Shown piece by piece: positions 1 through 64,000 of a stretch of 64,000 nt of DNA. Every line of letters begins with the position of its first letter. Within the stretch, counting starts at the first letter, position 1. Below the pieces are notes generated by a model that was given only the letters and a program-made list of their open reading frames with translations, had not been told where the DNA came from and did no database searches. The DNA is from Propionivibrio soli (lineage in GTDB: Bacteria > Pseudomonadota > Gammaproteobacteria > Burkholderiales > Rhodocyclaceae): positions 124,001 to 188,000 of the forward strand of contig NZ_JANZKY010000003.1 in assembly GCF_025770765.1 (NCBI RefSeq), written 5' to 3'. Made by a program: the position numbers and the translations under genes.

Positions 1-2592
1 CATGTCTTCTCGACTCGTGCCAAGTTCGATGCCGACGTAAAAGCGATCAATCCGGCACTGATCATCCATACCGGAGATCTGGTGGAAGGTACCGGCGCGC
101 AGACGGATCAGTTCACGTTCTGGTTCAAAGGCAAGCTGGCCAACGACTTCATCCACAACTTTCCCGTCGTGTATTCCGCCGGCAACCACGATCAGGGCGG
201 TGATTACTTCAACGCGTATGTTTATGGCATTCAGGATGCGGAGTACGGTGGGACGGTTAAAGGAAACAGTTCGTTCGATTACGCCGGAGCCCATATCAGC
301 CTGATGAACAGCAACCCTTGGGGGCTGTTCCAGATGAACTCGGAGGCCACCGGAAAAACGGCGGATGCGGAAACGATTCGCGCCATCCAAGATTCTCTTG
401 CTTGGTTGAAGAGCGATCTGGCGAGCGAAAAGGCCAAGAGTGCGGCGTTTCGCATCCTCACGATGCATCATCCGGTGTCCGAGGCCTACACCAAACGCTA
501 CATTCCTCCAATCGCCGAACCGGGCAAGGTTGATCTGCTATTGGGAGGGCATTGGCATGCTTACTCAAGGCAAGTCTCGGAGAACCCGGAAGTAGGGGCT
601 GGGACCGTTTACCTTACGCATCAGGATGCACGAGTCCATAGCAAGAAAGGCGATTATTTCGTGATCGACCTCGATGCCGCGAACGGCCTGATGACCGTCA
701 AGAATTTAGGCAGCGAGAGTACAGAGGCCAAAACGGAGTTGGCCAATACGACGATCATTGCAAAGGACAAGCAACAGCTTTCCTGGTCGAACATTTCGAT
801 AACCCCGCGAGACATTCTTAGCAACGGTGAAGTGACCGTATCGGCTGTGGTCAAGAATGAGGGCAAAGGAATTGCAGCGGCGGTGCTCCCGGTCGAGGAT
901 AACGGCCAGCAGAGGTACATCTACAAATTTGACGGCGCCGTTACGTTTCTTGAACCCGGCAAGTCGGCGACTCTCAAGGGAAGCCTGCCGCTTGCCGCAT
1001 TGGGTGTTCATAAGCTCAGCTTGGCGGGCACGTCCGCCGAGATAAATGTCGCATTCAGAAAGGCGACATTCGAGTATTCGCGCTTGCGTACTCGCCTCGG
1101 CGACGGTCCCGTGAGCGATGTTCTGGGAAACGCCCTGTTTGTAAAAGCTGACGTCAGGAACATCGGCAACGAGGCGGGTACCGCCACTGCCGAACTCATT
1201 GTTGCCGGAAAAGCGGTCGGGTCGAAGAGATACTCGCTACAAGCCGGCCAAAGCAAGACCATTGAGTTCTCTCATGTCTTTGATCGTGCGGGGAATTATG
1301 ACGTGAGAATCGGCAATTCGGAGAGTCAAACCGTCTTCATCGACGGTTCGATCCAGGGAATGCCGATAGTCAGGGATAAATCCGGGAACGCCAACGACGC
1401 CTATATTCACGGTGCGCCTGAACTCGGTGTCGACGGAAACGGCAAGACGACGCTGATCCTCGATGGCAAGCGTGACTATCTCGAAATCCCGGATACGGGC
1501 CGGTACAAGGTCACCGATGCCGCCACTGGAATGGTATGGGCCAATCTGCCGAGCAAAGGCACGACAAAAGGTGGGCTTACAGAGTTGGTTGAGCCGTACA
1601 CGGACGGCAAAGGGGCCGTTCACGATCACAATCCGCTGATGCTAAAGGGTATAGGGCTTGGCTGGGGAACTCCGTACTTGTTTCGCATGGCGGTCAGAGA
1701 AACAGGAAAAGTGACCTACGGCGTGTGTCTAGACGACGACAACGGGGAGTTCTCATGGAACGACGGCAGCGACCCGCAGTTCGGTATCAAGAAGGACACC
1801 TGGGTTCAGTACACAAGCGCCTTCGACTTTGAATCCGGAGGAGATTCGTACCAGAACGGTGTCCGCAGCGCGGGTGTTGCCAAACCGGTATTTGGCAATG
1901 CTCCCGTCAAGAACTGGGAAGGCTCGCCGATGCGGATCGGACACGGGTTCAAGAACACTCTGCTGACCAACCGCAACCGCGGGATGTACTACACCATGCT
2001 CCCGGGGGCGATATCACAAGTCCGGTTCTATACAACAAAAATCTCGGCGGCAGAGAACGATGCCATTCGGAGCAACCCTTCCATGGCCAATGATTCGGCC
2101 AAACACTTGAAGATATGGCTCGACTTCGAACCGTCGAGTTTGGTAACTACGGGTTCTCACACGACGGAATGGATCGCGATTTCGGCCGCGCCTCGGACAC
2201 TGGACTACAAGGCTATGTTCGGCGGGAATGCCAAGGTTACCGCGGTCGTGCAGGTCTCGGATAATCAGCAGACGGTCAAGCGGCAGAAGAAATTCTCCTT
2301 GCTGTCCGGGGAAAAAACCCTCGATCTGAAAGGCCTCGGAAAAGGCCGATATGCACGCATCGTCACCGAGCTTGTGTCAGATCTCAACAAGACCGAGAGC
2401 AATGTTCCTGTGGTTCATGAATACGTGCTCAAGTCGGGTACGCAGGAGAAGCGCTGGAATACGTTAGCCGACTGGAAGAAGGGCACATTCAATCTGGCGG
2501 CGGGATATCAATCCGGCGACGACTACAGGAATCACGGGGCGGACTTCGCTGATTTTTCCGGCAAGGCCGATTCTCCGGACGCGGCGCCATGA
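1..2592 (+). CDS. Secreted metallophosphoesterase with C-terminal LamG-like region (5' partial)
   Basis: The reading frame is open from the first base of the window, so the N-terminus, including any signal peptide, lies outside; 863 residues are visible. Calcineurin-like metallophosphoesterase signatures follow in order: HTGDLVEG at the left edge, AGNHDQGG, MHHPVSE and GGHWHAY, which supply the usual dinuclear metal ligands. After about 240 residues come beta-rich segments and a concanavalin-A/LamG-like region (LEIPDTG, GMVWANL, SQVRFYTT). Such proteins hydrolyse phosphate esters and are normally exported; the substrate is unknown. It is paralogous to the next gene: both carry NSNPWGL before a similar helix ending in the MHHP motif. 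An internal GTG at 82 would cut off part of the first metal motif and is not the true start. Confidence 0.85.
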   Translation, partial: HVFSTRAKFDADVKAINPALIIHTGDLVEGTGAQTDQFTFWFKGKLANDFIHNFPVVYSAGNHDQGGDYFNAYVYGIQDAEYGGTVKGNSSFDYAGAHISLMNSNPWGLFQMNSEATGKTADAETIRAIQDSLAWLKSDLASEKAKSAAFRILTMHHPVSEAYTKRYIPPIAEPGKVDLLLGGHWHAYSRQVSENPEVGAGTVYLTHQDARVHSKKGDYFVIDLDAANGLMTVKNLGSESTEAKTELANTTIIAKDKQQLSWSNISITPRDILSNGEVTVSAVVKNEGKGIAAAVLPVEDNGQQRYIYKFDGAVTFLEPGKSATLKGSLPLAALGVHKLSLAGTSAEINVAFRKATFEYSRLRTRLGDGPVSDVLGNALFVKADVRNIGNEAGTATAELIVAGKAVGSKRYSLQAGQSKTIEFSHVFDRAGNYDVRIGNSESQTVFIDGSIQGMPIVRDKSGNANDAYIHGAPELGVDGNGKTTLILDGKRDYLEIPDTGRYKVTDAATGMVWANLPSKGTTKGGLTELVEPYTDGKGAVHDHNPLMLKGIGLGWGTPYLFRMAVRETGKVTYGVCLDDDNGEFSWNDGSDPQFGIKKDTWVQYTSAFDFESGGDSYQNGVRSAGVAKPVFGNAPVKNWEGSPMRIGHGFKNTLLTNRNRGMYYTMLPGAISQVRFYTTKISAAENDAIRSNPSMANDSAKHLKIWLDFEPSSLVTTGSHTTEWIAISAAPRTLDYKAMFGGNAKVTAVVQVSDNQQTVKRQKKFSLLSGEKTLDLKGLGKGRYARIVTELVSDLNKTESNVPVVHEYVLKSGTQEKRWNTLADWKKGTFNLAAGYQSGDDYRNHGADFADFSGKADSPDAAP

Positions 2593-2812
2593 GCGGAATG
2601 TCCTTTCCCTTCGCGGCTAAGGGGCGTAGGTGCGTTGGCGGGGCGGAACCGCATCGCACCGTTGCTCGTTGCCTTGAGGCCGACAACGATATACGAACAG
2701 CATGTCCGTCGTTACTCCGCCATGCCACAAGCGACGAACGGCCGTTCGCTAGCTGCGTCCGTGGTCATTGACCTCTGTTCACAACCGCTGGATTTTTCCT
2801 TGGGGGAGTGTG
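2593..2812. other. Intergenic region between the phosphoesterase paralogues
   Basis: This 220-base gap has no convincing gene. It presumably carries the terminator of the first gene or the promoter of the second, but no clear hairpin or sigma-70 promoter could be recognised. Confidence 0.4.
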
Positions 2813-5800
2813 ATGAAACAAATAGTCGCATGGAGTCAATGGACGAACGCAGTGTTGCTGTCACTGACTATTTCCGGCGTTTCGGCGTCTTCCTCCTCGG
2901 CCGAGTTCATGAATGGCCCTTATCTGCTGGCGCCTACGGCAACGGCCATGACAGTTAGTTTTGAAACGCGAGAGCCTGTGCCGGCCAAGGTGAAGTACGG
3001 CATCAATGGCCAGACACAGGCCGAGGTCGACGTCGCATGCCAGCGCAGCGCGCCCGGGAAGAACAATCCAGAGGGCGACTGCATGTACCGTGCGGCACTC
3101 ATGGGCCTTACGCCGGCGACGATCTACGACTACACGGTTGTGCTCGCTTCGGGCGAAGCGCGTTCTGGTACCTTCCGCACATTGAAGAGTAGTCCAGATG
3201 ACTTCAGCATCTTTGCCATCAGCGATAGCCACGCCTTCAAGGGAAGTAAGGCGCTCAGTGAGGCATTGCTGCGCGAACGACCGGATTTCGTGCTGCACAC
3301 CGGAGATCTTCCGGCGGGACTCGGATATCAAAAGGACAAATATCAGCAATCGTGGTTTGCCCCCGGCGCCGAGTTTCTCAAACACATCCCGGTGGTCTAC
3401 ATCAACGGCAACCACGACGTTGGACCTCATTTCGCCGAATACTTCATGGTCGCCCAGCGCCATACGTACAACGCTTCTCCAAACGGCTTTAATTACTCCT
3501 TCGACTACGGGCCCGTTCACTTTTCGATGGTCAACAGCAATCCCTGGGGCTTGTCGGAAATGAATGCCGATTTGTCCGATTTGCCTGTGGAGAAGAAGAC
3601 GCTTGTCGAGATCGACGATACCCTGATGTGGCTGCAGCAGGATCTGGCTTCAGAGAGCGCCAAGAAGGCCAAATGGCGGATTGTCGGAATGCATCATCCG
3701 TACACGGAAACCTTTAGCTTCAAGCGCGTGGTCAGCATTGTCGAGAACGGTGGCGTCAATCTGATGTTGGCCGGTCATCTCCACGGTTATCAGAAAGGCA
3801 TATCGATCGATCCGACCAGAGCCGCGCGAACGGTGTTTGTCACACAGGGAACGGCCGAGTCCGAGCTTGGACAAATAACACAAGGCAAGGATGACGAACG
3901 GATTTTCCCTGAGTTTCCAGAAATCGTCAGTTTTGGCCGCGCGATTTTTCATACCATCGATATCGTCGGCGATCGCTTGAATTTCAAGGCCTACGGTTTG
4001 GCAAAAGGCGAAAAGCGCGTGAAGGTGCTCGATGAGATGGTGCTTTCGCAAAGCGAACCCCGAATCAGCGTGTCAGACGTTAGATTGGCTCCAGTCAAAA
4101 GTTCGCCCGGAATCGTTCTGTTCGAAGGCGTGGTGAAGAACGTGGGCGATGGTTTCGCCGGCGTGGTACTTTCCATGCAGGATAACGGGCGCGAATTGCC
4201 CATAAACCTGTTTGGGTCGCCTGGCAAGGAAAGGGTCGTGGCTCTCAACCCCGGAGAGATGAAAACCGTCCGGAAAACGATCGCGATCGAAAGCCCCGGA
4301 AAGCATACGATCCGGATCGCAGGCGCTTCCCGAACGCTGACGGTTCCCGAGCCTCGCGCGAAATTTTCATTCAGCGGGCTCACTACTCGTGTTGGCCAGG
4401 GGGCGGATAGCGATACGGTGTTCGTCACGGTTGAGGTTAGCAATCCGCACAACGCGAAAATGTCGGGGACGGTGGATCTTCTCATCAACGAGAAGACCGT
4501 ATCGAGTCGCCCGGTGGCGTTGCTGCCTTATGAAAAGGTGGACATGAGCTTCGGCCACCGATTCGAAGAGGGTGGTGAATACAAAGTGAAGGTGGGCGAC
4601 CTTGCCGCCAAGGACGTTTTCATCGAGAGCGTCCTGAAAGGTACGCCACTGGTGAAGGATTTGTCGGGCCACGGCAATCACGCCATCCTCCGCGGCAGTC
4701 CAAAGATCACCCGGCTTGCGGGCGGCGCGGTTTCGGTCGATCTGGCCGGCAGTCTAGGTGACTACATCGAAATTCCCGATCACCCGAGTCTGCGAGTGAC
4801 CGAAGGAGTGAGCGGTATTGTGTGGGCCAACCTCAACCGTCTGCCGATTGATGGCGAAATGGACAGGAATCCGATTATGTCCAAGGGGCCGTCGCTTGGC
4901 TGGGGCGCCAACTACCTCTTGCGCATGCTGGTCAAGAAATCCGGTGGAGCATTCACGGCAGGAGTCTGCTACGACACGTCGGAATATTTCTGGGAGGGCG
5001 AGGGCAAAGCGCCGCTTTCCCAATGGGCTCAGTACTCGATGAGTTTCAGCAAGAGCGGAGGCGGAGCCAATTACATCGATGACAGGAAGGCGGCAGAGAC
5101 ACCACCTGTCAATGGCAACTTCGCGGAGTTTCGAAACTGGGAGGAACACCCGATCTTTATCGGTTATGCCCGTCTCGGCAACATCGTTAAGGAATACAAA
5201 CGTCCGAAGAACTTCGCCCATTTCGTCGGGCAGATCAGCCAAGTCCGCTTTTACACATCGGCTCTCACTGCTGACGAAATCAAGGTGATCAACGACAGCC
5301 CGGCTCAACCGGGACCAAAGGCCGAGTCCATGGCGGTGTGGCTGAACTTCGAGGACATACAAACCGAGGGTACGCACCGGACTCCGTGGCGGAGCCCGGC
5401 CTATTACGAGCCGAAGTTCAAGGCTGATCGGCAACTCTGGACATTCAGCTCTCTAGCCGCCGATGCGCGGATTCCGCCAGGCACATCGCTGATCGCGAAG
5501 GTGGAAGTTTCGGATAACGGCGTGTCTGTGAAAGGATCGAAAGAGATTCTTCTATCGGATGGCAAGCAAACAGTAGATCTGCTGGGTTTGCCGAACGCTC
5601 AGTTCTTGCGGATCGTGACACGCTTCAAATCTCTAGCGGGAGAGGGCGGCGTCTTCGTCCCCGAGTTAAGGCTTTACAAAGTGAACGCAGGCCTAAATGG
5701 CCGCAATACCCAGTTGACCTGGGGGACGCGTGCTGACTGGGAAAAAGGGACTATCGAAGGGGCGCTTGGCTTTGAGCCGCCCGACCGTCTTGTAACCCTC

Positions 5801-5827
5801 GGAAGTGGCCCAGCGATCCGGAACTGA
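2813..5827 (+). CDS. Secreted purple-acid-phosphatase-like metallophosphoesterase with LamG-like domain
   Basis: This 1004-residue protein probably hydrolyses phosphomonoesters or diesters outside the cytoplasm. I chose the ATG at 2813 because GGGGAG lies just upstream and it gives a classic signal peptide ending near residue 30; an upstream in-frame start at 2768 would bury the signal. A fibronectin-like purple-acid-phosphatase N-terminal domain (NGPYLLAPTATAMTVSFET) is followed by the catalytic core: DSH (about 138-140), HTGDL (about 163), NGNHD (about 197), GMHHP (about 291), AGHLHGY (about 320). All metal-binding motifs are intact. Residues about 610-830 form a LamG-like region. It is a tandem paralogue of the preceding partial gene, and the architecture suggests an exported enzyme that also binds a polymer or surface. 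The substrate cannot be deduced. Confidence 0.85.
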   Translation: MKQIVAWSQWTNAVLLSLTISGVSASSSSAEFMNGPYLLAPTATAMTVSFETREPVPAKVKYGINGQTQAEVDVACQRSAPGKNNPEGDCMYRAALMGLTPATIYDYTVVLASGEARSGTFRTLKSSPDDFSIFAISDSHAFKGSKALSEALLRERPDFVLHTGDLPAGLGYQKDKYQQSWFAPGAEFLKHIPVVYINGNHDVGPHFAEYFMVAQRHTYNASPNGFNYSFDYGPVHFSMVNSNPWGLSEMNADLSDLPVEKKTLVEIDDTLMWLQQDLASESAKKAKWRIVGMHHPYTETFSFKRVVSIVENGGVNLMLAGHLHGYQKGISIDPTRAARTVFVTQGTAESELGQITQGKDDERIFPEFPEIVSFGRAIFHTIDIVGDRLNFKAYGLAKGEKRVKVLDEMVLSQSEPRISVSDVRLAPVKSSPGIVLFEGVVKNVGDGFAGVVLSMQDNGRELPINLFGSPGKERVVALNPGEMKTVRKTIAIESPGKHTIRIAGASRTLTVPEPRAKFSFSGLTTRVGQGADSDTVFVTVEVSNPHNAKMSGTVDLLINEKTVSSRPVALLPYEKVDMSFGHRFEEGGEYKVKVGDLAAKDVFIESVLKGTPLVKDLSGHGNHAILRGSPKITRLAGGAVSVDLAGSLGDYIEIPDHPSLRVTEGVSGIVWANLNRLPIDGEMDRNPIMSKGPSLGWGANYLLRMLVKKSGGAFTAGVCYDTSEYFWEGEGKAPLSQWAQYSMSFSKSGGGANYIDDRKAAETPPVNGNFAEFRNWEEHPIFIGYARLGNIVKEYKRPKNFAHFVGQISQVRFYTSALTADEIKVINDSPAQPGPKAESMAVWLNFEDIQTEGTHRTPWRSPAYYEPKFKADRQLWTFSSLAADARIPPGTSLIAKVEVSDNGVSVKGSKEILLSDGKQTVDLLGLPNAQFLRIVTRFKSLAGEGGVFVPELRLYKVNAGLNGRNTQLTWGTRADWEKGTIEGALGFEPPDRLVTLGSGPAIRN

Positions 5828-6234
5828 TAAGGGATGTCTCTGTATCGACATAACGCGGATAACACCGCGATTAGCTGATAAGAACCTATGGCTTGTCTGT
5901 GGGGCTCGGCAACGCTGGAGTGCCTGCGCCCGTAATGCGGGGAGCGTTCTCGTACGCCAGCGGTAATTGTCAGCCGCGCGATAGGTGATGACGCGCCGGT
6001 GCCTATCGGTGCCGTAAAAGGCCGCGCTCCAAGGTATGCGCGGGGCGGTGGACCGAGCGCCGTGAGGTGTTGTCGAGTCAATGCGCTATCCTCAATCCGT
6101 TGCTTGCAAGCTGCCGCGCATAGCGGAGGGAAAGGCGCCCCATGTTGCACGGTTGAACTTTTGATTGCGGGAAACATTCTCATTCAAAAGCCGGATGGAA
6201 AGGGAATCGCCGGCAATTTGATGGGAGCGCTTCG
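5828..6234. other. 407-base gap, no gene seen
   Basis: No open frame here looks like a protein and no tRNA is present. I looked for a cyclic-di-GMP riboswitch and for a flagellar-type promoter ahead of the chemoreceptor and recognised neither. Only a small hairpin around 5850-5865 (CGCGG/CCGCG) was noted. Confidence 0.4.
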
Positions 6235-7863
6235 ATGCGAAAAGTGACCGTTGCGGCGCGGCTGGGCCTGGGTTTTACCTGTGTCATTGCCCTGCTGATC
6301 GCCCTGGCTGGAATCGGAATCTCCCGGTTGGCACAGCTCGATGAGGCCACACGCCTGATCGCCAAGGATCGCTGGGTCAAGGCGCAGATCACTGATGAGC
6401 TCCTGTATCAAAGCAGTCAGATCGCCATCTCGTTGCGCAATATGATGTTGACGGACAGCCGCGACGATGTAGCGCAACAGAAAGCCCGTATTCAGGACAG
6501 TCGCCAGGCGATTACGCACGGGGTCGACGTTTTGCAGTCGATTGTGGTTCTGCCGCGCGGCAAGGAACTCCTGAAAACCGTTCTCAAGGAACAACAACGC
6601 TACATTTCCGGGCAGCAGGAACTGGTTGCACTCGTTGAAAACGGTGCGCCGGAGCCTTCGCGCAACTACCTCAACCAAACACTGCGGCCCATCTTGAAGT
6701 CCTATCAGGACGCGCTTATCGCTTTCCGGAATTTCCAGACGGAACTGGTAACCCAGGCCAGCCAATCGGCTAGCGAAACGTACGACAGCGGGCGCAAGCT
6801 GAGCATTGCGGCCGTGTTGTTGTCGCTGCTCTGTGCCGGAGCGGTGAGCATTTGGATCATCCGTTCCGTGACTGGGCCTTTGGGGGGCGAGCCCGACGAG
6901 GCGAAGTCCGTCATGGAGCGCATAGCACACGGCGACCTGCGCACCGAGATCCGGGTCAAGCCTGGGGACGATGTGAGCCTGATGGCGGCGACGAGCAGGA
7001 TGCAAGCCAATCTTCGCCGGATGTTGAATGACCTGAACGTGAACGCCGGAAAGGTGGCCGGCGAGGCTCACAATCTGGCCCTGAGTGCCACCCAGGTGGC
7101 AACGGCCACTGAGGAGCAGAGTTCCGCCGCCGGTTCGATGGCCGCTGCCGTGGAGGAAATGAACGTCTCGATCAACCATGTTGCTGAGAGTGCGCGCGAA
7201 GCGCATGCGGTGACGACGGAGACGGGAGACATGTCGCAATCCGGCAATCACACGATCGAGGCCATGGTGAGCGAGATCAAGGGCATCTCTGACATCGTGA
7301 GCGATGCGGCCAAGACCATTCAGGCGATGGGTGAGCGTTCGCAGGAAATATCGAGCATCGTCCAGGTCATCAAGGACGTGGCTGACCAGACCAACCTGCT
7401 GGCCCTGAATGCGGCCATCGAGGCGGCGCGGGCGGGCGAGCAGGGAAGAGGATTTGCTGTCGTTGCCGACGAAGTGCGCAAGCTAGCGGAGCGGACAGCC
7501 AAAGCGACGACCGAAATCAGCGGCATGATCCACGGTGTGCAGAGTAGCGCCCAGGTCGCCGTGAACACTATGCAGCAGGCGGTATCCCGTGTCGGCAATG
7601 GCGTGGGTATGGCGCAGAACGCGAACACGTCGATGCTAGGGATCAACGACGGCGCGCAGCGAGTGGTTAGCGCGGTGAATGAGATTTCCCACGCTCTCAA
7701 GGAACAGAGCATCGCGAGCAACGAGATTGCTGCGAATGTGGAAAGGATCGCGCAGATGGCGGAGGAAAACAGTTCTGCGACGCGTATGGCGGCCGACTCC
7801 GCTCATCGACTGGAGGCGCTCTCAGATGAAACGCTCCGGGCCGTGAGCCATTTCAAAGTCTGA
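6235..7863 (+). CDS. Methyl-accepting chemotaxis protein (four-helix-bundle sensor)
   Basis: This 542-residue transmembrane receptor signals to CheA/CheW. TM1 spans about residues 10-30, a helical periplasmic sensor of the 4HB type about 31-190, and TM2 about 192-212. A HAMP domain beginning TGPLGGEP follows, then a long coiled-coil signalling domain. The highly conserved hairpin tip ([18 protein letters not shown], then [15 protein letters not shown]) lies at about 384-420. There is no C-terminal CheR-binding pentapeptide; the protein ends in SHFKV. The ligand is unknown. The start ATG follows GGGAG. The neighbouring receptor at 8314-9939 is convergent and has a different sensor domain. Confidence 0.92.
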
Positions 7864-7935
7864 ATTGCGCACGCAACCAACGTGCCGCAGAACGCGCCGA
7901 TTCTGGTTGGCTAGGACTCACAATAGTGGATTCGT

Positions 7936-8215
7936 GTGAAAGGTGAAGCGGCTCACCCGGGCGTCTTCAACGCGTTGTTGCAAGGGCTCGACGATGGACG
8001 CATGACTGACGGTCAAGGACCCGCCGTGGACTTCAAGAATACAGTGGTCGTGATGACGTCGAATCTCGGCTTACAGATGATCCGGCAGATGCCGGGTGAC
8101 GACCACCAATCGATCACACGTGCGGTCATGGGCGATTCAATGGGCACCTTCGCGCTTGACTCAACGGTCGCGAGATCGTCGACGATCTCATCCGGTTCTG
8201 GTTCTCGCAAAAAAC
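7936..8215 (+). pseudogene. clpB: Decayed clpB fragment
   Basis: Translating from 7936 gives [20 protein letters not shown], then [22 protein letters not shown] and [19 protein letters not shown]. This matches the second AAA+ domain of the ClpB disaggregase around Walker B and sensor 1 (family: EKAHPDVFNVLLQ, LDDGRLTDGQGRTVDF, NTVIVMTSNLGS). The match ends near 8130. The next expected ClpB segment (HFRPEFINRIDE) appears only as broken traces in another frame between about 8145 and 8190, with an in-frame stop at 8157. Neither the first 500-600 residues nor the C-terminal domain is nearby. This is a remnant of a duplicated or transferred clpB; a functional copy is presumably elsewhere. Confidence 0.8.
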
Positions 8216-8313
8216 TTGGGCGGAATACAGCTATTCTCAGGTTCTCCTCCGCCGGATTCCGCCAATGGAGATGAAGGACATTTGGGCCGTGAGGTCGAAA
8301 GTCCTGCTGTTCT

Positions 8314-9939
8314 TCAGAGCCTAAATCGGCCAGCCGCCTGATTCAGTTCGCGGGCCAATCCGTCGAGCTGCTCCACTTGGGCGTGGGCTGAGCGCACCGA
8401 GGCTTCTGCCTCTTCTACCATCTGTGCAATGCGTTCGACGTTGGTAGCGATGCTGTTGCTGGCTTGGCTTTGTTCCTGCGCGGCATTGGCGACATCGCGC
8501 GTCTTCTCCAGTGTGGCGTGAGCTCCGGTGTCGATTTCGCGCAAGGCCTGTGCAGCCTTTTCAGAGAGTTCGACGCCGAGTGCCACCTGCTCGCGTATGC
8601 TGTCCATGCGGTTTGCCGCCATGTCCGTATCTGCCTGCACAGCACGGATCGTTCGCGTGATGTCTTGCGTCGCGCCGCCGGTACGTTCGGCGAGCTTGCG
8701 CACTTCGTCGGCAACGACGGCAAAGCCTCGGCCTTGCTCGCCCGCTCGTGCCGCCTCGATGGCTGCATTGAGGGCAAGGAGGTTGGTCTGGTCTGCGATT
8801 TCGCGGATGACGGCGCTCATGCTGTCGATTTCGCGTGAGCGTTCGACCAGCCCGCGGATCAGGTCGGCTGCGGTGCTGATGTCGTTTGAAATACGCCGGA
8901 TTTCCGCTGCAGCCTCCTTGACCAGGCTTTCACCTTGCGTCGCCAGTTCGGCGGCTTGCTGAGAGTTGGTTTCTGTCTCCCTCGCGCTTTCGGAGATGTG
9001 ATTGATGCTTACGGTCATTTCCTCAATGGCGGCCGCGGTGGACGAAGTCGCCTCGGAGATCATCTGGCTGCCCCGGCTGATATGCTGCGTCTCTTCCTTC
9101 AGATGCTTCGAGGCGCCGGTGAGCGTCGTGGAGGCATCGTTGAACCGGGCAACCATGTCGTGCAATCCCGATTGCATGGCGCGCATCGATCCAATCAGAC
9201 TCTCCTCCCGAGCACGTGCGTCGATTGTCTGCGTGAGATCGCCACTTGCGATGTTCTTGGCAATTCCTGCCGCGAAAGCGGGTTCTCCTCCAAGTTGTCC
9301 AAGGATGCTCCGCATGGTGCCAGCGGCCAGGACGGACACGACAGCAATCAGCACTCCGCCGGTGATCAGCAGCTTGATGGCGTCGTGCCAGAACACACGG
9401 TCGATATCATCCACAAAGAAACCAATGGCTACCAGCCAGCCCCAGGGCTCGAACATGGTGGCGCCGTTGAGCTTCTTGTACATCGTCTTGTCCTCTGTTC
9501 CCGGCCGGACTGCCTCGAGCATGACGAATCCCTTGCCATCCTTGTTGCGCGCAATTTCCTCCTTGTACACCTCCATTACTTGACGACCGTCGATGGTCTT
9601 TCCGCCCGGGTCGATCTTGCCAACGCGCGAGGCATTTCCGTGCACCAGCAGCATGTTGTCGGCGGCATTGCGCACGATGAAATAGTTGTCCTTGGTACGC
9701 TGAGCCGAGATGGATTCCTTCGCGCGCGCTTGTGCTTCCTCCCGCGTTAGCTTGCCGGCCTTCTCCTGCTCGTGAAAGTAGGCGAACTGGGCGTTCGCTA
9801 CGTCGAGCAGTTGCACGATTTGAGAACGACGCTCCTCGTACATGCTCTGTCGCAACTGGTACAGTCCCTCGGCGGCCATCACCAGCATTCCGAGGAGCGC
9901 TGCGGCGACGATGATCAGGATGCGGATCCGCAGTTTCAT
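8314..9939 (-). CDS. Methyl-accepting chemotaxis protein (Cache sensor)
   Basis: This 541-residue chemoreceptor has an N-terminal TM helix (about 7-26) and a periplasmic single-Cache-type domain at about 35-185, with features such as KDNYFIVRN, GKTIDGRQVM, MYKKLNGATMFEPWGW and AIGFFVDDID. Cache_2 domains of this type commonly sense small organic acids. A second TM helix lies at about 188-210, then a HAMP region (LGGEP) and the signalling domain with its tip ([18 protein letters not shown]). It ends in AAGRFRL without a CheR-tethering pentapeptide. The gene is convergent with the 4HB receptor, and its upstream region is the 489-base gap at 9940-10428. Confidence 0.92.
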   Translation of the reverse strand: MKLRIRILIIVAAALLGMLVMAAEGLYQLRQSMYEERRSQIVQLLDVANAQFAYFHEQEKAGKLTREEAQARAKESISAQRTKDNYFIVRNAADNMLLVHGNASRVGKIDPGGKTIDGRQVMEVYKEEIARNKDGKGFVMLEAVRPGTEDKTMYKKLNGATMFEPWGWLVAIGFFVDDIDRVFWHDAIKLLITGGVLIAVVSVLAAGTMRSILGQLGGEPAFAAGIAKNIASGDLTQTIDARAREESLIGSMRAMQSGLHDMVARFNDASTTLTGASKHLKEETQHISRGSQMISEATSSTAAAIEEMTVSINHISESARETETNSQQAAELATQGESLVKEAAAEIRRISNDISTAADLIRGLVERSREIDSMSAVIREIADQTNLLALNAAIEAARAGEQGRGFAVVADEVRKLAERTGGATQDITRTIRAVQADTDMAANRMDSIREQVALGVELSEKAAQALREIDTGAHATLEKTRDVANAAQEQSQASNSIATNVERIAQMVEEAEASVRSAHAQVEQLDGLARELNQAAGRFRL

Positions 9940-10428
9940 GGCGTTCTCCAGTTGTGGCTACACAAGAACTATAAGCCAACTTTCATCGGCGCGTTGAGAG
10001 ACACCTGACTGGGCTTGGCCTGACGAGAGCAGCGCATCGGGGTTGCGATGATGACTCTGGTATCGCGGTTTCCTGGATCAACTGGAGAAAAGAAGGAAAT
10101 CTTGTTTGGTGCCGGTAGATCGGCATTGTCGCCATGTATGCTGCACCCTCGAGAGCTACCGGCGTTATTCGGTTCGACAAACGCGAATTGCAAGTGGATC
10201 GGCCACCGGCTGGACTGTGGTCTCTGTCCAACGATTCTTACGGCGAACGAAGCCCCTGGCTCCCCCGAATTGGGGCTCTTTGCATGGGCGTTGTGCTCCT
10301 TGTAGTGTGTCAAAGCAAATCAGATCGATTTTGGCCGCAATTCGAATCGACCAATGACAATGCGACTCGCGTCGTCGATCAGACGAGAGCACTCTATGGC
10401 AATGATTGAGCGCCGTGCGAGCGGTGGC
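9940..10428. other. 489-base gap, no supported gene
   Basis: Several short overlapping open frames exist on both strands, but none resembles a known family or has a good ribosome binding site. A GC-rich hairpin is possible, AGCCCC at 10251-10256 with GGGGCT at 10272-10277, followed by CTTTGC; it is a weak terminator at best. The promoter of the Cache receptor should lie near 9940-10030. Confidence 0.4.
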
Positions 10429-11322
10429 TCAGGTGGTGCATCGAACTTGTGCTGGCATTCTGCGCTGAAAAACCAGCACATTCCCGAGCATCACTAACGT
10501 TAGGCCCGCAAAGGCGCTCACGCTCCAGTGATAATCCTCGAATACGGCCGACACGTTGAGCGCCACGATTGGGAAGAGTACCGTGCAATAGGCCGCCCGT
10601 TCTGGGCCGAGGCGTCCGACGAGGGTGAGGTAAGCCGTGAAGCCGATCACGGAGCCTGGAATCGCAAGGTAGAGCAGGGCACCGACGTAACGCGGGCTCG
10701 GGTCGAATACGAAGGGGGCGCCGCTGGCGAGGGCGTAGCTCAGAAGTAGCACGGCGCCGAGCGCCATCCCCCAGGCATTGGTCTGCGCGGGCATCAAACC
10801 CCGCGCCTGCAGGGCCGACGAGAGCAGATTCCCCGACGAGAAGCAGAGCGTGCCTCCGAGCGCCCACGCCAACCCTTGGAGCGTCGCGGCGTCCTGTGCA
10901 TGACCGGTGATCTCCGGCCAGAAGAGCAGCAGTAGGCCGGCTAGTCCCAGCGCGCCGCCTCCGATCACCTGCGGCGCGATTTCGCGATGCAGGATGACGC
11001 GCGCCAGCAGAGCGTTCCAAAGCGTGGAGGTGGAAAACACTACGGCCACCAGGCCACTCGGTATGGTGAGACTCGCGTTCAAGAAGCACACAAAGTTCAC
11101 GCAGAACAGGCATACGCCCTGCGCGGCGATCAGGCCAAGCGATTCGGCTGGTGGTCGACGCAGCTGCTTCTTCCATGACAGCAGCACGAACAAAACGATG
11201 GCTGCCAGTGCAAAACGATAAGTGATCGACAACGGAATCGGCACGACGCCGAGTTGCCACTTCAGGGCAATCCAGGTGGTTCCCCAAATCAGGACGACGA
11301 GCGCATACAGGAAGAGATTCAT
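10429..11322 (-). CDS. EamA/DMT-family transporter
   Basis: This 297-residue integral membrane protein has two EamA repeats and about ten predicted helices. The first helix (MNLFLYALVVLIWGTTW) carries the IWGTTW signature of drug/metabolite exporters. I place the start at the ATG at 11322 because the protein then begins with the family-typical first helix; an in-frame ATG at 11358 would add twelve residues. DMT proteins often export amino acids or other small metabolites; this substrate is unknown. The gene is divergent from an AraC regulator starting at 11446, a pairing that suggests the regulator controls the exporter. Confidence 0.85.
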   Translation of the reverse strand: MNLFLYALVVLIWGTTWIALKWQLGVVPIPLSITYRFALAAIVLFVLLSWKKQLRRPPAESLGLIAAQGVCLFCVNFVCFLNASLTIPSGLVAVVFSTSTLWNALLARVILHREIAPQVIGGGALGLAGLLLLFWPEITGHAQDAATLQGLAWALGGTLCFSSGNLLSSALQARGLMPAQTNAWGMALGAVLLLSYALASGAPFVFDPSPRYVGALLYLAIPGSVIGFTAYLTLVGRLGPERAAYCTVLFPIVALNVSAVFEDYHWSVSAFAGLTLVMLGNVLVFQRRMPAQVRCTT

Positions 11323-11445
11323 GGCTATCGGCAAAGAATGATTGCCGATACTGTGCATGACCTACGGATGCCGCGATTGCATATTCCTGCGCATTTCATG
11401 CGGCGGCGATTCCGTTGATTCCGGTGCGGGGGTACGATTGGCTGC

Positions 11446-12336
11446 ATGGAACAACACCTTCCTGAAACCACCGGCCAGCGCGTCTTCGACGTGCTCAGTC
11501 ATTGCCGCGCCAGCCTGGAACGATCCGTTGCGCTGGGCGACGATTTGTTGCTGGCGCAATGGTCGAACCGGGATTCGGAGCCGAGCTACCATGCTCCCGG
11601 CCACCACACGATCTCGGTCTATCTTGAAGGTGGTTTTGGTACCTATCTGGAAGGAAGGCCAAGCCAGCGCGGTTCGCCAGGCCGCGTATGCCTGATGCCC
11701 GCGGAAAACGATTTCCACTGGATCGTCGAGGGGAGCCTGCGCTTTCTTCACCTCTACGTCTCCGAGCGAGCCTGGGCGGACCGTGTAGTTCGGCTTCTGG
11801 ATGCCGAGCCACGGGCCGTGACGTTGGACGAGAAAGTTTATGTCGAAGACCCGACATTGGTCCGTTGGGCGACAACGGCAGCCGGAAGCCCTTGGGATAG
11901 CCCCGATGATCGTCTGGCGGTAAATTCCGCCAGCCATGCCGTACTCGACCATCTGGTGCTGTCGGCGGCGCGCCCGTTGCACCGTGGCGTCGCTCAGCGT
12001 CTACGCGGTGGACTCTCGGCGCTGGCGAGGCGCCGCGTCATCGAATGGATCGAGGCGCACCTGCATGAAGATTTGACCTTGGCTCAACTGGCGGCGCAGA
12101 CGGCTTTGTCGGAATTCCACTTTGCGCGCATGTTCCGCGTCTCCATGGGGGTCACGCCCCACGCTTGGGTGGCCATGCGCCGTCTTGGCCGGGCTTGCGA
12201 CTGTCTGACAAAGACCGATTGGCCTCTCGAACAGGTTGCGGCGGCGTGCGGCTTCGCCCATGCCAGCCATCTGGTTCGTCGTTTCCGCGCGGAACTGGGA
12301 ATGACTCCGCTACAGTTCAGAAGATCCGGTCGCTGA
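11446..12336 (+). CDS. AraC-family transcriptional regulator
   Basis: A 296-residue protein with an AraC-type ligand-binding N-terminal half, including a cupin-like stretch (HAPGHHTISVYLEG), and two C-terminal helix-turn-helix motifs at about residues 195-290 (LTLAQLAAQTALSEFHFARMF; LEQVAAACGFAHASHLVRRF). It ends in the conserved TPLQFRRSG. It lies head to head with the EamA exporter, separated by 123 bases, and probably regulates that gene. The inducer is unknown. Confidence 0.9.
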   Translation: MEQHLPETTGQRVFDVLSHCRASLERSVALGDDLLLAQWSNRDSEPSYHAPGHHTISVYLEGGFGTYLEGRPSQRGSPGRVCLMPAENDFHWIVEGSLRFLHLYVSERAWADRVVRLLDAEPRAVTLDEKVYVEDPTLVRWATTAAGSPWDSPDDRLAVNSASHAVLDHLVLSAARPLHRGVAQRLRGGLSALARRRVIEWIEAHLHEDLTLAQLAAQTALSEFHFARMFRVSMGVTPHAWVAMRRLGRACDCLTKTDWPLEQVAAACGFAHASHLVRRFRAELGMTPLQFRRSGR

Positions 12337-12482
12337 TTAACGCCAAAACGAATGATGCCCCCTGTTGGGTCGTCAATTCTATCCACCATGGTGTGTCAGC
12401 AGTTCATCAGCCGGTTGCCATTTGCGATCACGCGGGGTAGGCGTAATTGCAGCGCGGCCGCCGATGTGCTTTGAAGCGGCCT

Positions 12483-14255
12483 TCAGAGTTGTTTGAGCAA
12501 CGACTCGAACTGGTCGATTGGCAACGCTTCACCGAACAGGAACCCCTGAAAATTCACGCAGCCTCGCTCTTGCAGCGCGGCTCGCTGCGCCTCGGTCTCC
12601 ACGCCCTCGGCGATGACGTCGAGTTCGAGACTACGGGCCATGGCGATGATCGTGTGCACGATGGCCTTGTCGCTGACATCCTCGGCCAGATCGCGCACGA
12701 ACGAGCGATCGATCTTGAGCTGATCGAGCGGCAATTGTTTGAGGTACTGTAACGATGAATAACCGGTGCCGAAGTCGTCCAGCGAAAAGCGCACGCCGAT
12801 GGCCCCCAGAGCCTTCATCGAGGCGATAACGTCCTCGACGTTATCCATCAAGATGCCTTCGGTGAGTTCCAGCTTGAGTAGCGCCGGATCAACGCCGTGG
12901 CGTTGCAGCGTCGATATCAGCTGGCTTGCGAAATCCGCTTGCTGGAACTGCTTGGCGCTGACGTTGACGGAGAGAACGAGCCGGCAGGCGGCCGCGTTCT
13001 CCTGCCAGGCCTCGAGTTGAGCGCAAGCCGTTTCTATCACCCACTGCCCGATCGGCCGGATCAGCCCGGTTTCTTCGGCGAGGGGGATGAACTCGGATGG
13101 AAGGAGCAAACCGTGTTCTGGATGAATCCAGCGGATCAACCCCTCTGCGCCGATCGGCTGCCCCGATGCGCCGACCTTGACCTGATAAAACAGCCGGAAT
13201 TGCTGGCCGTCGATCGCCCGTCGCAGTTCCGCTTCGAGTGCCATGCGCACTTCGATGGCGTGCTGCATCCGCGGGTCGAAAAAGCGCAAGGTGTTACGTC
13301 CCGCCCTCTTGGCTTGATACATGGCGATATCGGTTTGCTTGAGCAGGTCTTCGACGGTCTGCGAGTCGTCGTTGAACAGCGTGGCTCCGATGCTCGGGGA
13401 GCTTAAGTATTCGTAGGACGCCAAATGGTACGGTAGGGAGAGCGTTTCCCGGATTTTCTCGCCCACCGCCTCGGTCTGAGCGGCGGCTTCGAGCGGAACT
13501 TTACTCAAGTCTTCCAGCATGACGACGAACTCGTCGCCGCCGATCCGCGCAATGGTGTCGGTCTCGCGTACGCACGACTCAAGGCGTCGGGCGACCTGCT
13601 GCAGCAATAAGTCGCCCACGTCATGGCCCAAGGTGTCGTTGAGTGTTTTGAAATTGTCGATGTCGATGAACAGCAGCGCGCCGGCCTGCCCGGTGCGCAT
13701 TCGCGCAGCCAGCGCCTTCTGTAGCCTTTCGAGCAGGAGGCGACGATTCGGCAGACGGGTAAGGGGGTCGCTGGTCGAAAGCGATTGCAGCTGTTGGTTC
13801 ATCTCCGCGAGCAGCGCATTCTGCTCGGCGAGTTTCCGGTTGATGCGCTGGAGTTCATCCTCCTGGCATTTTCTATCGTTGATGTTGAAGGTGACGCCGA
13901 TGAAGCGTTGGCCATGATCCATGCCCTCGCTGCTCACGATCCGCCCGTAGTTGGCGTACCAGAGCCACTCGCCGTTCTTCGCCCGCAGGCGGAATTCGCT
14001 TCGGTACTGCGGCGTGGTTCCCGCCACATGGTCATCGATTGCGGTTTTGATCCCTGCGAGGTCTTCCGGATGGACCAGAGCGAACATATCCTTGACGTGG
14101 AACGTGGACGCTTGATCGCCGTAACCGAGTTCGGCGAACGTCTTGCGCGCGTAGCGGGTGACCTCCCCGGTGACGAGGTCGTTTTCCCAAAGGTCGAGTC
14201 CTGCGGCCTCCAGAGCCAACTCCAGACGATCCTTGTTGAGGTCGCGCTCGGACAT
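12483..14255 (-). CDS. PAS-GGDEF-EAL cyclic-di-GMP turnover protein
   Basis: A 590-residue soluble protein without membrane segments. An N-terminal PAS/PAC domain (about 10-130; FRLRAKNGEWLWYANYGR) precedes a GGDEF domain with an intact GGDEF motif at residues 239-243 and an upstream RETD that fits the inhibitory RxxD site, so diguanylate cyclase activity with product inhibition is plausible. The C-terminal EAL domain (about 335-585) keeps the Asn of NVSAKQF, the Glu of LELTEGIL, DDFGTGYSS, KIDRSFV and IAEGVE. Its signature reads EGL rather than EAL at about 371-373; the metal-binding Glu is kept, so phosphodiesterase activity is still possible. Which activity dominates cannot be read from sequence. 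Confidence 0.92.
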   Translation of the reverse strand: MSERDLNKDRLELALEAAGLDLWENDLVTGEVTRYARKTFAELGYGDQASTFHVKDMFALVHPEDLAGIKTAIDDHVAGTTPQYRSEFRLRAKNGEWLWYANYGRIVSSEGMDHGQRFIGVTFNINDRKCQEDELQRINRKLAEQNALLAEMNQQLQSLSTSDPLTRLPNRRLLLERLQKALAARMRTGQAGALLFIDIDNFKTLNDTLGHDVGDLLLQQVARRLESCVRETDTIARIGGDEFVVMLEDLSKVPLEAAAQTEAVGEKIRETLSLPYHLASYEYLSSPSIGATLFNDDSQTVEDLLKQTDIAMYQAKRAGRNTLRFFDPRMQHAIEVRMALEAELRRAIDGQQFRLFYQVKVGASGQPIGAEGLIRWIHPEHGLLLPSEFIPLAEETGLIRPIGQWVIETACAQLEAWQENAAACRLVLSVNVSAKQFQQADFASQLISTLQRHGVDPALLKLELTEGILMDNVEDVIASMKALGAIGVRFSLDDFGTGYSSLQYLKQLPLDQLKIDRSFVRDLAEDVSDKAIVHTIIAMARSLELDVIAEGVETEAQRAALQERGCVNFQGFLFGEALPIDQFESLLKQL

Positions 14256-14277
14256 TCCTTCGTCTCTCCGAGCAGTC

Positions 14278-15465
14278 TTAAGCGGCGCCAGGAAGTGCGC
14301 CGGCGTAACCGATGCTGCGTAGGAGACCGGCGAACGATGCCACCACCCCGGCCGCTTTGTAGAACGGCGGCGCCGCTTCCACTTTGATGATACTGACCGT
14401 CTTGCCGGTGCTCTTGCCCGTGCGCGGATCGAAATAGACGGCCAGATCGTCGGTAGCGTTCGAGAATCCGAGACCCGTGCTTTCCGAGTAGTAGCAGATC
14501 GAGTCCGGTGCGATGACGTCGGGCACGTTGCTGAGGCTCGAATACATGATCAGGCTTTCGTTCAAGTTATAAAGGTAGTGCGTCTCGGTACTTCTAGCTG
14601 GATCAGGCGCGTCGTCCAGGCGGATGATGCCGGTATCGAGCGAGCCTCTGGTCGTCGACTGAGTGACGGAAGTGATGTAGAAGTTCCTGACGACCGGGGT
14701 GCTGCGCCGTCCTGTCAGGTTGGCGATGCATTGCGCCACACGCGACGTATCCGGCGGCGCTGGCGAGTCAAGAAGAAACTGACCCAACGCCCGGGTCTGG
14801 CTCAGTGTTCCGGCCAGGTAGCTGCCCGACAGGGCGAAGCCGTTGCTCGCGTTAGACGGCCACAGAGCAATTCCCGAGAAGCTCCCGAAAGCCGAGACGA
14901 TGCCGCCGGCCAGCGATTCAATTTGGGCCGCCGTGCGCGCGCCAAGGGTCGCGGACTGTACCTCGGTTGGCGATCGTGCGTCATTGGCCAGCGAACACGG
15001 GCTGGCTGCCAGAGAGGCACTGCCGCCGTAGGTGGTCTGGGGAAGTTCCGGCACGGCGCGGCCGGCGCCATCGCCGTCGACGACCCAGCCGATGGCGTTG
15101 TCCGAACGGGCTGCGGCGAGAAGTGGAACGATCGAATTGATCGCTCCGATTTCCACGGGAATGAGGCATCCGAGCGTGGCGCCCGTCGCCTGCTCGAATG
15201 TCCTCACCGTATTGACGATCGAGTATTCCACGTCGGCCAGCGTCATTCCGTCGGCGGCGTCCGGTGAGCCCATCAAGGCCAGCACGCAACAGTTTGTGGC
15301 GTCGTCATAGTCCTGCACGCGCACCGTGCCCTTCCAGCCGCTTTTGTCCAACTCATTGAGCACGCTGACAGCATCGCGATAGCTGCCGCCCCCGCCACTG
15401 GCCAGAATCGCGGCGCCCGCCGCGATGTAGCGAAAATCGGTGAGTCCGTACTCATTGGCTGTCAC
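14278..15465 (-). CDS. DUF917 (S-methyl-thiohydantoin desulfurase-like) family protein
   Basis: A 395-residue protein whose N-terminus (AAGAAILASGGGGSYRDA) and internal GWVVDGDGAGRAVPELPQT are characteristic of the DUF917 family, related to hydantoinase/oxoprolinase-associated proteins. It has no signal peptide. In many genomes family members sit beside hydantoinase subunits or nucleobase/cation transporters; none is present here, so the substrate is undetermined. It lies 22 bases upstream of the PAS-GGDEF-EAL gene on the same strand, so the two may be cotranscribed. The C-terminal part contains an unusual low-complexity Ser/Thr-rich stretch. Confidence 0.75.
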   Translation of the reverse strand: MTANEYGLTDFRYIAAGAAILASGGGGSYRDAVSVLNELDKSGWKGTVRVQDYDDATNCCVLALMGSPDAADGMTLADVEYSIVNTVRTFEQATGATLGCLIPVEIGAINSIVPLLAAARSDNAIGWVVDGDGAGRAVPELPQTTYGGSASLAASPCSLANDARSPTEVQSATLGARTAAQIESLAGGIVSAFGSFSGIALWPSNASNGFALSGSYLAGTLSQTRALGQFLLDSPAPPDTSRVAQCIANLTGRRSTPVVRNFYITSVTQSTTRGSLDTGIIRLDDAPDPARSTETHYLYNLNESLIMYSSLSNVPDVIAPDSICYYSESTGLGFSNATDDLAVYFDPRTGKSTGKTVSIIKVEAAPPFYKAAGVVASFAGLLRSIGYAGALPGAA

Positions 15466-16206
15466 GGTTTTTCCTTTCTCGTTGTCAGTAGTGTTCCGTT
15501 GCAGATTCCTTCACCATGCCGTTGGCGTTCTCAAACCCAAATTCCAAGCGCTTAGCGCGAAGGCGACGACCCGGAAACAGGCTCCCCTTGGCCCGATCTC
15601 GCCGCAATCCTAGCATTTTCGTGCGCCTTGCATACCGTTAAGTCCTGGAATACTGCGTGGCACTTTGCGAACGGATACCTGGCGAAGGCCATCGGTCGAA
15701 AACGGGACCGAGCGGTGAGACTCAATGGGATGAAGAAAAGCGCGCCGTGCCTTGCGCTGGTTTTCGCGACATCAGACCAGCCGCGAGGCAGCCAACAGCC
15801 TCCGGCAGCGGTTATCGCTGTTCACCACTCAGGAGGGGGCGCATATCGCCTTACGCGTATCGGGGCGAAGGTGGAGGCTGACTATGGCGCCATTTGGGGG
15901 AAGTTCCGAACCGCATTCTGAGACGGCAGGAGCGGTCTGTCCTGACGACCGGATCTACATCTTCTCGTCGTGGACGATGCCTCCGGTGAGGTCGACCATA
16001 TCCGGGGTCACTTGGTCAACCCGGATGATGTTGTCCAAGACTAGCTATGCTGAACTTCACTTGACGTTCAGCTCCGGGCTCTCGAAGGGGGACCTTGGCT
16101 CATGGAAGAATGCGCCCGCAAAGCTGACTTTGGAGAACCGTCCTCCAGTGGGTCATGGCGGCTCCCGGCGGCCACGATGTCTGGCAACCGTTCATTGACC
16201 GGCGCA
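15466..16206. other. 741-base gap, no supported gene; possible decayed coding sequence
   Basis: Upstream of two divergently read genes (the DUF917 gene and yejA), so promoters for both must lie here. Open frames of 60-150 codons exist but match no family and overlap each other in different frames. One fragment, 15946-16044 on the plus strand, reads LHLLVVDDASGEVDHIRG followed by HLVNPDDVVQD and a stop. It has a protein-like composition but no start codon, so it could be debris of a lost gene. Confidence 0.35.
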
Positions 16207-18069
16207 ATGAAGAAAAGGATACTTTGGGCCGTGCGGCTGGATCTTCTATCCCTTCTCCTGATACTCGTCCTTGGCCCGGCCGCTTGGGCGGCACCGGGCT
16301 ATTCGATTTGGGGCGATTTCAAGTACCCGCCGGACTTCCAACACTTCGACTACGTCAATCCCAACGCGCCGAAAGGCGGTGAATTGCGTTTGGTGGCGGG
16401 GTCGCGCATTTCGACGTTCGACAAGTACAACCCATTCACGCTCAAGGGCAACGCGCCGTCGTTCCTGGGCGACATGTTGTTCGAAGGGCTCATGGCCTCG
16501 CCGATGGACGAGGTCGGCGTGGCCTACGGCCTGCTCGCTGAAGACATCGAGGTGGCGCCGGATCACATGGCCGCGATCTTCCGACTGCGCCGCGAAGCGC
16601 GTTTCCACAATGGCGATCCGGTGCGCGCGAGCGACGTCAAATACAGCTACGAAACGCTGCTCTCGCCATACGCCGCGCCCGCGTACGCCACGTTGCTGGC
16701 CGACGTGGCCGGTTGCGACGTGCTCGATGAGCGCACGGTGCGCTTCCGCTTCAAAAAGAAGGACCGGCAGTTGCCGTTGGTTGTCGGCAGCCTGCCCGTC
16801 TTCTCGCCCAAATGGGGCATGGAAAACGGCAAGACCAAGCGCTTCGACGAGATCGTCGCGGACACGCCGATCGGCACGGGCCCGTACCGCATCGGCCCGG
16901 TACGCTTCGGCAAGGACATAACCTACGTGCGCGACCCGAATTACTGGGGACGCGATCTGCCGGCGCGTCAGGGGATGAACAATTTCGACCGCATCACGGT
17001 GAAGATCTACCGCGATAGTACGGCCCAACTCGAAGCGCTCAAGGCCGGCGAGTTCGACCTGATGCAGTTCTTTTCCGCCGGCGACTGGAGCCGCCGTCTG
17101 GACGGTCGGCGCATCGACAGCGGCGAACTGGTGAAGATGAACTTCACGCACAAGTTGCCCGATGGGTTCTACAGCTACGTGCCCAATCTGCGCCTGTCGA
17201 AGTACCAGGACCGGCGCGTGCGCATGGCCATCGAGCTGGCGATGGACTACGAATGGATGAACGCGCACTTGTTCCGCGGTGCTTACGTGCGCGTGAAGGG
17301 CGTGTTTGGGAATACCGACTGCGAGGCGAACGGGGTGCCGTCTCCCGCGGAACTCGCGCTGCTCGAGCCGCTGCGCGCGGACCTGCCCCCCGACGTGTTT
17401 GGGCCAATGGCCGTGCCGCCGCGTACTGACGGCTCCAATTCGCTGCGCGATAACCTGCGCCGGGCGCAGGCGCTGCTCAACGAGGCCGGTTGGGCCTACC
17501 GCGACGGGGCGCTACGTAACGCCCAAGGTGAACCGTTTGTGATCGAGTTTCTGGACAGCACCGAGGCACGGGGGGCCACGACGACGGCCGCGTGGCGCCG
17601 GGCGCTGGCCAAGCTCGGCATCGATTTCCAGCTGCGCGAGACGGATTTCGCCCTATGGCAGGAACGCCTGGAGTCGAATACCTTCGATATGGTGGGCATC
17701 TCGTTTCCCGGCACGCATTTTCCCGGCGCTGATTACGTTGACTTGTTCGGCAGCAAAGCCGCCGACATTCCTGGTTCCGGTAACTACGCGGGTGTCAAAA
17801 GCCAGGCGATCGACGCGCTCTTGGCCCGCCTCACGCAGGCGGACACGCGCGACGAGTTCCTCGCGAGTTGCCGGGCGCTCGACCGCGTGATCGCGCATGG
17901 CCACTACCTAGTTCCTGCCTGGACGGCGCGCGACCGGCGTATCGCGTACAGCGATTGGGCGCTCGAGCGGCCAGCCGTCGTACCGCCCTATCCGCCCGAA
18001 GGCGTGCCGTACATGACCTGGTTCATGACGACATGGTGGGCACGCACGCCCCCGAAGACGGCGAGGTAA
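16207..18069 (+). CDS. yejA: Periplasmic oligopeptide-binding protein, YejA-like
   Basis: A family-5 extracellular solute-binding protein of 620 residues, first gene of a complete ABC importer. The ATG at 16207 gives a textbook signal peptide (MKKRILWAVRLDLLSLLLIL, then ending AAWA-APGYS). Family features include FKYPPDFQHFDYVNPNAPKGG, the YNPFTLKGN segment and repeated YejA-type motifs such as GTGPYRI and DITYVRDPNYWGRDLP. In Escherichia coli YejABEF imports oligopeptides and microcin C. It is followed seven bases later by the yejB permease gene. Confidence 0.92.
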   Translation: MKKRILWAVRLDLLSLLLILVLGPAAWAAPGYSIWGDFKYPPDFQHFDYVNPNAPKGGELRLVAGSRISTFDKYNPFTLKGNAPSFLGDMLFEGLMASPMDEVGVAYGLLAEDIEVAPDHMAAIFRLRREARFHNGDPVRASDVKYSYETLLSPYAAPAYATLLADVAGCDVLDERTVRFRFKKKDRQLPLVVGSLPVFSPKWGMENGKTKRFDEIVADTPIGTGPYRIGPVRFGKDITYVRDPNYWGRDLPARQGMNNFDRITVKIYRDSTAQLEALKAGEFDLMQFFSAGDWSRRLDGRRIDSGELVKMNFTHKLPDGFYSYVPNLRLSKYQDRRVRMAIELAMDYEWMNAHLFRGAYVRVKGVFGNTDCEANGVPSPAELALLEPLRADLPPDVFGPMAVPPRTDGSNSLRDNLRRAQALLNEAGWAYRDGALRNAQGEPFVIEFLDSTEARGATTTAAWRRALAKLGIDFQLRETDFALWQERLESNTFDMVGISFPGTHFPGADYVDLFGSKAADIPGSGNYAGVKSQAIDALLARLTQADTRDEFLASCRALDRVIAHGHYLVPAWTARDRRIAYSDWALERPAVVPPYPPEGVPYMTWFMTTWWARTPPKTAR

Positions 18070-18076
18070 CGCGACC

Positions 18077-19096
18077 ATGCTGGCCTACATCGTCAAGCGC
18101 CTCTTGTTGATGCTGCCGACGTTGTTCGGCGTATTGCTGGTGACCTTCGTCGTCACCCAGTTCGTGCCCGGTGGGCCCGTCGAGCAGTACCTTGCCGAGG
18201 CGCGCCGCGTACAGGGCCGGGGCGACGTGTCGGCGTATCGTGGCGGGCAGGGGGTCGATCCAAAACGCATCGAACAGATCAAGAAGCTGTACGGCTTCGA
18301 CAAGCCGGCCACCGAGCGCTTCTGGCTGATGATCAAGCAGTACGCGCGTTTCGACCTTGGGCAGAGTTTCTTTCAGAACAAACCCGTCGCCAAACTGATC
18401 GCCGAGAAGCTGCCGGTCTCCGTCAGCCTGGGATTGTGGACGTTCTTTATCAGCTACCTGATCGCCGTTCCGCTCGGCGTGGCGAAGGCGGTACGCGCCG
18501 GTTCGCGCTTCGATTTCGTGAGTACCTTGATCGTGCTCGTCGGTTACGCGATACCGGGCTTTGTGCTCGGAGTCGCGCTGCTCGTCGTCTTCGGCGGTCA
18601 GTTGCAGTGGTTCCCGCTACGCGGTCTCACCTCCGTGAATTGGGACGAACTCAGCTGGCCGGCACGCATCGTCGATTACCTCTGGCACATCACGCTGCCG
18701 GTCATCGCCATGGTGCTCGGCAGCTTCGCCGTGACGACCATGCTGACCAAAAACTCCTTCCTCGAGGAGATCCGCAAGCAGTACGTGCTCACAGCGCGTG
18801 CGAAGGGCCTGAGCGAGCGGCGCGTGTTGTGGAAGCATGTCTTCCGCAACGCGCTGATCCCGATCCTGACCGGCTTCCCCGCGGCGATCATCGGCGCTTT
18901 CTTTACCGGTTCCTTGCTGATCGAAACGCTGTTCTCGCTCGACGGGTTGGGGCTGCTCAGCTACGAGAGCATCATCCGCCGCGATTATCCCGTCGTCCTC
19001 GGCTCGCTCTACGTGTTTACGTTGATCGGGCTGTTCACCAAACTTGTCAGCGATCTGAGCTATGTCTGGGCCGACCCCCGCGTCAAGTTCGATTGA
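18077..19096 (+). CDS. yejB: ABC transporter permease, YejB-like
   Basis: A 339-residue inner-membrane permease of the oligopeptide/dipeptide (DppB-type) family. It begins MLAYIVKRLLLMLPTLFGVL, the typical first helix, and carries the ATPase-contacting EAA-like loop (EEIRKQYVLTARAKGLSERR) about two thirds along. It ends LSYVWADPRVKFD, the usual C-terminus of this family. It forms the translocation channel with YejE. The downstream gene starts inside its last codons, indicating translational coupling. Confidence 0.93.
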   Translation: MLAYIVKRLLLMLPTLFGVLLVTFVVTQFVPGGPVEQYLAEARRVQGRGDVSAYRGGQGVDPKRIEQIKKLYGFDKPATERFWLMIKQYARFDLGQSFFQNKPVAKLIAEKLPVSVSLGLWTFFISYLIAVPLGVAKAVRAGSRFDFVSTLIVLVGYAIPGFVLGVALLVVFGGQLQWFPLRGLTSVNWDELSWPARIVDYLWHITLPVIAMVLGSFAVTTMLTKNSFLEEIRKQYVLTARAKGLSERRVLWKHVFRNALIPILTGFPAAIIGAFFTGSLLIETLFSLDGLGLLSYESIIRRDYPVVLGSLYVFTLIGLFTKLVSDLSYVWADPRVKFD

Positions 19097-20156
19097 TCGC
19101 GCCCCGGCGGCGGCCCCTCGTGCGGCGTCCGTCTCGCAGAGTCCGGCCGCGCGCGCCTGGCGACGCTTCCGGCGCAATCGCCTGGGCTTCGTCAGCCTGG
19201 TCGTCTTCTGTGCGCTGGTCGGCATCAGCCTGTTCGCCGAGATCGTTTCCAACGATCGGCCGTTGCTGGTGTACTACGAGGGCCAGTTCTATGTCCCGCT
19301 CGCGCGCGATTACCCGGAGACGGCCTTTGGAGGTGAATTCCCGACGCCCGCCGACTACCTCGACCCGTATGTGCGCGAAAAGATAACGAGCGGCTCGAAC
19401 TGGGCCATCTACCCATTGAATCCCCATGGCCCGGCGACGATCAGCTACGACTCGAAGTATCCGTTCCCGAGTCCGCCGTCGCGGGAGAATCTGCTCGGTA
19501 CCGACGAGCGCGGGCGCGACATGCTCGCGCAGCTCATTTACGGTTTCCGCTTGAGCGTGGTGTTCGGCCTCGTGCTGACGGCCATCGGCGTGGTGATCGG
19601 TGTGATCACCGGCGCCGTCCAGGGTTATTTCGGCGGGCGTACGGATCTCACGTTCCAGCGCTTCATCGAGATCTGGTCCTCGATGCCGGAGTTGTACCTG
19701 CTGATCATCTTCAGCGCCATTTTCTCGCCCAGTGTCTGGCTACTCGTCGTGCTGCTCAGCCTGTTCGGCTGGATGGGACTTTCGGATTACGTTCGCGCCG
19801 AGTTTCTGCGTAACCGGCAGATGGATTACGTGAAGGCCGCGCGCGCGCTTGGCGTCGGTAGCCGGCAGATCATGTGGCGGCACATTCTGCCCAACAGCAT
19901 GACGCCGGTGGTCACGTTCCTGCCGTTCCGCATGAGCGCCGCCATCCTTGCGCTGACCTCGCTCGACTTCCTCGGTCTGGGCGTACCTCCCGGCACGCCG
20001 TCGCTCGGCGAGCTGCTCAGCCAGGGGAAACAGAACATCGACGCCTGGTGGATTTCGATCGAGACCTTTGCAGTCCTCGTCATCACGTTGTTGCTACTTA
20101 CGTTCATGGGCGACGCCCTGCGCGACGCGCTCGATCCGAGGAAGGTGGACCGGTGA
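19062..20156 (+). CDS. yejE: ABC transporter permease, YejE-like
   Basis: A 364-residue DppC-type permease. After an N-terminal tail come a first TM helix (LGFVSLVVFCALVGISLFAEI), the large periplasmic loop typical of YejE (PADYLDPYVREKI, and TISYDSKYPFPSPP before GTDERGRDM), and five further helices. The coupling loop (MDYVKAARALGVGSRQIMWRH) is present. The ATG at 19062 overlaps the end of yejB by 35 bases; no better start is seen downstream. Its stop overlaps the yejF start in GTGA. Confidence 0.92.
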   Translation: MSGPTPASSSIDRAPAAAPRAASVSQSPAARAWRRFRRNRLGFVSLVVFCALVGISLFAEIVSNDRPLLVYYEGQFYVPLARDYPETAFGGEFPTPADYLDPYVREKITSGSNWAIYPLNPHGPATISYDSKYPFPSPPSRENLLGTDERGRDMLAQLIYGFRLSVVFGLVLTAIGVVIGVITGAVQGYFGGRTDLTFQRFIEIWSSMPELYLLIIFSAIFSPSVWLLVVLLSLFGWMGLSDYVRAEFLRNRQMDYVKAARALGVGSRQIMWRHILPNSMTPVVTFLPFRMSAAILALTSLDFLGLGVPPGTPSLGELLSQGKQNIDAWWISIETFAVLVITLLLLTFMGDALRDALDPRKVDR

Positions 20157-21799
20157 GTGCCCCTACCGTCACGCTGCCGCTGGAAGTCAGCCAGTCGACT
20201 CCTTTACTTGAGGTGCAAGGTCTACGGGTCGCCTTCGGCGGTAAGGAAGTGGTGCACGGCATCGATTTCTCGGTCATGCCGGGTGAAACGCTAGCACTTG
20301 TCGGCGAGTCGGGATCGGGAAAAACCGTTAGCGCGCTGTCGCTGTTGCGTTTGCTCCAGGATGCGGAGGTGCAGGGCGCGGCCGTTTTGAGCGGCGAGGG
20401 CAGGGCGCCTGCGCGCGACTTGCTGCGTCTTTCGGAACGCGAACTTCTGGCAGTGCGCGGACGGGAGATCGCCATGATCTTCCAGGAACCGATGACGGCG
20501 CTTAACCCGCTCTATCCGGTGGGCGACCAGATTGCCGAGGTGCTGCAGCTCAAACAAGGCCTCGATCGCCGTGCAGCTTGGCAGGGGGCTGTCGAGGCCT
20601 TGCGTGACACCGGGATTCCCGATCCCGAACAGCGTGCTCGGTCGTACCCGCACCAACTGTCGGGAGGGCAGCGGCAACGCGCCATGATCGCCATGGCACT
20701 CGCCGGTCGGCCCCGCCTGCTTCTCGCCGACGAGCCGACGACGGCGCTCGATGTCACGCTGCGTGGGCAAATCCTCGAGTTGCTTGGTGAGGCGCGCAAG
20801 CAGCATGGCATGGCGCTGCTGCTGATCACCCATGACCTCAACCTCGTGCGCCGTTTTGCCGACCGCGTGGCGGTGATGGAAAACGGCGTGCTCGTTGAGC
20901 ACGGAACGGTGGCAGATGTGTTTTCGGCGCCGCAGCACCCGTACACGCGCAAGCTGATCGACAGCCTGCCGGAACGCGACGTGGTCGAGGAGGAAGCGCC
21001 CGCCGGCGAGCCGGTGATGCAGGCCAAAGACATGCGAGTGGCCTACGCGACGCGACTGCCCGGGTTCAAGGGTTGGTTCCGCCGTGGGGAGTTCGTTGCG
21101 GTGAAGAACGCTTCTTTCGCTATTCCGCCTGGTCGCACGCTCGGCGTTGTCGGCGAATCCGGTTCGGGCAAGTCGACGCTCGCGTTCGCCGCGTTGGCCT
21201 TGCATCCGCATCGTGGCGACCTGGAAGTGCTGGGCCGGCGCTGGAGCGGAAAGGCGGCGACTGACAACGCCATCCGCCGCACGGTGCAGGTCGTCTTCCA
21301 GGACCCGTTCTCGTCGCTCTCGCCGCGCATGACGGTCGAGGAAATCGTCGGCGAAGGGCTGGCGGTCCATGAACCTGGCCTCGATGTTGCGGCGCGGCGC
21401 GAGCGCGTCGTGCAGGCGCTCGCCGATGTGGGCCTTACCGAAGGTCAGTTTCACGGACTGCTCAGCCGTTATCCGCATGAATTTTCCGGAGGCCAGCGGC
21501 AGCGCCTCGCCGTGGCGCGGGCTCTGATCGTGCAGCCGCGCCTGCTCGTGCTCGACGAGCCGACCAGCGCGCTCGATGTCACCGTGCAGAAACAGGTGCT
21601 CGGTCTGCTGCAGCGGTTGCAGCGCGAGCGGGGACTGAGCTACCTCCTGATCACGCACGACATGAGCGTGATCCGTGCCATGGCGCACGAGGTCCTCGTC
21701 ATGCGTGCCGGCGAGATCGTCGAATCCGGACCGGTTCGCGAGGTTCTCGATTCGCCGAAACACGCCTATACGCGCACCCTGGTCGAAGCAACGACCTAA
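20153..21799 (+). CDS. yejF: Duplicated ATP-binding subunit of peptide ABC transporter, YejF-like
   Basis: A 548-residue protein with two complete ABC ATPase domains, energising YejBE. I chose the GTG at 20153 because it overlaps the yejE stop as GTGA; extending the frame further upstream would run into yejE. Walker A motifs are GESGSGKT (about 51-58) and GESGSGKST (about 333-341); signatures are LSGGQRQR (about 169) and FSGGQRQR (about 444); Walker B regions are LLLADEPTTALD and LLVLDEPTSALD. Each half is followed by an oligopeptide-type C-terminal segment (HPYTRKLIDSLP, HAYTRTLVEA). Last gene of the yej operon. Confidence 0.94.
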   Translation: MSAPTVTLPLEVSQSTPLLEVQGLRVAFGGKEVVHGIDFSVMPGETLALVGESGSGKTVSALSLLRLLQDAEVQGAAVLSGEGRAPARDLLRLSERELLAVRGREIAMIFQEPMTALNPLYPVGDQIAEVLQLKQGLDRRAAWQGAVEALRDTGIPDPEQRARSYPHQLSGGQRQRAMIAMALAGRPRLLLADEPTTALDVTLRGQILELLGEARKQHGMALLLITHDLNLVRRFADRVAVMENGVLVEHGTVADVFSAPQHPYTRKLIDSLPERDVVEEEAPAGEPVMQAKDMRVAYATRLPGFKGWFRRGEFVAVKNASFAIPPGRTLGVVGESGSGKSTLAFAALALHPHRGDLEVLGRRWSGKAATDNAIRRTVQVVFQDPFSSLSPRMTVEEIVGEGLAVHEPGLDVAARRERVVQALADVGLTEGQFHGLLSRYPHEFSGGQRQRLAVARALIVQPRLLVLDEPTSALDVTVQKQVLGLLQRLQRERGLSYLLITHDMSVIRAMAHEVLVMRAGEIVESGPVREVLDSPKHAYTRTLVEATT

Positions 21800-22131
21800 G
21801 CGCGAAAACGCTGCCGCGCTTGCCGAACTGAGCCGATTGGCGTTTCAGCCTGAGTCTTTGGTTGCCGGCGTGCCTACGGCTTCGTCCGCCGATGCAAGGC
21901 CCGACAACATTCGTCCTGCTTGATTTCGCCGGCTTGGCCCGCCTATCGCACCTCAATTTCCGTTCGTCGCCCGCGGCTGTTGCCCTGGGCGTGCAGTTGA
22001 ACTTTGCCCGTCGGCAACCGTCCGACACCTGACGGTGTGAAAAAGCCGTCTTGAAATAGACCGGGTCGGACGCATCTTCCTCACAGGACACGCTTCGGCA
22101 ATGCTGCGAAGCGAAATGGAAAGGAGCCGTC
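21800..22131. other. 332-base gap with promoter of the DUF3567 gene
   Basis: No gene is supported between yejF and the DUF3567 gene. The right part carries a sigma-32-like promoter candidate at 22050-22077, listed separately. No clear terminator for the yej operon was recognised. Confidence 0.4.
22050..22077 (+). promoter_or_regulatory. Candidate sigma-32-type promoter before DUF3567 gene
   Basis: CTTGAAA at 22050-22056, 13-base spacer, then ACGCATCT at 22070-22077, compared with the heat-shock consensus CTTGAAA and CCCCATNT. The -35 part is perfect and the -10 part matches at six of eight positions. It lies 54 bases before the start codon. Confidence 0.45.
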
Positions 22132-22365
22132 ATGAACATTGTCTATAACAGCAGCAACTACGCCATCCTGGCCTACCCGACGCGCGGGGCGTTCGAACTG
22201 GTCGACAAGCAGGGCAGCCGGACGCTGTTCGTGCAAGGTTCGGTGGCCAGTGGTCTGCGTGAAGCCATCGATGCGATTCCGGATGAGGACCGCGACGAGG
22301 AATCGATCGACGCCTTGCTCGACGACTACTGCGCAGGTGCGGCGAAGCCGATCACTTACCATTGA
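22132..22365 (+). CDS. DUF3567 family small protein
   Basis: A 77-residue acidic protein beginning MNIVYNSSNYAILAYP, the hallmark of the DUF3567 family found in Betaproteobacteria. Function is unknown. A GAAAGGAG ribosome binding site precedes the ATG. It has no signal peptide or membrane segment. It is followed by the DUF3460 gene, with a good -10 box (TATAAT at 22375-22380) in between, so the latter may have its own promoter. A heat-shock-like promoter lies upstream. Confidence 0.85.
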   Translation: MNIVYNSSNYAILAYPTRGAFELVDKQGSRTLFVQGSVASGLREAIDAIPDEDRDEESIDALLDDYCAGAAKPITYH

Positions 22366-22436
22366 ATCGACAGGTATAATGGCCGCGATCCGGCCCCAGC
22401 GGGCCGGCGAGTTCTTATTCTTTCGGAGTGGTTCAA

Positions 22437-22634
22437 ATGGCGCTGTACGAATCGGAATACACGGTGTTCTGGCGGGAAATGATGAAGAAGCATCCCGAGT
22501 GGTCCGAAGACCGCCTCGTCGGTCGGTCGATCCTGTGGGACAAGAAAGTGGACCTCGGCGAGCAAAAGACGCTGAGTGAAACCAGTGAAGCCGGTCGCGC
22601 GTATCCCTACGACGTGAACTTCGAGCACAAGTAA
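22437..22634 (+). CDS. DUF3460 family small protein
   Basis: A 65-residue protein starting MALYESEYTVFWREMMKKHP and containing GRSILWDKKVD, as in the betaproteobacterial DUF3460 family. Function is unknown. The ATG at 22437 is preceded by CGGAG; an in-frame GTG at 22428 is less likely. A strong terminator follows directly. Confidence 0.85.
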   Translation: MALYESEYTVFWREMMKKHPEWSEDRLVGRSILWDKKVDLGEQKTLSETSEAGRAYPYDVNFEHK

Positions 22635-22652
22635 GCACGGGTACCGCCAAAC

Positions 22653-22680
22653 AAAAGCCGGACATCGTCCGGCTTTTTTT
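22653..22680. terminator. Rho-independent terminator after DUF3460 gene
   Basis: Stem AAAGCCGGAC / GTCCGGCTTT with an ATC loop, followed by a run of T. Its A-rich left flank lets it also serve the convergent PatZ-like gene on the minus strand. Confidence 0.9.
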
Positions 22681-22718
22681 ATTGGTTTACGGCGTGCAAC
22701 GGTTTACTCGGGCGAGCT

Positions 22719-25412
22719 TCAAGGCGTCCGCAACGGGCAGACGACGCGCTTCACTCCCGGGTCTTCATGATGTGGATGGATGGCGAAGCCGAGCGATGAA
22801 AGCAGACGGAACATCTTGGTGTTCGTCGACAGCACGTCGCCCACGACCGCGCGGAATCCTTTGACGCGCGCCGTATCGATCAACGCCGTCATGAGCTTGC
22901 GACCGATGCCATGCTTCTGCCAGCTGTCGGTAACCGCGAGCGCGAATTCAACCGTTTCGCCGTCCGGGTTGCTCGCGTAACGGGCGACGCCGATCTGGGT
23001 TTCGTTGCCGTTGGCGTCGGGAAGCACCGCGACGAGCGCCATTTCCCGGTCGTAGTCGATCTGCGTGAAGCGCACGAGCATCGAGCGCGTGAGTTCCTGC
23101 ATGGTGTCCATGAAACGGTAGTATTTGCTTTCGTCGGAGAGCCCTTTGACGAACTCCTGCTCCATCTCGGCGTCTTCGGGACGGATCGGGCGAATCGTGA
23201 CGGTCCGTCCGTCAGCGAGTTCCCATGTCTGAATCAGATGCGCCGGGTAGGGATGGATCGCCATGTGGGAGTACCGGTCGCCCGTGGTTCCGGCATAGTC
23301 CACCACGATACGCGCATCGACGGCGATCGCTCCCGCTTCGTCGACGATCAGCGGGTTGATGTCGAGTTCCTGCAACCAGGGGAGTTCGCACACCATCTCC
23401 GAGATGTTGAGCAGCACTTCTTCGAGCGCGTCCATGTCGATCGGCGGCATCGTGTGGTACTGCCCGAGCAACTGCGAGGCACGCGTGGAACGGATGAGGT
23501 CTTGCACCAGGAAGCGGTTGAGCGGCGGGAGCGCAATCGCGTGGTCGCGGAATATCTCGACTTCGGCGCCGCCTGAACCAAAGGTGATCAGCGGACCGAA
23601 AATCGGGTCGCGCACGACGCCGATCATCAATTCACGTCCGTTCGGGCGCGAAATGTACGGTTCGATCGATATTCCATTGATGCGCGCCTCGGGGTGCCGC
23701 TTCTGCACGCGCTCCATGATGTCATGGTACGCGGTGCGCACGGCCGGCGCATTGATGATCTTGAGCCGCACGCCGCCCGCTTCCGTCTTGCGCACGACAT
23801 CGGGCGAATCCACTTTCATCGCCACGGGGAAGCCGATCTGCTCGGCGAGCAGCAGCGCCTCGGTCGGCGTACGGGCGACCATCGTTTGGGCGACTGGAAT
23901 GCGGAAAGCGCGCAGGACGGCCTTCGACTCCATTTCGGAAAGCACCTTGCGTCGTTCCTGAAGCACGGCCTCGATCAACATCCGCGCGCCTTCTGTCTCC
24001 TGCGGCGTGATCTGCGAAGTCGCTTCCGGCGTCTGCAACAACAGCTTCTGGTTACGGTAGTAGGTCGAGATGTGGTGGTAAACCTCAATCGCCGTCTCGG
24101 GCATGCGGAACGCCGGGATGCCTGCATCGTCAAGCGCCGTACGCCCGGCGATGACCTGCTCTTCGCCCATCCAGCAGGCGAGCATCGGCTTTGATGTCTG
24201 CGAACTGACGTCGATGACCGCTTGCGCGACGTCCATGGGTTGCGTCATCGCCTGCGGCGAGAGCATGACGAGGATGCCGTCGACGCCCTCGTCCTGCGCC
24301 ACCGCCATGATCGCGTCCCGGTAACGCGCTGGGGTGGCGTCGCCGACGATATCGATTGGATTGCCGTGCGACCAGGTATCCGGCATGGCAGCGTTGAGCG
24401 CCGCCATCGTCTGGTCGGAAAGCGGCGCCAGCGCGATGTCCATGTCACCGGCTCGGTCGGCGGCCATCGCGCCTGGGCCGCCACCATTGGTGATGATCGC
24501 CAGCCGGCGCCCCTGTGGGCGGAATTTCGAGGCCAGCGCTTTGGAAGCGTAAAACAGTTGGCCAACGTTTGTGACGCGGACGACGCCCGCGCGCCGGATG
24601 ACGGCATCGAAAACCGTGTCCGATCCAGCCACCATCCCGGAATGCGCATGCACGGCAGCCGACCCGGCTGCGTGGCGACCGGCCTTGAGCAGGATGATTG
24701 GCTTGATGCGGGCCGCCGAGCGCAGGGCGCTCACAAAACGGCGCGCGTTACGGATACCCTCGATGTAGAGCAGGATGTAGTGCGTCCGGTTGTCGTAGAC
24801 CAAATAGTCGAGGATTTCGCCGAAATCGACGTCGGCGGTACTGCCGATCGATACGACGCTGGAGAAACCGACGCGATTGCTCTTCGCCCAGTCGAGGACC
24901 GCTGAGCACATTGCGCCCGATTGGGAAATCAGCGCGAGATTGCCGGGTTCGGCATCAACACGGGCAAATGTCGCGTTGAGTCCCAGTTCTGGACGAATGA
25001 TGCCGAGGCAGTTCGGCCCGAGCACGCGCACGCCGTAGCTGCGCGCGATCTCCAACGTTTTGCGTTCGAGCGCCGCGCCGGAGTGGCCCGCTTCCGAGAA
25101 ACCGGCGGCGATGATGATCGCGGATTTGATCCCGCTGCGCCCGCATTGCTCGATGATTGTGGGTACAGTCACCGGGGGGGTCGTGATGACGGCGAGTTCG
25201 ACGCGGGCGCCGATATCCTCGATCGACTTGTACGCTACGCGTCCTTGCACTGTTTCGTGCTTGGGATTGATCGGATACAGGGTGCCCTTGTAACCCGATT
25301 CGATGATATTGCGAAAAAGAATGTTGCCGACCGAGTTCTCGCGATCAGAGGCGCCGATGACGGCCACCGACTTCGGTTCGAATAGACTCGTCAGATAGTG
25401 TCGTTCGAGCAT
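22719..25412 (-). CDS. patZ: PatZ-like protein lysine acetyltransferase / NDP-forming acyl-CoA synthetase fusion
   Basis: An 897-residue protein. Domains in order: CoA-binding Rossmann domain (FEPKSVAVIGASDRENSVG), succinyl-CoA-ligase-like domain, ATP-grasp domain (about 480-710; FPVAMKVDSPDVVRKTEAGG) and a C-terminal GNAT acetyltransferase (about 735-890; acetyl-CoA loop QKHGIGRKL). Homologues acetylate and inactivate acetyl-CoA synthetase and other enzymes in response to acetyl-CoA. The ATG at 25412 follows a strong GGGGAGG site; an in-frame start at 25505 lacks one. The motif at the catalytic-His position of ADP-forming synthetases reads AHSG, so the His appears kept; published enterobacterial Pat proteins are reported, as I recall, to lack it. 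Some synthetase activity is therefore possible. Confidence 0.88.
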   Translation of the reverse strand: MLERHYLTSLFEPKSVAVIGASDRENSVGNILFRNIIESGYKGTLYPINPKHETVQGRVAYKSIEDIGARVELAVITTPPVTVPTIIEQCGRSGIKSAIIIAAGFSEAGHSGAALERKTLEIARSYGVRVLGPNCLGIIRPELGLNATFARVDAEPGNLALISQSGAMCSAVLDWAKSNRVGFSSVVSIGSTADVDFGEILDYLVYDNRTHYILLYIEGIRNARRFVSALRSAARIKPIILLKAGRHAAGSAAVHAHSGMVAGSDTVFDAVIRRAGVVRVTNVGQLFYASKALASKFRPQGRRLAIITNGGGPGAMAADRAGDMDIALAPLSDQTMAALNAAMPDTWSHGNPIDIVGDATPARYRDAIMAVAQDEGVDGILVMLSPQAMTQPMDVAQAVIDVSSQTSKPMLACWMGEEQVIAGRTALDDAGIPAFRMPETAIEVYHHISTYYRNQKLLLQTPEATSQITPQETEGARMLIEAVLQERRKVLSEMESKAVLRAFRIPVAQTMVARTPTEALLLAEQIGFPVAMKVDSPDVVRKTEAGGVRLKIINAPAVRTAYHDIMERVQKRHPEARINGISIEPYISRPNGRELMIGVVRDPIFGPLITFGSGGAEVEIFRDHAIALPPLNRFLVQDLIRSTRASQLLGQYHTMPPIDMDALEEVLLNISEMVCELPWLQELDINPLIVDEAGAIAVDARIVVDYAGTTGDRYSHMAIHPYPAHLIQTWELADGRTVTIRPIRPEDAEMEQEFVKGLSDESKYYRFMDTMQELTRSMLVRFTQIDYDREMALVAVLPDANGNETQIGVARYASNPDGETVEFALAVTDSWQKHGIGRKLMTALIDTARVKGFRAVVGDVLSTNTKMFRLLSSLGFAIHPHHEDPGVKRVVCPLRTP

Positions 25413-25579
25413 CCGTAGCCTCCCCGCAAGCGATGTGGCGGCCCCTCGCAGTCGGTTTTCGGCAACGTTGTTCGCGACCGCGGAACACGCTGGCACAGCA
25501 TGCACGATATGCCATGCCGGTGTCTACTGGCTTGGCGCTGTCAATACGGCAGGCCGTACCCCCACCGTAACTCAGGGGG

Positions 25580-26002
25580 CTATTCCGTGACGCGACTGCG
25601 GATGTCGATGTCGGAACAGAGGGTCCGATAGACCGGGCATTTGTTGGCGATTTCGAGCATGCGGGCGCGCTGCTCGGCGGTGAGGTCACCTTCGAGCGTG
25701 ATCGTCCGCTCGATGCGGTCGACCTTTGCACCGTCGACCTCGACCTTCTCGTGCGTAAGTTCGACGCTAACCCGGTGCAACGGCAGCGCTTTGCGTTCGG
25801 CGTACATGCGCAACGTCATGGACGTGCAGGAGCCGAGGGCCGCGAGCAGGTAGTCGTAGGGGGCGGGCCCCACAGCTTCGCCGCCCTTAGCGGCCGGTTC
25901 GTCGGCGATTAGCATGTGCATTCCGACGGCGATCGACTGCTGGTAACGGCCGCGTCCATTTTCTGCCACCACGACCGGCGGCGATTTTTCTTCACTGTGC
26001 AT
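25580..26002 (-). CDS. OsmC-family protein
   Basis: A 140-residue OsmC/Ohr-like protein. The two family cysteines are present in GSCTSMTLRMYA and ANKCPVYRTL, supporting a thiol-dependent peroxidase or related role. The ATG at 26002 overlaps the end of mnmH by 11 bases; an in-frame TTG at 26011 is an alternative. An AGAGAG site lies upstream. The arrangement implies cotranscription and translational coupling with mnmH. Confidence 0.87.
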   Translation of the reverse strand: MHSEEKSPPVVVAENGRGRYQQSIAVGMHMLIADEPAAKGGEAVGPAPYDYLLAALGSCTSMTLRMYAERKALPLHRVSVELTHEKVEVDGAKVDRIERTITLEGDLTAEQRARMLEIANKCPVYRTLCSDIDIRSRVTE

Positions 26003-27077
26003 GCGCTTCAATTCTCTCTGGTTGGTCGTCGGCCGCGATGTCCCGGGCCAGACGCGTGATGTCTGCCGGGCTCAGGTCATTGGCCATGAATGTTTTCGGC
26101 TCGCGGAAGCCAGCGAAATGCTTGTTCTGGGAGCGCCGGTAAAGCGGGTCGTAGTGCTTTTCCAGGAGTTCGCCGACGAGTTCCCGCCAGCTACCGTCTC
26201 GGACATAGGCTTGCCACCGCTCGATTGTTTCCCGGCTCTGCAGTTGGTTCAACGTCTCCAGCCGAGAACTGAGCCATTCGGGGGCGCCCAAAAAATAGTC
26301 GTAGTCGCGCAGCAGGAAGTCGACGCGGGCGTCGAAGCTCGCTTCGATGTTGATGCAGGCGGCCGCACGCAGCATTTCGAGTAGCGCATCGGGCAAGTGG
26401 ATCGTGCCGATCTTTCGGCTTTCGGCTTCCACATAGACCGGGCGTGCTGGATCGAAGTCAAGCAGCGCTGAGAGTAACCGCGTCTCGAACGTCTTTTGCG
26501 TCGGCTGCGGAGCGTCGGGCAGAACGCCAAGCACCGATCCCTTGTGGCATGCGAACTCTTCAAGGTCGAGCACTTGTTCGCCATTCTCGGCGAGAGCCTT
26601 CAACAGCCGGCTTTTGCCGCTCCCCGTTGCACCGCAGACGACTCTGAAATCGAACTGCCGCGGCAGCTCAGCCAGTCGTTCCACAACGAGCTTGCGATAA
26701 ACCTTATAGCCGCCCTGCAATTGCTGTGCGTCCCAGCCGACACGGCGAAAGATGAGCGCCATTGACCCGCTGCGCTGGCCTCCACGCCAGCAGACGATCA
26801 GGGGTTTCCAGTTCGGCGGGCGGTCGAAGAAGGTTTCGCGCAGATGGCGCGCGATGTTCTCGGCGACGTAGGCCGCGCCAATTCGTTTCGCCACGAAGGG
26901 CGATTGTTGCTTGTAGAGCGTTCCGACTTCGATGCGCTGTTCATTGTCCAGCACCGGGCAGTTGATGGAACCGGGAATGTGGTCTTCGGCGAACTCGGCG
27001 GGGGTGCGGACGTCGACGATTTCGTCGAACTGCCGGAAGTCTTCGATGCGTTCGACGCTCGCGATGCCATGTCTCAT
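25992..27077 (-). CDS. mnmH: tRNA 2-selenouridine synthase
   Basis: A 361-residue protein (also called SelU or YbbB) that converts 2-thiouridine at the wobble position of certain tRNAs to 2-selenouridine through a geranylated intermediate. The N-terminal rhodanese domain has DVRTPAEFAEDHIPGS and the catalytic loop CWRGGQRSG with Cys at residue 96. The C-terminal half has a P-loop (CGATGSGKSRLL) and EAESRKIG. It needs selenophosphate from SelD, which is not in this window. OsmC follows with an 11-base overlap. Confidence 0.93.
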   Translation of the reverse strand: MRHGIASVERIEDFRQFDEIVDVRTPAEFAEDHIPGSINCPVLDNEQRIEVGTLYKQQSPFVAKRIGAAYVAENIARHLRETFFDRPPNWKPLIVCWRGGQRSGSMALIFRRVGWDAQQLQGGYKVYRKLVVERLAELPRQFDFRVVCGATGSGKSRLLKALAENGEQVLDLEEFACHKGSVLGVLPDAPQPTQKTFETRLLSALLDFDPARPVYVEAESRKIGTIHLPDALLEMLRAAACINIEASFDARVDFLLRDYDYFLGAPEWLSSRLETLNQLQSRETIERWQAYVRDGSWRELVGELLEKHYDPLYRRSQNKHFAGFREPKTFMANDLSPADITRLARDIAADDQPERIEAHAQ

Positions 27078-27081
27078 ACCG

Positions 27082-27699
27082 TCATTTTAACAGGGGAGCC
27101 AAGCCTCGCCAGACGGTGTCGAGGATCTGCGGTTGCGCTTCGGCGGTCGGATGCAGATTGTCCGCTTGGAAGAGCTGACGGTCATCGGCGATGCCGTCGA
27201 GCAGAAAGTCGACGAACGCGGCCTTGCGTGATTTGGCCACATCGCCGAATACCTTGTGGAAGTCTTCAGCATACTTGCCGTAATTCGGCGGCAAGCGTTG
27301 TCCGATGATCAGCACTTGCGCCTTTTTTGCCTGCGCGCTGGCGGCGATGGCGGCGAGGTTGTCACGGAGGGTCGCCAACGGCAGCCCGCGCAGTCCGTCG
27401 TTGGCCCCAAGGGCGAGAATGAGGATTTCCGGGGAATTGCGGGCGAGCGCTGTATCGATGCGCGTGCGGCCGCCACTGGTCGTCTCGCCGGAGATGCTGG
27501 CATTGACGACGTTATAATCAAATTTCTTTTCCTTTAGGCGCTTGGCTAGCAAAGCAGGCCATGCCGCCTCCTGCCGGATGCCGTAACCGGCTGACAGCGA
27601 ATCGCCAAAAACCAGGATCGTCTTGGCCGCGAGCGCCGGCAGGGCAAAGCAGCCGATAAACAGCGCCACCAAGAAACGCAACAATGGAAACCGAAGCAT
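27082..27699 (-). CDS. tesA: Arylesterase / thioesterase TesA-like (SGNH hydrolase)
   Basis: A 205-residue periplasmic GDSL hydrolase acting on acyl thioesters and esters. From the ATG at 27699 there is a signal peptide (MLRFPLLRFLVALFIGCFAL, then PALAA). Block I FGDSLSAGYG supplies the nucleophile, block III GANDG the oxyanion Asn, and block V DNLHPTAEAQ the catalytic Asp and His. CGGAG sits about ten bases upstream of the start. The start codon shares the sequence CATG with the divergent ybbA start; tesA and ybbA are also divergent neighbours in enterobacteria. Confidence 0.92.
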   Translation of the reverse strand: MLRFPLLRFLVALFIGCFALPALAAKTILVFGDSLSAGYGIRQEAAWPALLAKRLKEKKFDYNVVNASISGETTSGGRTRIDTALARNSPEILILALGANDGLRGLPLATLRDNLAAIAASAQAKKAQVLIIGQRLPPNYGKYAEDFHKVFGDVAKSRKAAFVDFLLDGIADDRQLFQADNLHPTAEAQPQILDTVWRGLAPLLK

Positions 27700-28384
27700 G
27701 AACTTGGAAACTCCGAAAGTGGTTGAGGTTAGCGGGCTGACGAAGCAGGTCGATAACGGCGGCGAACCGCTGACCATTCTGCATGAGAATTCCTTTTGCG
27801 TCGCTGCCGGGGAGACGGTGGCTATCGTCGGGGCGTCGGGTTCCGGGAAATCCACGTTGCTCGGACTTTTGGCGGGGCTGGACTTGCCAACGAGCGGGTC
27901 GATCACGCTTGCCGGAGAGTCTCTGGTGCCGCTGGACGAAGACGCGCGCGCCGTTCTGCGCGGTCGGGTACTCGGTTTCGTTTTTCAGTCGTTTCAGCTT
28001 CTGCCGTCGTTGAATGCAATCGAAAATGTGATGCTGCCGCTCGAGCTCGCAGGCGTAGCCAATGCGCGTCAGGAGGCCGAGCATTGGCTCAGCCGGGTCG
28101 GACTGTCGCATCGCTTGCGCCACTATCCGAAGCATCTTTCAGGCGGCGAGCAGCAGCGAGTGGCCCTGGCCCGCGCTTTCGCGCCCAAGCCGCAGCTCGT
28201 TCTCGCCGACGAACCGACCGGCAATCTGGATGCCGCTACCGGCCACCAGATCATCGAGTTGATGTTCGCCATCAACGCTGAGAGCGGAACGACGCTCATC
28301 TTGGTGACGCACGACGAGGAGATCGCGGCGCGCTGCAACCGGCGTTTGCGCATGCACGCGGGGAGGATCGAAGAGGTTGCGTAG
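27698..28384 (+). CDS. ybbA: ABC transporter ATP-binding protein YbbA-like
   Basis: A 228-residue LolD/MacB-type ATPase. Walker A GASGSGKST (about 45-53), Q-loop FVFQSFQLLPSLNAIENVMLP, signature LSGGEQQRVALARA, Walker B LVLADEPTGNLD and the H-loop VTHDEE are intact. The ATG at 27698 follows GGAA and overlaps the divergent tesA start in CATG. In enterobacteria YbbA works with the permease YbbP; no permease gene follows here, and the next gene encodes a DUF342 protein. Confidence 0.9.
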   Translation: MNLETPKVVEVSGLTKQVDNGGEPLTILHENSFCVAAGETVAIVGASGSGKSTLLGLLAGLDLPTSGSITLAGESLVPLDEDARAVLRGRVLGFVFQSFQLLPSLNAIENVMLPLELAGVANARQEAEHWLSRVGLSHRLRHYPKHLSGGEQQRVALARAFAPKPQLVLADEPTGNLDAATGHQIIELMFAINAESGTTLILVTHDEEIAARCNRRLRMHAGRIEEVA

Positions 28385-28461
28385 GCTCGTTTGCATGATG
28401 GATCCCCCACGCTTGGGTAGGTGTCCTCCTCGTTGAAGAAGCGAGCTTGATTCCGCCACCG

Positions 28462-28490
28462 TTGCATTACGCCGGCCGCCGAGTTATATA
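28462..28490 (+). promoter_or_regulatory. Candidate sigma-70 promoter of the DUF342 gene
   Basis: TTGCAT at 28462-28467, a 17-base spacer, and TATATA at 28485-28490, about 28 bases before the start codon at 28518. Confidence 0.5.
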
Positions 28491-28517
28491 CATGAAACAA
28501 GAATTAGGGAGCTTGCA

Positions 28518-30128
28518 ATGGGGGATTACCCGGGGTTGGCATTCTCGGAAGACGGGAACCGTCTGCGCGCGTCTGTTTCGGCGATCGCCGATCCTCCGCA
28601 AATCGATGTTGAAAAGCTTCGCAGTCTGCTTTGCGATGCCGGTTATAGCCGCTGGCAGCTTGCCGAAGAGGCGTTAGGCAAGTTGGTTGAGTGCTACAAC
28701 TCGGCGACCGAAACCCTCGATCTTCCTATCGGCGAGCGACGCGACTCGGTTTTCTCGCTCGAAATCGCTCCAGACGCCATGCAGGTATGGCTCAAGATAA
28801 CCCCGGCGTTCGGTGGATCGGCAACCGACGCCGGCGCGGTGTTCATTGCTCTTGGCGAAGCGGGTGTGACGACCGGAATCGACGAGGAAGCCATACGCTC
28901 GGCGTGCGCCGCTTCTTCCGGGGGAACGGACCAGCGCGTGCTGATCGCAAGCGGAACTCCGGCCGTCAATGGGGAAGATGCCAAGTTCGAGCTTCTCGTG
29001 GCCGATGCCCGGGATCGCGCGCCGCAAGTCAATGAGCACGGGCTAATCGATTTTCGCGATCTCGGTGCGATCCCCACGGTCGCCGCGGACCATCCCCTGA
29101 TGCGGCGCACGCCGGCTACCCCGGGGACCACCGGCCGCAACGTTCGGGGCGACGTGATTCAGCCGACGCCGGGGCATGACGAGTCCTTCGCCGACAACCT
29201 GACCGGCGCCTATGTCGATAAGGCAGACCCCAACCTTCTGCGTGCCACGAACAGCGGGCAGCCGGTACGCTGCGGAAACGGCGTGAATGTCGAAGAGGTT
29301 CTGCGTATACGCAATGTGAACATGGCCACAGGCAACATCTCTTTCGACGGCACGGTACATATCGAGGGCGAAGTGTTGCCGGGGATGAAAGTCCGTGCCG
29401 CGGGTGACATCATCGTCGGCGACGTGGTGGACGGCGCGGAACTCGACGCCGGGGGCGATATCCGGATTGGTGGCGGCGTTATAGCCAAGGCCATCGTGCG
29501 CGCCGGCGGATCGGTCGCCGTTCGCTTTGTCGAGAACGCCACCGTGCACGCGGGAACGACGATCGCTGTCGACGACACCGCGCTGCAAAGCGACCTGCAG
29601 GCGAACAACCAGATTCTCGTCGGCGTCAACTCGCCGCAACGCGGCCGGCTCGCCGGGGGCTCGGCGCGAGCCATGCTTCTCATCCGCACGCCGATCCTGG
29701 GTTCGCCGACAAGCGGCGTGACTCACTTGCTGCTCGGAGTCAATCCGGTGCTCGAAGCGGAATACCAGGAGCTCCTGAAGAAGATCCAAAAGCAGCGCGA
29801 GGATGAGGATAACCTCGAGAAACTGGTCAAGCACCTGACGAAGAATGGCGACAAAGGCGGTCTGCTCGAACGGGCAAAAGCATCGTGGCAGCAGGCGATC
29901 AAGGCCTGGGCCAAGCTGCTGCCGCAGCGCGAGGAACTGGAGCGACAACTGGCGCTGATAGCCGGTGCCAAGGTCGAGATCGGTGTCGGCGTCACCGGTG
30001 CGGTCGACGTGACTTTCGGCAAGAAGGTCATTCGCGTGCGCAAGCCCTACGAGAGTGGAACGCTCAGCATGGACGGTGAGCGGGGGATCTTCACCGACCT
30101 GATGGGCAACACCTCCACGGCGGCGTAG
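28518..30128 (+). CDS. FapA-like DUF342 protein
   Basis: A 536-residue cytoplasmic protein. The middle carries the FapA beta-helix repeats (GNISFDGTVHIEGEVLPGM; VRAAGDIIVGDVVDGAELDA; GDIRIGGGVIAKAIVRAG) preceded by TPGTTGRNVRGD, typical of the family. A coiled coil (about 410-480) follows, with KKIQKQREDEDNLEKLVKHL. FapA-like proteins are linked to polar flagella and cell-surface functions in Vibrio and other bacteria, though the mechanism is not settled; no flagellar genes are near. Start chosen at the ATG with GGGAG seven bases upstream. Confidence 0.85.
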   Translation: MGDYPGLAFSEDGNRLRASVSAIADPPQIDVEKLRSLLCDAGYSRWQLAEEALGKLVECYNSATETLDLPIGERRDSVFSLEIAPDAMQVWLKITPAFGGSATDAGAVFIALGEAGVTTGIDEEAIRSACAASSGGTDQRVLIASGTPAVNGEDAKFELLVADARDRAPQVNEHGLIDFRDLGAIPTVAADHPLMRRTPATPGTTGRNVRGDVIQPTPGHDESFADNLTGAYVDKADPNLLRATNSGQPVRCGNGVNVEEVLRIRNVNMATGNISFDGTVHIEGEVLPGMKVRAAGDIIVGDVVDGAELDAGGDIRIGGGVIAKAIVRAGGSVAVRFVENATVHAGTTIAVDDTALQSDLQANNQILVGVNSPQRGRLAGGSARAMLLIRTPILGSPTSGVTHLLLGVNPVLEAEYQELLKKIQKQREDEDNLEKLVKHLTKNGDKGGLLERAKASWQQAIKAWAKLLPQREELERQLALIAGAKVEIGVGVTGAVDVTFGKKVIRVRKPYESGTLSMDGERGIFTDLMGNTSTAA

Positions 30129-30366
30129 TCGCTTTTGCCCGCAATTCTTTCAACCGCCTTTCGTTCTTTGGCCGAGTGCCAACCGATAGGCGGCTTGTGC
30201 GTTATCTCCATATACATTTCCTTACATTTGCAAAGACGATAGCAATACCGAGCGTGTTGGCGTCGGGCTAGACTTAAGGCATGAGAACTGCCGCGTTCGA
30301 TCAGCGTGGCGGGATTGTTCCGACAGTCCTTGCAGCAGCCGGGATGACCCGGATTGGAGTTTCAAA
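30129..30366. other. 238-base intergenic region
   Basis: Between the DUF342 gene and a small secreted protein. It is AT-richer than its surroundings around 30200-30260. No gene or clear terminator is seen; the promoter of the downstream pair should lie here. Confidence 0.35.
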
Positions 30367-30720
30367 ATGAACGTAATCAAATTCTTGAAATGGGTGGCGG
30401 TGGCGGTCGTGTTGGCCGCCGGAACGGGCAGCGCCTGGGCAGACCGGGGCCATTCCCACAGTAGCGTGCATTTCGGCGTCATGGTCGGCCCTTACTGGGA
30501 TCCTTGGTACGTTCCGCGTCCCTATCCTTATCCTTACTATCCGCCTTATCCGCCGGTGATCATTGAGCGAGCACCGCCTGTTTATATCGAACAGGCACCG
30601 GCCGCGCCTCCGCCGCAAACCAACTACTGGTATTACTGCCCGTCAGCCAAGGGTTATTACCCGTACGTGAAGGAATGTCCGGGCGGCTGGCAGAAGGTGG
30701 CTCCACAACCCGCTGGCTGA
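30367..30720 (+). CDS. Small secreted Pro/Tyr-rich protein
   Basis: A 117-residue exported protein: signal peptide (MNVIKFLKWVAVAVVLAAGT, ending SAWA-DRG), a Pro/Tyr-rich middle (PRPYPYPYYPPYPPV) and a C-terminal motif YWYYCPSAKGYYPYVKECP seen in many proteobacterial envelope proteins of unknown function. Two cysteines could form a disulfide. The next gene, a lipoprotein, begins 25 bases later and is probably cotranscribed. Confidence 0.8.
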   Translation: MNVIKFLKWVAVAVVLAAGTGSAWADRGHSHSSVHFGVMVGPYWDPWYVPRPYPYPYYPPYPPVIIERAPPVYIEQAPAAPPPQTNYWYYCPSAKGYYPYVKECPGGWQKVAPQPAG

Positions 30721-30745
30721 GCATGACGGACAAGGATTTTTTGTG

Positions 30746-31291
30746 ATGAAGAGAATCAGGATTGTTGCGGCAGGGTCGATCGTCATCCTGCTCGCAGGCT
30801 GTGCCGGGATGCCCAGTGGGCCGAGCATGGCCGCCTTGCCGGGAACCGGAAAAACCTTCAACGATTTCCGCGTGGACGACGCCGATTGCCGCCAGTACGC
30901 GTTACAGCAGGTGGGCGGAGTGAAGAATGACCCGGGTGTGCGCAATGCCGTTGTCGGCACGGTGATTGGCGCGGCGGCCGGAGCGGCTATCGGTGGGCAC
31001 CAGGGCGCCGGGGTCGGTGCCGGTGCGGGTTTGATTGTGGGGAGCGCCTCTGGGGCAGAAGAGACGCGCAGTGCGAACTACGGCTCACAACGTTATTACG
31101 ACGATTCCTACATTCAATGCATGTACGCGCGCGGCCATAAGGTGCCAGTATCCGCGTCTTTTGCGCGCAGCTTGACGCAACAACCTGCGCCCGCCGCACC
31201 GGCCGTGGGGACCGATATTCCGCCGCCACCACCGGGTTCACCTCCGCCTTCCGTTCCTCCGGATTACGCTCCGGCGCCGGCTACGCGCTAA
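30746..31291 (+). CDS. Glycine-zipper lipoprotein
   Basis: A 181-residue predicted lipoprotein: lipobox ILLAGC at about residues 14-19, then a glycine-zipper segment (VVGTVIGAAAGAAIGGHQGA, continuing GVGAGAGLIVGSASGA) that could insert into or associate with the outer membrane, and a Pro-rich tail. Function unknown. AAGGA precedes the ATG at 30746; an in-frame GTG at 30743 is a minor alternative. Its last 11 bases overlap the convergent hpnE gene. Confidence 0.82.
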   Translation: MKRIRIVAAGSIVILLAGCAGMPSGPSMAALPGTGKTFNDFRVDDADCRQYALQQVGGVKNDPGVRNAVVGTVIGAAAGAAIGGHQGAGVGAGAGLIVGSASGAEETRSANYGSQRYYDDSYIQCMYARGHKVPVSASFARSLTQQPAPAAPAVGTDIPPPPPGSPPPSVPPDYAPAPATR

Positions 31292-32627
31292 TCCTCGGAT
31301 AGTTTTGGGGAGTGCTCGAAACACCGAGTTGATCCAAAATCCCTCGCGCAGCCTCCACCCCGCTACGCACGGCGCCTTCCAGCGTTGCCGGATAGTCGGC
31401 ATATACGTAATCACCAGCCAGCCAGATTCCGGCGACGTTTGACTGTGCCGCCGGACGTGCTAGGCCCGGCGTGCAGGAGAACGTCGCGCGCCGTTCGCGT
31501 ATCACCCGATGCCATAGTGGCGGCGGCAGCTTCCTATCCAAGGCCTCCTCAAGTTCGGTGTGCAAGGCTTGCACGAGAGCGCCATTGTCGAGTTCGCTCC
31601 ACGTGCCATGCGCACTGAGCACGAAGCCGAGTACCCCAGCCGTGCCCGTCAGTGAACCGCGGTCGAACACCCATTGGCCGAACCCGGTTCTCAGGCCCTC
31701 GAGTCCTAGCATCGGCGCCGGAAGTGAAATCCCCAACGGATACCCCACGTACACCGTTCCAATCGGCTCATAGCGATAGCGGCCAAGTCGGGCGGCTACG
31801 TTTTCCATACCAGGGACTTCAGCGAGCATCCGACATGCATGCTGGGGCGCAACGGCAACGACAGCGGCATCGAAATCCTCTCCTTCGATCTGTCGTTCCG
31901 GCCGCAGGGTTTCTATCCGTGCGGAAAGTCGGACGGCTCCGCCGTGCACCTCAATAAAACGAGCGGCGGCATCGGGAAAGATACGGCCGAGATCCGCTGT
32001 CGGGAGCAGCAAGTCGCTGTTTTCCCGATTCCCGCCCAGCGTGTCACGCAAGACATTGGCGAAAATCCGTGCCGATGCCGCGTCGGGGCTGGTATTTAGC
32101 GCGGCGAGACAGAGAGGTTCCCAGAGAAAGCGACGCAATGCTCCGTTTTGGCCGTATGCGTCGAGCAGTTCGGCGACGCTCTTGTCCTCGGCGATTCGAT
32201 AATCGACAGCCTGGAGCGAGCGGACGAAGCGAACGGCGCCCACCTTGTCGCTGAACGAACAGCCGCGTGCGCCGAAAAGCCCGGCCGCGAGGTTGAGCGG
32301 CGGCGGCAAATGGGGCAGACTTAACCGAAACCCGGCACGCGGAAACGAGAGGTCAAGCCGGAGACGTTTGAGCACCCTGTCCGGGTCCTGACCGACCACG
32401 CGCATCAGCCGTAACGTTTCGCGGTAAGCTCCGATCAGGATGTGCTGGCCGTTATCCAGGTCGTATCCATTCACCTCGACGCGGCGGGCTCGGCCGCCCA
32501 GTTGTTTGGCGGCTTCGAAGACCGTAACGATTACGCCGGCACTGGCGAGCTCGACAGCTGCGGCGAGCCCGGCCCATCCTCCGCCGACAATGGCAACCCG
32601 CCCTGGCGGCGTCACCCCTTGATCCAT
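31281..32627 (-). CDS. hpnE: Hydroxysqualene dehydroxylase
   Basis: A 448-residue FAD-dependent amine-oxidase/desaturase family protein. The N-terminus (RVAIVGGGWAGLAAAVELAS) is the dinucleotide-binding motif, followed by FEAAKQLGGRARR. It catalyses the last step of the three-enzyme route from farnesyl diphosphate to squalene, reducing hydroxysqualene. The ATG at 32627 is preferred; an in-frame GTG at 32645 would add six residues. It overlaps the end of hpnD, showing coupling in the hpnC-hpnD-hpnE operon. Its 3' end overlaps the convergent lipoprotein gene by 11 bases. Confidence 0.92.
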   Translation of the reverse strand: MDQGVTPPGRVAIVGGGWAGLAAAVELASAGVIVTVFEAAKQLGGRARRVEVNGYDLDNGQHILIGAYRETLRLMRVVGQDPDRVLKRLRLDLSFPRAGFRLSLPHLPPPLNLAAGLFGARGCSFSDKVGAVRFVRSLQAVDYRIAEDKSVAELLDAYGQNGALRRFLWEPLCLAALNTSPDAASARIFANVLRDTLGGNRENSDLLLPTADLGRIFPDAAARFIEVHGGAVRLSARIETLRPERQIEGEDFDAAVVAVAPQHACRMLAEVPGMENVAARLGRYRYEPIGTVYVGYPLGISLPAPMLGLEGLRTGFGQWVFDRGSLTGTAGVLGFVLSAHGTWSELDNGALVQALHTELEEALDRKLPPPLWHRVIRERRATFSCTPGLARPAAQSNVAGIWLAGDYVYADYPATLEGAVRSGVEAARGILDQLGVSSTPQNYPRISA

Positions 32628-33445
32628 GTGCGCCACGCGATCCACAGTTTGCGGATCGGCGTCAGCGAGGTACGTTGGTTCAGGACCTGACAGCCGTCAC
32701 GCTTGATCTCGTCAAGCAGCGCGCGATAGATCGCCGCCATGGCAAGGCCAGCACGTTGGCTCTTGCGATCGATGTCCGGCAGTTGGCTGAGGGCCAGATC
32801 GTAATAATGCTCGGCACGTTCGACCTGGAACTCCATCAACTTGCGGAAATTCTCGGAATAGCGGGATTCGAGAATGTCCGCGACCGGAACATTGAAGCGT
32901 TGCAATTCGTCGATTGGCAGATAGACGCGACCACGCCGGGCGTCCTCGCCAACGTCGCGGATGATGTTGGTGAGTTGAAACGCTGTACCCAGGTCATGGG
33001 CGTACTTCTGCGTACGTCGATCTTGGTATCCAAATATTTCCGCCGCCAATAGTCCGACGACGCTGGCGACTCTGTAACAGTAAAGCGATAGCGCCTTGAA
33101 ATCGAGGTAACGGGTTTGCCGGAGATCCATCTCCATGCCGTCGATAATTTCCGCTAGCTGTTCCTTGGGCAACGCAAACTCGCCCAGGACGGCCTGAAGT
33201 GCCTTCGTCACCGGGTGTTCGGGCGCTCCCGCATAGAGCCGGTCAAGTTCCAGGCGCCACCAGGCCAGCTTGGTCGCCGCTACCTGTGGGTCCTGGCATT
33301 CATCGACGACGTCGTCTACTTCCCGGCAAAACGCATAGAGGGCGGTAATTGCGCGGCGCCGATTCGGTGGCAGCAAGAGAAAGCTGTAGTAGAAGCTGGA
33401 ACCGCTGGCGGCGGCCTTCTGTTGGCAGTATTCGTCGGGAGTCAT
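32612..33445 (-). CDS. hpnD: Presqualene diphosphate synthase
   Basis: A 277-residue member of the squalene/phytoene synthase fold. The two Asp-rich motifs are REVDDVVDECQ and IIRDVGEDARRGRVYLP, which bind magnesium-diphosphate. It condenses two farnesyl diphosphates to presqualene diphosphate, which HpnC and HpnE convert to squalene, the precursor of hopanoids. No squalene-hopene cyclase gene is in the window. Its start is 33 bases after the hpnC stop. Confidence 0.92.
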   Translation of the reverse strand: MTPDEYCQQKAAASGSSFYYSFLLLPPNRRRAITALYAFCREVDDVVDECQDPQVAATKLAWWRLELDRLYAGAPEHPVTKALQAVLGEFALPKEQLAEIIDGMEMDLRQTRYLDFKALSLYCYRVASVVGLLAAEIFGYQDRRTQKYAHDLGTAFQLTNIIRDVGEDARRGRVYLPIDELQRFNVPVADILESRYSENFRKLMEFQVERAEHYYDLALSQLPDIDRKSQRAGLAMAAIYRALLDEIKRDGCQVLNQRTSLTPIRKLWIAWRTWIKG

Positions 33446-33478
33446 TATTGTTCCGGAAAGCCTTGGCTGGGCGGATTC

Positions 33479-34288
33479 TTACATAAACACGGCGCGGCTT
33501 GCCATGAGCAACCAATCCGCCGCTCGCAGCACGGGGCGCTGGCCGAAAACGTTGCCGTACGCTGCATCGATGCGCTCAAGGATACGCAGGCCTCCCTGGA
33601 CGGTCAGGCGGATCTCCCACCCCATGCGCCCCGGCAGGCGATGCACGAGCGGAGCGCCGTCGAGCATCATCGCCCGCGCGCGCTCGACTTGGAAGCGCAG
33701 TAGAGCCGCCCACTTTTTGTCGCTGTTCTCGGCGGCAATTTGTTCTTCCGATACGCCGAAGCGAGCAAGATCGTCTTGAGGAAGGTAAACGCGATCTTTT
33801 TTCCAATCGACGGCCACGTCCTGCCAGAAATTGATCAGCTGCAAAGCGCTGCAGATCGCGTCGGAACGGCGCATGTCGTCCGGCTTGGTACAACCGACGA
33901 GGTGTAGCAGGAGGCGTCCGACCGGATTGGCCGAACGCCGGCAATAGTCCAGCAGTTCGGCGAAATCGGCGTAACGCTTCTTGATGACGTCTTGGGCAAA
34001 CGCGTCAAGCAGGTCGCGAAACAACGGCGTCGGCAGGTTCCATTCCTGGATCACCGCCCCGAGTTCAGCGAAGGCTGCCGAAGCTGACCGCTCGCCACGT
34101 TCGATGCGCTCGATTTCTGCACGATAGCGCGCGAGTCCCTCAAGGCGTTCCTGGTCCGTCGCTACCCCTTCGTCGGCGATATCGTCTGCGCCGCGTGCAA
34201 AGCGGTAAATGGCCTCGATCGGCCGCCGGAGTCGCGGTGGCAACAGAACCGAGGCGACCGGGAAATTTTCGTAATGGTCAACGGGCAT
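33479..34288 (-). CDS. hpnC: Hydroxysqualene synthase
   Basis: A 269-residue squalene-synthase-like protein. It begins MPVDHYENFPVASVLLP, the typical HpnC N-terminus. The Asp-rich motifs are RGADDIADEG and FWQDVAVDWKKDRVYLP. It converts presqualene diphosphate to hydroxysqualene. ATG 34288 is chosen over an in-frame TTG at 34300. It is the first gene of the operon and is divergent from tRNA-Leu. Confidence 0.92.
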   Translation of the reverse strand: MPVDHYENFPVASVLLPPRLRRPIEAIYRFARGADDIADEGVATDQERLEGLARYRAEIERIERGERSASAAFAELGAVIQEWNLPTPLFRDLLDAFAQDVIKKRYADFAELLDYCRRSANPVGRLLLHLVGCTKPDDMRRSDAICSALQLINFWQDVAVDWKKDRVYLPQDDLARFGVSEEQIAAENSDKKWAALLRFQVERARAMMLDGAPLVHRLPGRMGWEIRLTVQGGLRILERIDAAYGNVFGQRPVLRAADWLLMASRAVFM

Positions 34289-34353
34289 TGGAATTATCAA
34301 TGAAAGCGGTAGGCTCGGTCATCGGAGGACGCCTGAACGCGCCCGACCGGCGG

Positions 34354-34383
34354 CTGACAGTATAGGGATATCTCGGTTAAAAT
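34354..34383 (+). promoter_or_regulatory. Promoter of tRNA-Leu
   Basis: CTGACA at 34354-34359, 18-base spacer, TAAAAT at 34378-34383, ending twelve bases before the mature tRNA 5' end. Confidence 0.6.
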
Positions 34384-34394
34384 GGCCGATTAGC

Positions 34395-34479
34395 GCGAGA
34401 GTGGCGGAATTGGTAGACGCACTGGATTTAGGTTCCAGCGCCGCAAGGCGTGGGGGTTCGAGTCCCTTCTCTCGCACCA
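34395..34479 (+). tRNA. tRNA-Leu (UAG)
   Basis: 85 bases with encoded CCA. The acceptor stem GCGAGAG pairs with CTCTCGC; the anticodon loop TTTAGGT gives anticodon TAG; there is a long variable arm and a GGTTCGAGTCC T-arm. It lies between divergent hpnC and trigger factor. Confidence 0.97.
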
Positions 34480-34554
34480 TCATTCAATCGACCACACAGG
34501 CCGCCGACTCGGCCGATTAACCAGCCCGAACTTATAAGACTTCAAGGACTTTCA

Positions 34555-35886
34555 ATGGAAACGAACGCCACGAACACCTCTGCCGAAGCTGCTCAGCCGA
34601 CGAGTCCCCTGGAGCGCCGTCTCGACCTATCCGTGGCGGTTGCCGACCTGGATGCGGAGATCGACAAGCGTCTGCGCAGTATTGGCAAAAAGGCCAAAAT
34701 GCCCGGCTTCCGGCCCGGCAAGGTGCCTGCGAATATCATCAAACAGCAATACGGCGCTGAAGCTCATCATGAAGCCCTCGGTGAAGCCTTGGAACGTGCG
34801 TTCAACGAGACAATCAAGGCGCAAGAATTGCGTGTCGCCGGACAGCCACGGATCGAACCGAAGAAGACCGAGAGCGAAACCCACGTTGAGTTTACTGCCG
34901 TCTTCGAGGTTTACCCGGAAATCAAGTTGGGTGATTTGAAGGATACCGAGATCGAGCGCTCGGTCCTCGAGGTCGGCGCGGCCGAACTCGACAGCACCAT
35001 TGAGGTCTTGCGCAAGCAGCGCATCCGCTACGAGCCGGTCGACCGTGCGGCGGCGGAAGGCGACCGCGTCAAGGTCGATTTCCTCGGCAAGAAAGGTGGC
35101 GAACCATTCCAGGGCGGCCAAGCCAAAGACTACCCGTTCGTGCTCGGTCAAGGGGGCATGTTGCCCGATTTCGAGAAAGCGGTGGTTGGTCTCAAGTCGG
35201 GTGAGTCGAAGACTTTCGACATGACGTTTCCGAGCGACTATTTCTCGAAGGACCTCGCGGGTCAGGCCGTAACGTTCGAGATCACGGTCAAGGAAGTTGC
35301 GGAAGGCATCCTCCCGGAGGTCGACGCCGATTTTGCCAAGGCCCTTGGCGTCGAGGACGGTGATGTGGCGAAAATGCGTGCCGAAATCGAGAGCAACCTC
35401 AAACGCGAAGTGAAGAAGCGCCTGCAGAGCAAGGTGAAGGATCAGGTCATGGATGCTCTGCTCAAGGCCAACCCGATTACCGTGCCAAATGCTTTGGTCG
35501 AGATGGAAGTCGAGCGTCTCATGCAGGCCGCCCGTCAGGACATGGAGCAGCGTGCCGGCGGCAAGATGAAGGACTTCCCGATGCAGCGCGCCTGGTTTGC
35601 CGATCAAGCCAAGCGTCGCGTGACCCTGGGTCTGGTCCTGTCGGAAATCGTCAAAGTCAATGAGCTGCAGGCGAAGCCGGACCAGATCAAGGCGATCGTT
35701 CAAGACGCCGCTCAGAGCTACGAGCATCCGGAGGAAGTCGTGCGCTGGTATTACGCGCAGCCGCAACGTCTGGCCGAAATCGAGGGCGTGGCGATTGAGG
35801 ACAATGTGGTCGCTTGGGCACTATCGCAGGCCAAGGTTGTCGATAAACCCGTCGCCTTTGACGAATTGATGGGACAGAAGTCCTGA
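34555..35886 (+). CDS. tig: Trigger factor
   Basis: A 443-residue ribosome-associated chaperone and prolyl isomerase. The N-terminal ribosome-binding loop contains PGFRPGKVPANII; the FKBP-type domain lies at about 160-245 (GDRVKVDFLGKKGGEPFQGG); the C-terminal helical arms cradle nascent chains. The ATG at 34555 follows AAGGA. It is the first gene of the block tig-clpP-clpX-lon, the same order as in most Proteobacteria, tying nascent-chain folding to proteolysis. Confidence 0.97.
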   Translation: METNATNTSAEAAQPTSPLERRLDLSVAVADLDAEIDKRLRSIGKKAKMPGFRPGKVPANIIKQQYGAEAHHEALGEALERAFNETIKAQELRVAGQPRIEPKKTESETHVEFTAVFEVYPEIKLGDLKDTEIERSVLEVGAAELDSTIEVLRKQRIRYEPVDRAAAEGDRVKVDFLGKKGGEPFQGGQAKDYPFVLGQGGMLPDFEKAVVGLKSGESKTFDMTFPSDYFSKDLAGQAVTFEITVKEVAEGILPEVDADFAKALGVEDGDVAKMRAEIESNLKREVKKRLQSKVKDQVMDALLKANPITVPNALVEMEVERLMQAARQDMEQRAGGKMKDFPMQRAWFADQAKRRVTLGLVLSEIVKVNELQAKPDQIKAIVQDAAQSYEHPEEVVRWYYAQPQRLAEIEGVAIEDNVVAWALSQAKVVDKPVAFDELMGQKS

Positions 35887-35923
35887 CAACCGGCCTTCGG
35901 CTGGGCTTTATTGAGGAGTTGGT

Positions 35924-36562
35924 ATGAGTCACGATCGGTTTGATTCGGAAAGCCAGTGGAACCCGCAAGGACTCGGCATGGTGCCGATGGTGATCGAGCA
36001 AAGCGGGCGAGGCGAGCGCGCGTACGACATCTACTCGCGCTTGCTCAAGGAGCGCGTCATCTTTCTGGTCGGGCCGGTGAACGATATGAGCGCGAACCTC
36101 GTGGTCGCCCAGCTCCTCTTTCTCGAAGCCGAGAACCCCGACAAGGACATCCACTTCTACATCAATTCGCCTGGCGGATCGGTATCGGCGGGGATGTCGA
36201 TTTACGATACGATGCAGTTCGTGAAGCCGGACGTATCGACGTTATGCATGGGCCAAGCGGCGTCGATGGGCGCTTTCCTGCTCGCTGCGGGCGCGAAGGG
36301 CAAGCGCTTTGCCCTTCCCAATTCGCGAGTCATGATTCACCAGCCGATGGGTGGCTTCCAGGGGCAGGCGTCCGATATTGCCATTCACGCCAAGGAGATT
36401 CTTGCCTTGCGCGCTAAGCTTAACGAATTGATGGCGCTGCATACGGGACAGCCCATCGAGCGCATCGAGCGCGATACTGACCGTGATAATTTCCTTTCCG
36501 CCCAGGACGCTGCAGAATATGGCTTGATCGACAAGGTTCTGACCAACCGTAGTGCGGCGTAA
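35924..36562 (+). CDS. clpP: ATP-dependent Clp protease proteolytic subunit
   Basis: A 212-residue serine peptidase that forms the double-heptamer chamber fed by ClpX or ClpA. The catalytic Ser lies in GQAASMGAF (residue 114), the His in RVMIHQP (residue 139), and the Asp in the [10 protein letters not shown] region. A short N-terminal propeptide is likely. GAGGAG precedes the ATG. It is separated by 43 bases from clpX. Confidence 0.97.
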
Positions 36563-36605
36563 TACGGCGCCCGATCCGGGCGCGCATTGAGTGAGGTAGG
36601 CCGGG

Positions 36606-37877
36606 ATGGCTGAGAAGAAAGGTGGCAGCGAAAAGCTGCTTTACTGCTCCTTTTGCGGCAAAAGCCAGCATGAAGTGAAGAAGCTGATTGCCGGCCCTTC
36701 GGTGTTCATCTGCGATGAATGCATCGAATTGTGCAATGACATCGTGCGGGACGAGATTTCTGCCGACGCGAACGGCAAGGGTGCCAAGACCGACTTGCCG
36801 ACGCCGCGCGAGATTTCGGCGCTGCTGGATCAGTATGTCATCGGACAGGAAACGGCTAAGCGCATCTTGGCCGTCGCGGTTTATAACCATTACAAGCGTT
36901 TGCGTCATCACGGCAAGACGAACGACGAGGTCGAGCTGGCAAAGAGCAATATTTTGCTCATCGGGCCGACCGGTTCGGGCAAGACCCTGCTCGCACAGAC
37001 CTTGGCGCGAATGCTGAACGTGCCGTTTGTGATGGCCGATGCGACGACATTGACCGAAGCGGGCTATGTCGGTGAAGACGTCGAGAACATCATCCAGAAG
37101 CTGTTGCAGAAGTGCGATTACGACACAGAGAAAGCGCAGCAAGGCATTGTTTATATAGACGAAATAGACAAGATTTCGCGTAAATCGGATAACCCGTCAA
37201 TTACCCGTGACGTGTCGGGCGAGGGCGTGCAACAGGCTCTGCTGAAACTGATCGAAGGTACGGTGGCTTCGGTGCCGCCGCAGGGTGGCCGCAAGCACCC
37301 GAATCAGGACTTCGTCCAGGTCGACACGACGAACATTCTGTTCATCTGCGGCGGTGCCTTCGACGGACTGGAAAAGGTCATCCGCAACAGGTCCGAGCGC
37401 GGTGGCATGGGGTTTGGCGCCGAGGTGAAGAGCAAGGACGACAAGAAGGCAATCGGAGAAATTCTACGCACCGTCGAACCAGAGGACTTGATCAAGTTCG
37501 GCCTTATTCCTGAGTTGATCGGCCGCCTGCCAGTTATCGCAACGCTCGAAGAGCTTTCGACGGACGCGCTGGTGCAGATCCTCATCGAGCCGAAGAATGC
37601 GCTCGTGAAGCAATATCAGAAGTTGTTCTCGATGGAAGGCGTCGAACTGGAGATTCGGCCGGCCGCAATGACCGCCGTCGCCAAACGTGCGCTCGAACGG
37701 AAGACCGGCGCGCGCGGCCTCCGCTCGATCCTAGAGGCCGTGCTGCTGGACACCATGTACGAACTTCCAGGTATGGACAATGTCTCAAAAGTCGTGATCG
37801 ACGAGGCCATGATCACGAGTGACGCGAAGCCGATCCTGATTTACGCCGATCAGCCCAAGGTTTCTGGTTCAAACTGA
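36606..37877 (+). CDS. clpX: ATP-dependent Clp protease ATP-binding subunit ClpX
   Basis: A 423-residue AAA+ unfoldase. The N-terminal four-Cys zinc domain reads [12 protein letters not shown] through [10 protein letters not shown]. Walker A GPTGSGKT lies at about 119-127 and Walker B is VYIDEIDK; the pore loop GYVGEDV and sensor motifs are present. The ClpP-contacting loop, IGF in E. coli, reads MGF here (GGMGFGAEV), a conservative change. Downstream is lon with its own heat-shock promoter. Confidence 0.97.
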
Positions 37878-37898
37878 CGCCCAACCGGGCCGATTCCG

Positions 37899-37926
37899 CT
37901 TGAAATGCGATCCTGCGCCCCCATGT
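37899..37926 (+). promoter_or_regulatory. Sigma-32 promoter of lon
   Basis: CTTGAAA at 37899-37905, 13-base spacer, CCCCATGT at 37919-37926: a full match to the heat-shock consensus CTTGAAA and CCCCATNT. It is located 34 bases before the lon start codon. Confidence 0.85.
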
Positions 37927-37959
37927 GGGGTGCTGGACCTATACCTCTAGAGCAAATTG

Positions 37960-40368
<2,409 letters not shown>

Positions 40369-40389
40369 CGCTGACATCGCTGAGAATGG

Positions 40390-40423
40390 GGCGTATCGGA
40401 GTTTTTCCGATACGCCTTTTTTA
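40390..40423 (+). terminator. Rho-independent terminator of lon
   Basis: Eleven-base-pair stem GGCGTATCGGA / TCCGATACGCC with a five-base loop and a T6 tract from 40417. Confidence 0.92.
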
Positions 40424-40479
40424 TTGCTAGACCGCTATCGCTACCTGGTCGGCGACTACCAGAGTGTCTCAGTGTCCTG

Positions 40480-40508
40480 TTGACACCGGGTTTTTCTGGT
40501 TGCTATAA
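40480..40508 (+). promoter_or_regulatory. Sigma-70 promoter of hupB
   Basis: TTGACA (perfect -35) at 40480-40485, a 17-base spacer, and CTATAA at 40503-40508, preceded by TG at 40501-40502. About 45 bases upstream of the hupB ATG. Confidence 0.8.
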
Positions 40509-40552
40509 GCCCTCCTGCAGGATGTCCTGCTCAATCGAATGCGGGGGGAGAC

Positions 40553-40825
40553 ATGAACAAATCCGAGTTGGTTGGCCGCATCGCCGTGTCGGCAGATCTT
40601 TCCAAGTCAGCCGCGGGCAGAGCGCTCGAAGCCGTGATGTCGGCCGTGGGCGGCGTTTTGAAAGAGGGCGGCGAAGTCGCGCTGGTCGGCTTCGGCACCT
40701 TCTACGTTGGCAAGCGCGAAGCGCGTTCCGGGCGTAATCCCCGAACCGGTGAAACGATCACCATCGGAGCAACGAAAGTCCCCAAGTTCCGCGCTGGTAA
40801 AGCCCTCAAGGATGCTATAAACTAG
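40553..40825 (+). CDS. hupB: DNA-binding protein HU-beta
   Basis: A 90-residue histone-like protein that bends and compacts DNA as a dimer. It begins [20 protein letters not shown], contains [19 protein letters not shown] (DNA-binding arm with the conserved RNP) and ends [14 protein letters not shown] perfect -35 promoter lies upstream, and tRNA-Val and tRNA-Asp follow closely, probably in the same transcript. The order lon-hupB-tRNAs-ppiD is typical of Betaproteobacteria. Confidence 0.96.
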
Positions 40826-40851
40826 CCGCCTTTGCGCTTAGCGGGCGGAAT

Positions 40852-40927
40852 GGGTGCTTAGCTCAGTTGGTAGAGCGCTAGCCTTACAAGCTGGATGTCG
40901 GCGGTTCGAGCCCGTCAGCACCCACCA
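40852..40927 (+). tRNA. tRNA-Val (UAC)
   Basis: 76 bases with encoded CCA. Acceptor stem GGGTGCT / AGCACCC; anticodon loop CTTACAA gives TAC. It begins 26 bases after hupB. Confidence 0.97.
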
Positions 40928-40976
40928 GAAAAGCAGCCGCGGCGGCCTTGGTCGTCGTTTGGTTTTTTGCGATTCC

Positions 40977-41053
40977 GGAGTGGTAGTTCAGTTGGTTAGA
41001 ATACCGGCCTGTCACGCCGGGGGTCGCGGGTTCGAGTCCCGTCCACTCCGCCA
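40977..41053 (+). tRNA. tRNA-Asp (GUC), copy 1
   Basis: 77 bases with encoded CCA. Acceptor GGAGTGG / CCACTCC; anticodon loop CTGTCAC gives GTC. The mature sequence is identical to the minus-strand copy at 53656-53732. Confidence 0.97.
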
Positions 41054-41061
41054 ATTACTGC

Positions 41062-41087
41062 AAGGCGAACGTAAGTTCGCCTTTTTT
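41062..41087 (+). terminator. Terminator after the hupB-tRNA unit
   Basis: Stem AAGGCGAAC / GTTCGCCTT with a GTAA loop, followed by T residues. Confidence 0.9.
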
Positions 41088-41121
41088 GTTTGACGTTCAA
41101 CTGGATTCGCGGGCAATCACC

Positions 41122-43023
41122 ATGTTCGACTCCGTACGCAACAACAAGAAGATCGTTCAAATTTTTCTTGCGTTGATTACCTTGCCCTTCGCTTTTTTCG
41201 GCATTGATTCGTATATCAAGAACGCCGGGGCGGGGAGCGATGTGGCTAGCGTCGGCGACACCAAGATCACGGCGCCGCAGTTCGAACAGGCGTTGCGTGA
41301 ACGACAGGAACAAATGCGCCAGGCACTCGGGCCGAATTTCAAGGCCGAGATGATGAATACGCGCGAGGCGCGGCTGGCGGTCCTGAATTCGTTGATCGAC
41401 CAGCGCCTTCTGCTCGTCGAGGCGTCGAAGAATCGGCTCTACACGTCGGACGAGGCGCTGCGCGAGGTCATTCGGCGGATTCCCGCGATGCAAGAGAATG
41501 GCAAGTTCTCGATGGAGCGATATGAGTCGATCCTGCGTTCGCAAGGCAAATCGCAACCGCAGTTTGAGGCCATGCTTCGCCAAGACCTGATCATGCAACA
41601 GTTGATAGGGGCCGTAGGGGATTCTGCCTTCGTTTCCAATGCCCAGGCCGAAGAAATGCTGCGCATCCAGTCGGAGGAAAGGCAATTCGCCGAATACCGC
41701 ATTTCGCCGGAACAATTTACCGATAAGGTGAAAATCGAAGCGGACGCGGTGCAGAAGTTCTACGACGAGAATACCTCGCGTTTTCTCGTTCCGGAGCGGG
41801 CCAAAGCCGAATACGTCGTGTTGTCGCTCGATGTCCTGCAGGCCCAGACCACCGTTGACGAAAACGAGGTCAAGGCGTGGTACGAGAGTCATAAGGATCG
41901 CTACGCGCAGCCGGAAGAGCGCCGAGCGAGCCATATCCTGATCGCGATCAACGCCGATACGGATAAAGCAAAGGCAAAAGCCAAGGCCGAGGAGGTTTTG
42001 GCCGAAGTGCGCAAGGCGCCGGGAAAATTCGCCGAATTGGCGAAGCAGTATTCTCAGGATCCCGGTTCGGCAGCGAAAGGCGGCGACTTGGGCTTCTTTG
42101 GCCGGGGCATGATGGTCAAGACGTTTGAAGATGTTGTTTTCAAACAAAAGGAAGGTGACATCTCGGACCTCGTGGAATCCGAATTTGGCTACCACATCAT
42201 CAAAGTTACCGGAATCAAGCCCGAGAAAATCCGGCCGCTTAACGATGTCCGTCCCGAGGTGGAGGGCGAATTGAAGCGACAGGCGGCAAGCCGCAAGTTT
42301 GCCGAGGCGGCCGACGCGTTCACGAATATGGTGTATGAACAATCCGAGAGCCTGCAGCCGGTCGCGGACAAGTTCAAGCTGAAGATTGAACGCTCCGACT
42401 GGGTGCCCAAGAATCCGGATCAAGCCGTTATGGCAGCCCTCGGCCCGCTCGGCAACGAGAAGGTGCTCAACGCGCTGTTTTCGGATGATGCCGTGAAGAA
42501 CAAGCGCAACACGGAAGCCATCGAGATTGCGCCCAACACGCTGCTCGCATCGAGAATCGTTGAGCATGTCCCGGCGACGACGAAGAGTTTTGATTCAGTC
42601 AAGTCGGATATCGAGCGTTTCCTCCGTTCGCGCGAAGCCGGAGCGATGGCCAAAACGGCCGGGGAAGAAAAACTCGCCGAGTTGAAGAAGGGCTCAAGCG
42701 ATACGCTCTCCTGGTCTGCTGCCCGGAGTGTTTCGCGCATGCAATCGCGCCAGCTTCCGCCGGCTGCCGTGCAAGCGATCTTCAAGGCAGACGTCGAGAA
42801 ACTACCTGCATATGTTGGAGCACCCGTCGGGAACGACTACATGATTTACAAGGTCGTCAAGATCAATGCGCTGGACAAAATCGATCCTGAGAAACGAAAA
42901 GGGCTGCAAGCGGAATACGCGGCAATTCTCGGGCAGCAGGACCTGGCGGCGTATCTTGCCGGCCTGCGTGCCCGTTACAAGGTCGATATCAACTACTCGA
43001 TGGTCGAAACCAAGGAACGGTAA
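41122..43023 (+). CDS. ppiD: Periplasmic folding chaperone PpiD (peptidyl-prolyl isomerase family)
   Basis: A 633-residue inner-membrane-anchored protein with a short cytoplasmic tail ([10 protein letters not shown]), a single TM helix at about 11-31, SurA-like N-terminal helices, and a parvulin-type domain at about 265-360 ([40 protein letters not shown]). It helps newly exported proteins fold near the Sec translocon. The ATG at 41122 is chosen because it begins at the conserved MFDSVR. It ends just before a strong terminator. Confidence 0.95.
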
Positions 43024-43092
43024 TGGCTGGGAATGGCTGACCGTCGCTCTCGCGAGGTGCAGACGACGAGTTGAGCGAGTATTTGTTCGAAG

Positions 43093-43123
43093 AAAAGCCG
43101 GCGAATAATCGCCGGCTTTTTTG
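43093..43123 (+). terminator. Terminator of ppiD
   Basis: Twelve-base-pair stem AAAAGCCGGCGA / TCGCCGGCTTTT with ATAA loop and further T residues. Confidence 0.92.
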
Positions 43124-43270
43124 TTTTCGTGAGCCGCTGCGTTGAAGAAACCGGGCGCTGATTTCGGCTCCGCGAGAGAGGGGGCAGTCGGCCGCAGCGA
43201 AGTTGAACGAGCATCGCCAACGGGTTTGGTGGCCCGCACATGTTGTGCCGCTGCCTGTCGGAGCCAACTC

Positions 43271-43307
43271 CAAAAAAAAGCCGGCGCGATAGACGCCGGC
43301 CTTTTTC
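43271..43307 (-). terminator. Terminator of fabI
   Basis: Stem GCCGGCG / CGCCGGC at 43280-43300; the minus strand ends in a run of eight T (A8 at 43272-43279). The T5 on the plus side makes it potentially bidirectional. Confidence 0.85.
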
Positions 43308-43369
43308 GATTTCGAATTGCCCCCTTGATATTGCCGGGGTTACCGCCATGCTATGTGCGGTATGGCAGG

Positions 43370-44173
43370 TTACTGTTGTGGCAGCGGATCGGTGTTGCCA
43401 AGTGCCGTTGTGTTCAAGCCACCGTCAACATACGTGATCTCGCCGGTGATGCCGCTGGCCAGGTCTGACAGCAGGAATGCCGCTGCATTACCGACTTCTT
43501 CGATAGTTACGTTACGACGAAGCGGCGCATGGTGCGCGTTGTATGCCAGGAGCTTGCCAAAGTCACCGATGCCGGACGCAGCGAGCGTCTTGATCGGGCC
43601 GGCGGAAACGGCATTGGCACGGATACCCTGGGGACCAAGGCAAAAGGCGAGATAGCGCGTTGCGGCTTCGAGGCTGGCTTTGGCGAGCCCCATGGTGTTG
43701 TAGTTCGGCATCGTACGATCGGCGCCAAGGTAGGTGAGGGCGAGCAGCGCAGGGTTATTTCCCTTCAAGAGCAGCGGACGTGCAGCCTTCGCAAGAGCCG
43801 GGTAGCTATAGGACGAAATTTCGTGGGCGATACGGAAGGATTCGCGCGATATCCCTTCCAGGAAGTCGCCTTCGATGGCTTCATTAGGCGCATAGGCAAT
43901 CGAATGCACCAAGCCGTCGAGTCCTTCCCATTCTTTGGCAAGGTCGGCAAAGAGTTGGTCGATATGTGCGTCCTCGGCGACATCGCACTGATAAACCAAG
44001 GTGCTGTCGAATTCGGCGGCGAATTTCGCGACACGTTCCTGGAAGCGTTCGTTCTGATACGTGAAAGCTAGCTGGGCTCCCTCGCGGTGGCAGGCCTTGG
44101 CAATGCCGTAGGCAATCGAGTGTTTTGACAGTACCCCAGTAATCAGGATGCGTTTGCCTGCTAGAAATCCCAT
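43370..44173 (-). CDS. fabI: Enoyl-[acyl-carrier-protein] reductase (NADH)
   Basis: A 267-residue short-chain dehydrogenase catalysing the last reduction of each fatty-acid elongation cycle; the family target of triclosan. It begins [20 protein letters not shown], the FabI cofactor motif, and has the active-site signature with Tyr and Lys six residues apart in [14 protein letters not shown]. The ATG at 44173 is preceded by GGGAGAATTC; an ATG at 44185 lacks a site. A TATAAT -10 box lies at 44268-44273 on the minus strand. Confidence 0.96.
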
Positions 44174-44688
44174 GAATTCTCCCATAGCGAAATGGCGTTG
44201 GAATTAGACGCTAACGGCCAAGCGGCATGGCCAGATGGCGAACGGCCGGGAACCGGCGTGCCCCGGCATTATAGGGGAATTCAGTCGGTTTTCGGGTACG
44301 GATTTCCTGCGGCGGGACTACAAGATTGGTGGATGCTGCGTGGTATTGCGCCTCATATTCACTCTTGCATCGTGATCCGTACCTTTTTGCTTGCCTCTGT
44401 AGATGCGACGAAAGAGGGTATCGTCAATTATCGATATGGATCAAATCCAAATACCGCACCGCTTCGTCTCCCTGTGATAGGACGAGCAGTTCCTCAAACA
44501 ACAGGGAATGTCGTAACGCAAAACGTAGTCCTGCGAACCTTGCAGCAACATTGACAGAACCGATATCCCGCGAGGAAGAGCGATTCCCAGGAACTCAATT
44601 ACGGGAAAAAAGGTGGTCAGCCAAGCCGGACCCTTCACATAGCGTTTTCTTGTGGAGAAAAGAGGGGCCGGCCTGGCCAGTTCGTCAC
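44174..44688. other. 515-base AT-richer gap between fabI and hsp20 genes
   Basis: The part near fabI carries its promoter. The rest has lower GC than the neighbours. A minus-strand frame without a start codon, 44424-44594, reads in part GSVNVAARFAGLRFALRHSL then LFEELLVLSQGDEAVRYLDL and stops. It looks protein-like but matches nothing I recognise; it may be a gene remnant. A plus-strand frame at 44192-44554 covers the same bases and is equally unsupported. Confidence 0.35.
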
Positions 44689-45195
44689 TCAGTCAATCTT
44701 GATGGTCCGTGCCTTCGGTTTTTCCTGCTTCTCCTTGGGGAGTTCGATGCGCAGGATCCCGTTGCGATAGTTCGCTTTCGCTTCCTCGGATTTCACAGGT
44801 GCCGGTAGTCGGATGCTGCGCTGGAACGAACCGTAAGCGCACTCGAAGGTGCGATACCGGCCTTCGGTTTGCTCGCGTTCAAAGCGCTTTTCCCCGGACA
44901 CCAGGAGTGAGTTGTCCTGCACTTGGATATCGAACTGCTCTTTCTCCATTCCCGGGACTTCGAGTCGGACTACCACCTTCGTATCGTCTTCGAAGACATC
45001 TCCGGCAAGCATTGCCCAGCTCGCCGACGGCAGGTAAGCGTCGTCGTCCACTTCGGCGTTCGCCGGAAGCGTGTCCTTTTCGCCGGGGCGGAACCGGGTG
45101 AGTGACCCGGCGGCTGACTCCTTGATGCGTTGTAGTCCGTCGGTCACCGAATCCCACGCCGAGTTGATCCCTTGTTTCAGGTCGTCAAGTTTCAT
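44689..45195 (-). CDS. Small heat-shock protein Hsp20 (third of three)
   Basis: A 168-residue alpha-crystallin-domain chaperone that holds unfolding proteins in a refoldable state. A helical N-terminal arm (MKLDDLKQGINSAWDSVTDG) precedes the domain (about 75-160; VVVRLEVPGMEKEQFDIQVQ, then YGSFQRSIRLP, NGILRIELPK). It ends TIKID with an IxI-type tail motif. A GGAGG site lies before the ATG at 45195; an upstream in-frame start at 45264 is weaker. Last gene of the three-gene operon. Confidence 0.92.
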   Translation of the reverse strand: MKLDDLKQGINSAWDSVTDGLQRIKESAAGSLTRFRPGEKDTLPANAEVDDDAYLPSASWAMLAGDVFEDDTKVVVRLEVPGMEKEQFDIQVQDNSLLVSGEKRFEREQTEGRYRTFECAYGSFQRSIRLPAPVKSEEAKANYRNGILRIELPKEKQEKPKARTIKID

Positions 45196-45267
45196 CGTGT
45201 CATCCTCCAACGATCCAATCCGGTGGGCGACCGGCCCGTAAGGGCCGATCGCCAGAATGCGCACGTA

Positions 45268-45648
45268 TCAGCTGGCGAGGACTTCGATCTTGCGCGGCTT
45301 GGCGTTTTCGACTTTCGGAATACTCAATTTGAGTACACCGTTACGAAATTCGGCCGCTACTTTCTCGCTGTCCAACTCCTTGCCGAGCGTGAACGTGCGC
45401 TGATAACGCGGCAATTGCACTTCCACGTAGCTTGCCTCCATGTTGCTTGTAAGCGGCAGGGCAACCTCGCCCTCGATCGACAATGCATCCGCGTCTACGC
45501 GTACATTGAGCTTCTCTTTCGGTACACCGGGCATATCCGCCCACAGCGTGATGCCGTGCGCGTCCTCCACGACGTCAACGGGAGGAGACATCACCGCATC
45601 GTCATAGCGCTTGGTGTCGTCTTTCTTTGTCACATCGGTGTTGGTCAT
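45268..45648 (-). CDS. Small heat-shock protein Hsp20 (second of three)
   Basis: A 126-residue alpha-crystallin-domain protein: ITLWADMPGVPKEKLNVRVD, LPRYQRTFTLGKELD, FRNGVLKLSIPKVE, ending KPRKIEVLAS with an IxV tail motif. The N-terminal arm is short. AGGAGG precedes the ATG. It lies 17 bases after the first Hsp20 gene and 72 bases before the third. Confidence 0.93.
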   Translation of the reverse strand: MTNTDVTKKDDTKRYDDAVMSPPVDVVEDAHGITLWADMPGVPKEKLNVRVDADALSIEGEVALPLTSNMEASYVEVQLPRYQRTFTLGKELDSEKVAAEFRNGVLKLSIPKVENAKPRKIEVLAS

Positions 45649-45665
45649 CGCAAACCTCCTTCCTG

Positions 45666-46103
45666 TTACTGAATCTCGATGCGGCGGCTTTGCGCAGCGG
45701 CCCGGCGCATGATCCGGATATGCAGAACGCCGTCGGCGTACTTGGCTGTTGGATTGTCCGGGTCTACGTCATCCGGCAGACTGACAACACGCCGGAAGCT
45801 TCCATTGAAGCGTTCGTTAATGTGGACAGCCGACTTATTGCCGTCGCTTGGCAGCTCGCTCTTGCGTTCGCCCGACACGGTCAGCACGCCGCGATCGATC
45901 GTCACGTCAACGGTCGCCGGGTCGAGGCCCGGAGCAAAGGCAAAGATCTCGATCGATTCCGGAGTCGTGCCCACATTGAGCGCCGGGAAACCGCTTCGAC
46001 CGAAGCCGCGTATGCTGCTTGCCGGTCCGGCGAAACGCAGCATTTGCCGTTGCATCCGTTCCAGATCGGCGAGAAAGTCGCTTGGAAACAGGGTTCGGTA
46101 CAT
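45666..46103 (-). CDS. Small heat-shock protein Hsp20 (first of three)
   Basis: A 145-residue alpha-crystallin-domain chaperone: FAFAPGLDPATVDVTIDRGV, FNGSFRRVVSLPDDVDPDNP, YADGVLHIRIMRR, ending RRIEIQ with an IxI tail motif. It is the promoter-proximal gene of the Hsp20 operon. A sigma-32 promoter is at 46160-46189 on the minus strand. Confidence 0.93.
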   Translation of the reverse strand: MYRTLFPSDFLADLERMQRQMLRFAGPASSIRGFGRSGFPALNVGTTPESIEIFAFAPGLDPATVDVTIDRGVLTVSGERKSELPSDGNKSAVHINERFNGSFRRVVSLPDDVDPDNPTAKYADGVLHIRIMRRAAAQSRRIEIQ

Positions 46104-46159
46104 AGTGTCTCTCCTTTCTTGGGAACCACGGCCACCGTACCCTTGGTGGCCATATCCCC

Positions 46160-46189
46160 AAATTAGGGTCGCCCTGGGGGCTTTTCAAG
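46160..46189 (-). promoter_or_regulatory. Sigma-32 promoter of the hsp20 operon
   Basis: On the minus strand CTTGAAA (46189-46183), a 14-base spacer, then CCCTAATTT (46168-46160), close to the heat-shock consensus. Its -35 box is one arm of the palindrome at 46182-46200. Confidence 0.75.
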
Positions 46190-46200
46190 GCCCTTGAAAA
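46182..46200. repeat. Palindrome spanning two divergent -35 boxes
   Basis: TTTTCAAGG, one central C, CCTTGAAAA: a perfect 9-base inverted repeat. Each arm contains a CTTGAAA heat-shock -35 element pointing outwards, towards hsp20 and towards cbpA. Confidence 0.85.
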
Positions 46201-46220
46201 ATGTCGGTGAGCTACAATTT
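46193..46220 (+). promoter_or_regulatory. Sigma-32-like promoter of cbpA-cbpM
   Basis: CTTGAAA at 46193-46199, then TACAATTT at 46213-46220 after a 13-base spacer. The spacing fits sigma-32 better than sigma-70; the -10 part is only a partial match. Confidence 0.6.
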
Positions 46221-46277
46221 TCTTAGTAGCGCCGCGCTTCGGCCCGGCCCCTTGAAAGCACGCGGAAGAGGTTGTCG

Positions 46278-47225
46278 ATGGAATTCAAGGACTACTACCA
46301 GACCCTTGGGGTTGACCGGACAGCGGATGGCGACGAGATCAAGGCACGCTATCGGCAACTCGCCCGGAAATATCACCCTGATGTGTCGAAGGAGCCGGAC
46401 GCCGAGGTGCGCATGAAGGACGTCAACGAGGCCTACGCGGTGCTTTCAGACCCGGAGCGGCGCGCGGCCTACGATCAACTTCAGAGCGGCTATCAACCCG
46501 GTCAGGAATTCCGTCCGCCGCCCGATTGGGACGCCGGTTTCGAATTTTCGGGCCAAGGGTTTTCTGCTGGCGAAGCAGCGGATTTCAGCGATTTCTTCGC
46601 GCAATTATTCGGCCACATCGGTGGCGGTGCCAGGCGGCATGGCGGTTTTCGGGCGCAAGGCGAGGATCACCATGCCAAGATTGTCATCGGGCTTGATGAT
46701 GCGTGGAATGGCAGCACGCGGCAGATCAGCCTGCGCGTTCCACAGGTGGGCCCGGACGGTCGCGTCGCCTTAACGACGCGCACGCTAAATGTACGCATTC
46801 CGGCCGGCGTCAAGGAAGGTCAGCTCATCCGGCTTGCCGGCCAAGGCACGCCGGGAATCTCCGGAGGTCCCCCGGGTGATCTATACCTGAAAGTGCACTT
46901 CGAGCCCCATTCGCGCTTTCGCGTCGAGGGCCGCGACCTCCATGTCGTATTGCCGCTGACTCCGTGGGAGGCCGCGCTGGGCACCACCGTCGCCATCGCG
47001 TTGCCCGCCGGAAATTCGGTCAAGGTCCGGATACCGGAGGGCGCGCAGAGCGGCCGTGAGATGAAGGTGAAGGGGCGTGGTATCCCCGGCACTCCTCCTG
47101 GAGATTTGTTCCTCACGCTGCAGGTCGTGACGCCGGAGGCGCATACCCCGAAAGCGCGCGAACTCTACGAGACGATGGCGCGCGAAATGGCTTTCGACCC
47201 GCGCAAGGAATGGGATGAAAGATGA
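46278..47225 (+). CDS. cbpA: DnaJ-like co-chaperone CbpA
   Basis: A 315-residue J-domain protein that delivers substrates to DnaK and can bind curved DNA. The J domain (about 1-70) has the HPD motif in KYHPDVSK. A Gly/Phe-rich linker follows, then two C-terminal substrate-binding domains (LNVRIPAGVKEGQLIRLAGQ; VKVRIPEGAQSGREMKVKGR). It lacks the zinc-finger region of DnaJ. The ATG at 46278 follows GAAGAGG. Its stop overlaps the cbpM start. Confidence 0.94.
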   Translation: MEFKDYYQTLGVDRTADGDEIKARYRQLARKYHPDVSKEPDAEVRMKDVNEAYAVLSDPERRAAYDQLQSGYQPGQEFRPPPDWDAGFEFSGQGFSAGEAADFSDFFAQLFGHIGGGARRHGGFRAQGEDHHAKIVIGLDDAWNGSTRQISLRVPQVGPDGRVALTTRTLNVRIPAGVKEGQLIRLAGQGTPGISGGPPGDLYLKVHFEPHSRFRVEGRDLHVVLPLTPWEAALGTTVAIALPAGNSVKVRIPEGAQSGREMKVKGRGIPGTPPGDLFLTLQVVTPEAHTPKARELYETMAREMAFDPRKEWDER

Positions 47226-47554
47226 TGAATGAGCAAGACGCGATGAACCAGGATCGTGCTGAAAGCGTTCTTTCGGCGGTACTCGCCGATGAGCAGGCAT
47301 TCGATTGCGAACATTTTGCGCGCGTTTGTGGCGTGTCGCGAGAGTGGCTCGCAGTCCACGTCAGGGCCGGGATACTATCGACGGACGGCGGAGAACCGGC
47401 AAGTTGGATGTTTTCCGGCACTGAGATCCGGCGAGTACGCCTCATTCACGCGCTTGAACGTGACTTCAATGCCTTACCGGAATTGGCCGCGCTTGTAATC
47501 GACCTACAGGACGAAGTGGCACGGTTGCGGGCGCTGCTTCGCCGAGGCGGCTAG
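47222..47554 (+). CDS. cbpM: Chaperone modulator CbpM
   Basis: A 110-residue MerR-like helical protein that binds the J domain of CbpA and inhibits it. Features: FDCEHFARVCGVSREWLAVH, then IRRVRLIHALERDFNALPEL and a C-terminal coiled coil (DLQDEVARLRALLRR). It starts in ATGA overlapping the cbpA stop, so production of the co-chaperone and its inhibitor is coupled. Confidence 0.9.
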   Translation: MMNEQDAMNQDRAESVLSAVLADEQAFDCEHFARVCGVSREWLAVHVRAGILSTDGGEPASWMFSGTEIRRVRLIHALERDFNALPELAALVIDLQDEVARLRALLRRGG

Positions 47555-47608
47555 ACGGGCAAAACCACGGGTCATTCAGGCCGAGGACGGTATATGCGCC
47601 TGCCGGCG

Positions 47609-49396
47609 TTAGGGGTTCTGTGCCAGATAAATGGTTAGCGTCTGCCCAGGAATGAGGGATTTCGGCGAGATCCGGTTCCAACGCAACAGGTCGTCCGTAT
47701 CCACGTTGAACTGCTTCGCGATGGACGTCAGCGTATCGCCGCGGCGTATCGTGTAGCGAGTTACCTTCGATGGCTTGGCCTTTTGCGTGCTGGCACTGGC
47801 GCGTTTCGTCTCCACTGGCGTTTTCGCCGCCTGGGCTTTGCGGGGTTGTGCAGACGCCGCTTGTGCCGTCGGCTTTTCCTTCGCCTCTGCAACGACAAGA
47901 CGGGAGCCTGCCGCGACCTTGTCTGCCCGCAAGTGGTTGAGCCGTTTCAGTTCGGCGACGCTCATGTCGAAACGCTTGGCGATTGCGGCCAGTGTTTCAC
48001 CCTTGTGCACTGTGTAGGCGCGGGTGGCGGGCTCGGGGTCCGCGTCTGGCAAGCGCGGTGTGTTGGGAAGCGCGGTGAGGTCGCCCGCGGGGGCGCCGTC
48101 CCGATTCGCAACCAGCAAGGTGACGCCCGGCCCGACGTTGATTCGCCCTTTGATTCCGTTGACGGCTTTCAGGTTGGCGACCGTCATGCCGAAGCGGGGT
48201 GCGACCTTTTCTAGCTTGTCGCCTGGACGCAAAGTATAGGACTTCCATGCGGAAAGCGGCTTGTTGCTGTCCTCATGCTCTTCGAGATTGCTTACGAACG
48301 TATCGAGCTTGTCGGTAGGGATGATCAGCGGCGTGTCAGCCATGATCACGGGGCCTTTGTGTGCGGGATTGAGCGCCAGGAATTCATCCACTGGCATTTC
48401 GGCCAGTTTGGCTGCGATCTTCACGTCGATGTTGCTGGTCGGGGTTACCGTACTGAAGTAGGGCCGGTTCGGGATGCGGAGCAGATCGAGTTCGGCGACG
48501 AGGGCGGGGTTGCCGATAATATTTTTGAGCGCCTGCAGCTTGGGGACGTAATTTTTTGTTTCGTTGGGCAACGTCAGGCTTAGGTAGTCCGTCGGCAAAC
48601 CCGCCGCTTGGTTCTTGTTGACCGCACGGGCAACGGCGCCTTCTCCCCAATTGTAAGACGCCAGCGCCAGATGCCAATCGCCGTGCATCTCGTAAATCGA
48701 CTGAAGGTAGTCAAGCGCAGCGGCGGTCGAGGCGACGATGTCGCGTCGGTCGTCTCGCCACCAATTCTGATCCAGGTTGTAACGCTTACCCGTAGCCGGA
48801 ATGAATTGCCACAACCCCGATGCCTTGGCTCGCGAGTAGGCCATCGGGTTGTAGGCGCTTTCGACCATCGGGAGAAGGGCCAGCTCCGTCGGCATACCTC
48901 GCTTTTCCAGTTCCTCGACGATGAAATGCAGGTAACGGCTGCTTCGTTCGATGACTCGGCGCAGATAATCCGGGCGGTTCAGGTACCACTGCTGATGGTA
49001 AAGAACAAGGTCCGTATTGATGTCCGGCATAGAGAAGCCGTTGCGAATGCGCTGGAAGAGGTCCTCCGATTCTCGCGTCAGGTCGACGGGCTTTGCCAGC
49101 AACGGCGGTGGTAGTTCTACCGTCGGCAGACGGGCGCCGGAAGCTGACTGCGAAAGCTGCCGCTGCGAGCGGCGCAGACCGGCGACCGTGTTTTCAATCG
49201 GCGAACCTTTTTCTGAAGCGGCGGCCGAGTCCGCGATGCGAAGGCTGCGTAGAGATGAGTCATCGGGTTGGTCGACCGGCCCACTGTTCTGCGGCACGCT
49301 TGCGCAACCGGCGAGGCCCAGCAGTGCAACGACGGCTGCGCATCGTATGAGGCGAGCGAGGGGCATGGAAAAGCTGATCGTGCGTCTTGGTGTCAT
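47609..49396 (-). CDS. mltD: Membrane-bound lytic murein transglycosylase D
   Basis: A 595-residue outer-membrane lipoprotein cutting peptidoglycan glycan strands. The lipobox LAGC is at about residues 27-30. The SLT-type catalytic domain (about 140-260) has the catalytic Glu in LLPMVESAYNP, followed by AKASGLWQFIPATGKRY. Three LysM peptidoglycan-binding repeats follow (YTLRPGDKLEKVAPRFGM; YTVHKGETLAAIAKRFDM; YTIRRGDTLTSIAKQFNV), with Pro/Ala/Lys-rich linkers. The start could also be the ATG at 49366; neither has a strong binding site. Confidence 0.93.
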   Translation of the reverse strand: MTPRRTISFSMPLARLIRCAAVVALLGLAGCASVPQNSGPVDQPDDSSLRSLRIADSAAASEKGSPIENTVAGLRRSQRQLSQSASGARLPTVELPPPLLAKPVDLTRESEDLFQRIRNGFSMPDINTDLVLYHQQWYLNRPDYLRRVIERSSRYLHFIVEELEKRGMPTELALLPMVESAYNPMAYSRAKASGLWQFIPATGKRYNLDQNWWRDDRRDIVASTAAALDYLQSIYEMHGDWHLALASYNWGEGAVARAVNKNQAAGLPTDYLSLTLPNETKNYVPKLQALKNIIGNPALVAELDLLRIPNRPYFSTVTPTSNIDVKIAAKLAEMPVDEFLALNPAHKGPVIMADTPLIIPTDKLDTFVSNLEEHEDSNKPLSAWKSYTLRPGDKLEKVAPRFGMTVANLKAVNGIKGRINVGPGVTLLVANRDGAPAGDLTALPNTPRLPDADPEPATRAYTVHKGETLAAIAKRFDMSVAELKRLNHLRADKVAAGSRLVVAEAKEKPTAQAASAQPRKAQAAKTPVETKRASASTQKAKPSKVTRYTIRRGDTLTSIAKQFNVDTDDLLRWNRISPKSLIPGQTLTIYLAQNP

Positions 49397-49668
49397 CCGG
49401 TGTTCCAGTGATTCCTACCGCACACCCTGAGCAAGGTCGGGCTGAACGGCTGAAATTCATCAAGGCGTAATCGAACGATTATAGCCCATGCTTCCCGACT
49501 CGCTGGCGTTTGCAGAGTTTCGTGATTCATGTGGGACAAGACTCAACGGTGCCCTTTGGGAACGGCTCTTGCTCAACGGGGAGCGCGGTTTGCGACGGAG
49601 AACTTGCAGGCGCAGGGCAACTGCGTGAGTCACCGGCTACGGAACGAACACCAATTGGAGACATCCTG

Positions 49669-50307
49669 ATGAACGAGAACGACGTGATCAATTGTATTGA
49701 AGGCGGGAAAGGCTGCGTCGCCACACGGCACCCAGACCCGAACGTCACGTTGTCCTCTTCAAAGCGGCCATCACGTCGCTCATCAGTTGCCCATTGCGTT
49801 GGCCATGTTGTGTCCTTGCTCGCTGTATGCGTTGCCTGCGGGACTCCGGCGATGGCGCAGGAAAGCGCCTATTTTCAAGGGGGGGCGCTAACACGCCCCT
49901 CCGGGAAAAACCTCATTAACGATGCCGAAGCAGGGGCTGGATGGGTACTTCCTTGGAGTTGGTATGAGGGGAGGCTTTCAACCCGGCTGGACGTTGGCGT
50001 GGGGTATACGAATACCAAGGCCGATGATGCGCTACGCTTCCACGTAACGCCACTTCTGCGTTACCAGGCGGCGCAGCGGGGAATGTTTGGGGAACTTGGC
50101 GTTGGCGTGGTCTACCTTTCCGAAAGCGATTGGGGACGACATCACGAGCTCGGTGGCCATCTGCAATTTGGCACCCGAGTGGGAGTCGGCTATGACTTCG
50201 GCGATTACGACCTGAGCTTGAACGTTCTGCATGTCTCCAACGCCGGGCTGAAAAAGCACAATCCGGGAGCAGAGATCGTTGGGATACGGTTCTCACGTTC
50301 TTTCTGA
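49669..50307 (+). CDS. pagL: Lipid A 3-O-deacylase
   Basis: A 212-residue outer-membrane beta-barrel enzyme that removes the 3-O acyl chain of lipid A. Near the C-terminus HVSNAGLKKHNPGAE matches the active-site pattern of PagL, with His, Ser two residues later and Glu fourteen residues after the His. The protein ends in an aromatic residue (FSRSF), as outer-membrane barrels do. The ATG at 49669 follows GGAG; the signal peptide (hydrophobic core VVSLLAVCVACGTP, cleavage after PAMA) then has an unusually long N-terminal region of about 40 residues, so a later start is possible. Confidence 0.85.
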   Translation: MNENDVINCIEGGKGCVATRHPDPNVTLSSSKRPSRRSSVAHCVGHVVSLLAVCVACGTPAMAQESAYFQGGALTRPSGKNLINDAEAGAGWVLPWSWYEGRLSTRLDVGVGYTNTKADDALRFHVTPLLRYQAAQRGMFGELGVGVVYLSESDWGRHHELGGHLQFGTRVGVGYDFGDYDLSLNVLHVSNAGLKKHNPGAEIVGIRFSRSF

Positions 50308-50343
50308 CAAAGCTCTCTCGGCGCAGAGCGGGATTTCGACGCG

Positions 50344-51318
50344 ATGGTGATCGAATCGCCAGGAGCTGCTTTTGTCGGCATTTCCGGTTGGCGCTATGCG
50401 CCGTGGCGTGGTGCGTTTTACCCCGTCGAATTGCCGCAACGCGAAGAACTTGCCTTTGCCTCGCGTTCCTTGCCGAGCATCGAGATCAACGGCTCGTTCT
50501 ATTCGCTGCAGCGTCCCGAGCTCTATGCGTCCTGGTACGCGGCGACGCCCGCCGATTTCGTTTTCTCGGTCAAGGGACCGCGCTACATCACGCATCGTTT
50601 GCGCTTGAAGGAGGTGCAGATCCCCCTCGCCAACTTCTTGGCCTCGGGAGTCCTTGCATTGCGTGAGAAGCTCGGGCCGATTCTCTGGCAGTTTCCGCCG
50701 CAACTGCCGTACAAGCCTGAACGCTTCGAAGCATTCTTTGAAATGCTGCCACGGGATACCCGACAGGCAGTTATTCTCGCGCGCGAACATGACAAGCGTC
50801 TGGATGGGCGCGTTTGGCTGGATGTGAAGGAAAATCGGCCGTTACGGCACGCGATCGAAATCCGTCACCCGAGCTTTGTCGATCCGGACTTCATCGCTCG
50901 ATTGAGACGGCATGGACTTGCGCTCGTGGTTGCGGATACCGCGAAACGCTGGCCATTGCTCGAGGATCTCACAGCGGACTTCGTCTACATGCGATTGCAT
51001 GGCGACATCGAGCTGTATGCGAGTGGCTACGATGACAAAGCGCTGGACTTTTGGGCGCTGCGCATCGATCGTTGGCGGCGGGGCGGGCAGGTTGAGGACG
51101 CGCGGTTAGCCTCATCTGAGGCCGCCGGGCCGGCATCGCGCCGCGATGTTTTCTGCTATTTCGACAACGACATCAAGGTGCGCGCGCCGTACGACGCAGC
51201 ACGTCTGGCGCAACGGCTGGGGCTTCGTACCAGCCTCGATGCTAAGGGGTACTTTCCCGTACCGGAAGGAGTCACCTTGTCGAAACGAAAGCGGGCCAAG
51301 TCAAGCGAAGAAGGCTGA
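50344..51318 (+). CDS. DUF72 family protein (YecE-like)
   Basis: A 324-residue predicted TIM-barrel protein. Family motifs: VGISGWRYAPWRGAFYP, EINGSFYSLQRPE, FVFSVKGPRYITH, LGPILWQFPPQLP, AIEIRHPSF and a C-terminal VFCYFDNDIKVRAPYDA. The function of DUF72 proteins is not established. It is 36 bases downstream of pagL on the same strand, so may be cotranscribed, and is convergent with the Fsr-like gene. Confidence 0.88.
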   Translation: MVIESPGAAFVGISGWRYAPWRGAFYPVELPQREELAFASRSLPSIEINGSFYSLQRPELYASWYAATPADFVFSVKGPRYITHRLRLKEVQIPLANFLASGVLALREKLGPILWQFPPQLPYKPERFEAFFEMLPRDTRQAVILAREHDKRLDGRVWLDVKENRPLRHAIEIRHPSFVDPDFIARLRRHGLALVVADTAKRWPLLEDLTADFVYMRLHGDIELYASGYDDKALDFWALRIDRWRRGGQVEDARLASSEAAGPASRRDVFCYFDNDIKVRAPYDAARLAQRLGLRTSLDAKGYFPVPEGVTLSKRKRAKSSEEG

Positions 51319-51353
51319 GGGCCCAAAAACCGGTCTGCTCTATTCCGTGGCGA

Positions 51354-52592
51354 TCAGCCTTTCGCCGGCACGAGGGCTTCCTGACGTCCAACGTATTTGA
51401 GGTCGGGCAGAAAGACGGCCAGCAGTCCGATCAGCGGGAGATAAGCACAAACCCGGTAAACCGTGACGATGCCCCAGTGATCGGCGAGCTGGCCGAGGAC
51501 GGCCGCGCCGATGCCCGCGAGTCCGAAGGCTAGCCCGAAAAAGAGGCCGGACACCGTGCCGATCTTTCCAGGGAACAATTCCTGGGCATAAATCAGAATC
51601 GCCGGGAAGGCCGAAGCGAGCATGAAGCCGATGATCATCGTGAGGATCACGGAGGGCGTCGGTCCGACGTAAGGCAAGGCCAGCGTAAAAGGGGCGATGC
51701 CGAGAATCGATGCCCAGATGACACGCTTACGGCCGATACGGTCGCCAATGGGGCCGCCCAGCAAAGCGCCCGCTGCCACGGCCGCCAGGAAGTAGAAGAG
51801 GTGGTACTGTGCTGTCTGCGTATCCAGGTTGTACTGATGCATCAGGTAGAAAATCAGGTAGCTGTTGATGCTGGCCATATAGAAGAATTTCGAAAAAATC
51901 AGGGCCAACAGCACGGCGAGCGTGCGCAGCACATGCGACCTTGGTAAGCCATGCCCCGACTCGACGGCCTTAGCTGCTGGCCGCCGTTGGTGTTCGCGGT
52001 ACCAGCGGCCGACGCCGGTAAGCACGATCATGGCGATCAACGCCATGAGCGAGAAAACCGCAATGCTCCGTTGCCCGTGGGGCAACACGATCCAAGCCGC
52101 GAGCAGAGGGCCTGTCGCTGCCCCCGCGTTCCCACCGACTTGAAAGATTGACTGCGCTAGGCCATGGCGTCCACCGGAAGCCATGCGGGCGACGCGCGAG
52201 GATTCAGGATGGAAGATCGAGGAACCGGTGCCGATGAGTGCCGCGGCTAACAGAACCACAGGGAAGCTGCTGGCGACCGAGAGCGTCAGCAGTCCGACAA
52301 GCGTACAACCCATGCCCAGCGCCAGCGAGAACGGCTTCGGATGACGATCGGTATAGAAACCGACGAACGGCTGCAGCAGCGAGGCGGTAAATTGAAAGGT
52401 TAGCGTGATCAATCCGATCTGCGCAAAGCTCAACCCGAAGGCCGTCTTGAACAGAGGATAGATCGCTAGCATCAATGACTGGATCGTGTCATTGAGAAAA
52501 TGCGAAAAACTGATAGCGCTCAGGACTTTGAACGCGGGCCCGGGACGGGCGGGGGCGGTGGAAGCTGCTTGCATTTGCGGTAACCGAGTCAT
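51354..52592 (-). CDS. fsr: Major facilitator exporter, fosmidomycin-resistance (Fsr) type
   Basis: A 412-residue MFS transporter with about twelve TM helices. Fsr-type features: FSHFLNDTIQSLMLAIYPLF in helix 1, GFYTDRHPKPF in loop 2-3, GTGSSIFHPESSRVARMASG in helix 4-5, and GDRIGRKRVIW in the central loop. E. coli Fsr exports fosmidomycin; the natural substrate is unknown. Starts at 52592 or 52574 are both possible. It is divergent from an AraC regulator, which probably controls it. Confidence 0.88.
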   Translation of the reverse strand: MTRLPQMQAASTAPARPGPAFKVLSAISFSHFLNDTIQSLMLAIYPLFKTAFGLSFAQIGLITLTFQFTASLLQPFVGFYTDRHPKPFSLALGMGCTLVGLLTLSVASSFPVVLLAAALIGTGSSIFHPESSRVARMASGGRHGLAQSIFQVGGNAGAATGPLLAAWIVLPHGQRSIAVFSLMALIAMIVLTGVGRWYREHQRRPAAKAVESGHGLPRSHVLRTLAVLLALIFSKFFYMASINSYLIFYLMHQYNLDTQTAQYHLFYFLAAVAAGALLGGPIGDRIGRKRVIWASILGIAPFTLALPYVGPTPSVILTMIIGFMLASAFPAILIYAQELFPGKIGTVSGLFFGLAFGLAGIGAAVLGQLADHWGIVTVYRVCAYLPLIGLLAVFLPDLKYVGRQEALVPAKG

Positions 52593-52665
52593 ACCAGGAC
52601 AAATGTGACTATAGAGCGTACGATGATTGTCCGTCTCTCGAAAAACAGGCATTCATCTGCTCGAA

Positions 52666-53460
52666 ATGGACATCGGCTCGCCTTTCATTCCCGGTGGTGG
52701 AAAAGACGGAGGTGAAAGCCCCGTCGCCGGCAAATCGAAGGATTTCGCGGCCGGGTTTGAGATCAAGGCGCACAGCCATCGGACAACTCAACTGCTGTAC
52801 GCGGTACAAGGGGTTATGGTGGCCAATACCGATGCCGGACAGTGGGTCGTGCCGCCTACGCACGGGCTTTGGTTACCGGCCGGGACTGTCCATCAAGTAC
52901 GCATGGTGGGCGAGGTGCAATTGCGTACACTCTATTTCCAGCCAGCCACGGTTGCGGACTTGCCCAACCAGTGTCGCGCTGTCGGTGTGTCGCCTTTATT
53001 GCGACAGTTGATCCTGGCGGCAATCGACGTTCGCGAGCCATACACCGCCGATTCACGAGACGGTCGCCTGATGCGGCTACTGCTCGATGAAATTGCGGTA
53101 ATGCCGAATCTTCCATTGCGCCTGCCTTATCCGACGGACCCCGTGCTGCTCTCGGTATGCCGCGGTCTCGTCGCCCGCTTGGAAGACGCAGAACCGCTCT
53201 CGTCTTGGTCGGAACGTCTCGGGATTCATGCCAAGACGATCGAACGACGTTTCTTGCGCGAGACGGGTCTGACATTCGGACAGTGGCGGCAACAAGCCCG
53301 GCTGATTACCGCCCTGGAACGTCTTGCGAGAGGTGACAAAGTCGTGGATGTCGCGCTGGAACTCGGTTACAGCGGCCCGAGCGCTTTTGCGACCATGTTC
53401 AGAAAGCACTTTGGCGTGCAGCCCAGCGCGTACTTCCATCGGGAGAAAGAATCCGCCTGA
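52666..53460 (+). CDS. AraC-family regulator divergent from fsr
   Basis: A 264-residue regulator. The N-terminal cupin domain (IKAHSHRTTQLLYAVQGVMV; WVVPPTHGLWLPAGTVHQVR) is followed by two helix-turn-helix motifs (LSSWSERLGIHAKTIERRFL; VVDVALELGYSGPSAFATMF) and the usual ending GVQPSAYFHRE. The ATG at 52666 is chosen; an in-frame TTG at 52627 would intrude on the divergent promoter region. This type of cupin-AraC regulator is often paired with a transporter gene, as here. Confidence 0.87.
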   Translation: MDIGSPFIPGGGKDGGESPVAGKSKDFAAGFEIKAHSHRTTQLLYAVQGVMVANTDAGQWVVPPTHGLWLPAGTVHQVRMVGEVQLRTLYFQPATVADLPNQCRAVGVSPLLRQLILAAIDVREPYTADSRDGRLMRLLLDEIAVMPNLPLRLPYPTDPVLLSVCRGLVARLEDAEPLSSWSERLGIHAKTIERRFLRETGLTFGQWRQQARLITALERLARGDKVVDVALELGYSGPSAFATMFRKHFGVQPSAYFHREKESA

Positions 53461-53613
53461 TCAGGTGCTGCATGCCTCTCCAACCCGTGAGGAAAGAGCG
53501 ATCACTTGAGGAAAATGCTCAAAGGAGTGAGGGTCGCGATGGCCGAAACCGTGACTTGCGCTTCACCCGGTAATTCGAGCGCGCCTAGAAATGCAAGCGG
53601 GAGCAGAAGGCAA

Positions 53614-53649
53614 AAACGACAAAGCGCCTCGGAAGGCGCTTTGTCGTTT
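53614..53649. terminator. Bidirectional terminator beside tRNA-Asp
   Basis: A perfect 16-base-pair stem, AAACGACAAAGCGCCT / AGGCGCTTTGTCGTTT, with a CGGA loop. It ends the minus-strand tRNA-Ala-Glu-Asp unit. Confidence 0.9.
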
Positions 53650-53655
53650 GATTAT

Positions 53656-53732
53656 TGGCGGAGTGGACGGGACTCGAACCCGCGACCCCCGGCGTGACAG
53701 GCCGGTATTCTAACCAACTGAACTACCACTCC
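53656..53732 (-). tRNA. tRNA-Asp (GUC), copy 2
   Basis: 77 bases with encoded CCA, anticodon GTC, identical to the copy at 40977-41053. Third gene of the minus-strand tRNA-Ala-Glu-Asp unit. Confidence 0.97.
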
Positions 53733-53776
53733 AATACTGCTAACAATTGCGACGTTTTGCCGCATTTGCCTAATCT

Positions 53777-53852
53777 TGGCGTCCCCACGGGGATTCGAAC
53801 CCCGGTACCAACCGTGAAAGGGTTGTGTCCTAGGCCTCTAGACGATGGGGAC
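53777..53852 (-). tRNA. tRNA-Glu (UUC)
   Basis: 76 bases with encoded CCA. The acceptor stem begins GTCCCCA; the anticodon loop CTTTCAC gives TTC. It lies downstream of gltX, whose product charges it. Confidence 0.97.
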
Positions 53853-53883
53853 CCGGACTAAAACTCTTTTTCTTTCGGCGCTC

Positions 53884-53959
<76 letters not shown>

Positions 53960-53976
53960 GCTCGAAAGAAGCGCGC

Positions 53977-54005
53977 ATTATAGGGATGAGCCCGAAGCTT
54001 GTAAA
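53977..54005 (-). promoter_or_regulatory. Promoter of tRNA-Ala-Glu-Asp
   Basis: On the minus strand TTTACA (54005-54000), a 17-base spacer, and a perfect TATAAT (53982-53977). Transcription would begin about ten bases before tRNA-Ala. Confidence 0.85.
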
Positions 54006-54040
54006 GCGCTTTTTGATTCATGGCCTCCGTAGAGCGCCTG

Positions 54041-55435
54041 TTACTCGATTCCACCGGCCGCCAGCCGCTTGAGAACAAGGTCGCGCGGGAAGAGCGAGAT
54101 GACAGCATCAACTGAGGGGGTCTGCGTCTGACCGGTGAGCAATACGCGTAGCGGCATGGCCAGCTTGGGCATTTTCAAGCCGTGTTTCCCGATGCATGCC
54201 TTGATCAATGCGCTGATCGCCGAAGCCTCCCACGTTACGGTGCGGGCACCGGCGAGGAAATCAGCGAGTGCCGGTTTTGCCTCAGCCGTAACGTGCTGTG
54301 CAACGAGTTCGTGAGCCGGGTGCAGATCGATGTAGAACACTTCGGCGGCGTCAGCGAGTTCGTTCAGCGTGCTCACGCGTTCTTTGTACAGGGCGATGAT
54401 CGCGGCCAGCGACGGCTCGACCGTCACCATGACCCCACGGGCTTCAAGCCGTGGTTGCACCAGCCTCGCGAGTCGCTCGTCCTCTGCTTGCTTCAGATAG
54501 TGCGCGTTGAGCCAATTCAGCTTCTCGGTATTGAACTGAGCCGCCGACGGTGTGATGTGATCGAGGTCGAACCATTCGCAGAATTGCTGCATTGAGAACA
54601 CCTCGTCGTCACCATGCGACCAGCCGAGCCGGGCGAGGTAGTTGAGCACGGCCTCTGGCAAGTAACCGTCATGGTCGTACTGCATGACACTCACCGCTCC
54701 GTGGCGTTTGGAGAGCTTCTGCCCATCGTCGCCGAGAATCATTGAGAGATGGGCATAGAGCGGGACGTCGGCCCCAAGTGCTTTCAGGATATTGATTTGC
54801 CGGGGCGTGTTGTTGACGTGATCGTCGCCGCGAATGACGTGGGTGATCCCCATGTCCCAGTCGTCGACGACGACACAAAAGTTGTAGGTCGGCGTCATGT
54901 CGGCCCGTGCGATGACAAGGTCGTCAAGTTCGGCGTTGGCGATCTCGATGCGGCCTTTCACGAGGTCGTTCCAGGCGACGGTTCCTTCCGTCAGATTACG
55001 GAAGCGGACTACGGGCTGAACGCCGGCTGGCGGCGTCGGCAAAGTCTTGCCGGGTTCCGGGCGCCACGTTCCGTCGTACCGCGGTTTCAAACCCTTGGCG
55101 CGTTGGTCCTCGCGCATCTGTTCCAGCTCTTCGGGCGTCGTGTAGCAATAGTAGGCAGAGCCGTTCTCAAGCATTTGCTGCAGGACTTCTTTGTACCGGT
55201 CCATCCGCTGCATTTGGTAAAACGGGCCTTCGTCGTGCGCAAGGCCGAGCCAATTCATCCCATCGATGATCGCTTGCACTGCCTCCGGCGTTGAGCGGGC
55301 GACGTCCGTATCTTCGATACGCAGCACGAATTTTCCACCGTGATGCCGGGCAAAAGCCCAGGAAAAGAGGGCGGTGCGCGCGCCGCCAATATGCAAAAAG
55401 CCTGTCGGAGAAGGAGCAAAACGAGTGCGGATCAT
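54041..55435 (-). CDS. gltX: Glutamate--tRNA ligase
   Basis: A 464-residue class I aminoacyl-tRNA synthetase. It begins [20 protein letters not shown] with the HIGH-type motif; the KMSKS-type motif is KLSKRHG in [15 protein letters not shown]. The C-terminal anticodon-binding helical domain is complete. The ATG at 55435 is at the conserved N-terminus; upstream in-frame starts at up to 55504 would run into the promoter region. It lies directly upstream of the tRNA-Ala-Glu-Asp genes, which have their own promoter. Confidence 0.96.
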
Positions 55436-55487
55436 GGTTTGAGGGCGTTGGCGAAAAGATTCTATTGTAAAGGAACGCCAAAGCGAT

Positions 55488-55516
55488 TTGACCGGACTCG
55501 GCACGTATGGTTAAAT
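55488..55516 (+). promoter_or_regulatory. Promoter of tRNA-Val(CAC)
   Basis: TTGACC at 55488-55493, a 17-base spacer, and TTAAAT at 55511-55516, ending fourteen bases before the tRNA. A minus-strand TACAAT (55469-55464) nearby probably serves gltX. Confidence 0.7.
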
Positions 55517-55530
55517 CGCGTCCCTCTATC

Positions 55531-55605
55531 GGGCAGTTAGCTCAGCGGTAGAGCACCGCCTTCACACGGCGGGGGTCACTGGTTCGATCCCAGTACTGCC
55601 CACCA
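55531..55605 (+). tRNA. tRNA-Val (CAC)
   Basis: 75 bases with encoded CCA. Acceptor GGGCAGT / ACTGCCC; anticodon loop TTCACAC gives CAC. The sequence immediately downstream carries transposon-end-like repeats. Confidence 0.96.
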
Positions 55606-55610
55606 TTGTT

Positions 55611-55695
55611 TGTGTGTCGTTTCCAGCGTTTTGTGTCCCGTTAAGCATAAAGTGGCCATGCGGACGCTTATTGCTTTATTTCACGTTGGGACACA
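55611..55695. repeat. TGTGTC-type repeats after tRNA-Val, possible transposon-end remnant
   Basis: TGTGTGTCGT at 55611-55620 and TGTGTCCCGT at 55632-55641 are imperfect direct repeats 21 bases apart. TGTGTCCC (55632-55639) is also an exact inverted repeat of GGGACACA (55688-55695). Clustered TGT-beginning repeats are what the ends of Tn7/Tn5053-like elements look like, but I cannot assign a family, and no matching far end was found. Confidence 0.35.
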
Positions 55696-55772
55696 TTTTG
55701 GTTTATCGGGTTGTCTGAAGTACAGTCAAAAGTTTTTTTCCGAAACGGTGCCACACCGGCAGCCGACGCATA

Positions 55773-55798
55773 AAAACGGGACCCGCAGGTCCCGTTTT
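55773..55798. terminator. Bidirectional terminator between tRNA-Val and the TniQ-like gene
   Basis: Eleven-base-pair stem AAAACGGGACC / GGTCCCGTTTT with a CGCA loop. Confidence 0.85.
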
Positions 55799-55823
55799 GC
55801 ATTTTTGGATTAGGAGTGAGTAA

Positions 55824-56486
55824 TTAAGCGTCGTTCGCAACGACCGCCTTGGCGACATGTCGGTAGGTATGACGAACCGATTTCAGCTCATCATCCAAGC
55901 GCGCCCAGATCTCCCGGGCACTGATTCCCTCGTAGCCCTCTTCTAGCCGTTCCTGAACCAACTGCCCCACCTGTTCCTGAAGTCGCCCCACCTTCCCTTG
56001 TCGTAACGCTTCCTGGTATCGGCGGGAGCGATCGACAAGAGCGCGCGTCTCCGCGTTGGCACGCAGGTAGAGCAACTTGTGCTCAACCCCGGTGCGGCGG
56101 CAGGCTTCGACCAGGGTGATCGGAGTTTCCTCCGCCAGCAGGGTTCGCAACTGTTCTCGGATCGCGTCCCAGTCCAGTTCGCGGGAACGGATTCCCTTCC
56201 GGGGCGAGGTCAAGAGAGGCAGGGTGAGCTGCACCGGTTCAACGGGAGGCGTCCAATCCGAGAGGTCGCCGGCAAACAGCCGGCGCAATGGCAGGCCACT
56301 GTGTCGAGCGATCGCCAGCCAGGCCGGGAGGGATGGCGACCCGCCTTTACGGACCCAATGCCACACGCCGCTTTTGGATAGATCGAGTCGCCGAGCGAAC
56401 GTGGTGACGCTACCACCCGCCATCCGTTCGATGAGGATTTCGAGAAGCGGGAGGAGCCCCTCAACGCCACCCGAGACGGGCACCAC
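55824..56486 (-). CDS. Orphan protein resembling the C-terminal region of TniQ/TnsD target selectors
   Basis: A 220-residue, probably DNA-binding protein. An N-terminal helix-turn-helix (FARRLDLSKSGVWHWVRKGG, then LPAWLAIARHSGLPLRRLFA) is followed by GDLSDWTPP and a second helical unit (LDWDAIREQLRTLLAEETPI, then LVEACRRTGVEHKLLYLRA). The pairing of a small HTH, a GDL-W linker and repeated LREVARRLG-like units resembles the C-terminal half of TniQ/TnsD proteins, which choose insertion sites for Tn7-like transposons. The zinc-binding N-terminal half of TniQ is absent: a stop lies four codons before the GTG start. No tniA/tniB, tnsABC, Cas gene or integrase is near. It could be a truncated relic or an unrelated regulator. 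Confidence 0.5.
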   Translation of the reverse strand: MVPVSGGVEGLLPLLEILIERMAGGSVTTFARRLDLSKSGVWHWVRKGGSPSLPAWLAIARHSGLPLRRLFAGDLSDWTPPVEPVQLTLPLLTSPRKGIRSRELDWDAIREQLRTLLAEETPITLVEACRRTGVEHKLLYLRANAETRALVDRSRRYQEALRQGKVGRLQEQVGQLVQERLEEGYEGISAREIWARLDDELKSVRHTYRHVAKAVVANDA

Positions 56487-56609
56487 AACAGCTCAGCGCG
56501 CACTTCTCATCCAGGCTGCCGCGCAATTGGGAAAAATGCAGGCGATGACGTAAAGTTGTTGCTATAAGGGCTGCCGATAGCGCGGGGTGAGGACGCTCAT
56601 CGAGTGGAA

Positions 56610-57467
56610 ATGGGAAACGAAATGTTTCATTCTGTCATCGCGTCGGTAGCACGCATCCGGCGCCGACGCTGCTCTCCGTCCCGTCCCGGATGGCTGCGTC
56701 GCGCGGTGGCTGCCATCGTGCTTGGCGGAAGCGCATTCTTCGCCTGGGCCCAGACGGGTTCTCCCGAACTCACCATCCTGCATTTTGAACGCATGCCATA
56801 CTTCGGCGTTGAGAGCGGTCGGTCTGCCGGGCTGTTGGTCGACATTTCCGGGTTGGTCTTCGCAGAGGCGAAAATCGCTGTGCGGTACCAAGTGCTTCCT
56901 GTGCGCCGGATATTCGCGATGCTGGCGGAGCCCTTCAATGCCTGCACGCTCGGTGCTCTGAAAACCGAAGCGCGAGAAAAGACGTACGCCTACTCCGACG
57001 ACTTCATTTACCAGGATCAGCCGTTCACGGTCATCCTCAACGCAAAGCATCGCCATCTGTTTTCCAAGGAACCTACGGTCCGCGATATCCTTGAGAGTCC
57101 GCTTCGTCCCGGAGTCATCGACGGGTATGCGTATGGCGAATGGCTTGACCGTAATCTTGCGCAATACCAGCCGACTCTGAGCCGAATCAATATCGGGGAT
57201 GATACGGCCCGGCTGTTCAGGATGATCATCGCCGACCGCGTAGATTACATGTTCGCCGTGGTCGAAGAGGCGGACTACGTGTTGCGCCGACATCCGGAGT
57301 TCGCACGCGATCTCGTGAAAGTCGCGCTGGCGGACGCTCCTGCGGGAAACAAGCGCTACTTGCTATGCAGCAAGGGCATCGACAAGGACCTGATGCGGCG
57401 CATCAACGTGGCTATCGCACGGGTGAAGACCAGTTCGGAGTACGGCTCGGTCATCATGCGGCGATGA
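56610..57467 (+). CDS. Periplasmic solute-binding-like protein (SBP family 3 type)
   Basis: A protein of about 285 residues with a long basic N-terminus, then a signal-type helix (AAIVLGGSAFFAWAQTG). The mature part starts LTILHFERMPYFGVESG and has FNACTLGALKTEAREKTYAY and DRVDYMFAVVEEADYVLRR, reminiscent of bacterial amino-acid-type binding proteins encoded without their own permease. The ligand is unknown. ATG codons at 56610 and 56622 and a GTG at 56604 are all possible starts. It is 126 bases upstream of cdaR on the same strand. Confidence 0.7.
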   Translation: MGNEMFHSVIASVARIRRRRCSPSRPGWLRRAVAAIVLGGSAFFAWAQTGSPELTILHFERMPYFGVESGRSAGLLVDISGLVFAEAKIAVRYQVLPVRRIFAMLAEPFNACTLGALKTEAREKTYAYSDDFIYQDQPFTVILNAKHRHLFSKEPTVRDILESPLRPGVIDGYAYGEWLDRNLAQYQPTLSRINIGDDTARLFRMIIADRVDYMFAVVEEADYVLRRHPEFARDLVKVALADAPAGNKRYLLCSKGIDKDLMRRINVAIARVKTSSEYGSVIMRR

Positions 57468-57593
57468 GGGTCGGTTCCTCTGCCACCGATGGTCAATTGG
57501 GCATTCTCTTGTGAGGCGAACGATTCCATAGAGCGACGCTTTCGCGCGCGCTTCCGGGGTAGACTCACCGTTCTGTCTTTCGTTAGGCGGGCA

Positions 57594-58745
57594 ATGGTTT
57601 CCATCGACTCCAAGCTGGCGCAGGAAATCGTCGAACGGACGATGAAAATCATCCCGTTCAACGTCAACGTGATGGATGCACGGGGAATGATCGTCGGCAG
57701 CGGCGAGGGCGCAAGGATCGGCGAAGTGCACGCCGGCGCACAACTCGCCCTCGCGCGGGGGGAGACGGTCGAGATTGAACTGCCCGATTCGCGCAATATG
57801 CCCGGTAGCCGGCCGGGTGTGAATTTACCGATGACTGTGCGCGGGGCGCTGTGCGGCGTGGTCGGTCTTACCGGGGATCCCAGAGTCGTACGACAGTTCG
57901 GCGAACTCGTCCGGATTACCGCTGAAATGATCCTTGAACAGGCCCAGTTGCTCGGGGAGTTGCAGCGCGAGAAGAGATACCGCGAGGAGTTCGTCTTCCA
58001 TCTGGTTAATCAAGAGAACACATCGCGTGCCGATCTTGAGGCTTGGGCTCTGCGGCTCGACATCGATTTTGATGTGCCGAGGGCCGTGCTAGTGCTCAAC
58101 TTGACCGAAGAAGAGCTACCAACCGACCAGGCGCTCAAGGAGCTTCAGCGTTGTCAGACGCAACTTGCCATCCGCCAACCGGAGGCACTAACTGCCGTGA
58201 TTTCACCGCGCGAGATGGCGATCCTCAAAGTTTTCGACGATCGTGCCTTGCGGAAGCCGCGGCAAATTATGGCGCGCGAAGAATTGGCGGCTCTGGCTGC
58301 GGCTCTCGAAAGGGAAAGTGGACGACTGTGTTCGCTCGCCATGGGCGTCGCCTTGCCCGGCATCGAAGGCGTGCCGCTTTCCTACCAGAGCGCATGCAAG
58401 ACGTATCGGGTCGGGCGGCAACGTTGCCCTGAGAAAAGACTCTTCTCGTTCTACGACCTCAGCCTTCCCGTGCTGCTTGCCAGCCTGGGATCAGGCTGGC
58501 AGGGCGAACAATTGCGCCGTCCGCTGCAGGGGTTGAATGCTGCGGACAAACGGGGCGCCATGCTGCGGCGAACCTTGGATGTATGGTTCGCTCAGAACGG
58601 TCATGCAGCGGCGGCCGCCAATGCATTGCATATTCACCGCAACACGCTTGATTACCGGCTGAATCAGATCGAGGAAGCGACTGGCCTGGATCTGGGTAAT
58701 ACGGATGACCGACTGTTGCTGTACGTCGCACTGCAACTCGATTGA
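57594..58745 (+). CDS. cdaR: Sugar-diacid-type transcriptional regulator CdaR
   Basis: A 383-residue regulator. The N-terminal diacid-recognition domain starts LAQEIVERTMKIIPFNVNVM and contains RIGEVHAGAQLALARGETVE; the C-terminal PucR-type helix-turn-helix reads NALHIHRNTLDYRLNQIEEA and ends LLLYVALQLD. In E. coli CdaR senses glycerate or related sugar acids and activates their uptake and breakdown genes. Here it is convergent with a GntP permease and a glycerate kinase, its probable targets. The ATG at 57594 gives the family-typical N-terminus. Confidence 0.92.
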   Translation: MVSIDSKLAQEIVERTMKIIPFNVNVMDARGMIVGSGEGARIGEVHAGAQLALARGETVEIELPDSRNMPGSRPGVNLPMTVRGALCGVVGLTGDPRVVRQFGELVRITAEMILEQAQLLGELQREKRYREEFVFHLVNQENTSRADLEAWALRLDIDFDVPRAVLVLNLTEEELPTDQALKELQRCQTQLAIRQPEALTAVISPREMAILKVFDDRALRKPRQIMAREELAALAAALERESGRLCSLAMGVALPGIEGVPLSYQSACKTYRVGRQRCPEKRLFSFYDLSLPVLLASLGSGWQGEQLRRPLQGLNAADKRGAMLRRTLDVWFAQNGHAAAAANALHIHRNTLDYRLNQIEEATGLDLGNTDDRLLLYVALQLD

Positions 58746-58764
58746 TACGCGCTACATGGGTATC

Positions 58765-58792
58765 GGGGCTCCGGCGGAGAAGCCGAAGCCCC
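58765..58792. terminator. Possible hairpin between convergent cdaR and gntP-type genes
   Basis: GGGGCTCCGGC pairs with GCCGAAGCCCC (one mismatch) around a six-base loop. There is no T run, so termination efficiency is doubtful. Confidence 0.4.
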
Positions 58793-58800
58793 TACGAGCG

Positions 58801-60144
58801 CTAGATCAATGCGATCTTCAGTACGTAGACAACTGCAATTCCAACGAGCCCTTGAATGAGGGTGCCCATGCTGTGGCACTTATAGGCAAGGTCGACCTTA
58901 AGGCCGGAGAACTGCGATACGACCCAGAAGTAGGAGTCGTTGGCGTGAGAAATCACCATGGCGCCGCACCCGACAGCCATCGTCGCGAGGACGGCACCCG
59001 TCGGCGTTGCGAGACCAAGGGTGCCGAGCAGCGGGTAGACGATGGCCGACGTAGTGATCAGTGCGACAGTTGACGATCCTTGGGCCGTCTTCAATGCCGC
59101 GGCAATGATGAACGGCAGGAAGATGCCGAGATTGAATGCCGCGAGACTGCTGCCCAGGTAGTCGGCAATCTTGCTTGCGGCGAGCAAGGCGCCCAACGAT
59201 CCGCCCGCGGCCGTGATCATGATGATGGCCGCAGAGTCTTTCAGACCGTCGCTGACCCAGCCCGACAGAACTTCTTCGTTAAGCTTTGGAACCAGGGTGA
59301 AGCAGCAGAGAAATCCGAGCAGCAACGAGACCATCGGTTCGCCGATGAAGTCCAGCGTCAGCTTCAACATCCCATTTCCGAAGGGCAGGCTGGGGAAATT
59401 GGCCACCGATTTCAACGCGATGAGCACGATGGGCAGCACCAGCGGCAGGAATGCCGAGAAAGCGCTGGGCAGGTTCTTGTATTTCTCCAGCAGCTCCTCG
59501 TAGCTGATCGATGACTCGGCAATCACCTCGTAGTGGCTTGCGAATTTCGTTGCCCAGAGGTAGCCCGCAATCGTCACCGGGATTGCCACGATCAGTCCGA
59601 CGGCGATGACCATGCCGAGGTCGGCGTGCAGGTTGTTGGCGGCCGCGATCGGTCCTGGCGTCGGGGGTACGAGCGTGTGGGTCGCATACAGGCCGGTCGA
59701 AAGCGCCGTTGCCATGACGGCCATCGAAACACCGGATTTGCGCGACAGCGATTTGTTGAGAGCTGAGAGGATGACGAAGCCCGAATCGCAGAAAACCGGG
59801 ATCGATGTGATATAGCCGATGATGCTCATCGCCAATGCCGGCCGTTTGGCACCTACGACCTTGAGCACGGTTTCGGCCATCGTCAGCGCAGCGCCCGTCT
59901 TCTCCAGGAAGACGCCGATGATCGTTCCCGCAATGATGACGATGCCGATCTTCTCGGCGGTACCACCAAAACCTTTCATTACCGCCTTGCTTACTTCGAC
60001 CGGATTCATTCCCGCGGCGAGCCCGACGAAAAACGCGGCCGCGAGCAAGGCGAGGAATGCGTGCACCTTGAGTTTGGAGATCAGCACCACGATCATGACG
60101 ATCGCGATGACCAGTATGACGAGCAACATCGGCCCTTGTACCAT
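58801..60144 (-). CDS. GntP-family sugar-acid permease
   Basis: A 447-residue proton symporter with about 12-14 helices. GntP features: KAVMKGFGGTAEKIGIVIIA, the loop SIPVFCDSGFVILSALNKSL, TGLYATHTLVPPTPGPIAAA, and near the end VISHANDSYFWVVSQFSG. GntP proteins import gluconate and related acids; the glycerate kinase upstream on the same strand suggests D-glycerate or a sugar acid degraded to it. AGGAGGG precedes the ATG. Second gene of the glxK-gntP unit. Confidence 0.9.
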   Translation of the reverse strand: MVQGPMLLVILVIAIVMIVVLISKLKVHAFLALLAAAFFVGLAAGMNPVEVSKAVMKGFGGTAEKIGIVIIAGTIIGVFLEKTGAALTMAETVLKVVGAKRPALAMSIIGYITSIPVFCDSGFVILSALNKSLSRKSGVSMAVMATALSTGLYATHTLVPPTPGPIAAANNLHADLGMVIAVGLIVAIPVTIAGYLWATKFASHYEVIAESSISYEELLEKYKNLPSAFSAFLPLVLPIVLIALKSVANFPSLPFGNGMLKLTLDFIGEPMVSLLLGFLCCFTLVPKLNEEVLSGWVSDGLKDSAAIIMITAAGGSLGALLAASKIADYLGSSLAAFNLGIFLPFIIAAALKTAQGSSTVALITTSAIVYPLLGTLGLATPTGAVLATMAVGCGAMVISHANDSYFWVVSQFSGLKVDLAYKCHSMGTLIQGLVGIAVVYVLKIALI

Positions 60145-60199
60145 TCGTCTTCCCTCCTAGTGTTGTGATATCCCTGTTGAATTGAGCCTTTCGGCTTTC

Positions 60200-61345
60200 T
60201 TACCGGCCCATGCGAGCCGCTTTTATGATCCGGCACAGGCGTGTCGAACCGGATTCGATCAAGGCTGGAGCGCCAGCGATGCATTCCTCGAGCGCCATGG
60301 GACGGTCGCAAATGCTCATCACCGCGTCGATGCCGCAGGCAAGCACATCCTCGGCTCCATGACCCAGGCCTCCAGACAAGCAGAAAACAGGTACGCCGAA
60401 TTGCTTGGCGACTTTCGCTACGCCAACCGGCGCCTTGCCGTACGCCGTCTGGAAATCCGTACGGCCTTCGCCCGTAATTACAAAATCCGCCTCGCGAACG
60501 ATTTCGGCGAAGCCGACGGCGTCAAGGACGATTTCCACACCCGGCCTGAGCTTGGCCGGCGTAAAGAACATCAACCCGGCACCGAGGCCACCGGCAGCGC
60601 CCGCCCCAGGCAACGTGGCAACATCGCGCCCGGTAGCGATCTGCGCGCGCTCGGCGAAGTGCGCGAGGGCAGCGTCGAGCTCGGCGACAATCTCAGGCGT
60701 CGCGCCTTTTTGCGGGCCGAATACAGCCGAGGCGCCGCGTGGCCCGCAGAGTGGGTTGTCGACATCGCAAGCAACGGTGATCGTCGCTTCGGCAACGCGG
60801 GGATCGATGTCCGTCAGATCGATCCGTTTCAACCGGGCCAGCTCCGCCCCGCCTTCGGGGAGTTCGCTTCCGTCGTCGGCCAGGAAGCGCACACCGAGCG
60901 CCCGCGCCATTCCTGCACCGCCGTCGTTGGTCGCGCTGCCGCCGATGCCGATGATGATATTGCGCAGGCCGGCGTCCAGACAACGCCGGATCAATTGACC
61001 CGTACCGAACGTGGTCGCCTTGCGCGGATCCCGCTCGTCCTGATGCAAAAGCGGCAATCCGGAAGCGGCCGCCATCTCGATCACGGCAGTGCGGCCGTCG
61101 CCGAGCACCCCCCACTGAACGCGTATCTTGCGGCCCAGGGGATCGACGACTTCCGCTTCGCGCACCCGACCGCTCGTGGCGCAGACCAGTGCTTCTACCG
61201 TCCCCTCGCCGCCATCGGCAATCGGTATCTTGCGAATGTCGGCTTGCGGAAATACCTGTCGCACGCCACGCGCCATGGCCTCGGCAACACCGAGTGCCGA
61301 TACACTGCCCTTGTAGGAATCCGGTGCAATAACGACTCTACCCAA
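60200..61345 (-). CDS. glxK: Glycerate 2-kinase
   Basis: A 381-residue GarK/GlxK-family kinase phosphorylating D-glycerate to 2-phosphoglycerate, which enters glycolysis. Motifs: VVIAPDSYKGSVSALGVAEA, KIPIADGGEGTVEALV, and a Gly-rich IIGIGGSATNDGGAGMARAL. The start codon is TTG at 61345, with GGAGGAG six bases upstream; no ATG fits the conserved N-terminus. It is the first gene of the unit, followed 55 bases later by the GntP permease. Probably under CdaR control. Confidence 0.93.
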   Translation of the reverse strand: MGRVVIAPDSYKGSVSALGVAEAMARGVRQVFPQADIRKIPIADGGEGTVEALVCATSGRVREAEVVDPLGRKIRVQWGVLGDGRTAVIEMAAASGLPLLHQDERDPRKATTFGTGQLIRRCLDAGLRNIIIGIGGSATNDGGAGMARALGVRFLADDGSELPEGGAELARLKRIDLTDIDPRVAEATITVACDVDNPLCGPRGASAVFGPQKGATPEIVAELDAALAHFAERAQIATGRDVATLPGAGAAGGLGAGLMFFTPAKLRPGVEIVLDAVGFAEIVREADFVITGEGRTDFQTAYGKAPVGVAKVAKQFGVPVFCLSGGLGHGAEDVLACGIDAVMSICDRPMALEECIAGAPALIESGSTRLCRIIKAARMGR

Positions 61346-61630
61346 AGCGACTCCTCCGCTGAATAGGTGTTGTTAGGTGGGCGGCCCGATCTGCGTATCC
61401 TAGGCAGCGCGCCTCGGACGGTCATCGTGCCAATACCCAACAATTGCGGAAAAGATGCGCCGATTCTCGGCATTTCGCCCAATTGTGAAATGCGGTTCGG
61501 CTGTTGCAAGGAGCGTACCGGACAGCCTTGACGTCGCTCGCGCAGGGGGGCGGAAGTATGGGACAGACCAAATCCAGTCACCCCGGTTTATCATAGCGGG
61601 ATGGGTGGCAAGAGAGGATTTTTTGGCTCG
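61346..61630. other. Divergent intergenic region between glxK and the DUF2242 gene
   Basis: About 255-285 bases, depending on the DUF2242 start. It should contain the glxK promoter and a CdaR operator, but no clear operator or sigma-70 boxes could be recognised by eye. Confidence 0.4.
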
Positions 61631-62173
61631 ATGACGAAGACCATGAACAACCGGGCCCGGTTTTTCCGTTTGCCGTTGGGTAAGGTGGCCTTTGCCGCTG
61701 TGTTGACGGTGTTGGCCGGCTGCAATACGACGCGACCACGGGTATACCAGGACGAGACCTTCAACGCTGAGACTCCGTTTCAGTACTACAGCAGTCGCGA
61801 GCCGGAAGGAGCCTGCGAAATCGGCAAGCGCGCTCTGCTCAGCCAGGGGTATCAAGTGGACGCGTCCGCCCCGCTTAACGTGCGCGGCGAGAAGTATTTC
61901 CAGCCGGCCACCGAACTGGCGACGAAACTAACGATCACGTTGGTGTGTCTCCCGAGCAGCCTGGGAGCCGTGGTCTACGCCAATGCGCTGGAAACCCATT
62001 TTGAGCTGAAGGCCCCGGGGAGCAGCGCCGGCGTCAGCGTATCCGGCCTCGGATCCCTGTCGCTGCCATGGTCCATAGACAAGAGCACGCTGGTCAAGGT
62101 CGGCGAAGCGACGGTCACGGCTCCTGAGTTCTATCAACGCCTGTTCGAGCTGATAAAGACGCTTGATGGCTGA
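61631..62173 (+). CDS. DUF2242 family lipoprotein
   Basis: A lipoprotein of about 180 residues. The lipobox VLAGC follows a hydrophobic helix (LGKVAFAAVLT). The mature region matches the DUF2242 family: VYQDETFNAETPFQYYS, CEIGKRALLSQGYQVD and VTAPEFYQRLFELIKTL. Function unknown; envelope location inferred. In-frame ATGs at 61601 and 61643 are also possible starts; 61631 gives a short basic N-region. Its end overlaps the next gene. Confidence 0.8.
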   Translation: MTKTMNNRARFFRLPLGKVAFAAVLTVLAGCNTTRPRVYQDETFNAETPFQYYSSREPEGACEIGKRALLSQGYQVDASAPLNVRGEKYFQPATELATKLTITLVCLPSSLGAVVYANALETHFELKAPGSSAGVSVSGLGSLSLPWSIDKSTLVKVGEATVTAPEFYQRLFELIKTLDG

Positions 62174-62822
62174 AACGGCAAAGATGTCTCTTAAATATCA
62201 AATCGTCCCCGTTACTCCATTCGAACAGAATTGTTCGCTTGTCTGGTGCTCCGAGACTCAGCGCGCCGCCGTGATTGATCCTGGCGGTGATGTTTCGCGC
62301 ATCGTGAACGCCGCGGCCAAGCTCTCGCTCACCATTGAAAAGGTTCTGCTTACGCACGGGCACATCGACCATGCGGGTGGCGCCGCCGAACTGGCGCAGC
62401 GTCTTTCTGTGCCGATCGAGGGGCCGCATCGTGCCGATCAGTTCTGGATCGATGGCTTGCCTCAACAGAGCCGGATGTTCGGTTTCCCCCCAGTGCAGGC
62501 CTTCGTGCCTGATCGCTGGCTGGAGCACGGCGACCACGTTACAGTCGGCAACCGAGAAATGTCCGTATTGCATTGCCCGGGCCACACGCCGGGTCACATC
62601 GTTTTTCACGACGCCGGCGGTAAGCTGGCGTTCGTTGGTGATGTCCTTTTCAAGGGCTCGGTCGGCCGTACGGATTTCCCGCAAGGGGATTTCGATGCGC
62701 TGATTTCGTCGATCCGTGAGCGCCTGTGGCCGCTCGGTGATGACGTGACTTTCGTTCCTGGCCATGGCCCGACCTCGACCTTCGGAACCGAGCGGCGCAC
62801 AAACCCGTTCTGCGGCGACTGA
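62166..62822 (+). CDS. MBL-fold metal-dependent hydrolase (glyoxalase II-like)
   Basis: A 218-residue metallo-beta-lactamase-fold protein, close to the YcbL/GloC group of type II glyoxalases. The metal-binding motif is LLTHGHIDHAGG; further ligands are in LHCPGHTPGHIVF, FVGDVLFKGSVGR and FVPGHGPTSTFG. The likely activity is hydrolysis of thioesters such as S-lactoylglutathione. The start at 62166 overlaps the DUF2242 stop by eight bases; an ATG at 62184 is an alternative. Confidence 0.88.
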   Translation: MAETAKMSLKYQIVPVTPFEQNCSLVWCSETQRAAVIDPGGDVSRIVNAAAKLSLTIEKVLLTHGHIDHAGGAAELAQRLSVPIEGPHRADQFWIDGLPQQSRMFGFPPVQAFVPDRWLEHGDHVTVGNREMSVLHCPGHTPGHIVFHDAGGKLAFVGDVLFKGSVGRTDFPQGDFDALISSIRERLWPLGDDVTFVPGHGPTSTFGTERRTNPFCGD

Positions 62823-63174
62823 TCCGGTCTCGCCGCGTACCTACCAGCTGTTGATCGAGGTCGCGGTCCCGGTGACGGTCCGCGTGGGGTGTTTTGGGAC
62901 TTTCGAGTTTCCTGCCGGGCAATACGTCTATACCGGAAGCGCTATGCGGAATCTCGAGGCGCGGGTGAAACGCCATCTTGCAACGGAAAAGCGCCTCCGC
63001 TGGCACATCGATTTTCTGCTTGCGGCACCTGGCGTGCGCATTTGTGAGGTACGGCGTTTCGTAGAAGCCGAATGTACGGTAAACGAACGCACGAAGGGCG
63101 AGGTCGTTGTTGCGGGCTTCGGGGCCAGCGATTGCCGCCATCGGTGCGGCAGCCACCTCAAGCGAGTGCGTTGA
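62764..63174 (+). CDS. DUF123 (GIY-YIG-like) family protein
   Basis: A 136-residue protein. YQLLIEVAVPVTVRVGCFGT, FPAGQYVYTGSAMRNLEARV, LRWHIDFLLAAPGVRI and the Cys-rich end GFGASDCRHRCGSHL match the DUF123 family, small nuclease-like proteins related to GIY-YIG domains; the true activity is unclear. It overlaps the MBL hydrolase by 59 bases in another frame if the ATG at 62764 is used, suggesting cotranscription; a start further downstream is possible. Confidence 0.8.
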   Translation: MARPRPSEPSGAQTRSAATDPVSPRTYQLLIEVAVPVTVRVGCFGTFEFPAGQYVYTGSAMRNLEARVKRHLATEKRLRWHIDFLLAAPGVRICEVRRFVEAECTVNERTKGEVVVAGFGASDCRHRCGSHLKRVR

Positions 63175-63194
63175 TTGCACCCGCGCAGCAGGCC

Positions 63195-64000
63195 CTAATC
63201 CGAGTTCTCGATGTTGATCCGGCTCGCCCAGTGCAGTGCAGCTACTTGCGCTCGAGAATGCAGTTCGGGAGTGATGCCCAACTCTGCCAGCGCCCGTTCC
63301 GCCATGGCGAATTGACCCGCTTCACCGGCGGCGACAGCGGAAACAAGCCGGCCTAACGCCCCGCCAGTGTTCGGTGAACTGAGCGCCTCGATGACGGCCT
63401 CGTGGACCGGCAACTCCTTGACGATTTCGCTCATCGGCAGGTTGATGAGAACGTCGAGCAGCGAGAACAGTCCGGTGATGAAGGCATTGTCCGCGAGGTC
63501 TGGAACGCCGGGTTTGGGGTCGATCGCTCCGCAGATGAGTTCCATTTGGCGGCCGCGCGCCGCCGCGAGCTGCATCAGCGGGTTCGGCGCATGGCCGTCG
63601 GCCAGGTTGTTCGCGTAGACCAGTAGTTGTAGCCACCGTTGCAGTTGGCGTCTGCCGAGGATGGCAATGGCTTGCGAGAAACTGCTGATTTTCGTGCGAG
63701 CCCCGACGGCGACCGAATTGACGAGCCGCAGCAGATGGTACGAGAGCTTCGGTTCCTCGCGAAATACCGCTTCGATCTCGCGCGTATCGCCGTCGTTGCG
63801 CACGAGATTCAGAAGCTTGAGGAGCTTCAGGCGGGTAAGGTCCGGTTCCTTGCCCAAATTGGGATTGTGACCTGTCAGGAAATGGCTTGCGCTCCATTCC
63901 ACGCCGCGTCCGGCGAGCCATCCGAACATTTCGTACGAATCGACGTTCGCGGCGATCTTGAAAAATCCGGCATCGCGGAAGTAGGAGAGATCGGCCGTGG
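63195..64000 (-). CDS. EAL-HDOD domain protein (5' partial)
   Basis: The minus-strand frame stays open to the right edge, so the N-terminal part lies outside. The visible start (DLSYFRDAGFFKIAANVDSY then EMFGWLAGRGVEWSASHFLTG) is the end of an EAL-like domain. The HDOD domain follows, with LSYHLLRLVNSVAVGARTKI, FSQAIAILGRRQLQRWLQLL and the helix DNAFITGLFSLLDVLINLPM. This EAL-HDOD (YuxH-like) arrangement occurs in signalling proteins, sometimes lacking phosphodiesterase activity; the catalytic EAL residues are not in view. Confidence 0.85.
   Translation of the reverse strand, partial: TADLSYFRDAGFFKIAANVDSYEMFGWLAGRGVEWSASHFLTGHNPNLGKEPDLTRLKLLKLLNLVRNDGDTREIEAVFREEPKLSYHLLRLVNSVAVGARTKISSFSQAIAILGRRQLQRWLQLLVYANNLADGHAPNPLMQLAAARGRQMELICGAIDPKPGVPDLADNAFITGLFSLLDVLINLPMSEIVKELPVHEAVIEALSSPNTGGALGRLVSAVAAGEAGQFAMAERALAELGITPELHSRAQVAALHWASRINIENSD

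Follow-up and report, generated by a model that had tools for sequence, protein, structure and literature searches.

A scar of a tRNA-homing Tn7-like transposon beside tRNA-Val(CAC) in Propionivibrio soli

In a stretch of 64,000 nucleotides of the Propionivibrio soli genome (hereafter, the window), an open reading frame (ORF) of 220 codons is located beside a tRNA-Val(CAC) gene, with short repeats between the two. Is this arrangement a leftover of a mobile element, or does it include a protein kept by the host for a purpose of its own, the two possibilities raised in a first-pass annotation of the sequence? We find that the feature is real but ordinary, namely, the scar of a tRNA-homing Tn7-like transposon. 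The locus consists of the following features:

55531..55605, plus strand: complete tRNA-Val(CAC) gene, the attachment (homing) site (ARAGORN; Rfam RF00005)
55606..55633: chromosomal spacer of 28 nt, from the tRNA 3' end to the transposon end, a gap as in the right ends of relatives
55634..55706, plus strand: transposon right end, with the terminal TGTCCCGTTAAGCATAA and three TnsB-like 19-mers (collinear alignment with L069 and L070)
55773..55798, no strand: terminator-like hairpin with a T-rich tail, after the tniQ stump (hairpin search)
55824..56486, minus strand: truncated tniQ/tnsD, a 220-codon ORF with a GTG start, C-terminal half only (homology to full-length TniQ)
56460..56603: deletion or rearrangement joint, its position set by the end of the tniQ homology; no transposon sequence recognised beyond it
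56604-60144: genes for a weakly matched solute-binding (periplasmic-binding-type) protein, a CdaR-type regulator and a GntP-type transporter, abutting the scar

The 220-residue ORF first described is present, on the minus strand, its 3' end pointing toward tRNA-Val(CAC), and homology identifies its product as the C-terminal half of a target selector of the TniQ/TnsD type. The nearest relatives found are the C-terminal halves of the 424-aa TniQ proteins of L069 (Zoogloeaceae MAG EBPR_Bin8) and L070 (Dechloromonas sp. H13), with 62-64% identity (best-segment identity of 63% and 64%, respectively, over residues 2/9-219 of the stump); homology to full-length TniQ begins at about residues 2-9 of the ORF. 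In a phmmer search against the PDB, TnsD of 8v32 ranked first (E 1.6e-4); antibody light-chain rows in the same output were taken as chance. A seven-row TniQ alignment was too diverse for the collection scan, and therefore a three-row alignment was used there. A three-row profile of the stump and two full-length relatives matched TnsD of 8v32 with an E value of 5e-37 over 18-403 of 434 positions. Pfam TnsD (PF15978) was not among the stump's matches at E<=1. Pfam, NCBIfam, PHROGs and PADLOC gave no family name for the stump, only weak HTH-type or chance-level matches, on which basis an unrelated regulator family was rejected; the N-terminal TniQ domain (PF06527) had no match in the ORF, and a phage search with the stump returned nothing at E<=0.01. 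The two HTH-like units initially read from the translation are supported indirectly, by weak HTH matches in the stump below the Pfam cut-off, by HTH_3 at positions 241-280 of the L014 homologue (Pfam), and by AlphaFold helices 125-132/136-142 and 190-219, which lie in the confident part of a model (residues ~101-220) with a low overall mean pLDDT of 65.4. A Foldseek search with this model gave no match at E<=0.001, and the matches listed did not include TnsD; the predicted structure was left out of the family assignment.

A tree was built from 12 C-terminal parts. In it, the stump groups with L069 and L070 (support 97/98), a less certain split (83/87) sets the proteins from tRNA-Ala sites opposite them, and the TniQ proteins from tmRNA and tRNA-Ser sites are distant. 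The stump has kept 30 residues that the L069 and L070 TniQs share but that none of the five TniQs compared from tRNA-Ala sites has. That the target follows the TniQ type agrees with the suggestion that a C-terminal extension confers site recognition (PMC10293859), and the residues that tRNA-Val-site TniQs share and tRNA-Ala-site TniQs lack are candidate determinants of target specificity.

The DNA between the tRNA and the ORF has relatives as well. From tRNA-Val to the middle of tniQ, the window, L069 and L070 align collinearly with 69% DNA identity, the spacer between the tRNA and the TGT being the unconserved exception. After this 28-base spacer, TGTCCCGTTAAGCATAAAGTGGCCA, which starts with TGT, begins at 55634, and the TnsB-like sites follow at 55640 (plus), 55661 (minus) and 55688 (minus), the second and third copies inverted relative to the first, with the spacings of 21 and 27 bp seen in the relatives. 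We compared 11 right ends of this group, 4 beside tRNA-Val, 5 beside tRNA-Ala(CGC), 1 beside tRNA-Ser(TGA) and 1 beside tmRNA. The gap from the RNA gene to the TGT is 26-29 nt in all 11; three sites spaced 21 and 27 bp are present in 8, and two of the three sites in the remaining 3. The site model was applied at score thresholds of 11.5 and 12.5; its training set comprised 13 sites, taken from the window, L013, L015, L016 and L017, with only L069-L074 being independent of it. Such ordered sites at a set distance from the attachment gene probably bind TnsB. The last 5 nt of the spacer, TTTTG, would be a target duplication if the second copy had survived; no second copy is seen in the window, so that insertion cannot be shown by duplication there. 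A hairpin-like sequence occurs at the place equivalent to the window's hairpin in L069 and L070 (alignment, by eye); terminator-like hairpins numbered 2, against a mean of 1.6 in shuffles.

The exact inverted repeat reported after tRNA-Val(CAC) is found as described, with TGTGTCCC at 55632-55639 and the complementary GGGACACA at 55688-55695. The former comprises the terminal TGTCCC of the right end and two bases outside it, and the latter forms an edge of the TnsB-like site at 55688. The two copies are within sequence conserved in other elements, but L069 and L070 do not have the exact pairing, and therefore the inverted repeat as such is partly coincidence. The TGTGTC-type direct repeats fared less well: two copies are present (55609-55621 and 55630-55642), but they are weak, and the first is in the chromosomal spacer, outside the element. 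An RNA-element reading of the region was rejected because only tRNAs passed the Rfam thresholds over 50000-60000.

Matches to the stump were detected in 12 of the 399 genomes sampled from the order, its own genome included, and a profile scan of genome contigs yielded 7 loci. L069 and L070 are tnsAB-tnsC-tniQ transposons in which tRNA-Val(CAC) is located just past the 3' end of tniQ. Pfam recognised a rve/Mu-type transposase, a TniB-type ATPase and TniQ in the operons of L069, L070 and L072, and equivalent domains in those of L014, L015 and L045, some of the rve matches being below the curated cut-off; the genes of L071, L073 and L074 were named by position and size. A TnsA-like N-terminus scored above the Pfam cut-off in L014 and L015 and just below it in L072, and was not reported for L045, for L069, where tnsAB is cut by the contig end, or for L070, where a TnsAB fusion is suggested by the length of the protein (892 aa) and by kinship. 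In Dechloromonas sp. H13, both ends of the element were located; it spans 36,188 bp (36.2 kb) and carries TTCAG outside each end, which also fixes the terminus. The gap, the ordered sites and the TTCAG-flanked H13 ends are hallmarks of a Tn7-like element with homing of the TnsD type, and the first-pass reading of the locus as a relic of a TniQ-carrying element is upheld by relatives in which homologous ends occur together with a full-length TniQ at tRNA-Val.

The cargo of the H13 element (L102, L103) resembles a defence island, with restriction-modification-type (Eco57I-type methylase), helicase, GmrSD-type and HNH domains as well as Wadjet-type ones (JetD, SbcC-like, MksE-like). The CRISPR-associated connection that had been considered for the locus found no support here: in L102 and L103, none of the 15 listed ORFs with a length of 120 aa or more, a set that leaves out a 1614-aa ORF at the L070 edge, contains a cas-type Pfam domain.

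Comparison within the genus shows how the site is occupied elsewhere. The gltX locus was obtained from 25 of 28 genus members, the own genome being counted among them, and tRNA-Val(CAC) was readable in 17 of these 25. None of the 16 readable sites other than the window's carries the right end of the stump family (flanks of 133-200 bases used); at 3 of the 16 (L025, L026, L030), the right end of another, related Tn7-like family is located 25-26 nt from tRNA-Val(CAC). The genome of L026 (G425) encodes tnsAB, tnsC and tniQ (L045), with tniQ ending ~4.3 kb from that right end. A tblastn search of the stump against the downstream stretches (133 to ~1,300 bases past the tRNA) gave nothing significant except L017, which is from another family. 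Because the window's right end is found at none of the 16 sites and another family's at 3, the tRNA-Val(CAC) site is a recurrent target, and the window's insertion is not genus-wide. The comparison with related genomes anticipated at first pass returned no further copy of this right end at the 16 readable genus sites; a fuller element at tRNA-Val was found in H13.

The machinery for mobility was sought in the own genome (4.76 Mb, 36 contigs). A TniQ-domain (PF06527) search found no match there, the same search being positive in 4 of 8 genomes; neither did a TnsC search (positive in 2 of 4 genomes, G425 and the query's own) nor a search with the nearest TnsAB, that of L070 (positive in 2 of 5, again G425 and the query's own). 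The L015 TnsAB as the query gave one marginal stretch of 88 residues (E 5.6e-4) with 3 stops on another contig (G000 contig 1:162500-162757, L049), which matches the C-terminal part of that protein; no tRNA is present within the 3.3-kb locus L049. This scrap may be a chance match because it was not recovered with the nearer L070 TnsAB. The scan for a left end began at the window start and ran 201.6 kb, to where contig 23 ends, and no left-end cluster was found. This is weak evidence because the model finds left ends in just two of the six relatives examined, namely H13 and L017, the latter having contributed sites to the training set. In the stretches of L015, L071, L072 and L074, none was detected; these elements may be longer than the stretches scanned, or their ends may escape the model.

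We conclude that the locus is, very probably, a relic of a tRNA-homing Tn7-like transposon and that the stump is most likely a non-functional leftover. A Tn7-like transposon with fused TnsAB, TnsC and TniQ(TnsD) would have homed to tRNA-Val(CAC) and entered on its 3' side, with TniQ recognising the tRNA gene and the right end joining 28 bp downstream, as the relatives and published work on TnsD suggest. A later deletion or rearrangement would have removed or separated the left end, tnsAB, tnsC, the cargo and the part of tniQ encoding the N-terminal half. Left behind would be the right end, next to the tRNA, and ~212 codons from the 3' end of tniQ, a stump that, without transposase genes, would be immobile by itself. 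Two other genomes contain stumps whose break points differ, in L017 as a 95-aa ORF, also at tRNA-Val, and in L016 at a HTH_21 transposase-type ORF, which favours decay, the simplest account. The open frame could then be explained by a short age or by chance.

The same open frame was taken in the first-pass annotation as a sign of retention. Against retention, the end branch of the window is longer than the sister path in the tree (0.33 vs about 0.2). In its favour, of the 62 residues that seven full-length TniQs have in common, the stump has changed 5, within the range of 0-11 (of 62-73) obtained when each of the seven is treated likewise. The changes on the window branch are distributed between codon positions 1+2 and 3 as on the sister stem (30 vs 24 changes, Fisher p 0.51, low power). 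Third-position GC is 0.71 in the stump and 0.72 in the host gltX, compared with 0.58 in L069 and L070, which could mean long residence. Dating the truncation by dN/dS was rejected given that synonymous sites are (nearly) saturated, with dS of 3.28 to L069 and infinite to L070, and a promoter search of 55500-57500 is uninformative, with 0 promoter-like sites found and 0.7 expected by chance. Constraint is not visibly relaxed, a result that does not separate recent truncation from retention and that does not support the intact frame as an argument for the latter.

The suggestion that the protein was domesticated is weakened for the same reason and by the differing break points of the other stumps. 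Under this explanation, the C-terminal, DNA-binding half would have been kept after the loss of the transposase to occupy the 3' site of tRNA-Val, either shielding it from other elements or modulating tRNA expression. Apart from the open 220-codon frame, the 30 retained tRNA-Val-type residues are compatible with such a role, as are the competing Tn7-like elements at this tRNA-Val in 3 of the 16 readable genus relatives, one of them with tnsAB, tnsC and tniQ ~4.3 kb away. The stump, however, is unmatched in all 23 same-genus relatives compared, several of which are incomplete drafts, and the work on Tn7 TnsD offers little encouragement: according to PMC2918618, all C-terminal deletions tested lose DNA binding, the contact with TnsC is in residues 1-309, and proteins truncated at the N-terminus resisted purification. 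Because of this placement of the TnsC contact and this loss of binding, a C-terminal piece alone, by analogy, would not be expected to recruit the transpososome. We consider domestication highly unlikely, and its specific form, in which the stump is expressed, binds the tRNA-Val 3' site and guards it against homing of other Tn7-like elements, even less so.

In another rival reading, the right end and the stump would be one side of a non-autonomous, still mobilisable mini-transposon with 56604-60144 as cargo and a diverged left end. A possible precedent is L017:8908-16162, where right- and left-end clusters lie 7.25 kb apart around the 95-aa tniQ stump and several ORFs in a genome without TnsAB, TnsC or TniQ-domain matches; L017, however, lacks a clean 5-bp duplication (CCCTA vs TCCTC). 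In all 7 other genus members with a CdaR match, this gene is on a contig other than that of the gltX locus or 0.9 Mb away, and therefore its place beside the scar is probably derived, as would befit cargo. The solute-binding gene beside CdaR, for which an origin as cargo was tested against these 7 relative CdaR loci, was found in none of them (flanks <=1.5 kb). A left end could be missed, considering the 2 of 6 relatives in which one was found, but the 201.6 kb scanned hold no left-end cluster, and the model does find the H13 left end, on which it was not trained. All told, we assign this explanation a very small probability, and a decayed, immobile stump remains the preferred reading.

The inferred parent element is of a kind already published, a fused-TnsAB, tRNA-homing Tn7-like transposon akin to PmcCAST, and the branch that combines fused TnsAB with tRNA-homing TnsD has been described (PMC11406308). 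PmcCAST (Tn7744, type I-B2 CAST; PDB 8v32/9bw1) resembles the window's family in its TnsD, which matches the profile of the stump and two relatives, in the long TnsAB proteins and TnsC of the window's relatives, and in that its published test plasmid carried a tRNA-Val gene (PMC10293859); unlike PmcCAST, the window copy lacks the N-terminal domain and the transposase, and the H13 relative shows no cas-type domain in the 15 cargo ORFs scanned. CyCAST (Tn7745, type I-D) inserts 30-33 nt downstream of a tRNA, compared with 26-29 nt here, but its target is tRNA-Leu, and it carries CRISPR-Cas I-D along with both TniQ and TnsD (PMC10293859). Tn7 shares TnsD-type homing and the 5-bp target duplication (PMC2918618), the latter seen in the H13 relative, whereas its target is glmS rather than a tRNA. 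In Tn7, TnsA and TnsB are separate proteins.

At least two Tn7-like families have tRNA-Val(CAC) beside gltX as a recurrent homing site in these and related bacteria. Decay can leave a right end and a 3' stump of tniQ as a recognisable scar, and such scars are usable for mapping past homing events.

Two further observations concern other loci of the comparison. In a Thiobacillus MAG (L015:9778-10360, the same contig stretch as L075), the right end of a sister tnsAB-tnsC-tniQ element is located 29 nt downstream of a tmRNA gene. Among the titles listed in a search of a paper collection for Tn7-like elements with a tmRNA or ssrA attachment site, none concerned such a target, and in the ssrA passage of PMC12452197 the gene is a qPCR reference. 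Positions 1-13696 of L073 form a head-to-head palindrome of a whole element and tRNA-Ala, with mirrored ORFs and two tRNA-Ala genes, which is probably an assembly artefact of the MAG.
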